A stretch of DNA of 27,710 nucleotides. Origin: a virus. The notes under the pieces were generated by a model. The model did not search any database. It saw only the letters and a list, made by a program, of their open reading frames with translations, and was not told the origin of the DNA. Both the position numbers and the translations under genes were made by a program. Positions within the stretch are counted from its first letter, which is position 1; every line of letters begins with the position of its first letter. Shown here piece by piece: positions 1 through 27,710 of the stretch. The DNA is taken from positions 1 to 27,710 of IMG/VR virus record IMGVR_UViG_3300009506_000156; one strand, given 5' to 3'.

Positions 1-48
1 GGTCGTGGTTTTAATCATCTGTTTTGATGAATTTACGTGGAGGTAAAC

Positions 49-186
49 ATGGCTATGGCTGAGTTTAGGCGTCGTGCAAGTGACCGGGTTCCTGATGTTA
101 CTGATCGGTTTATTAAGTTTTATGTGTTGGTGGTTTCTCTGTGCCTGGTGTTTTTGATTGGCTGGGGATATGGGGGTGCGGCATGA
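49..186 (+). CDS. small single-pass membrane protein
   Basis: This 45-residue protein begins at an ATG preceded by GGAGG (39-43) at good spacing. After a charged N-terminus with three consecutive arginines (residues 7-9), residues about 23-41 form one hydrophobic segment (FYVLVVSLCLVFLIGWGYG), so it should sit in the inner membrane. The stop overlaps the next start as ATGA, so the two are probably translationally coupled. I do not recognise a family. Its place just before the replication genes is typical of small accessory proteins of early phage operons, but no function can be assigned. Confidence 0.6.
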   Translation: MAMAEFRRRASDRVPDVTDRFIKFYVLVVSLCLVFLIGWGYGGAA

Positions 187-476
187 GTGGTACCGCTGGT
201 TTATTTGGCGCTTCGCCTTTGATGACGCGCCTTGGTTCTCTCATGCGAGGGTTGTTTTTATTTGATGAGCCACGGCCGCAACACCCGCGTTTACATGTGT
301 CAGGTAGCGCTAGAACCATTTCACTCGATTCCATCCACAAGCCAAAGCCTAAGAAGGAACTCGCTAAAGAAGTTTCCCAGTCTCGCGGTGCGTGTGCGAT
401 TGAGGCGCTGATTGATCGGGGTATTCGGGTGCAGCGTTCGAAGATGCATTGCCCGAGACGGCGCAAGGGTTTGTAG
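183..476 (+). CDS. hypothetical early phage protein
   Basis: This is a 97-residue basic protein. The ATG at 183 overlaps the stop of the upstream membrane protein gene (ATGA) and has a G-rich stretch just upstream, so I prefer it over an earlier in-frame ATG at 141 that would lie within the upstream gene. The N-terminal third is hydrophobic and glycine-rich. The C-terminal half is rich in Lys and Arg, with Pro-Lys repeats near residue 55 and a Cys-Pro-Arg-Arg-Arg-Lys end. No family is recognised. A nucleic-acid-binding role is possible from its charge, but that is a guess. Confidence 0.5.
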   Translation: MSGTAGLFGASPLMTRLGSLMRGLFLFDEPRPQHPRLHVSGSARTISLDSIHKPKPKKELAKEVSQSRGACAIEALIDRGIRVQRSKMHCPRRRKGL

Positions 477-496
477 GGCGCTCAGGGAGGCGATTA

Positions 497-1423
497 ATGA
501 GTATTAAGGTTCAATCACTGGTATGGGATCACTACCCGCACGGCTCCACTAAGCTGCTGGTGATGTTGAAGCTGGCTGATGTGGCTAGTGATGATGGTGG
601 TGATATTTACAAGTCTGTGCCGACACTGGCGAGGTTTTGCAAGATCAGTGAGCGCCAGATGCGTCGTGTGCTTCGTGAGCTGTGTGATGAGGGTGTTCTG
701 GTTCATGTGGGTGAGCGCCGGGTGTTCTTTCCTGCTGGTGGTTCTCAGATGGTGAATGAGTATCGGATTTTGCTGGATGTGCTTGTTAGTTTTCCATCGG
801 TGGATGAGATTTCTAAGTCTTCACAAGGGGGTGACAATTTGGCACCTCCTGAAGAAACCAAAGGGGAGGACATATTGACCCCCCCTGAGGATGCCCAAGG
901 GGGTGACAAATCGTGCAAGGGGGTGACATCTGAGTCCCAAGGGGGTGACATAGCTATGTCAACCAACTCATCCTTTAACCCATCCTTTACCACACTACTT
1001 AGCGCGAGCGATTCGGATTCGCCTGATTCTCGTTCGTTGACGGCTGAGCAGATGAAAGATCTGGGCAGTGAGTTTGTTCCTCAGTCTGCAGGTGAGTGGC
1101 GTACGTGGTGTGCGCTCATGACCCGGTTACCTCAAACCAAGATCACGATATGCACTCGGATGTTTGTTGAGTGGGTTGAGATGGGTGTGACGCTGGGCGA
1201 TGCCAACATTGCGTTGCAGGCGGTGTGCGAGCGCAACGTGACCCTGCATACCCCGAAATACCTTGATGGCCCTGTGCGTGAACAGCGCGAGCGGCGTTTA
1301 AACCCTGCTGTGATTGGTTCGGGGGCGGCTGGTGCGCCGTCTGCCCATCATGGCCTTAGCGAAAAGGATTATGAGAGCGATGCAACCCCCATCGACGAGA
1401 TTGGTTTCCTCAAGGATGAGTGA
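497..1423 (+). CDS. helix-turn-helix phage replication initiator (lambda O-like role)
   Basis: This 308-residue protein starts at an ATG 6 nt after GGGAGG (485-490). An in-frame ATG 48 nt upstream is less likely because it overlaps the previous gene. Residues about 1-95 form a winged helix: a start resembling other phage replication initiators (WDHYPHGSTKLLVMLKLAD), then a recognition-helix region (LARFCKISERQMRRVLREL) and a wing. Residues about 108-155 are low-complexity, with repeated QGGD-type units encoded by the iterons at 824-950. The C-terminal part (about 200-270) is helical. The next gene is a DnaC-like loader, which supports a role in binding the phage origin and recruiting the host helicase, as lambda O does. 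The family-level function is inferred from domain and context. Confidence 0.8.
   Translation: MSIKVQSLVWDHYPHGSTKLLVMLKLADVASDDGGDIYKSVPTLARFCKISERQMRRVLRELCDEGVLVHVGERRVFFPAGGSQMVNEYRILLDVLVSFPSVDEISKSSQGGDNLAPPEETKGEDILTPPEDAQGGDKSCKGVTSESQGGDIAMSTNSSFNPSFTTLLSASDSDSPDSRSLTAEQMKDLGSEFVPQSAGEWRTWCALMTRLPQTKITICTRMFVEWVEMGVTLGDANIALQAVCERNVTLHTPKYLDGPVREQRERRLNPAVIGSGAAGAPSAHHGLSEKDYESDATPIDEIGFLKDE
824..950 (+). repeat. iteron-like direct repeats, putative replication origin
   Basis: Four exact copies of CAAGGGGGTGACA lie at 824-836, 896-908, 916-928 and 938-950, with start spacings of 72, 20 and 22 bp. A degenerate copy is at 859-872. They lie inside the replication-initiator gene and are followed by a purine-poor stretch (about 951-1002) that could unwind. 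Lambda ori has the same plan: iterons within the O gene next to an AT-rich segment. The exactness of the DNA, including the last two copies, which are read in different codon contexts, suggests selection on the DNA and not only on the protein. Origin function is inferred. Confidence 0.65.
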
Positions 1424-2159
1424 GGCGGGTGAGTGCCCGGCTCACGGTGCGTTTAGGAACGAGCCAGGCGTTGGTTGCCCTAAGTGCTACTTGGACCGGG
1501 TGGTTCCGGCAATTTCTCAGAAGCATAAGGCTGATATCGCTCGGGCCCAGCGTGATCGTAAGGCTAAGACCTATCAGGCGTTGATGGAGAAGCGTTTGAA
1601 GCGTTCGGAGATCCCTAAGTGTTTTGTGGGTAAGGGGTTTGATGATTACGAGGTGAGTTACCCGGCCCAGCAGAATGCGCTGGATGTGTGTAAACGCTAT
1701 GCGGCGAAGTTTGAGGAGATCCGCAAGGAGGGCACGGGCTTGGTTTTGGTTGGCAACCCTAGCACCGGCAAGTCTCACCTTGCTTGCGCTGTGCTTCAGG
1801 CGGTGATGAGCAAGGGCGGTACCGGGATGTTTTTGACGGTTTCGGAGATGCTGCGGATGTTGAGGAGCGGCTACAACGCTAAGACGGAGTACAGCCACGC
1901 GGAGGTGTTCGACATTCTCACCAGCCAGGATCTGCTGGCTCTGGATGAGGTGGGCATGCCGACTGATGGTAATCCAGAGAAGGCTAAGACGTTGGTGTTT
2001 GATGTGATTAATCGTCGTCTGCAGGAGCTTCGGCCTGTGATCTTGTTGGGCAATGTGAATGCTGAGGAGATTGAGCGCCATTTGGGTGAGCGGGTGTGGA
2101 GCCGGATGAGGCGGACGAAGAGCCCGGTTATTTCGTTTACCTGGAAAGGGAAGGCGTAG
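1416..2159 (+). CDS. DnaC-like AAA+ helicase loader
   Basis: This 247-residue protein loads the host DnaB-type helicase onto the phage origin, by family analogy to DnaC and the lambda P role. The N-terminus has two Cys pairs (CPAHG near residue 6 and CPKC near residue 21), as in many phage DnaC-like proteins with a small zinc module. The ATPase core has Walker A (GNPSTGKSHLA, about residues 113-123) and Walker B (LLALDEVG, about 171-178), followed by an arginine-rich C-terminus (ERVWSRMRR). The chosen ATG overlaps the end of the upstream initiator gene by 8 nt and keeps the Cys module. Longer in-frame starts lie deep in the upstream gene. Its pairing with the initiator is the common phage replication module. 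Confidence 0.85.
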   Translation: MSEAGECPAHGAFRNEPGVGCPKCYLDRVVPAISQKHKADIARAQRDRKAKTYQALMEKRLKRSEIPKCFVGKGFDDYEVSYPAQQNALDVCKRYAAKFEEIRKEGTGLVLVGNPSTGKSHLACAVLQAVMSKGGTGMFLTVSEMLRMLRSGYNAKTEYSHAEVFDILTSQDLLALDEVGMPTDGNPEKAKTLVFDVINRRLQELRPVILLGNVNAEEIERHLGERVWSRMRRTKSPVISFTWKGKA

Positions 2160-2351
2160 AGGTTCCACGGTGAACACTTTTCATATTTGAAACAAAGCGG
2201 GTGGCACCAGCCGGAGGTGTGCCAGTGCTCGTGCAGGCACGAATAACACCGGCAGCAGGTTGATTGGGGTTTTTGTCTACTCCTTACCCTTGAGAGCCTG
2301 CCGACTGACCGGCGTAAGCGGTCAACCTTTTAACTGAGATTGGAGAACGTA
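2160..2351 (+). other. gene-free segment rich in inverted repeats
   Basis: I see no gene here. Inverted repeats are TTTCA/TGAAA (2179-2192), GGTGT/ACACC (2216-2220 with 2246-2250) enclosing GCC/GGC, CGGCAG/CTGCCG (2250-2255 with 2298-2303), and TGACCG/CGGTCA (2306-2311 with 2319-2324), the last followed by a short T run. It separates the replication genes from the later early genes. It could be a structured leader, a weak terminator or an antitermination site. No known RNA family is recognised, and no convincing sigma70 promoter stands out. Confidence 0.35.
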
Positions 2352-2537
2352 ATGAGCGAAGAAGCGATTGATATGGTTCAGCAGGGTGAGGATGGGGCTG
2401 AGTACGAGTGTGCTGCTTACATCGGTGCGAAGTTGATCAATGCCAGACCTATGACGCGCCTGGAATACAACCAGTTCCGTGGTTGGGAGTTGCCGGCTGA
2501 TGAGAATGGCGATGATGCGGGTTACGTGGTCGCCTAA
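2352..2537 (+). CDS. N-terminal part of a Tad2-associated phage protein (likely split by frameshift)
   Basis: The frame encodes 61 residues from an ATG 6 nt after GGAG (2342-2345). It carries a motif (RPMTRLEYNQFRGWELPADE, about residues 29-48) that, as I recall, occurs at the N-terminus of longer phage proteins ending in a DUF2829/Tad2 domain. Here the frame stops at a TAA at 2535-2537. The expected continuation (WSPKAVFERAYRP) is encoded directly afterwards in another frame. The break is therefore probably a small deletion or a frameshift site, and this ORF may be the 5' half of one ancestral gene. Whether the short protein alone works is unknown. Confidence 0.65.
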   Translation: MSEEAIDMVQQGEDGAEYECAAYIGAKLINARPMTRLEYNQFRGWELPADENGDDAGYVVA

Positions 2538-2574
2538 GGCGGTGTTTGAACGTGCTTATCGTCCTGTGGTGGGA

Positions 2575-2832
2575 ATGAGCTTTGGCCTGGCTATTGAGGC
2601 GATGAAGAAAGGCCATAAGGTGGCGCGTGCTGGTTGGAATGGTAAGGGGATGTTTTTGTACTACGTGCCAGAGAACCAATACAGGGCTGTTACCCCGGCT
2701 GCTCGGCAGACGTTTGGCTCAATGGTTCCTTATGGCGCGTACATCGCCATGAAGACCGTCCAGGAGAACGTTGTACCTTGGCATGCGAGCCAGACCGACA
2801 TGCTGGCCGATGATTGGGCAATCGTTGACTGA
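2575..2832 (+). CDS. tad2: Tad2-like (DUF2829) Thoeris anti-defence protein
   Basis: This 85-residue protein matches the DUF2829 pattern from memory. It starts MSFGLAIEAMKKG, has the ARAGWNGKGMF core at about residues 19-29, and ends with PWHASQTDMLADDWAIVD. Proteins of this family were described as Tad2, which binds and sequesters the cyclic ADP-ribose-type signal of Thoeris defence. The ATG at 2575 has GGTGGG just upstream. The frame is open further 5' (ATG codons at 2500-2515), and the residues before the chosen start (WSPKAVFERAYRP) look like a lost linkage to the upstream ORF. The stop overlaps the next gene's start as TGATG. The family call is good. Activity against a given Thoeris system cannot be judged from sequence. 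Confidence 0.75.
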   Translation: MSFGLAIEAMKKGHKVARAGWNGKGMFLYYVPENQYRAVTPAARQTFGSMVPYGAYIAMKTVQENVVPWHASQTDMLADDWAIVD

Positions 2833-3236
2833 TGCCAAAGGCACCTACCCAACAAGAACGCCGCCACCTTCGGGCGGTGGCGTCTCTTGGGTGCATCGTG
2901 TGCCGCAATCGAAACTTTGGGGTTACGCCGTTGGAGCTTACGGCGATTCACCATACTCGGTTTTCGGTGGGGGCGGCGCAGCGGTCGAGCCATTACCTGG
3001 CTTTGCCTCTATGTGCGGCCCATCACCAGACAGGCGGGTACGGGGTGGCCTTTCATGCGGGGCAAGGTGTTTGGGAGGCGAAGTTTGGGAGCGAGTTGGT
3101 TCTGCTGATCCAGGTTTACACGATGCTGGAGAGGGCGGGTGATTTTAATTTGCTGCCTAGCAACGGTGGGTGTGGGTGCGAGTTCTGCCGTGGTGGGTGG
3201 CGTGAGTTGTTGGGGGTGAGTGATGGCGTGGAGTGA
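2832..3236 (+). CDS. Ref-like HNH nuclease (recombination enhancement)
   Basis: This 134-residue protein starts with TGATG overlap on the Tad2-like gene. It has the Ref-family layout: an N-terminal helix then LGCIVC (about residues 19-24), an IHHTR segment (about 39-43), and LCAAHHQTGGYGVAFHAG (about 61-78), which together give the Cys and His ligands and the HNH-type catalytic histidines. Phage P1 Ref is a RecA-dependent DNA nuclease that stimulates recombination, and related proteins are common in early regions of temperate phages. The C-terminal extension (about 108-134) has three more cysteines (CGCEFC) that could bind metal. Function is inferred from family. Confidence 0.75.
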   Translation: MPKAPTQQERRHLRAVASLGCIVCRNRNFGVTPLELTAIHHTRFSVGAAQRSSHYLALPLCAAHHQTGGYGVAFHAGQGVWEAKFGSELVLLIQVYTMLERAGDFNLLPSNGGCGCEFCRGGWRELLGVSDGVE

Positions 3237-3489
3237 TAGAGAGGTTGCATTGACCTGTTTGAATGCGGCTCAACGGTGGGTGTCTGCTTTTGAGTTTGCG
3301 ATGTTGATGAGGATGGCGCCGAACAAGGCGACGGATCTGCTCCAAGAGATGGTTAATGCTGGTGAGGTTGAGCGTGAGCGCTTCTATGGGGGCGGGTGTG
3401 TGTGGTCTTACCGTATAGCGACGGTTGAGCACTATCGGCAGGTTAGAGCAGGGACGATTGCGGTGCATGGGCTGGAGGTGGATGAGTGA
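3223..3489 (+). CDS. small winged-helix-like phage protein
   Basis: This is an 88-residue protein. The ATG at 3223 has GGGGG 6 nt upstream; an in-frame GTG immediately before it (3220) would add one residue. It overlaps the Ref-like gene by 14 nt, and its stop overlaps the next GTG start. Residues about 15-65 are helical with a turn (NKATDLLQEMVNAGEVERE), followed by a possible beta wing (CVWSYRIATVEHY), so a winged-helix DNA-binding fold is plausible. No family name is recognised. Confidence 0.6.
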   Translation: MAWSDREVALTCLNAAQRWVSAFEFAMLMRMAPNKATDLLQEMVNAGEVERERFYGGGCVWSYRIATVEHYRQVRAGTIAVHGLEVDE

Positions 3490-3848
3490 GTAAACGGGCG
3501 TTCCCTAGTTTTGTGAGACCGCGCCAGCCTACCGGCCGGATGAATAAGCTGGAGCAGGATTACGCCGCGACCGTGCTGGAACCTATGAAACAAGCCGGTT
3601 TGATCCAAGGGTATGAGTTTGAGCGTTTAAAGCTGAGATTGGCAGATAAGACGTTCTATACGCCTGACTTCTTGGTGGTGCGAGATGAGTGTTTTGAGAT
3701 CCACGAGGTTAAGGGTCATTGGGAGGATGATGCCAGGGTAAAGATCAAGGTGGCAGCTGAGATGTTTCCTTGGTTTTTGTTCAAGGCAATTCGTCGAGCG
3801 CCAAAGCGCGAGGGTGGCGGCTGGGTTGAGGAGTTGTTCAATGAATGA
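3486..3848 (+). CDS. DUF1064-like PD-(D/E)XK nuclease-fold protein
   Basis: This 120-residue protein has a GTG start overlapping the upstream stop by 4 nt. It matches the DUF1064 pattern: KLEQDYAATVL near residue 20, YTPDFLVV at about 58-65 and EIHEVKGHW at about 70-78. The spaced D, E and K (PDF, then ExxEVKG) are the signature of a PD-(D/E)XK nuclease core, as in several phage Holliday-junction or recombination nucleases. It lies next to a Ref-like nuclease in the early operon, so a role in recombination or DNA processing is likely. The substrate is not known from sequence. Confidence 0.75.
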   Translation: MSKRAFPSFVRPRQPTGRMNKLEQDYAATVLEPMKQAGLIQGYEFERLKLRLADKTFYTPDFLVVRDECFEIHEVKGHWEDDARVKIKVAAEMFPWFLFKAIRRAPKREGGGWVEELFNE

Positions 3849-4053
3849 GCTGCGCCATTGGGAGTTTTACGATCCGGCCAATACCGTGGAGTTTTCCAGG
3901 GCTGAGCAGATGCGTGATGACCATGGTTGTGCGGTGTGCGAGTTCCGGCCTAAGGCGTGGGGTGAGAAGTGTTCGAAGAAGAAACAGCCGGTTAAGGGTA
4001 AGCCATTTTGTTGGGAGTTTGAACTGGAGGGTTGTGTAGATGGGGACCGCTGA
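3841..4053 (+). CDS. small Cys-rich hypothetical protein
   Basis: This 70-residue protein starts at an ATG overlapping the end of the DUF1064-like gene by 8 nt. Four or five cysteines (CAVC near residue 32, CSKKK near 44, then C near 57 and 65) suggest a small zinc-binding domain. It is in the early operon directly before the antiterminator-like gene, which overlaps it by 14 nt. No family is recognised. Confidence 0.6.
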   Translation: MNELRHWEFYDPANTVEFSRAEQMRDDHGCAVCEFRPKAWGEKCSKKKQPVKGKPFCWEFELEGCVDGDR

Positions 4054-4579
4054 GGCGTTGCTGACTCGTTTGAATCCGAAAACTACGTGCTGGACTGGTG
4101 GGGGCGGTGGTGAGGTGATTACCCAGGAGGATGTGGCGGGTGCGCTGGCTGGGACGAGTTATATCCAGGAGTCGATTCTTCGGTATAAGTATTTGGGTGA
4201 TACGAGCCTGAGGCGCTGGCTGGTGCAGTGGCTGACGGCGGCGGTGATGAGCGAGGCGGATCATTGGCGGGCCTGTTCATTTAGTCAAAAGCAGGCGTTG
4301 GCTGAGATTGTGTTGATGGAGTGTGTGCCTGAGTGCCGGTGTGAGAGGTGTAAGGGGCGTGGGTCGATACCGGATGAGGGTGGGTTGCTGTATTCGTGTC
4401 CGTTTTGTGGGGGGCGGGGCTGGGCGATGCTTAGGGCGAAGGATAAGGCAACGCGGCTTGGGGTGGAGCCTAGAAACTATCGTGGCACCTGGAAGGCGCG
4501 TGAGCGGGTGCTGGTGGCTAAGTTTTTGGATGAGGAGCGCAAGGGGATTGAGATTGTGAACCGGGGGTTGAGGGTTTGA
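4040..4579 (+). CDS. lambda Q-like late-gene antiterminator
   Basis: This 179-residue protein follows GGAGG (4026-4030) with 9 nt spacing. Its central region has two CxxCxGxG units, CERCKGRG (about residues 99-106) and CPFCGGRG (about 119-126), then a helical C-terminus with WKARERVL. Lambda Q has the same layout: two CxxCxGxG zinc modules in its second half followed by a helical end. Q proteins load onto RNA polymerase paused at the late promoter and let it read through the terminator before the lysis genes. Here a promoter (6095-6124) and strong terminator (6201-6230) follow, as expected, but separated from Q by the cassette island. The call rests on motif and context, so a different DnaJ-type zinc protein is possible. 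Confidence 0.7.
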   Translation: MGTAEALLTRLNPKTTCWTGGGGGEVITQEDVAGALAGTSYIQESILRYKYLGDTSLRRWLVQWLTAAVMSEADHWRACSFSQKQALAEIVLMECVPECRCERCKGRGSIPDEGGLLYSCPFCGGRGWAMLRAKDKATRLGVEPRNYRGTWKARERVLVAKFLDEERKGIEIVNRGLRV

Positions 4580-4613
4580 TATCCTTGGTTACTCGATTAG
4601 GTGCGAGGCAAAA

Positions 4614-4814
4614 ATGACAAAAGAAGAATTGATTGTAAAGCAGAGGCTTGAAATAGAAGAGCTGAAACAAAAAATAGCAGAATATGAAGATGCTTGTAGG
4701 GAGGCGAGAAATTATCTTTGGCGGCCTGAGCAGTGGAGCACAAAATGCCCGGACTTTCCAAAAGTGGCAATGGCCGGGATTGTAAAAGCAAGACAGGCAA
4801 TTGAAGACATATAA
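4614..4814 (+). CDS. cassette ORF 1: small coiled-coil protein
   Basis: This 66-residue protein starts after GAGG at 5 nt spacing. Residues about 1-35 are a charged coiled coil (VKQRLEIEELKQKIAEYED). Its stop TAA lies in the ATATAAC box of the following attC. The N-terminal style resembles small phage proteins starting TKEELIVKQ, so it could be an original phage gene rather than a cassette gene, and the left edge of the array is uncertain. No function is assigned. Confidence 0.65.
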   Translation: MTKEELIVKQRLEIEELKQKIAEYEDACREARNYLWRPEQWSTKCPDFPKVAMAGIVKARQAIEDI

Positions 4815-4932
4815 CGACCAGGGTGAGACGCGCTGCGCAACACTGAAGGGGAACGAAGTCATGACAACACCAAACACTGAGACAGAGCAAGCACCGACGC
4901 GCAGCGTCGGCTGTGAAGCGGTTTTGTTAGGC
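4809..4932 (+). repeat. attC-like site 1
   Basis: The left box ATATAAC (4809-4815) holds the stop of ORF 1 and the right box is GTTAGGC (4926-4932), which fits the GTTRRRY consensus exactly. Inner arms are GCTGCGC (4832-4838) with GCGCAGC (4899-4905), and GAC (4827-4829) with GTC (4906-4908), giving a stem with a 2-nt bulge. The large loop contains a ribosome-binding site (AAGGGG, 4846-4851) and the ATG at 4861. Length is 124 bp, within the known attC range. Confidence 0.65.
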
Positions 4933-5154
4933 GGGATGGCCAAGCCATTGCCGCCTGAAATTATGATCCATTATTTTCACGGGCTCTCAACTCCTGCACA
5001 CATGTCATTATCAGATAAAATTTACTGGGAAGAAGATATTCCATTTGAACACGGGTCAGACCGTCTTTATAAACTTTCTCTACAGCAAGTAGAAGCGTTA
5101 CGAGATCAATGCGATCGAATTTTGGAAGTCGCAGGCAAGGCTCTACCCGCCTAA
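4861..5154 (+). CDS. cassette ORF 2: hypothetical protein
   Basis: The protein is 97 residues from the ATG at 4861, which has AAGGGG 9 nt upstream inside the attC loop. A 72-residue form could start at 4936, just after the attC, but there the GGCGGG sits directly against the ATG. The first 25 residues are encoded by the 3' part of the attC and are probably a translation leader rather than a domain. The body contains KPLPPEIMIHYFHGLS and ends in a helix (LQQVEALRDQCDRILEV). The stop lies within GCCTAAC of the next attC. No family is recognised. Cassette proteins are often of unknown function; defence or accessory roles are possible but not shown. Confidence 0.65.
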   Translation: MTTPNTETEQAPTRSVGCEAVLLGGMAKPLPPEIMIHYFHGLSTPAHMSLSDKIYWEEDIPFEHGSDRLYKLSLQQVEALRDQCDRILEVAGKALPA

Positions 5155-5218
5155 CGTCAGCAATAACGCGGCAACTGAGCACCGCGAAGGTGCTCGCTGT
5201 TAATTGCCGTTGTTATGT
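5149..5218 (+). repeat. attC-like site 2
   Basis: The left box GCCTAAC (5149-5155) contains the stop of ORF 2 and fits RYYYAAC exactly. The right box is GTTATGT (5212-5218), the variant seen in Vibrio-type repeats. Nested stems are TAAC (5164-5167) with GTTA (5212-5215), CGGCAA (5169-5174) with TTGCCG (5204-5209), and GAGCACC (5177-5183) with GGTGCTC (5189-5195) around a GCGAA loop. The unequal spacers (2 nt on the left, 8 nt on the right, between the two inner stems) give the asymmetric bulges typical of attC. Confidence 0.75.
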
Positions 5219-5234
5219 TTTTTAAGGAAAGATT

Positions 5235-5717
5235 ATGAGTGACTATAAGTTTTTAGGTTTGAATGTCTGGACATATTCGGAGCGTCGAGCGATAGCTTGG
5301 TTTGGCAGCAAAGGCTCGCACTACAGCGACAAGAAACGATACTGGATGTTTGAGGTCGGCGAATGGGGAGGCCTTGGCCTTGAGGTCACGGTAGGCGGAG
5401 AAAATAGAGAAGTCTGTCTTCGGATAGGTTTGGGGCTTTTGACTCTGTATGTAGCGCTGACCGGGATAGTACCAGATAGATACAAGAAGGCAAAAGAGAT
5501 AGCTGCCCAGGAAAAGTGCCATGCCTACGAAATCGATTTTTCTGGCGAAGGAAGAGTCACCGGGGCAATGCTTAACTTCAGGCACAACATAAGCATTAGC
5601 TTCAGCTTTTGGCAAAATCAATCTGCGTGGTCGGCACGAAGTATTAGGCAGAAGCTAAAAAGGTTTCCGTACTGCGAAGGGATAGGCCGAACCTTCTTTA
5701 TTACGAATGAAACATAA
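5235..5717 (+). CDS. cassette ORF 3: hypothetical protein
   Basis: This 160-residue protein starts at an ATG with AAGGA (5224-5228) upstream, just after the attC right box. It is soluble overall, with a moderately hydrophobic stretch at about residues 62-78 (LRIGLGLLTLYVALTGIVP) that may be a buried helix or a membrane segment. It is aromatic-rich (WMFEVGEWGG near 38, SFSFWQNQSAW near 121). The stop lies in the ACATAAC box of the next attC, so the unit attC2-ORF3-attC3 is a complete cassette. No family is recognised. Confidence 0.75.
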   Translation: MSDYKFLGLNVWTYSERRAIAWFGSKGSHYSDKKRYWMFEVGEWGGLGLEVTVGGENREVCLRIGLGLLTLYVALTGIVPDRYKKAKEIAAQEKCHAYEIDFSGEGRVTGAMLNFRHNISISFSFWQNQSAWSARSIRQKLKRFPYCEGIGRTFFITNET

Positions 5718-5844
5718 CGTCCGCCATGAGCGGCGCACCGGATAACGGAGATATAAACTATGAGTAATAGCAGAAGTGAAGCGGAGAACGCTGGTGACGC
5801 AAGCAACGCGGTAGGTGCGTCCGACTCAATGGCGCTTGTTAGCG
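5712..5844 (+). repeat. attC-like site 3
   Basis: The left box is ACATAAC (5712-5718), overlapping the ORF 3 stop; the right box is GTTAGCG (5838-5844). Stems are TAAC/GTTA (5715-5718 with 5838-5841), CGCCAT (5722-5727) with ATGGCG (5829-5834), GAG (5728-5730) with CTC (5825-5827), and CGCACC (5734-5739) with GGTGCG (5814-5819). The unpaired A at 5828 resembles the extrahelical bases that set strand choice in attC recombination. The loop carries GGAG (5746-5749) and the ATG at 5760. Confidence 0.75.
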
Positions 5845-6047
5845 GCAGCGATCTTAATGAAAGCCTTCGTCATTTCGGAATGGTGTATCAAATGGATGGC
5901 GACTTAATGCGCTGCAAATGCTGTAACAGAGCAATCATCGCCAGTCGAATAGATGAGCAATTAATTCATGCCGATGGATGTGTTAAGGCGGGATATATGG
6001 ATAACGAAAACCCATGGCAAATATTGACCAAGTGGCTTGCCCGCTAA
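5760..6047 (+). CDS. cassette ORF 4: putative zinc-binding small protein
   Basis: The protein is 95 residues from ATG 5760, which has GGAG at 5746-5749 inside the attC loop. An alternative ATG at 5829 would give 72 residues but has no visible ribosome-binding site. The first about 27 residues come from the attC and are Ala/Ser/Gly-rich. The body has CKCC (about residues 53-56) and HADGC (about 71-75), an arrangement able to bind one zinc ion. The stop is in a CGCTAAC sequence. No family is recognised. Confidence 0.6.
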   Translation: MSNSRSEAENAGDASNAVGASDSMALVSGSDLNESLRHFGMVYQMDGDLMRCKCCNRAIIASRIDEQLIHADGCVKAGYMDNENPWQILTKWLAR

Positions 6048-6094
6048 CTAGAGATAACTGGCAACATTGCCAATATGGACGCCTGAGATAGTTT

Positions 6095-6130
6095 TTTACT
6101 GTATAAAAAACAGGTGGTTATAATTACAGT
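6095..6130 (+). promoter_or_regulatory. putative late promoter (pR'-like)
   Basis: A perfect TATAAT -10 box lies at 6119-6124, with a weak -35 (TTTACT, 6095-6100) at 18 bp spacing. A start near 6131 would give a leader of roughly 100 nt ending at the terminator at 6201-6230. This is the arrangement of lambda pR' and tR', which Q acts on. Inverted ACTGTATA (6098-6105) and TATACAGT (6138-6145) flank the -10 box and may bind a regulator. Confidence 0.6.
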
Positions 6131-6200
6131 GTAAAAATATACAGTTCTGCCTCTTGTTTTCTATCCCCTTTTTAGCTACGATTTTTCAAAATCCATAAAT

Positions 6201-6230
6201 GCCCGTCGGGAAACCGTTCGGGCTTTTTTT
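6201..6230 (+). terminator. intrinsic terminator (tR'-like)
   Basis: The hairpin has GCCCG (6201-6205) pairing with CGGGC (6219-6223), an inner CGG/CCG around a GAAA loop, and a run of seven T (6224-6230). It sits between the late promoter and the first late gene, so late expression should need antitermination by the Q-like protein. Confidence 0.85.
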
Positions 6231-6247
6231 ATGCCTGGAGGTTGCTT

Positions 6248-6592
6248 GTGTCGAGTCGTTCGTTGTTGTTGATGGGGGATCCTGTTATCAATGACGGGAG
6301 TGCTTCCACGCTGCATCTTTGGTTTCGTGATAATGCGGGGGCGGATGATGCGCCTGCATCTGCCAGGTATCGAATTGATTGCGAGACGAATGATTCTGTG
6401 GTGACTGATTGGACGGCCATCGGTACGCCGACTGCTACGGACACTGTAGCGATTACATCTGCTGAGAATACGATTATTAGTGATTCGAATGATCGTGAGA
6501 AGCGAGTGGTGACGGTTGAGGGAACTGATAGCGGTGGCGAGAAGGTGACTGAGCAGTTCACGTATTACGTGCGGAACTTGGCGAATTACTAG
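6248..6592 (+). CDS. hypothetical late phage protein, beta-rich
   Basis: This 114-residue protein has a GTG start 6 nt after GGAGG (6237-6241). It is Thr, Ser and Val rich with an alternating pattern (RVVTVEGTDSGGEKVTEQFT) that suggests an immunoglobulin-like or other beta-sandwich fold, as in small virion decoration proteins. It is the first gene after the tR'-like terminator and is followed by its own terminator, so it may be a separately terminated late gene. No family is recognised. Confidence 0.65.
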   Translation: MSSRSLLLMGDPVINDGSASTLHLWFRDNAGADDAPASARYRIDCETNDSVVTDWTAIGTPTATDTVAITSAENTIISDSNDREKRVVTVEGTDSGGEKVTEQFTYYVRNLANY

Positions 6593-6610
6593 GGTTTTGA
6601 TGTGTGACGA

Positions 6611-6641
6611 CCTGCCCCGGGTGACTGGTGGCGGGTTTTTT
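6611..6641 (+). terminator. intrinsic terminator
   Basis: CCTGCC (6611-6616) pairs with GGCGGG (6630-6635), including one G-T pair, followed by six T (6636-6641). It separates the 114-residue protein gene from the lysis module. Confidence 0.7.
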
Positions 6642-6665
6642 ATTGTCTGGAGGTTGTGAGGGTTT

Positions 6666-6938
6666 ATGGCTGAAAAACCTGAAGGGAATAGCGTAATGGA
6701 GCGACATGCTCAAACGATTATCGGGGCGATTCTGATCGGCCTGATCATTTGGGTTGGGCAGTCGTCCATGAAAGGTTTGGAAGCTGATGCCAGGCAAGAG
6801 GCCAAGCTTGAGACGATGGCGGATGAGATCAAGGAGCTTCGTAAAGCATTTTCTGTGATGAACCTAGGGGCGGTTGAGGAGCGTATTAACGGGCTTGAGC
6901 GTCGTGTTTCTGTGATTGAGGGGCGTGTGCATGATTAA
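6666..6938 (+). CDS. membrane protein with coiled coil, holin candidate
   Basis: This 90-residue protein has one membrane segment (TIIGAILIGLIIWVGQ, about residues 17-32) and then a charged coiled coil to the end. It overlaps the next, lysozyme-like gene by 8 nt. A single-span membrane protein directly before an endolysin suggests a holin or a spanin/anchor role in lysis. The long cytoplasmic or periplasmic coiled coil is less typical for a holin, so the role is tentative. Confidence 0.6.
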   Translation: MAEKPEGNSVMERHAQTIIGAILIGLIIWVGQSSMKGLEADARQEAKLETMADEIKELRKAFSVMNLGAVEERINGLERRVSVIEGRVHD

Positions 6939-7407
6939 CGTTGAGCAGTTGCGTGATGAGGTCGTGGTACCTGCGCTTGAGGCTATTGGGATGTTTTCGC
7001 CTGCAGCGGTGAATTTGGTAGTGAGTACTGCTGCCGCTGAGAGTGAGCTGTGCTTTTTGCGCCAATACCCCGAGGGGCCTGCTGTTGGTTTGTGGCAGAT
7101 GGAGCCGGCCACGTACGACTGGCTGGCGCTGGATTATTTGGCGCGTCGTGCTGATATCCGCGCGAAGTTTTTGCGCATGGTGACGACCGGTGATCGTATG
7201 CCTGAGGCCGATGAGATGGTCTGGAACCTTCGCTTCGGGGCTGCGATGTGTCGGCTGCGTTATTGGACGGTGCCTGAGTCGTTGCCTGCGGCTGATGATG
7301 TTGAGGCGCTGGGTGAGTATTGGAAGAAGCACTACAACACTGAGAATGGTAAGGGCACGGTGGCGCACTTTCTGCGGAACTGCCCTACGGAGGGTTTTTA
7401 CTCATGA
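6931..7407 (+). CDS. lysozyme-like cell-wall hydrolase (endolysin candidate)
   Basis: This 158-residue protein starts at an ATG 7 nt after GAGGGG; upstream in-frame starts lie in the preceding gene. It has a Glu in a conserved setting (STAAAESEL, about residues 32-40) followed by GPAVGLWQMEPATYDWL (about 49-65), resembling the catalytic Glu and the G-x-x-Q-M motif of lysozyme or transglycosylase folds. The end (GEYWKKHYNTENGKGT) matches a protein type I recall from other podoviruses. It should cleave peptidoglycan at lysis or entry. It lacks a signal peptide, consistent with holin-dependent export. Confidence 0.65.
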   Translation: MINVEQLRDEVVVPALEAIGMFSPAAVNLVVSTAAAESELCFLRQYPEGPAVGLWQMEPATYDWLALDYLARRADIRAKFLRMVTTGDRMPEADEMVWNLRFGAAMCRLRYWTVPESLPAADDVEALGEYWKKHYNTENGKGTVAHFLRNCPTEGFYS

Positions 7408-7520
7408 AGAAGAATTGGAAAAAGATTTTATTGGTGGCGGTTTTGGCTGGTCTTGGTGCTGCTGGTTATGCGTTGCCACCTGAGTTGATTGCTTCGTTGA
7501 TGGCGCTGGTTGGGGCGTAG
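7404..7520 (+). CDS. small membrane protein, holin-like
   Basis: This 38-residue protein starts at an ATG overlapping the endolysin stop as ATGA, with GGAGGG (7389-7394) upstream. A KKNWKK start is followed by a hydrophobic segment (ILLVAVLAGLGAAGYAL) and a second weaker one (ELIASLMALVG). Its size, positive N-terminus and place at the end of the lysis module suggest a small holin or pinholin-like protein. Alternatively the first segment is a signal peptide. Confidence 0.6.
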   Translation: MKKNWKKILLVAVLAGLGAAGYALPPELIASLMALVGA

Positions 7521-7523
7521 TTA

Positions 7524-8096
7524 GTGGTTAAGAAGGTGGCCACTAAGAAGGCGCCTGTTAAGAAGGCTGCGACTAAGAAGAAGGCGGTGGCCAGGAGGTC
7601 GCGGCCTAAACCTCCTGTGCATCCGTTGAAGCTTAACGGTAAGGAGTGGGACCGAGATAAAACTACTCGAGTTGTGTTTTCCAGGCTGGCGAATTCTGCT
7701 CTGGGCCTTGGCCAGGTGCTTGATGAAGGGTATGAGGAGGAAGGTAAGAAATATCTACTTCCTGATTACTCAACCATCATGGATTGGATTGGCGAAGACA
7801 ACGAGATAGCCGAGAGATACGCGCGCGCGCACGAGGCGAAGGCTGAGTTTTTGGGGCATGAGTATCTGGAGATTGTGGATAACGTTGGGGCTCCGGTTAT
7901 GGTGGATGGAAAGCCGCTGCTGGTGGATGGTAAACCGATCATGGCGGTGACCAACGAGGCTATTCAGCATGCCAGGTTGAGAGCTGATAGCCGCAAGTGG
8001 CTGATGGGGAAGCTGAAACCTAAGAAGTATGGGGATAGGGTTCAGCAGGATGTGAACGTTTACAACCATGAGGCCGCTTTGGCTGAGTTGGAGTAG
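7524..8096 (+). CDS. terS: terminase small subunit
   Basis: This 190-residue protein has a GTG start. It recognises phage DNA and feeds it to the large subunit during packaging. Residues about 75-115 (YSTIMDWIGEDNEIAERYAR, then a helix with EAKAEFLGHEYLEIVD) fit the DNA-binding and oligomerisation helices of Sf6-type small terminases. The C-terminus (RKWLMGKLKPKKYGDRV) is also typical of the family. The first about 30 residues are a Lys/Ala/Pro tail (KKAPVKKAATKKKAVARRSR) like histone H1, which is unusual. It directly precedes the large subunit gene. Confidence 0.85.
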   Translation: MVKKVATKKAPVKKAATKKKAVARRSRPKPPVHPLKLNGKEWDRDKTTRVVFSRLANSALGLGQVLDEGYEEEGKKYLLPDYSTIMDWIGEDNEIAERYARAHEAKAEFLGHEYLEIVDNVGAPVMVDGKPLLVDGKPIMAVTNEAIQHARLRADSRKWLMGKLKPKKYGDRVQQDVNVYNHEAALAELE

Positions 8097-8101
8097 TTCG
8101 C

Positions 8102-9658
8102 GTGGATGAGCGTGAGCGGAGAATACGCACTCGGCTGCGTGATGATTTTCTCCACTATGCGCCTCGCTGCTTAAAGATTCGTACGAAAGAGGGTGAGGTT
8201 AAGCCGCTGGAGCTTAATCGTGCTCAGTTGTATATCCATGCCAGGCTTGAGGCTCAAAAGCGCGTTACCGGTAAGGTGCGGGCGATCTTGCTTAAGGGCC
8301 GGCAGCAGGGTGGATCGACTTACGTTGAGGGTCGGTTTTACTGGAAGGTTTCGAATAACCGTGGTGTACAGGCCTTCATCCTGACCCACGAGACCGATGC
8401 TACCAAAAACATCTTCGGGATGGCGAAGCGCTATCACGAACATTGCCCTTTGCTGGTAAGGCCTACGCCTACGGGTGACAGCGCTAAGGAGCTGGTATTT
8501 GGCGGGCTAGACTCGTCGTACAAGGTGGGTACTGCGGGGAATAAGTCGGTTGGTCGTTCTGGTACCAATCAGCTATTCCACGGTTCTGAGGTGGCGTTTT
8601 GGCCAAATGCTTCGGAGCATGCCAAGGGGATATTGCAGACGGTGCCTGATCTCCCTGGTACTGAGGTTATTTACGAATCCACAGCCAATGGGGTGGGTAA
8701 CTTCTTTCATCAACAGTGGAAGGCGGCTGAGGCGGGGATATCTGAGTTCATAGCGATATTTATTCCGTGGTATTGGCAGGATGAGTACAAGAAGTCAGTT
8801 CCTGATGACTTCCAGCCTAGCCAGGTAGAGCGCGACCTGATTGACCAGTATGAGCTGACGTATGAGCAGCTTGTTTGGCGTCGGGCGAAGATAGTTGAGC
8901 TTGCTGGTGATTCTGATTGGGCGGCAGGCCTGAAGGCGTTTAAGCAAGAGTACCCAATGAACGCGGCTGAGGCCTTCCAAGTGACTGGGGGCGACGGCTT
9001 GATTACCGCTGATGCGGTTATGAAGGCGCGTAAGCAGAAGGTGACCGGGGTGGGGCCGCTTGTTGTGGGTGTTGATCCTTCTCGTGGCGGTGACCGTTTC
9101 ACGACCATTAAGAGGCAAGGTCGTAAGGCGTACGGCATGAAGGGCTGGACTGGCGCTGATGTTGATTCGCTGGGTAAGTGTGTTTCCAAGTGTAAGAAGA
9201 TCCTAGACACCGTGTGTCCGATTGCTAAGCGCAAACCGGACATGATGTTTATCGACTCGGGATCTGGGGCGGATATTGTTGATCGGCTGATTGAGCTTGG
9301 GTATGAGGATCGGGTTAAGGCGATTTCGTTCGGCGGTTCTCCACTTAATCCTGACAAGTACACCAACAAGCGCAATGAGATGTGGGGTGAGTCGGCGGCA
9401 TGGCTTAATAACGAAAACATGCCGGTGGAGGTGCCTGATAGTGATGAGTTTCAGGCTGATCTTTGTGCCTCGCCTTACGACCGAGATAGCTCAGATCGTA
9501 AGGTGCTTTGGCGTAAGGAGAAGATTAAACGGGAATACGGATTCTCACCGGATTGGGGTGACGCTTTGGGCTTGACGCATGCTGAGCCGGTGACGATTTC
9601 AACATCATCTAGCCACGTTGAAGAGCGTGAGCCGGATGGTGATGGTTTTTACTTTTAG
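8102..9658 (+). CDS. terL: terminase large subunit
   Basis: This 518-residue protein is the ATPase and nuclease that pumps DNA into the procapsid. The ATPase part has a Walker A-like LLKGRQQGGSTYV (about residues 63-75) and a region with a conserved acid (LFHGSEVAFW, about 158-167). The nuclease domain has VVGVDPSRGGD (about 322-332), FIDSGSGADI (about 383-392) and SPDWGDALGL near the end, giving the metal-binding acids. The GTG start follows GGAG at the end of the small-subunit gene. Length is normal for the family, and no defect is seen. Confidence 0.93.
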   Translation: MDERERRIRTRLRDDFLHYAPRCLKIRTKEGEVKPLELNRAQLYIHARLEAQKRVTGKVRAILLKGRQQGGSTYVEGRFYWKVSNNRGVQAFILTHETDATKNIFGMAKRYHEHCPLLVRPTPTGDSAKELVFGGLDSSYKVGTAGNKSVGRSGTNQLFHGSEVAFWPNASEHAKGILQTVPDLPGTEVIYESTANGVGNFFHQQWKAAEAGISEFIAIFIPWYWQDEYKKSVPDDFQPSQVERDLIDQYELTYEQLVWRRAKIVELAGDSDWAAGLKAFKQEYPMNAAEAFQVTGGDGLITADAVMKARKQKVTGVGPLVVGVDPSRGGDRFTTIKRQGRKAYGMKGWTGADVDSLGKCVSKCKKILDTVCPIAKRKPDMMFIDSGSGADIVDRLIELGYEDRVKAISFGGSPLNPDKYTNKRNEMWGESAAWLNNENMPVEVPDSDEFQADLCASPYDRDSSDRKVLWRKEKIKREYGFSPDWGDALGLTHAEPVTISTSSSHVEEREPDGDGFYF

Positions 9659-9666
9659 GGTGATTA

Positions 9667-11706
9667 ATGACTAACGATAGCGACTCATTACCAATCGCGT
9701 TTACTGATCCGCTGGCGACATTGCTGGAGTCTCGTTTTGTAAAGTGGCGCGATGCTCGTGCTGGGCAGCATCAAAAAATGTTGGAGTGCTATCAGGATGT
9801 GATGCGCATCCCTCGTGATGATGACACCAAGGGTAGCGGGGTTGCGAAATCTAAGAAGGCAAAAGGGCTGTTTATTGGGTCAACTCGCAACAAGGTACGT
9901 TCTGCTAAGGCAAAGATTAACGACTCTCTGTTTGGTGTAGGAGCTATGCCATTTGACACATCCCCAACCAATGAAGAGCTAAAGGAGTTCTCCGACACAA
10001 TTGAGGCCATCCTGATTCAGCAGCTTGAGGATATGAGTTACAAGCGAATGATTAAGGATGGTGTTTATACATTGTGTTCTTTTGGTACCGGCGTGACATT
10101 TGGGCCATTTGTTAAAAAAGCGTCTATCAAAGAAGTCCAGCGAGTGATGGATAAACAGACAGGTATTCCAAGCCTGGAAGAGCGTGTTTTTGAGTATGAC
10201 GCACCTTACTTTGAGCTGGCGCCTGCGATGGATGTTGTGCCTGATCCTGATGCGGTAGATGCTCAAGACGGTATGGGGATCTTCTGGCATACGATGATGA
10301 GCCCGACCAAGGTGGCAGAATGGAAAAACGATCCGCGATACAAGAATGTTGATGAAGCGCTGAAATGTATCACTAAGAACGATCAGGATTTTGGTTTTGA
10401 TGTTGCTAAGGCGTTACGTGGCAATATCGATTTGTGGCGTAACGAGAAAGAGATTCGTGTTGTTCGGTATTTTGGCTTAGTGCCACGTAGTTCGATTGCT
10501 AAGCAGGAAGGTATTGAGCATGAAAACTTAGATGATGATTATGATGATCTTGTAGAGGCGTTGGTGGTAATGGCTGGCGGTGTAGTAGTTAAAGCCGATG
10601 AGAGCCCTTATCAGAGACGCCCAGCTCAGCGAGCGGTCTATGAAGAAGTGCCGCATGAGTGGGATGGTGTTGGTATTGCTGAAAATAATGCACCTCATCA
10701 GAAGAGTGTGAATGCAGCGTTTCGCTTATTTCAGGAGGGTAAGGCGATGGCGCTTTTACCACCACGCGCTGTTGATAGATCTCTATTTGAGCCGACCGAA
10801 GATTTTAAGATTTATCCAGGCAAGGTCTACAAGTTCAAAAAAGGTCTTACTCCTGAGCAGAAGAAGCAGGCCATTATGGATTTACCTGTTGTTGATGTGA
10901 CTAATGGTTGGTTGTCACTCATTGAAATGAGTGAACGCTTTAGTGATGACGACACCGGTATTAGTAAATATACCCAAGGCAATGACTCCAAAAGCCTTAA
11001 CGATACCGCCACGGGTATATCAATGATTATGAATGCGGCTTCTCTTCCTCTTAAGGATGTGCTGCAGAACATTGATGAGATGTGGATAGAGGAGCATTTG
11101 GAGTCGCTGATTGAGTGGGATCTGGAGTATCTGGAACCGGAAGTTGTGGCGAAGATTCACGGCGAAGAGGTTGCTGCCCGCTGGAAACAGATTAAGGAAT
11201 TTGGCAAATCAAGTTTTATGAAGTGGAAAGCCACTGGCGCCTCAACATTTGTGGCTAAAGAGGTGCTTATGCAGAAGTTGCAGGGCTTCCTGGCCCTGGC
11301 AACAGGTAACCCGATTACGGCAGATATGGTTGATGTGCGTGAACTGCTAGAGCAAGTATGGGATGCAGCCCAGGTTGGCAAAGAATCCCCGGTCTTTGAT
11401 GATGAAACACTCAAAGAACGTATGGCTCAGAAGACTCAGCCTGCGGTAGATCCCATGGCCGGTATGGCGCTTCTGATGAAGGTAATGCCTAAAGATAGCC
11501 CGTTGGGTGATTTAATTGCTCATAAGATGGCAGAACAGCTAGGGCTTGCTGATGATAATACCCTTGCGGCGTTGGCTGCCAGGATGGAAATGCATGACGC
11601 TGAATTGGAGAAGAAAGAGAAAGAGGTGGACAAACTGACCGCTCAAGTAGCTGAGCTTGTACAGCAGCTGCAACCACATGCTATGGGAATGCAAGCTCAT
11701 GGATGA
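9667..11706 (+). CDS. portal protein
   Basis: This 679-residue protein follows the terminase, as portal genes do, and has the size and layout of podovirus portals: an N-terminal wing with KVRSAKAKINDSLFG, a middle with SPYQRRPAQRAVYEEVPHEW, the stem and clip region with ISKYTQGNDSKSLNDTATGI (about residues 434-453), and a C-terminal coiled coil (AELEKKEKEVDKLTAQVAEL, about 646-668). It forms the dodecameric ring for DNA entry and exit. Codon use is more A-rich than in the lysis genes, which suggests a module of different origin. The start ATG follows a weak AGGGTG. Confidence 0.88.
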   Translation: MTNDSDSLPIAFTDPLATLLESRFVKWRDARAGQHQKMLECYQDVMRIPRDDDTKGSGVAKSKKAKGLFIGSTRNKVRSAKAKINDSLFGVGAMPFDTSPTNEELKEFSDTIEAILIQQLEDMSYKRMIKDGVYTLCSFGTGVTFGPFVKKASIKEVQRVMDKQTGIPSLEERVFEYDAPYFELAPAMDVVPDPDAVDAQDGMGIFWHTMMSPTKVAEWKNDPRYKNVDEALKCITKNDQDFGFDVAKALRGNIDLWRNEKEIRVVRYFGLVPRSSIAKQEGIEHENLDDDYDDLVEALVVMAGGVVVKADESPYQRRPAQRAVYEEVPHEWDGVGIAENNAPHQKSVNAAFRLFQEGKAMALLPPRAVDRSLFEPTEDFKIYPGKVYKFKKGLTPEQKKQAIMDLPVVDVTNGWLSLIEMSERFSDDDTGISKYTQGNDSKSLNDTATGISMIMNAASLPLKDVLQNIDEMWIEEHLESLIEWDLEYLEPEVVAKIHGEEVAARWKQIKEFGKSSFMKWKATGASTFVAKEVLMQKLQGFLALATGNPITADMVDVRELLEQVWDAAQVGKESPVFDDETLKERMAQKTQPAVDPMAGMALLMKVMPKDSPLGDLIAHKMAEQLGLADDNTLAALAARMEMHDAELEKKEKEVDKLTAQVAELVQQLQPHAMGMQAHG

Positions 11707-11965
11707 TGAACAAATATCTGAATTAAGATCCCGGCGTGAGGAGATCACGCGAGTGATAGAGGCTATGCGAATCGCATGGCCTTTTTTTTCGCCTGAGCTA
11801 AAGCGTCGTGAAATCGATAAGACTGGGCAGCTAATCACTTCTAACGATGAGGAGATTCGCGGACGAATCAAAGAACTTCAGGATCTACAGGAACTTCCTT
11901 CTGACTTAAATCGTGAGTTAGAGGATATCAATGCGGCACTCTCCGAAATGGACGCCGCGATTTAA
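11699..11965 (+). CDS. small coiled-coil protein between portal and scaffold
   Basis: This 88-residue protein overlaps the portal gene end by 8 nt. It is almost entirely helical and charged, with coiled-coil heptads (RSRREEITRVIEAMRIAW near the start, EEIRGRIKELQDLQEL in the middle). An earlier in-frame start at 11657 would lie well inside the portal gene. Its position suggests a head-assembly factor. No family is recognised. Confidence 0.6.
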   Translation: MDDEQISELRSRREEITRVIEAMRIAWPFFSPELKRREIDKTGQLITSNDEEIRGRIKELQDLQELPSDLNRELEDINAALSEMDAAI

Positions 11966-12010
11966 ACCACTGGGACTCTCCATTACGGACCCCAAAAGAG
12001 GAGCACTAGC

Positions 12011-12853
12011 GTGAGTGAGCAACAAAACGAAGGCAAATCGCCTGAGGAGATATATCAAGAAGAGTACGACAAGGCCCTGGCTGAGATGGAGGCGGAAGAG
12101 GCTGGAGAATCAGCTTCTAAACCTAAAGACGAGCCAGAGAGTGAAAATCAGAATTCAGGCGATGAGGTCGCCAGTGCTGATTCTGGTGACGAGCAAGAAA
12201 ACGGCAAAGAAGCGGATTCCGAACAGCCCGCCGATGATGACCCGATTGCTCAAGCCCAGAAGCAAATCGAGACCTTAGAAAAGCGCCTCTCTGATGCTCA
12301 GAAGTGGGGGCATGACCAGTCCCGACAACTGAAAGAACTCCAGAAGCAACGTGAGGAGCTTGAGCGTTTGCAAAATCGCCCTGGCATCCTTGATGAGTGG
12401 GAAGGCCTTGAGGAAGGTATTAAGCATGTTGTGGGAGGCGGGAAGTCGCCTGAGGCAGCTGATCCGCGAGAAACCTGGATTGAAACAGTAACAGGTGCTC
12501 ATCCAGACTTTGACCAGTTGGCTGATGAAGATCCGGAATTTGCTAAGGATGTCGATAGTCGGCTCTCTTCCAACGATGTGTCCAACCCGGTCGATGCTAT
12601 TCGGCATATCACTGATGCAAAAATCGCGCGTGCTCAGCGTATTGCTGAGTCTCAAAAATTGGCGGCTATTGAAAAGGCCAAGAAGGACTTTGAGGCTAAG
12701 CAAGGTAAAAAGGCTGCTATGTCGGTGCCGGGCTCTGGCGCTGGGAATATCCAAGCGTCACCAGGCCAGGATCGAGAGGCGGTCGCACACATTGAAAACA
12801 TGTCCGATGAGGAGTTTGCCGCGTTGGCGAATAAAACCGTTGGGCGCCTTTAG
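12011..12853 (+). CDS. scaffolding protein
   Basis: This 280-residue protein has a GTG start preceded by GAGGAG. The N-terminal 80 residues are very acidic and low-complexity. Residues about 78-125 are coiled coil (KQIETLEKRLSDAQKWG, LKELQKQREELERLQN), and a helical C-terminal part contains ADPRETWIETVTGAHPDF. This acidic, coiled-coil protein directly before the capsid gene is the usual sign of a scaffold that guides procapsid assembly. Identification is from composition and place. Confidence 0.8.
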   Translation: MSEQQNEGKSPEEIYQEEYDKALAEMEAEEAGESASKPKDEPESENQNSGDEVASADSGDEQENGKEADSEQPADDDPIAQAQKQIETLEKRLSDAQKWGHDQSRQLKELQKQREELERLQNRPGILDEWEGLEEGIKHVVGGGKSPEAADPRETWIETVTGAHPDFDQLADEDPEFAKDVDSRLSSNDVSNPVDAIRHITDAKIARAQRIAESQKLAAIEKAKKDFEAKQGKKAAMSVPGSGAGNIQASPGQDREAVAHIENMSDEEFAALANKTVGRL

Positions 12854-12863
12854 GAGATAAATC

Positions 12864-13055
12864 ATGGCTGCGAGTATTGCAACTACTCAAAACAACCAGA
12901 ATGACATTAATCAGCTTACTGCGGTGCTGAATGATTTGACCGCACTACGAGCTGCTTTTGTCGCATTAACAGCAAAGCTGGACGCTGATGCGGGTGTTAC
13001 CGACATCAATTATGCATCAACACTTGATCCAGCCGCGCTGGAAACTACAGCTTAA
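12864..13055 (+). CDS. small protein before major capsid
   Basis: This 63-residue protein has a good ribosome-binding site (GGAG, 12853-12856). It is rich in Ala, Thr, Asn and Leu, with a helix (LTAVLNDLTALRAAFVALTA, about residues 19-38). It lies between the scaffold and capsid genes, so it may be a minor head or decoration protein. No family is recognised. Confidence 0.6.
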   Translation: MAASIATTQNNQNDINQLTAVLNDLTALRAAFVALTAKLDADAGVTDINYASTLDPAALETTA

Positions 13056-13065
13056 GAGGTGAAAC

Positions 13066-14064
13066 ATGGTTGATACAGTTTCTACAATCCCACCAGCTAC
13101 CCAGGCGTATTACGATCGCAATCTATTGCGCCGCGCGGTGCCTGCTGATGTTCACGGCCGCTTTGGTCAGGTTCGTCCTATCAAAAAGCGTAACGGTAAT
13201 CAAATCAAGTTTCGCAAATACAATGCGCTGTCACCGGCTACTACACCTTTGACCGAGGGCGTGACGCCTACTGGTTCTAGTTTGTCAGTAACCGATATCA
13301 CGGCAACGCTCGCGCAGTATGGCGATTACATTACTCTGTCAGATATGGTTGATATGACAAACCAAGACCCTGTATTGACTGAGGCCGGTGAGGTGCTGGG
13401 TGAGCAGGAAGGTACCACTATCGATCAGGTGCGCCGTGATGTATTGGCTGCGGGCACTAATGTTATCTATGCCAATGGTTCGGCACGTAATACGCTGAAT
13501 ACAGCTATTGCGGCAAAAGATCTTCGTACTGCGATTCGTTACCTCAACAATCAAAATGCGAAGTTTCACCATGAGGTGTTGTCTGCAAGCACTAAGATCG
13601 GCACTACGCCGATTCGAGCGGCTTACGTGGGTATTGTGCATCCGGATACGGAGGCTACGCTGGAGACTATTACCGGTTACGTACCTGTATCGGAATATCC
13701 ATCTCAGATGCAGCTGATGGAAGACGAGATTGGTTCTTACAAGAATATCCGTTTCGTTAAGAGTACAAACGCGAAGGTATTTGCTGATTCTGGTGCGGCG
13801 ATTGGCGGTGATGGCATGATCTCCACCAGTGATGTAAACAACGATGTTTATGCAACGTTGATCATTGCTAAAGATGCCTATGGTGTTGTGCCACTCAGTG
13901 GCGAGGCTTCGAAAAACATTATCAAGCCTCTTGGTTCATCAGGTACAGCTGATCCACTCAACCAGCGTGCTACCAGCGGCTGGAAGGCTACGACTACCAC
14001 CAAGATCTTGAACGATTCTTGGATGATTCGAATCGAGCATACCAACCTTGAAACGCTGAGCTAA
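13066..14064 (+). CDS. major capsid protein, N4-gp56 family
   Basis: This 332-residue protein has GAGGTG upstream. It matches the N4-gp56 type by its start (AYYDRNLLRRAVPADVHGRF), the KFRKYNALSPATTPLTEGVTP segment at about residues 48-67, and SDMVDMTNQDPVLTEAGEVL at about 91-110. It should form the icosahedral shell. Its size is a little below that of related capsids. A strong terminator follows directly, so capsid mRNA may end here at high level. Confidence 0.9.
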   Translation: MVDTVSTIPPATQAYYDRNLLRRAVPADVHGRFGQVRPIKKRNGNQIKFRKYNALSPATTPLTEGVTPTGSSLSVTDITATLAQYGDYITLSDMVDMTNQDPVLTEAGEVLGEQEGTTIDQVRRDVLAAGTNVIYANGSARNTLNTAIAAKDLRTAIRYLNNQNAKFHHEVLSASTKIGTTPIRAAYVGIVHPDTEATLETITGYVPVSEYPSQMQLMEDEIGSYKNIRFVKSTNAKVFADSGAAIGGDGMISTSDVNNDVYATLIIAKDAYGVVPLSGEASKNIIKPLGSSGTADPLNQRATSGWKATTTTKILNDSWMIRIEHTNLETLS

Positions 14065-14087
14065 TCGGTAGTTTGGTAATTCAATTA

Positions 14088-14111
14088 GGGCGCCTTGCGG
14101 CGCCCTTTTTT
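14088..14111 (+). terminator. intrinsic terminator after capsid gene
   Basis: GGGCGCC (14088-14094) and GGCGCCC (14099-14105) form a perfect 7-bp stem with loop TTGC, followed by six T. It would limit transcription from the capsid gene into the head-completion genes. Confidence 0.9.
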
Positions 14112-14144
14112 ATTGTCGTTTAGAAAGAACCGGAGAGTTAACCA

Positions 14145-14660
14145 ATGAGTGAGAAAATGAATGATGAGACCTTGAGTGCACTGCTAGAGGGGTTGAAAAA
14201 GATGGATCCCAAGAATAGTGAGCACTACACCGGGCAAGGGTTGCCTCGTGTTGAGGTGCTGGAGGCAATGGCAGGAGTGGCAGATATTAGTTCTGCAATG
14301 CGCGATCAGGCGTTTATGGTTTATTCACAAACCATGGCTCCAGCCGTTGAGAATTTATCTCCCGATAACGTGAGCAAAGAAAGCCACGATGCTGCATCCA
14401 AAGCCCTTCTTGAAGAGGAGGAGAAGGAGGCTGAGTACTGGGTTGAAGTCTACCCTGGAGATGATGAAAAGGGCGATGTAGAACTTGCAGTAAACGGCAA
14501 GAATGTTCTTATTCAACGTGGTGTGCGAGTGAAACTCAAAGAGCGCTATGTTGAAGTTCTGCGCAACGCTGTTGTGCGAACATTCACCAAAGACCCTGAA
14601 ACAGGAAAAGAGTCACCGGTATCTATTCCGCGATTTGCTTACTCCGTTGAAAAGATCTAA
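14145..14660 (+). CDS. hypothetical head protein
   Basis: This 171-residue protein starts after GGAGAG. The first half is helical (ALLEGLKKMD, then EVLEAMAGVADISSAMRDQA) and the second half beta-rich (DVELAVNGKNVLIQRGVRVK, about residues 112-131). It is placed between the capsid and the head-tail connector genes. The beta segment resembles loops seen in head-vertex or neck proteins of related podoviruses, but no name can be given. Confidence 0.7.
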   Translation: MSEKMNDETLSALLEGLKKMDPKNSEHYTGQGLPRVEVLEAMAGVADISSAMRDQAFMVYSQTMAPAVENLSPDNVSKESHDAASKALLEEEEKEAEYWVEVYPGDDEKGDVELAVNGKNVLIQRGVRVKLKERYVEVLRNAVVRTFTKDPETGKESPVSIPRFAYSVEKI

Positions 14661-14672
14661 CGGGCTTGATGC

Positions 14673-15011
14673 ATGGCAACTACGACCGATTTAGCGAAAC
14701 GGGTTTTTTGGGAGCTAGGGGGGGACGGTGGTTCTTCCCCTGGTACCGATGATGAGAACCTTATTACAGCTGTATACAAAGAGGTTTGGGAGCGTCTTTA
14801 TCGACTGGAGCGTATCAGCTGGCCGGTCGCAACAATTCCAGCATGGGCTGTACCGGAAATCAAATGGATTGTAGCGCATGAGCTTGTTTCTACTTTCCAG
14901 GTTCCTATGGAGGATCGTGTAACGATTGCAGCAAATGCGAAAAAAGCAGACCAGAACTTGTTGGATCTGCAGAACCAGCACGGCCACATTGATTTTACGG
15001 TGGATGACTGA
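14673..15011 (+). CDS. head-tail connector-like protein (P22 gp4-like role)
   Basis: This 112-residue mainly helical protein starts TDLAKRVFWELG and has a helix pair around EIKWIVAHELVSTFQVP (about residues 63-79). Size and place directly before a gp10-like stabilisation gene match the tail accessory factor gp4 of P22-type phages, which binds under the portal. Its stop overlaps the next start as TGATG, indicating coupled expression. The role is inferred mainly from synteny. Confidence 0.6.
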   Translation: MATTTDLAKRVFWELGGDGGSSPGTDDENLITAVYKEVWERLYRLERISWPVATIPAWAVPEIKWIVAHELVSTFQVPMEDRVTIAANAKKADQNLLDLQNQHGHIDFTVDD

Positions 15012-16483
15012 TGCGTATCTCTGCCGCTACCGATCTGCTGGTTAAGAAGTTTAACGGTGTTACGCCAACTGATATTGAGTCAGGTACTGTTAACTGCATT
15101 TCGGTGAAAAAGCATGATCGGATGGCGGTGACTAATCGGCCTGCGTTGTTGTGCTTGGATCAGTCGGGGGCTGCCAATAGTGGTCGTGGGGTTTATTACT
15201 GGGAGAAGAACAGCACTATTTATTTCATCCGTGGGCGGTATGTTTATCGGTTTGTGTCTGGTGCGCCTACGGTCGTTGCGACGATGAATTACATCACCAC
15301 GTCGGTGGAGCGGTGTTATTTCGTTGAGTGCGGTGGGTTGTTGGTGGTGTTGAACACTGAGAACAATGAGGCGTGGACTATCACAACTAGCCATGTTTCA
15401 ACGCTGATTACTGATGCGGATTTTCCAGCGACGACTTGCCATGGCATGGCTGAGCTGAATGACGTTACTTACTGGATGGATCATGATGGGGTTATTTATG
15501 GTTCTGATCCGGGTGATCCTACCAGTATTAACCCGCTGAATTACCTCGAAGCTGAGCGGTCGTCTGACCCTGGCCGTATTTTGATTGGGACAAGCTCTAA
15601 CATTCTAGCGATTGGATCTGATTCGTTGGAGGTGTTTTTTGACTCTGGCCAGTCGGTTGGTGGCTCTTCTCGACTGCAGCGGCATGAGGGGATTTTTTAT
15701 CAACAGGGGACGGATCAGCCGCAATCGTTTGCGGTGAATGGCGATGTTGTGTTTTTTGTCGGGCAGTCTGGCACGGGCGGTTATGGCGTGTTTATGCTGG
15801 ACAACCTGGCGATGAGTAAGATCTCGTCGGAAACGATTGATAACTATTTGAGTTCTGCGCTGACTTATAGCTCGCCTGGTTTTATTGTGGTGGGGTCGTC
15901 AGCTACGGTTTCGGGCCGCGTCTATTACATTATGAACCTGATTTACGATGCTGGTGCGGCTTATATGGATGGGGTGACGCTTGCCTATGATGTAACAAGT
16001 GGCAAGTGGAGCATTTGGAAAACGGCACTTGGGCTTAATTCTGCCTTTTCGGTTATTAGTTATTTTAATCAGACCTATTCTCTCTATGCGGGGTATGGAA
16101 TGACGAATAATGGCGACATTGTGTCGTTGTCTCACACTTCTATTCAAAGCACCCAGCAAGATCAAATGCTAGATGCGGGCTCTGCCTATCCAGATCAGTC
16201 TATTGTGTGTGAGTCTTACACTGGGCAGTTTGATGGGGGTACGGGTAGGAAGAAGTTTCCTAATTCGATGAGGCTTGTTTCTGAGGAGACTAGCGCGTCT
16301 AACTCGGTGGCGGTTGAATATTCGAACGAGAATAATCTAGCGTTTGGTAATGCCAAGTCGTTTGATCTTGGTGCGCTTACTTCAGTTAGGCGGGTGGGGA
16401 GTTTCAAGCGCCGGAATCATCATATTGCATGGTCTACTGATGCTGATCCTATCTATATCGAAGGGATTGAGTATGAGTTTTAA
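15011..16483 (+). CDS. packaged DNA stabilization protein, P22 gp10-like
   Basis: This 490-residue beta-rich protein has several blades (YYWEKNSTIYFIRGRYVYRF, ELNDVTYWMDHDGVIYGSDP, GDVVFFVGQSGTGGYGVFML), fitting a beta-propeller like P22 gp10, which plugs the portal after packaging. The SNILAIGSDSLEVFFDSG region (about residues 196-213) is typical of that family. It lies after the gp4-like gene and before the fibre gene, in the same order as in P22. Confidence 0.8.
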   Translation: MRISAATDLLVKKFNGVTPTDIESGTVNCISVKKHDRMAVTNRPALLCLDQSGAANSGRGVYYWEKNSTIYFIRGRYVYRFVSGAPTVVATMNYITTSVERCYFVECGGLLVVLNTENNEAWTITTSHVSTLITDADFPATTCHGMAELNDVTYWMDHDGVIYGSDPGDPTSINPLNYLEAERSSDPGRILIGTSSNILAIGSDSLEVFFDSGQSVGGSSRLQRHEGIFYQQGTDQPQSFAVNGDVVFFVGQSGTGGYGVFMLDNLAMSKISSETIDNYLSSALTYSSPGFIVVGSSATVSGRVYYIMNLIYDAGAAYMDGVTLAYDVTSGKWSIWKTALGLNSAFSVISYFNQTYSLYAGYGMTNNGDIVSLSHTSIQSTQQDQMLDAGSAYPDQSIVCESYTGQFDGGTGRKKFPNSMRLVSEETSASNSVAVEYSNENNLAFGNAKSFDLGALTSVRRVGSFKRRNHHIAWSTDADPIYIEGIEYEF

Positions 16484-16495
16484 GGGTGGTTGCTG

Positions 16496-17587
16496 ATGGC
16501 TACGCTTGAGCCGCCCAAGGGGATTGCTAGCCTTCTTCCTCGACTGGTTTATAACTGGCTGTATCGGGTGTGGTTGGCGGTTACTTCGCTGGAGACGAAT
16601 AGCAATCCTAACTGGATCATTAACGGTAATTTTGATCGGTGGGATTATGGGGCGACTCAGACCAGTAACGGTTACGGCTCTGCTAATCGGTGGCGCTGGG
16701 ATTCTAATGGGTCTTCTCACTCAGTAACGCGGCAGGCGTTTACAGTTGGCCAGACTGATGTCCATGGGAATCCTAAATATTACGCTCGAACTGTTGTTAC
16801 GTCTTCGGCCGGTGTTTCTAACTATTCAGTTATGAGCCAGCGCGTTGAGCATGTTTCCACGTTATCTGGTGGTAAAGCATGCGCCGCGATTTGGGCTAAG
16901 GCTGATGCGAGTCGCAGCGTTGCAATAGAGTTAGTACAAGTTTTTGGAACTGGCGGGAGTCCATCAGGGACGGTTTATATAAGCCCTGTCACCCTGACGC
17001 TTACTACACAATGGCAACTTTTTCTGGCTGTATTTGATGTTGCCAGCATTAGCGGCAAAACACTTGGAACAAATAATAATGACTATCTCCAAGCCATCAT
17101 ATGGTTCGATGCTGGGGTTAATTACGATAGCAGAAGTGGGGCGCTAGGGCAGCAATCTGGAACGTTTGATATTGCTCAGGTGAAGCTTGAAGATGGTGAG
17201 AGGTTTACGGTGTTTAATGATGTGCATCCGCTTGGGTATCGTGAGGAGCGTTATCTATACAGGGTAACGCCAAATTTTCCATATTCACCAATTGGAAATG
17301 GGTACTGGAGTGGTTCAACTACTGCCGTGGTTCTTATGGAAATGCCTGAGGAGTTGCGTAATAGCGTTTCATTTATTTACGAAGGAAGTTTAAGTAACTT
17401 TTTTATTACCACTGGTGGTGGATTAGGTGGCGGCGCAATCAATGGTATTACGCTTGCACAATATAGTGAAAAAACACTTCAGTTAAATGTGAATTACACC
17501 GCTGGTGGTCAGACTGCTGGTGTTGGTACTATTTTGCGCACAAACAACCAAACTACATATTCTGTATACGCTGAGTCTGAATTGTGA
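16496..17587 (+). CDS. tail fibre protein with carbohydrate-binding-like domain
   Basis: This 363-residue protein has an N-terminal part (PPKGIASLLPRLVYNWLYRV) that probably anchors it to the virion. It then has an INGNFDRWDYG segment (about residues 42-52) and a beta-sandwich region to about 238 (FDIAQVKLEDGERFTVF), typical of jelly-roll domains in phage fibres that bind cell-surface sugars. The last about 120 residues are glycine and threonine rich. Codon use turns more A-rich in the second half, which suggests a swapped receptor-binding end. The ATG at 16496 follows GGGTGG. Confidence 0.75.
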   Translation: MATLEPPKGIASLLPRLVYNWLYRVWLAVTSLETNSNPNWIINGNFDRWDYGATQTSNGYGSANRWRWDSNGSSHSVTRQAFTVGQTDVHGNPKYYARTVVTSSAGVSNYSVMSQRVEHVSTLSGGKACAAIWAKADASRSVAIELVQVFGTGGSPSGTVYISPVTLTLTTQWQLFLAVFDVASISGKTLGTNNNDYLQAIIWFDAGVNYDSRSGALGQQSGTFDIAQVKLEDGERFTVFNDVHPLGYREERYLYRVTPNFPYSPIGNGYWSGSTTAVVLMEMPEELRNSVSFIYEGSLSNFFITTGGGLGGGAINGITLAQYSEKTLQLNVNYTAGGQTAGVGTILRTNNQTTYSVYAESEL

Positions 17588-17913
17588 ATATTGTATCGAT
17601 TAAATGGATTGATAAAGAATGCACCATGATTAAGGTAAATGATGCTAGGACAATGCCATGGCCGTCAGGAATTTACCCAGCCGAACACATCCAAGAATGG
17701 TTAGACGCTGGCAATGAAATAGCCCCTTACGTTCCACCACAACTCACCGTTGAACAACAGCGTCAGCAGGCTTACCTGGATGCGGGGATTACTCATGATG
17801 TGATGATAGAGGCATTGTGGGAGCAGTTGGTTGAGGGGCGGCCTGAGAAGGCGAATCAATTACAAGCGAAGCGGGCTGAGGTTAAGGCCCGGTTTCCTAA
17901 GAATGGAGGTTAA
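17584..17913 (+). CDS. small tail-associated protein, possible fibre partner
   Basis: The protein is 109 residues from a GTG overlapping the fibre gene stop; an ATG at 17626 would give 95 residues (MIKVNDARTMPWPSGIYPAE). The C-terminal helices (DVMIEALWEQLVEGRPEK and LQAKRAEVKARFPK) recall small phage tail proteins such as the XkdW type, from memory. Its place right after the fibre suggests an assembly or chaperone function. This is inference. Confidence 0.6.
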   Translation: MNIVSIKWIDKECTMIKVNDARTMPWPSGIYPAEHIQEWLDAGNEIAPYVPPQLTVEQQRQQAYLDAGITHDVMIEALWEQLVEGRPEKANQLQAKRAEVKARFPKNGG

Positions 17914-17915
17914 TT

Positions 17916-19721
17916 ATGGCGAGTAGAATGGTTCAGCGTTATTTGAAAAAGGCGATGGCTGATGCTAAGCGAAATGCCAATAAGTCTCAGCCGCAGCGGA
18001 CGCTGACTGCTCTGCCTTCGACTGATCTTCGTCGGTCTGCGGGTGGGGGTGGTTCGCTTCATCCGGCTGATCCTAACGCGACTGCTGAGAATATTGATTG
18101 GTCTTCGCTTGATGTAAATATGGATCAGTTGGTTGGTAAGGATCAAACATATTACAACAGTAACTTGCTTGCCATTGAGCTTAAGAATATTGGGTTTGAT
18201 CCTAACAATCGTTTTGGTACCACCACGTATTCTGGTGGGACTACACAAACCAATGTTTCTAACTCTGACCAGTACAAGCAGCTGTTGGATGATTTCTATG
18301 CGTTGACGCCCGACCAGCAGTACGAGCTGGTGGCTAAGCCCATGCAGGCTAAAAATGTAAAAGGGTACACAACTGATCAGCTCAACACGGCAACTACTAC
18401 AGCGATCGATGAGGCAAAGCGCGGGTATGAGGGTGGTGGCAGTCTTAATCTACCATCGTCTTCTTACGTGCTTGAGCAGCTGGATAAGAGTGGTGGTGAT
18501 CAGGGGGCATTTTCGCAAGGGCAGGCCGATACTGCTGATTGGCGTATTGAAAGAGCTGATGAGTGGCAGAAGGAGCATGAGAATCGGAAGTTTCCTAATG
18601 CCTTCAAGATGCTGGGCGGTAATAACGTTGGCGATAAGCTGAAGAATGCGGGCAATGCGACCAATGATATGACGCTGGAAAACTTTGCCAAAGACCCATT
18701 TGGCACGGTGACAGAGCCCATTGAGGCTACTGGTGAGATGATCGATGGGTCGGCTTTGGATGAAACGACGGCGGGGCAGTTAACGGCTGATGTGTTGAAG
18801 AACCCGCAGAATGCCGCTGTTGCCGCTGCAACTGTTAGCGCGCTGGCGCCTTATGCGCCTGGCGGGGGTGGAGGTGGTGGCGCTGCTGGTTCAACAGCAA
18901 CAGGGGCGGCAGGAGGTGCGGGTATGGATTGGGGTACGGCGGCGGTAATTGGTGGGTCTTCTTTGGCAAGTGCGCTTATTGGCGCTGAGGCGGCTGATGA
19001 TGCGGCGGATGCTTCTAGAAAAGCAACCGAAGCGACTGTGGGGGAGGCTGGTCGCCAGTTTGATCTAACACGAGAGGATACGGCGACTCAGCGGGAGTAT
19101 GGCGATAAGGCAATCGTTGCGCTTGCTTCTGAGCTTGGGCTTAATGGGGAGCAGCCGCTTGAAGGTGAGGTGATGCCCGCGGCGCCCGAGTTGACACCGT
19201 TTGAGTTCAAGCTAGAGGCCGATCCTGGCTATAACTTCATTAAAAATGAGGCGGTGGGCGCTGTCGATGCGGCGATGCGCGCGCGCGGTGGAGGCAACAG
19301 TGGTCGGCGTTTGGTGGAGATTGCTGATCGCATTTCTGGCCTCGCTGCCACTCATGCGAACGATTCATTTAATCGACAGTACGCGACGAATAACACCAAC
19401 ACCAGCCGTCTGTTGACCAAGTATGGTTTGGATCTTGATCAGTCCAACCTCAACTATGGCAAGAAACAAGACCGCCTCAACCGTTTGGCTACCGTTGCGC
19501 GTATTGGCCAGACGGCCACCGGCACCAGTGCCAATATGGGGGCGAATACGGCGAACATTATCAATAGTGCCAATCAGGGGAATGCGGCGCGGATTGGTAA
19601 TGCGGGAATGGCTGAGGCTGATGCCTGGTCGAACGGTATCAGCAACGTGGCCAACGCCTATTTGTACAACAATAACAAGAGCAGCTTGTACGACATCTAC
19701 AACCGCCAAGTGAATGGGTGA
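17916..19721 (+). CDS. internal virion or DNA ejection protein
   Basis: This 601-residue protein follows GGAGG. It has a glycine/alanine-rich middle (about residues 300-330) and a hydrophobic stretch (AAVIGGSSLASALIGAEAAD, about 345-364), then a conserved-looking part with DPGYNFIKNEAVGAVDAAMR (about 433-452) and RGGGNSGRRLVEIADR. This type of segment recurs in podovirus internal proteins that help eject DNA, like P22 gp7, gp20 and gp16. It is the first of three large genes at the end of the virion operon. Confidence 0.7.
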   Translation: MASRMVQRYLKKAMADAKRNANKSQPQRTLTALPSTDLRRSAGGGGSLHPADPNATAENIDWSSLDVNMDQLVGKDQTYYNSNLLAIELKNIGFDPNNRFGTTTYSGGTTQTNVSNSDQYKQLLDDFYALTPDQQYELVAKPMQAKNVKGYTTDQLNTATTTAIDEAKRGYEGGGSLNLPSSSYVLEQLDKSGGDQGAFSQGQADTADWRIERADEWQKEHENRKFPNAFKMLGGNNVGDKLKNAGNATNDMTLENFAKDPFGTVTEPIEATGEMIDGSALDETTAGQLTADVLKNPQNAAVAAATVSALAPYAPGGGGGGGAAGSTATGAAGGAGMDWGTAAVIGGSSLASALIGAEAADDAADASRKATEATVGEAGRQFDLTREDTATQREYGDKAIVALASELGLNGEQPLEGEVMPAAPELTPFEFKLEADPGYNFIKNEAVGAVDAAMRARGGGNSGRRLVEIADRISGLAATHANDSFNRQYATNNTNTSRLLTKYGLDLDQSNLNYGKKQDRLNRLATVARIGQTATGTSANMGANTANIINSANQGNAARIGNAGMAEADAWSNGISNVANAYLYNNNKSSLYDIYNRQVNG

Positions 19722-19729
19722 GGTGAGTA

Positions 19730-20602
19730 ATGCGTGATTTTGTATCTGCAATGCAGGCCGGTGATAGTGCCGGTGTAAATATGATCAATGCCGATGCGGC
19801 TGGGCGTAATCGAGCCAACCAGATCAAGGTGAGCCGGTTAGCTGATAAATATGCTGGTGGCGATGAAGCCGCTTTTCCCAAGCTGGTGGCCATGGCGCCT
19901 GAGCAGGCTGAGGGTATTCGCAAGGCATTATCGGGGATGAATGAGCAGCAGCTGGCGCGGATCAAGGATAACAACACCAAAGTGGCTAAGATGTTTTCCG
20001 CTGCCAAAACGCCCGAAGACTTCCAGCTTGCGACGCAGATCCTTACGCAAAACAAGATCCCGGTACCAAAGGAGGCGACGTTTGATAATCGTCATCTCTT
20101 TATTGCTGAGGCGCAGGATCTGGATTCAATTATTAGCTCAACCAAGCCTGATTGGCAGGTGGTTGAGTCTGGGGCCGGTGATGGGCAGATGGAGAAGCAG
20201 TTGGTGAATATGAATACGGCCACCCCGGCGACGACTGTTTCTCGACTGGGTGAACGGTATGCGCAGTTTGCGCCTAAAGCTGGTGGTGGAGGTGGCGGCG
20301 GTTCTTCTGCGGCGCAGAAGTATCAGGAGATGCTTAAATTAAACTTCCCTGAGCAGGTGGCGCGTGGTGTGGCGTATGGTACGTTTAAGACCATTTCTGA
20401 TCCGGCGACTGGATCAACCACTATCGTTGATATCGAGAACAATCGGGAGATTGGCCGCATGGCGCCGACTGATCCTAATGATGCGTTTGGTGTTCAGCAG
20501 TGGCAGCCTACAGGCCAGCAGCAGGCGCCGGTTACCGCCACCAACCCACAAACAGGCGAACGCCTGGAGCTAAGAGGTAATCAATGGGTTCCAGTTCAGT
20601 AG
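19730..20602 (+). CDS. hypothetical internal virion protein
   Basis: This 290-residue protein starts after GAGGTG. The first 100 residues are helical (SRLADKYAGGDEAAFPKLVA). A Gly/Ser linker at about 187-195 divides it from a C-terminal region ending in NPQTGERLELRGNQWVPV, a pattern seen at the end of other phage structural proteins. It overlaps the giant protein gene by 19 nt. An ejection-complex role is inferred from its place. Confidence 0.65.
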   Translation: MRDFVSAMQAGDSAGVNMINADAAGRNRANQIKVSRLADKYAGGDEAAFPKLVAMAPEQAEGIRKALSGMNEQQLARIKDNNTKVAKMFSAAKTPEDFQLATQILTQNKIPVPKEATFDNRHLFIAEAQDLDSIISSTKPDWQVVESGAGDGQMEKQLVNMNTATPATTVSRLGERYAQFAPKAGGGGGGGSSAAQKYQEMLKLNFPEQVARGVAYGTFKTISDPATGSTTIVDIENNREIGRMAPTDPNDAFGVQQWQPTGQQQAPVTATNPQTGERLELRGNQWVPVQ

Positions 20603-23600
20603 TTCCTCCACTGCCTGACGGCTTTGTAATTGATGCGCAACCGCCTGATTTTAGCCACATGGACGCCAGGAGCGGTGAGCTCGGCCGATTCGACAATAGT
20701 GATGGTAGCAATTCAACCGAAATCAGTATCACGGTAACAGATCCAAGATTAAACGGAGGGCGTCCCACAAATATCCCTACGCTTGTTCAAGGTCAAGTAG
20801 ATTTGGATGCGCTTAGAAACAGCAGAAACGTTACTGATCAGCAGCAAGAAATTGCCATTAGTAGGGCGATAGAGCGGGTAAAAATCGGCGAGAGATTACC
20901 ATCTTTCAATACTATCGAAGAGGCCGTTTCCGCAGCACAGGACCGATCGGCTTATAAGAGTGAGCTTATTGACAATACTCCACCTCCCCCGCCTGGTTTT
21001 ATGCTTGATGTGCCTGATAGTTCTGCCAGTCCTACACCACCTCCCGGTTTTGCGATCGATAGCAACGGCGTACCGGCGACGATGGATGATCTTCGCCAAC
21101 AAGAGGTTGACCGCTTCGACGAACAAGGTGGCGGTTTTATGACTGGCCTTAAGACCGGTGCGCATCGCGCAAAGCAGACCCTAGCTGCTGCGGCTGTACT
21201 ACTGGGCGATGCGTTAATTGATGACGAAGGACCATTTGATACGTCGTCTGTGGGCAAGTGGCTTCATAGCCAAACCGCGCGCGACAGGGCTGAAGTACTG
21301 GACCATCAACGGGCAATTGAAAAGCTACCGCAGCACCCGTCTATGCGCCACATGGTTGATGCTGGTAACAAGGCTGAGGATTGGCAGGGGGCGCTGGCGG
21401 CGTTTGGTGATGAGTTTTGGAATTCTCCGGATAAGTTAGGCCTGGTGATTAACCAGACCGGCGAGCAGGTACCCAACTTCATTACGTTTGCCGTCGGTAC
21501 TAAGGGGGCCTCTAATCTACTTGGGGTAGGTTCTGGAGCCATGCAAACCGCCAAGACCATGGCGGCACTGGGGGCTGGTTCTGGTGCTGCGTCTGCTGCC
21601 TCTACTTTTGGTCCTAACGTTGCCGAGGGTTTGGTTGCCGGGTTGACCTATGACGATGCGGAGGCCAAGGCTGCCAAGAAGAGCCTTGCCCAAGCGGTTG
21701 TTGATGGTGCTACTGGTGCGGTGCTGCCGCTTAAGTTTGGCCCTAATCAGTGGGTGAATGTGCCTGTTCAGGCGGTGATTCAGATGCTGGGCGGTGGTTT
21801 TGGCGATGCTGCCGGCAAGGTGGCGGTGGATGAGCCTGTTGGCAAGGGCGACTTTCTGGCTGAGTCTCTGATGGAGCTGTTGGGATTGCCTGTTGAATTG
21901 ACCCAAGCGGCGGTGACCAAGGCGACCGTTGCTAATGCCAGGTCTGGCAATGAGTTGGATTCGCTGGTGGAGAACACCAAGGATCTACCGCCTATGCAAG
22001 AGGATGTGCCGCAGCCGCCTGAGGGGTTTGTGGTAGACCAACCTTTAGGGAATTCCGAAGAGTTCGATTTGGGGAATGGCGCTGCTGAAACCAATCCCGT
22101 ACGGGAAGATAATCAGATTCAGCCCGTGGCGGCCGAGAAGAAGCCGGTACCTGCTTACGCGGCGGCCGGGGTTGAATCGCCTGGTGGGGTGTTTGATAAA
22201 TCGACGGGTGAGATTGTTCCCGAAGGACAGCAGCAAAAAGTCAACTTTGCTTATGCTGGCCGCAAGGCTGAGACTGCCGATCAGTCGCGCCTGGCGCGTG
22301 CAGTGGAGATGGATCAGCAGGGTGTGGACGCTGAGGCTATTCGTAATGAGACAGGTTGGTTTAAGGGGTACGACGACCAGTGGCGGTTTGAGGTGGATGA
22401 TAGTGGGGCGACCTATAAGCCTGAGTGGTCAATTCTAAATCAGCGCTTCGCGGATATCACAAATGCCAAAACTCAAGACGAAAAGCGGACCGCTCTAGAC
22501 AGTTACAGGACTGCATTCGGCGTTTCGTTCAATGAGGATGGAAAATCGCTAGCGGTACCTCTTGCTTCCGTCATCGATCACGAATCACTGTTTAATTCGT
22601 ATCCTGAACTGAAACATGTTCGTGTTCGATTTGATAAAAACACCGATGGTGGGAGTTTTGAAAAGAGTGGTGAGCACGATCCTGGTGTCATTACGCTAGG
22701 GATTGATTCAATAACCAACCAAGAGGAAGCTAAGTCAGTATTGCTGCACGAGATTCAGCATGCCATTCAGGAGATTGAGGGGTTTGCCAGCGGTGGAACG
22801 CCTAAGCAGTTTCTTCCGGTGACAGATAAGCGCATTCAGGAAGCTGAAAATTATGTCACTGAACTGGAACATGAATATCAAGAAAACAATGACCCTGATT
22901 GGCTGGAGTTTATTTCAAGTGCCAAAAATGATGTTGATAGATTGAAACGTCATCGCGGCTTGGACAAGGTTGGGCAGTACGATCGTCTAGCTGGCGAAAT
23001 AGAAGCTCGCGACGTTCAAGCCCGCAAAGACTTCACCCCTGAAGAGCGCCAATCCTCCAAGCCAATGGAAAGCCAAGGCATTCCCAAAGAAGATGCGATT
23101 GTGATCTATCGCAGCCAGAAGGCGAACAGTGAGGGCAAGCGTGCCAGTGTGGACGAGGTGCGGCAGTGGGCGGCACCGGTACGCCTGAGCTTTGGCCAGA
23201 ATGCGCCTCAGGTGAATGTGGTGAAGAGCGTGAGTGAGTTGCCGCCTCATATTCGAAAGCAGGCCGGCGACGGCGGGGCGGTGGCTGGTGTTCACGATAT
23301 GAACAACGTTTACCTGGTGGCGGACAACATCAACAGCCGCCAGGAGGCGCTGACCTATCTAGCCCATGAGACTGTTGGCCACTATGCCATTGAGAGCATG
23401 ATGGACGAGAAGACCTTGGGCGATCTGCTGGATAAGGTGCAGTGGTTGAAGGATGCCGGCAATAAGAAGGTGTTGGCGATTGCTGAGGAGGTGCGAAGCC
23501 GCTACGTCGACCTTGACCCTATGCAGGAGTCGAAAGAGATCATCGCGGTAATGGCGGAGAAACGCCAGTTTGGTAGTGTGCTGGGTGACTTTGCCAAGAA

Positions 23601-26600
23601 GGTGTATGCGGCGATTCGTAAGTTTCTCAAGAAGCTTGGGTTTCCTTCCTTGAAGTTCAGCAATGCAGAGCTTGAGGCACTGCTGGTGGATGCTGGGCGT
23701 TTCCTTCGGCGTGATACCGGCAAGGTGGATAGTGCCGTGGATGTGCTGCACCACAAGGAGCTGGGCAATATCGACCTGGAGCATGGTAAGGATGGCCGCT
23801 ATGGCGCGAGTGAGATCGTGGCGCGGTACCCGGATATTGGCCAGAACATTGAGGCGTTGGTGGCGGGGGCGGAAGTTGTTCACCGCGATGGTGAAGCTGC
23901 GATTCTGAAGAATGGCAACACTACCTTCAAGCTGATTAAACGTGATGGCCGGTGGGTGATGACCGGGGCGGAGCGTGGTGGTTCTGCGCGTAAGGTGGCG
24001 AATATGGCCTTTAAATCACGAGGTGATATTCCGCGTGTTGATAAGGTGCCTGAGTATTCTGACCGTGCGGATCTGATTAAGCAGGTGTCTGCGATTGCTA
24101 AGGATCGATTTGTTGGGAAGAAGTTCGTTAATCAAGACACGGGTGATGTGATTCACGTGGCGAACTCTGGCATTAAGAAGACGATTGGGCATAAGGCTCG
24201 CGGCGGTCATCCGAACGATCATCAACTTTCTATTTTGGCGCTGGATAAAATTATTGAGCAGGCGACGTATAAGGGTGTGGAACAGGATAATCAGGGTCGC
24301 GCCAATATTAAGGCGGTGCACAAGTATGATTCCATGGTGGATGTGCAGGGGCGTGTTTACGATGTAGAGCTGGTGGTACGCGAGGGGTTTGATGGTAAGC
24401 GGTTTTACAGCCATGTGCTGATAAAGCATGAGCCGTCGTCACCCGGCATTATGGCGCACGGGGAGAGGGCGGCTCCGGCCGATACCGAGGCATCGACAAC
24501 TGAGAGTATAGACAAGATTAACTTCGCCCGCAAAGCCCGCACCCCTGAGGGTTCCAGTGAGGCCCTGAACGATGTTGAGAAGATGGCTGAGAAGGCCCGC
24601 AAGTCTCGCGGTGGTATTGGTGATCTTATTGAAGATTGGCGCCCGGCGTGGCTGGGCGCACTGACTCGCCACCACCTAGTTGATATCGGCCGTCGCTATC
24701 TGCCGCAGTCGCTGCCACGTTACGAGACCATGGCCCGTGAGATGGATGCTTTTCGCAATACCAAGGTTTCGGAGTCTGCCGAGTTGGCGAACAAGTGGCA
24801 TGCCTTTAATCGTAAGGTGGGCAAGGCCGTAGCCGATCGCACGGCGGCTGTGATGCACGATGCGACTATTGCCGGTGCTGATCCTGCTGAGGCGTATTCT
24901 CCACTATGGACACGGGATGAGGCTAAGGCCGAGATTGAGAAGCTGCAGGAGCAGGCTAAGGGGCGTAGTGGAGAGGGTACGGCCCGGATCATGGAAGAGA
25001 TCAAGATTATCCGTGGACAGCTCAAGAACGAACCTAACCGCAAGGCTGAGCATGCCAAGCTGCAGGCCCGCTACGACAAGTTGCCACAGGAGGCGAAGGA
25101 TTTGTATCGGGAGGTGCGCGAGCAGTACCAGAAGCAAATTAAGGCGTATTTCGATGCGATCATCGAGAAGATCCAGCGCGACAAGGCCAACGATAAAGCC
25201 AAGCGGCTGGCGATCACCAACATGAAACGGAAGTTTGAGCGCACCTTGAAGGAGGGGCCGTACTTCCCACTGGGTCGTCACGGCGATTACTGGGTGAATG
25301 TGAAGGGTGGTGATAACCCGGGTTTCTTCATGTTCGAGAAGTCCGGCCAGCAAAAGGCGTTTATGCGCGAGCTGGCCAAGGATGGCATTGAGTACAGCCA
25401 TGGCAAGAAGCTGGAGAACATCAAGGCGGTGGATGGTGCCAGCATGGGCTTTGTTGCCGATGTGATGGAGACCATTAACGAGGTGGGTGGTGAGAACTCT
25501 GTGAGCGAGAAGGTGCAGGATGCTATCTATCAGCTTTACCTGACTCACTTGCCTGATTTGAGCATGCGCAAGCAGTTTATTCACCGAAAGAAAACACCGG
25601 GCTTCAGTAATGACGCGCTGCGCTCGTATGCTAAAAACGTGTTCCATGCCAACTACCAACTGGCCAAGCTGAAGTATGCCGACCAGCTGCAGGACACGCT
25701 GGAGATGATGAAGGCGGAGGTGCGCGAATCCTCTCACCCTGAGCGGGCGGCGGATCTTTACCGGGAGATGGGTAAGCGCCATGAGTGGATGATGAACCCG
25801 CAGAGTGGGGCGCTGGCCAGCAAGCTGACCGGGTTGGGCTTTACGTGGTTTCTGGGCCTGAGCCCGGCCGCGGCGATCGTGAACGTGACACAGACCCCGT
25901 TTGTGGCTATGCCTATTATGGCATCCAACTATTCGTGGGGGGCGGCAAGTAAGCATCTGACTAAGGCAAGCAAGGATTACTTTGCGGGCAAGTTCGATAT
26001 TGAGAACACATTGAAGGGTGATGAGCTGAAGGCCTATCGTGAGTTTGTGGATTCCGGCTTGATCGATAAGACCTTAACCCACGACCTGGTGGGCCTGAGC
26101 GAGACCGATAGCGCGATTTACAACCCCATGCGGGCCAAGAGCATGGCGGTGATCGCCGGCATGTTTCACCACGCTGAGAAGTTCAACCGGGAGATCACCA
26201 GTATGGCGACTTACCGGATGGCGCGGGAGGCAGGCAAGAGCCACGAGGTGGCTGTGCGTCAGGCGATCGATCTGACGTGGGAGAGTCACTTTGATTACGC
26301 CAATGCCAATAAAGCACGCTTCATGCAGAACGATACGGCTAAGGTGGTGCTGATGTTTCGCCAGTTCAGCCTGAACATGACTTACCTACTGGCGCGTAAC
26401 TTCCAGCAGGCCATGAAGGGCGAGACCAAGGCGGCGCGGAAGATGGCCCGCCAGAAGCTGGTGGGAATCATGGGCATGCACTCGCTAGCCGTTGGCGCTA
26501 TGGGGATGCCTATCTGGACGATGGTGAGCATGGTGGCCAATGCGCTGTTTGATGATCCCGATGATGACTTTGATTTTGATACTGAGTTTAGGAACTTCAT

Positions 26601-27300
26601 GGCTGAGGAGTTTGGCATTGAGGGCAGTCATGCAATCAGTAAAGGCCCCATCGAGGCAACCACCGATATCGGCATTGCCGACCGGGTGAACATCGACATT
26701 GTGAAGTTGTGGTTTCGTCCGCCTGATCGGGATGAGGAGGGCAAGGCGCTGGTGCTGAATGTGATGGAGCAGATCTTTGGCCCTATCGGCGGTATCTTCA
26801 CCGGGTTCGGTAAAGCCTACGACCGGATCAAGGATGGCAACATCGAGCGCGGTATTGAGGCGGCAGTGCCTAAATTCATCCGCGACCCGTTGAAGGCCTA
26901 CCGCTACAACCAGGAAGGCGTGAACACCATGGACGGGCGCCAGGTGGTGGATACCGATGGTTGGCAGGAGTTTCTGCAGGGGATCGGGTTTAGTGTGGGG
27001 GAGGTTAACCGCCAATACGACCGCAACAATGCAGCCAAAAAGGCCGAGATGAGCATTAAGCATCGTCGCAGCAACTTAATGAACCGGTTCGCGTTAGCGC
27101 GTCGCCTGGGTGATAAGGAGATGCTGGACCAGACCAAGGCGGATATCAAAGCGTTCAACAGCAAGAACCCGCGTAACCAGATTCGACCTATCGACGTGAA
27201 CCGATCAATCCGCCAGCGGGCCAGGGTGGCCGCTCAGAGTGAGGGTGGGTTGTATCAGACTAAGAAGTATCGGCACACGGGGGAAGGGGTTGGATTTTAG
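20584..27300 (+). CDS. giant polyvalent internal virion protein
   Basis: This single frame encodes 2238 residues with AGAGG upstream. In order, it has PPxGFxhD motifs (residues 8-17, 133-142, 152-159, 478-485); a SITVTDPRLNGGRPTNIPTL domain near 50; a metallopeptidase-like HEIQH motif (722-726) with AGEIEARDVQARKDF about 80 residues later; a second HETVGH motif (928-933); a BECR nuclease-like region (about 1160-1290); long helices (about 1370-1640); a hydrophobic FTWFLGLSPAAAIVNVTQ (about 1753-1770); and a C-terminal region (FRQFSLNMTYLLARNF near 1926) like the domain ending many polyvalent proteins. Such proteins are packed in the head and injected with DNA. Membrane segments fit ejection through the envelope. 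Domain names are from memory. Confidence 0.8.
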   Translation: MGSSSVVPPLPDGFVIDAQPPDFSHMDARSGELGRFDNSDGSNSTEISITVTDPRLNGGRPTNIPTLVQGQVDLDALRNSRNVTDQQQEIAISRAIERVKIGERLPSFNTIEEAVSAAQDRSAYKSELIDNTPPPPPGFMLDVPDSSASPTPPPGFAIDSNGVPATMDDLRQQEVDRFDEQGGGFMTGLKTGAHRAKQTLAAAAVLLGDALIDDEGPFDTSSVGKWLHSQTARDRAEVLDHQRAIEKLPQHPSMRHMVDAGNKAEDWQGALAAFGDEFWNSPDKLGLVINQTGEQVPNFITFAVGTKGASNLLGVGSGAMQTAKTMAALGAGSGAASAASTFGPNVAEGLVAGLTYDDAEAKAAKKSLAQAVVDGATGAVLPLKFGPNQWVNVPVQAVIQMLGGGFGDAAGKVAVDEPVGKGDFLAESLMELLGLPVELTQAAVTKATVANARSGNELDSLVENTKDLPPMQEDVPQPPEGFVVDQPLGNSEEFDLGNGAAETNPVREDNQIQPVAAEKKPVPAYAAAGVESPGGVFDKSTGEIVPEGQQQKVNFAYAGRKAETADQSRLARAVEMDQQGVDAEAIRNETGWFKGYDDQWRFEVDDSGATYKPEWSILNQRFADITNAKTQDEKRTALDSYRTAFGVSFNEDGKSLAVPLASVIDHESLFNSYPELKHVRVRFDKNTDGGSFEKSGEHDPGVITLGIDSITNQEEAKSVLLHEIQHAIQEIEGFASGGTPKQFLPVTDKRIQEAENYVTELEHEYQENNDPDWLEFISSAKNDVDRLKRHRGLDKVGQYDRLAGEIEARDVQARKDFTPEERQSSKPMESQGIPKEDAIVIYRSQKANSEGKRASVDEVRQWAAPVRLSFGQNAPQVNVVKSVSELPPHIRKQAGDGGAVAGVHDMNNVYLVADNINSRQEALTYLAHETVGHYAIESMMDEKTLGDLLDKVQWLKDAGNKKVLAIAEEVRSRYVDLDPMQESKEIIAVMAEKRQFGSVLGDFAKKVYAAIRKFLKKLGFPSLKFSNAELEALLVDAGRFLRRDTGKVDSAVDVLHHKELGNIDLEHGKDGRYGASEIVARYPDIGQNIEALVAGAEVVHRDGEAAILKNGNTTFKLIKRDGRWVMTGAERGGSARKVANMAFKSRGDIPRVDKVPEYSDRADLIKQVSAIAKDRFVGKKFVNQDTGDVIHVANSGIKKTIGHKARGGHPNDHQLSILALDKIIEQATYKGVEQDNQGRANIKAVHKYDSMVDVQGRVYDVELVVREGFDGKRFYSHVLIKHEPSSPGIMAHGERAAPADTEASTTESIDKINFARKARTPEGSSEALNDVEKMAEKARKSRGGIGDLIEDWRPAWLGALTRHHLVDIGRRYLPQSLPRYETMAREMDAFRNTKVSESAELANKWHAFNRKVGKAVADRTAAVMHDATIAGADPAEAYSPLWTRDEAKAEIEKLQEQAKGRSGEGTARIMEEIKIIRGQLKNEPNRKAEHAKLQARYDKLPQEAKDLYREVREQYQKQIKAYFDAIIEKIQRDKANDKAKRLAITNMKRKFERTLKEGPYFPLGRHGDYWVNVKGGDNPGFFMFEKSGQQKAFMRELAKDGIEYSHGKKLENIKAVDGASMGFVADVMETINEVGGENSVSEKVQDAIYQLYLTHLPDLSMRKQFIHRKKTPGFSNDALRSYAKNVFHANYQLAKLKYADQLQDTLEMMKAEVRESSHPERAADLYREMGKRHEWMMNPQSGALASKLTGLGFTWFLGLSPAAAIVNVTQTPFVAMPIMASNYSWGAASKHLTKASKDYFAGKFDIENTLKGDELKAYREFVDSGLIDKTLTHDLVGLSETDSAIYNPMRAKSMAVIAGMFHHAEKFNREITSMATYRMAREAGKSHEVAVRQAIDLTWESHFDYANANKARFMQNDTAKVVLMFRQFSLNMTYLLARNFQQAMKGETKAARKMARQKLVGIMGMHSLAVGAMGMPIWTMVSMVANALFDDPDDDFDFDTEFRNFMAEEFGIEGSHAISKGPIEATTDIGIADRVNIDIVKLWFRPPDRDEEGKALVLNVMEQIFGPIGGIFTGFGKAYDRIKDGNIERGIEAAVPKFIRDPLKAYRYNQEGVNTMDGRQVVDTDGWQEFLQGIGFSVGEVNRQYDRNNAAKKAEMSIKHRRSNLMNRFALARRLGDKEMLDQTKADIKAFNSKNPRNQIRPIDVNRSIRQRARVAAQSEGGLYQTKKYRHTGEGVGF

Positions 27301-27317
27301 GCACAGCCTCTATCAAT

Positions 27318-27333
27318 TTCGTGGCGCCACGAA
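27318..27333. promoter_or_regulatory. perfect 16-bp palindrome, possible operator
   Basis: TTCGTGGCGCCACGAA is its own reverse complement. It lies 12 nt before the ATG of the last small gene, so a bound dimeric repressor would block that gene. As RNA it could also form a hairpin, but no T run follows, so a terminator is less likely. Confidence 0.4.
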
Positions 27334-27345
27334 TATGCTGTGGTT

Positions 27346-27537
27346 ATGTACAGTAAAAGCCTCTATAACCCATCCGCACCAGATATACTCTCACCAGAAC
27401 ACCGCGAGGATTTGGAGGAGCGTATCGCCATTATGATGTATGACGCGGGTATGGCAGAAGAGCGGGCAACGTTTCACGCCAGCCAGTTGTTGTATGGGCG
27501 GTATAAGGTGCCGCCTTTGGCGACCTGGGGGGAGTGA
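27346..27537 (+). CDS. small hypothetical protein at prophage right end
   Basis: The protein is 63 residues from ATG 27346; a GTG two codons upstream is possible. It is acidic and helical with DLEERIAIMMYDAGMAEERA, a pattern I recall from small prophage-encoded proteins of unknown role. It is separated from the giant gene by a palindrome and followed by a hairpin with T-rich tail, so it may be an independent unit expressed in the lysogen. No function is assigned. Confidence 0.6.
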   Translation: MYSKSLYNPSAPDILSPEHREDLEERIAIMMYDAGMAEERATFHASQLLYGRYKVPPLATWGE

Positions 27538-27540
27538 AAC

Positions 27541-27574
27541 GGTTAGAAGAAAAGCGTTCTAACCTGTTGTTTTT
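27541..27574 (+). terminator. terminator-like hairpin
   Basis: GGTTAGAA (27541-27548) and TTCTAACC (27557-27564) form a perfect 8-bp stem with an 8-nt loop, followed by TGTTGTTTTT. It would end transcription before the attachment site. The stem is AT-rich, so strength may be moderate. Confidence 0.65.
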
Positions 27575-27650
27575 AAATGCAGCGAAATGTAGTTTTTTGC
27601 AGGCCAGATTTAAGGGTGTTTTTCAATATAATCAATAAGATGCCGTCCTT

Positions 27651-27706
27651 ACACCACCATAATGGGGTTGTGGGGGTCGGAGGTTCGAATCCTCTCTGCC
27701 CGACCA
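27651..27706 (+). other. attR: 3' part of tRNA-Pro(GGG)
   Basis: The anticodon stem is CCATA/TGTGG (27657-27661 with 27669-27673) with loop ATGGGGT, giving anticodon GGG at 27664-27666. The T arm is GGAGG TTCGAAT CCTCT (27679-27695). The acceptor strand CTGCCCG (27696-27702) and ACCA follow. The sequence closely resembles E. coli tRNA-Pro(GGG) from memory. Upstream there is no D arm and no CGGGCAG to pair with the acceptor, so only the 3' part is present. This is what integration into a tRNA gene leaves at the prophage's far end. The true left limit of the shared core is not known. Confidence 0.85.
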
Positions 27707-27710
27707 ATTT

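Follow-up and report, generated by a model that had tools for sequence, protein, structure and literature searches.

Three integron cassettes form a block in the 27,710-bp linear IMG/VR virus record analyzed here in its entirety (the window), and their attC sites are antisense to the cassette genes. Our preferred reading, to which we assign a probability of about 0.6, is that the block was inserted by an integron integrase (IntI) at a minus-strand G|TT and that its genes are read together with phage transcription.

The left part of the window encodes an O-like replication protein, a DnaC-like loader, a junction-resolvase-like protein, and a Q-like antiterminator, and the right part encodes a large terminase, a portal, and an N4-gp56-type capsid protein. 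Although relatives of the capsid protein (63 to 64% identity) are present in two Janthinobacterium genomes, the viral contig is linear and no lysogeny module was found along its length, so the prophage state named in an earlier note on this DNA is no more than a possibility. At the DNA level, no similarity of the window to phages or plasmids was detected. Many relatives of TerL (8102 to 9658; 62 to 67% identical) occur in phages otherwise sharing almost nothing with the window, pointing to strong module swapping at the terminase. The placement of the array between Q and the late promoter was borne out, since the Q-like gene adjoins the array and a strong promoter and a terminator lie downstream. 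These two elements to the right of the block are compatible with a lambda-type late promoter. A remnant of an IntI promoter or LexA box at 6099 was considered and rejected (spacing off by one base; N9 matches common, with 15 in the window).

Two covariance models were used for scoring attC sites. For R1, array flanks beside intI, which was present in 57 of 299 Pseudomonadota genomes, were taken as the attC source; chromosomal attCs were gathered by their box chains, and 46 were aligned. R2 was built from 25 phage attCs, none of them from the window, and its structure is backed by covariation. When ten integron loci were held out of R1, 48 of the 49 hits pointed in the array direction, and thus the strand of an attC can be read reliably with the model. 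On 50 stretches of related phages (761 kb), R1 yielded a single hit up to an E value of 1 (21.4 bits), and its best match in the window outside the three sites in Table 1 reached 8.1 bits. Both models ranked attC2 first and attC3 second in the window. The earlier note had described three attC junctions with paired arms and proposed a covariance-model scan of them. With both models, the scan returned clear hits at attC2 and attC3 and a weak one at attC1; the paired arms stood for the former two. At attC1 the R boxes are present and the inner arms lack pairing of attC geometry (arm score of 4.4 versus 16.7 and 19.5 for the other two sites), and the inner arms with extra-helical bases found in attC2 and attC3 are missing; the inner arms of attC1 have decayed. 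As far as sequence can tell, attC2 and attC3 are genuine attC sites. An Rfam scan gave no attC family match, and a simple attC scanner alone scored barely above shuffles, as would suit intergenic hairpins unrelated to integrons; however, two independent attC models, the exact box chain, and the geometry of the extra-helical bases (see below) render that explanation extremely improbable, as does the finding that the PH101 sites, scored here with the same model, recombine with IntI1 (PMC9892861, available text).

Table 1. Features of the cassette block and its flanks (window coordinates).
Feature	Position	Strand	Remarks
Q-like antitermination protein	4040..4579	+	phrog_127, E 6.3e-6; left neighbor of array
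c1, 66 aa	4614..4814	+	stop 4812-4814; TAA stop kept in joined empty site; no partner box at left
attC1, degenerate, terminal site of block	4809..4932	-	R1 10.3 bits, E 1.4; R2 11.0 bits, E 1.7; arm test fails
Three-cassette block	4815..6047	-	minus-strand order c4+attC3, c3+attC2, c2+attC1; ends at G|TT
c2 cassette gene, 72 aa	4936..5154	+	stop 5152-5154; second in-frame ATG (4861) within attC1
attC2, intact	5149..5218	-	R1 31.8 bits, E 3.5e-5; R2 36.3 bits, E 9.5e-7
c3 cassette gene, 160 aa	5235..5717	+	stop 5715-5717
attC3, intact, long variable loop	5712..5844	-	R1 24.1 bits, E 0.0016; R2 24.8 bits
c4 cassette gene, 95 aa, Cys-rich	5760..6047	+	stop 6045-6047; relative in Xanthomonas phage Rb1
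GTTAGCG, where cassette c4 begins and meets the phage flank	6042..6048	-	exact partner of attC3 R″
Likely late promoter, TTTACT-18-TATAAT	6095..6124	+	10/12 consensus bases, best in region
Intrinsic-terminator-like hairpin with T run	6201..6230	+	-14.7 kcal/mol, z -2.25

All four consecutive ORFs ending in TAAC, as previously noticed, are present on the plus strand, where these stop codons are supplied by the sequence complementary to the R′ box of the minus strand. At three consecutive links the boxes are complementary at 7/7 positions (R′ of each site versus R″ of the next), and for c2, c3, and c4 the attC R″ is complementary to the first bases of the cassette itself at 7/7 positions. Exact R-box complementarity between neighbors is the defining feature of cassettes in real arrays. 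GCCTAAC, ACATAAC, and CGCTAAC occur once each on the plus strand of the window, and the GTTAGCG box is its only copy there. A fourth attC at 6042 to 6097 was rejected, as it lacks L arms; the fourth TAAC box (6042 to 6048) is the cassette start instead. Read on the minus strand, the block runs from G|TTAGCG (6048) to G|TTATAT (4815), just past attC1. The R′ box of attC1, the last site, has no partner near c1, which is what a block joined to an unrelated G|TT, a secondary site, should show. The joined flanks read ...GAAGACATATAA|CTAGAGATAACTGG, in which the stop codon of c1 is retained. Because of this and the lack of a partner for the last box, c1 is probably a resident gene beside the insertion rather than a cassette. 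A partner box for its R″ (ATATAAC) was sought at the left edge of c1, and none was found. The four-ORF cassette array of the earlier note would thereby shrink to c2, c3, and c4. The empty junction is predicted to read GAAGACATATAACTAGAGATAACTGG. A search for the empty site through relatives of TerL, portal, MCP, Q, lys, and o6242 returned relatives sharing single modules only, none with both flanks; with no block-free relative found, the empty site stands as a prediction.

Usually, though not obligatorily, an integron cassette gene and its attC face the same way. In the window, all R1 attC hits fell on the minus strand. Read in this direction, attC2 and attC3 form 12 of 12 arm pairs and carry two single extra-helical bases in the 5′ arm, versus only 9/13 and 8/11 arm pairs when read as plus. 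The position of the extra-helical bases makes the minus strand the top strand of both sites, and the plus strand of the window is predicted to be their recombinogenic bottom strand. By codon usage, the plus-strand frame is the best of six for c1, c2, c3, and full-length c4, the body of c4 alone (5845 to 6044) being ambiguous. The genes thus lie on the plus strand and the attCs on the minus strand, so that the attCs are antisense to c2, c3, and c4 and the usual co-orientation is absent; the standard ORF-then-attC layout that had been assumed does not apply. The start codon of c4 falls inside the variable loop of attC3. Start codons of antisense genes were seen within long-loop attCs of several phages: the window (5712 to 5844), L196 (1876 to 1960 and 3154 to 3276), L197 (1924 to 2041), and L199 (996 to 1124). 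Such an attC, with the start codon of the next antisense gene inside its loop, makes up that gene's 5′ leader.

No match above the cut-offs was obtained for c1 to c4 in Pfam, PHROGs, NCBIfam, or PADLOC. An assignment of c3 to Acb3 was rejected (E 0.039, below Pfam's cut-off), and the AlphaFold model of c3 (pLDDT 33) was too poor for use. Searches of plasmids, phages, and Pseudomonadota/Burkholderiales genomes for donors of c2, c3, and c4 yielded only a weak plasmid relative and a phage relative of c4, matches to c3 being at chance level. The phage relative is unannotated in Xanthomonas phage Rb1 (PQ569993, 11732 to 11914; 35.5%, E 3e-5), and no attC site was found around it.

The earlier note had called cassettes inside a phage late-control region seemingly rarely if ever described, which is too strong in view of published phage cassette clusters. 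According to the available text of Qi et al. 2023 (PMC9892861), 17 CALINs (clusters of attC sites lacking integron integrase) occur in 10,705 phage genomes, including Tetrasphaera phage TJE1, Pseudoalteromonas phage PH101 (called most typical), Polaribacter phage P12002L, and MW202573, and recombination by IntI1 was shown for five of the six phage sites tested. R1 recovered the sites of PH101, MW202573, and TJE1; those of P12002L went undetected. PH101 has plus-strand attCs with minus-strand genes, and in MW202573 minus-strand attCs accompany plus-strand genes, a methyltransferase among them. TJE1, whose cassette genes are sense, is the exception.

We also scanned in full 46 phage records that share single genes with the window and found arrays in IMGVR_UViG_3300034407_002507 (G689; two arrays) and IMGVR_UViG_3300042196_000135 (G710); 49 further, mostly shorter, phage records contained none. 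All three arrays are antisense to their own genes. The two in G689 (L197 and L198) run in opposite directions, and their genes are co-directional with the operons, with a DnaB-type helicase on one side and NinG and NinB on the other. G710 carries six to seven minus-strand attCs with plus-strand cassette genes, including a Dam-like methyltransferase, that run toward an intI gene. The encoded IntI is complete (L196:4446-5423; TIGR02249, 417 bits, cut-off 265), and the record also has a phage integrase and a tail-fiber gene; it is apparently a complete phage integron with reversed cassettes. In G711, two linked minus-strand attC-like sites (L199:172-224 and 996-1124; boxes GTTAGGT/ACCTAAC) flank a 232-aa plus-strand ORF antisense to them, likely another such phage cassette. 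Two weak attC-like sites, 170 bp apart, were seen in G681 (L200:1899-1960 and 2129-2179; R2 23.1 and 20.8 bits). Besides the window, six phage records with cassettes were checked, and five of them have the reversed layout.

When the same longest-ORF rule was applied to chromosomal and phage cassettes, 131 chromosomal cassettes were sense, 7 antisense, and 11 unclear, and among 23 phage cassettes 1 was sense, 13 were antisense, and 9 were unclear, the ORF lengths on the two strands being too close. The antisense phage cassettes come from the window, PH101, MW202573, G689, and G710, and the G711 cassette is additional. The antisense:sense ratios of 13:1 and 7:131 differ at a Fisher P of 5e-13, a value to be read with caution, as cassettes that share a phage are not independent samples. 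Counted by array, six of seven phage arrays are antisense (two in one phage, with annotation used for MW202573 and TJE1), whereas of the chromosomal arrays in which two or more cassettes could be called clearly, 19 in all, none was mostly antisense (array-level test, run with 20 arrays, P = 2e-5); the phage sample comprises seven arrays in six records, three of the arrays having been found by searching relatives of the window. All 27 phage cassette genes tested outscore every opposite-strand frame. A geometric strand test on phage attCs overall gave 17 for the model strand, 9 against, and 2 ties; as it is less clear across phage attCs, strand assignment there relies mainly on the model and the consensus.

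A search of the 27.7-kb window with 26 IntI proteins gave nothing better than an E value of 0.36, in agreement with the earlier note that no integrase is nearby. No attI was recognized beside the array, so the adjoining intI and attI of a complete integron were not found; a weak attI remnant in the flank is possible. With attC2 and attC3 lying 494 bp apart, at least two close attC sites are present, and because no integron integrase is present, the array belongs to the CALINs, which have been described in phages before.

Most likely, an integron integrase inserted the block at a minus-strand G|TT secondary site immediately after the stop codon of c1, leaving c1 intact. The block lies in minus orientation, yet c2 to c4 point along rightward phage transcription: being antisense to their attCs, they are co-directional with it and would not depend on promoters within the cassettes. 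Every attC is located 5′ of the gene that follows it and can hold the start codon of that gene, and c2 to c4 would be expressed by read-through on the Q transcript, presumably to the benefit of the phage. The decayed arms of attC1 and the sense cassettes of TJE1 count against this reading. The former, like the absence of IntI from the window, would also suit capture of a piece of a chromosomal integron array by illegitimate recombination, a route raised by Qi et al. for some phages (PMC9892861, available text), in which the antisense genes would be a property of the donor array. We regard such capture as unlikely, since the block ends exactly at G|TT on both sides and no chromosomal array in the above comparison was mostly antisense.

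A host IntI, as the earlier note proposed, is possible as the agent of insertion, but G710 has its own IntI beside a similar array, and a phage-borne IntI is therefore also possible. Taken further, the gene content of G710 and the recurrent start codons inside attC loops (L196, L197, and L199) would fit a phage integron lineage of its own, with reversed cassettes, 5′ attCs, and shuffling by a phage-borne IntI, of which the window array would be a dispersed product; with IntI found in a single record only and attC sequences differing widely between phages, this origin appears less probable still than capture from a chromosome. Insertion by IntI at the secondary site remains our preferred reading for this antisense array, and its recurrence elsewhere among phage arrays suggests that the rare reversed cassette type is taken up or retained by phages because only co-oriented genes would be expressed without disturbing the lytic program. 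More tentatively, and at somewhat less than even odds, these may form a distinct class of phage cassettes, with the gene antisense to its attC, the attC as a 5′ leader, and phage-borne integrases shuffling operon genes.

The window array is akin to the phage CALINs in the available text of PMC9892861, in which attCs accompany small or methyltransferase genes in phage genomes without IntI; by our models PH101 and MW202573 share its antisense layout and TJE1 does not. Unlike those CALINs, it lies in the region from Q to the late promoter of another phage. It resembles sedentary chromosomal arrays in attC architecture, box chain, and small genes of unknown function, but in those arrays 131 of 138 clear cases are sense and intI adjoins the array. 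In the inverted integrons of Treponema (PMC3607928), the parts are likewise oriented unusually to one another, but it is intI that is turned around with respect to the cassettes; in the window, each gene is turned around with respect to its attC. No remark on an antisense layout was found in the available text of PMC9892861, and the variant, recurring across unrelated phages, seems to be undescribed.

Phages are suspected of spreading integron cassettes, but this route has received little study. Should reversal prove systematic, phage cassettes would be more than bacterial cassettes in transit: either phages select a rare type, or a phage integron lineage makes it, and orientation would then mark cassettes that have passed through phages. 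The arrays also suggest that small phage genes, DNA methyltransferases among them, make up a pool exchangeable by site-specific recombination.
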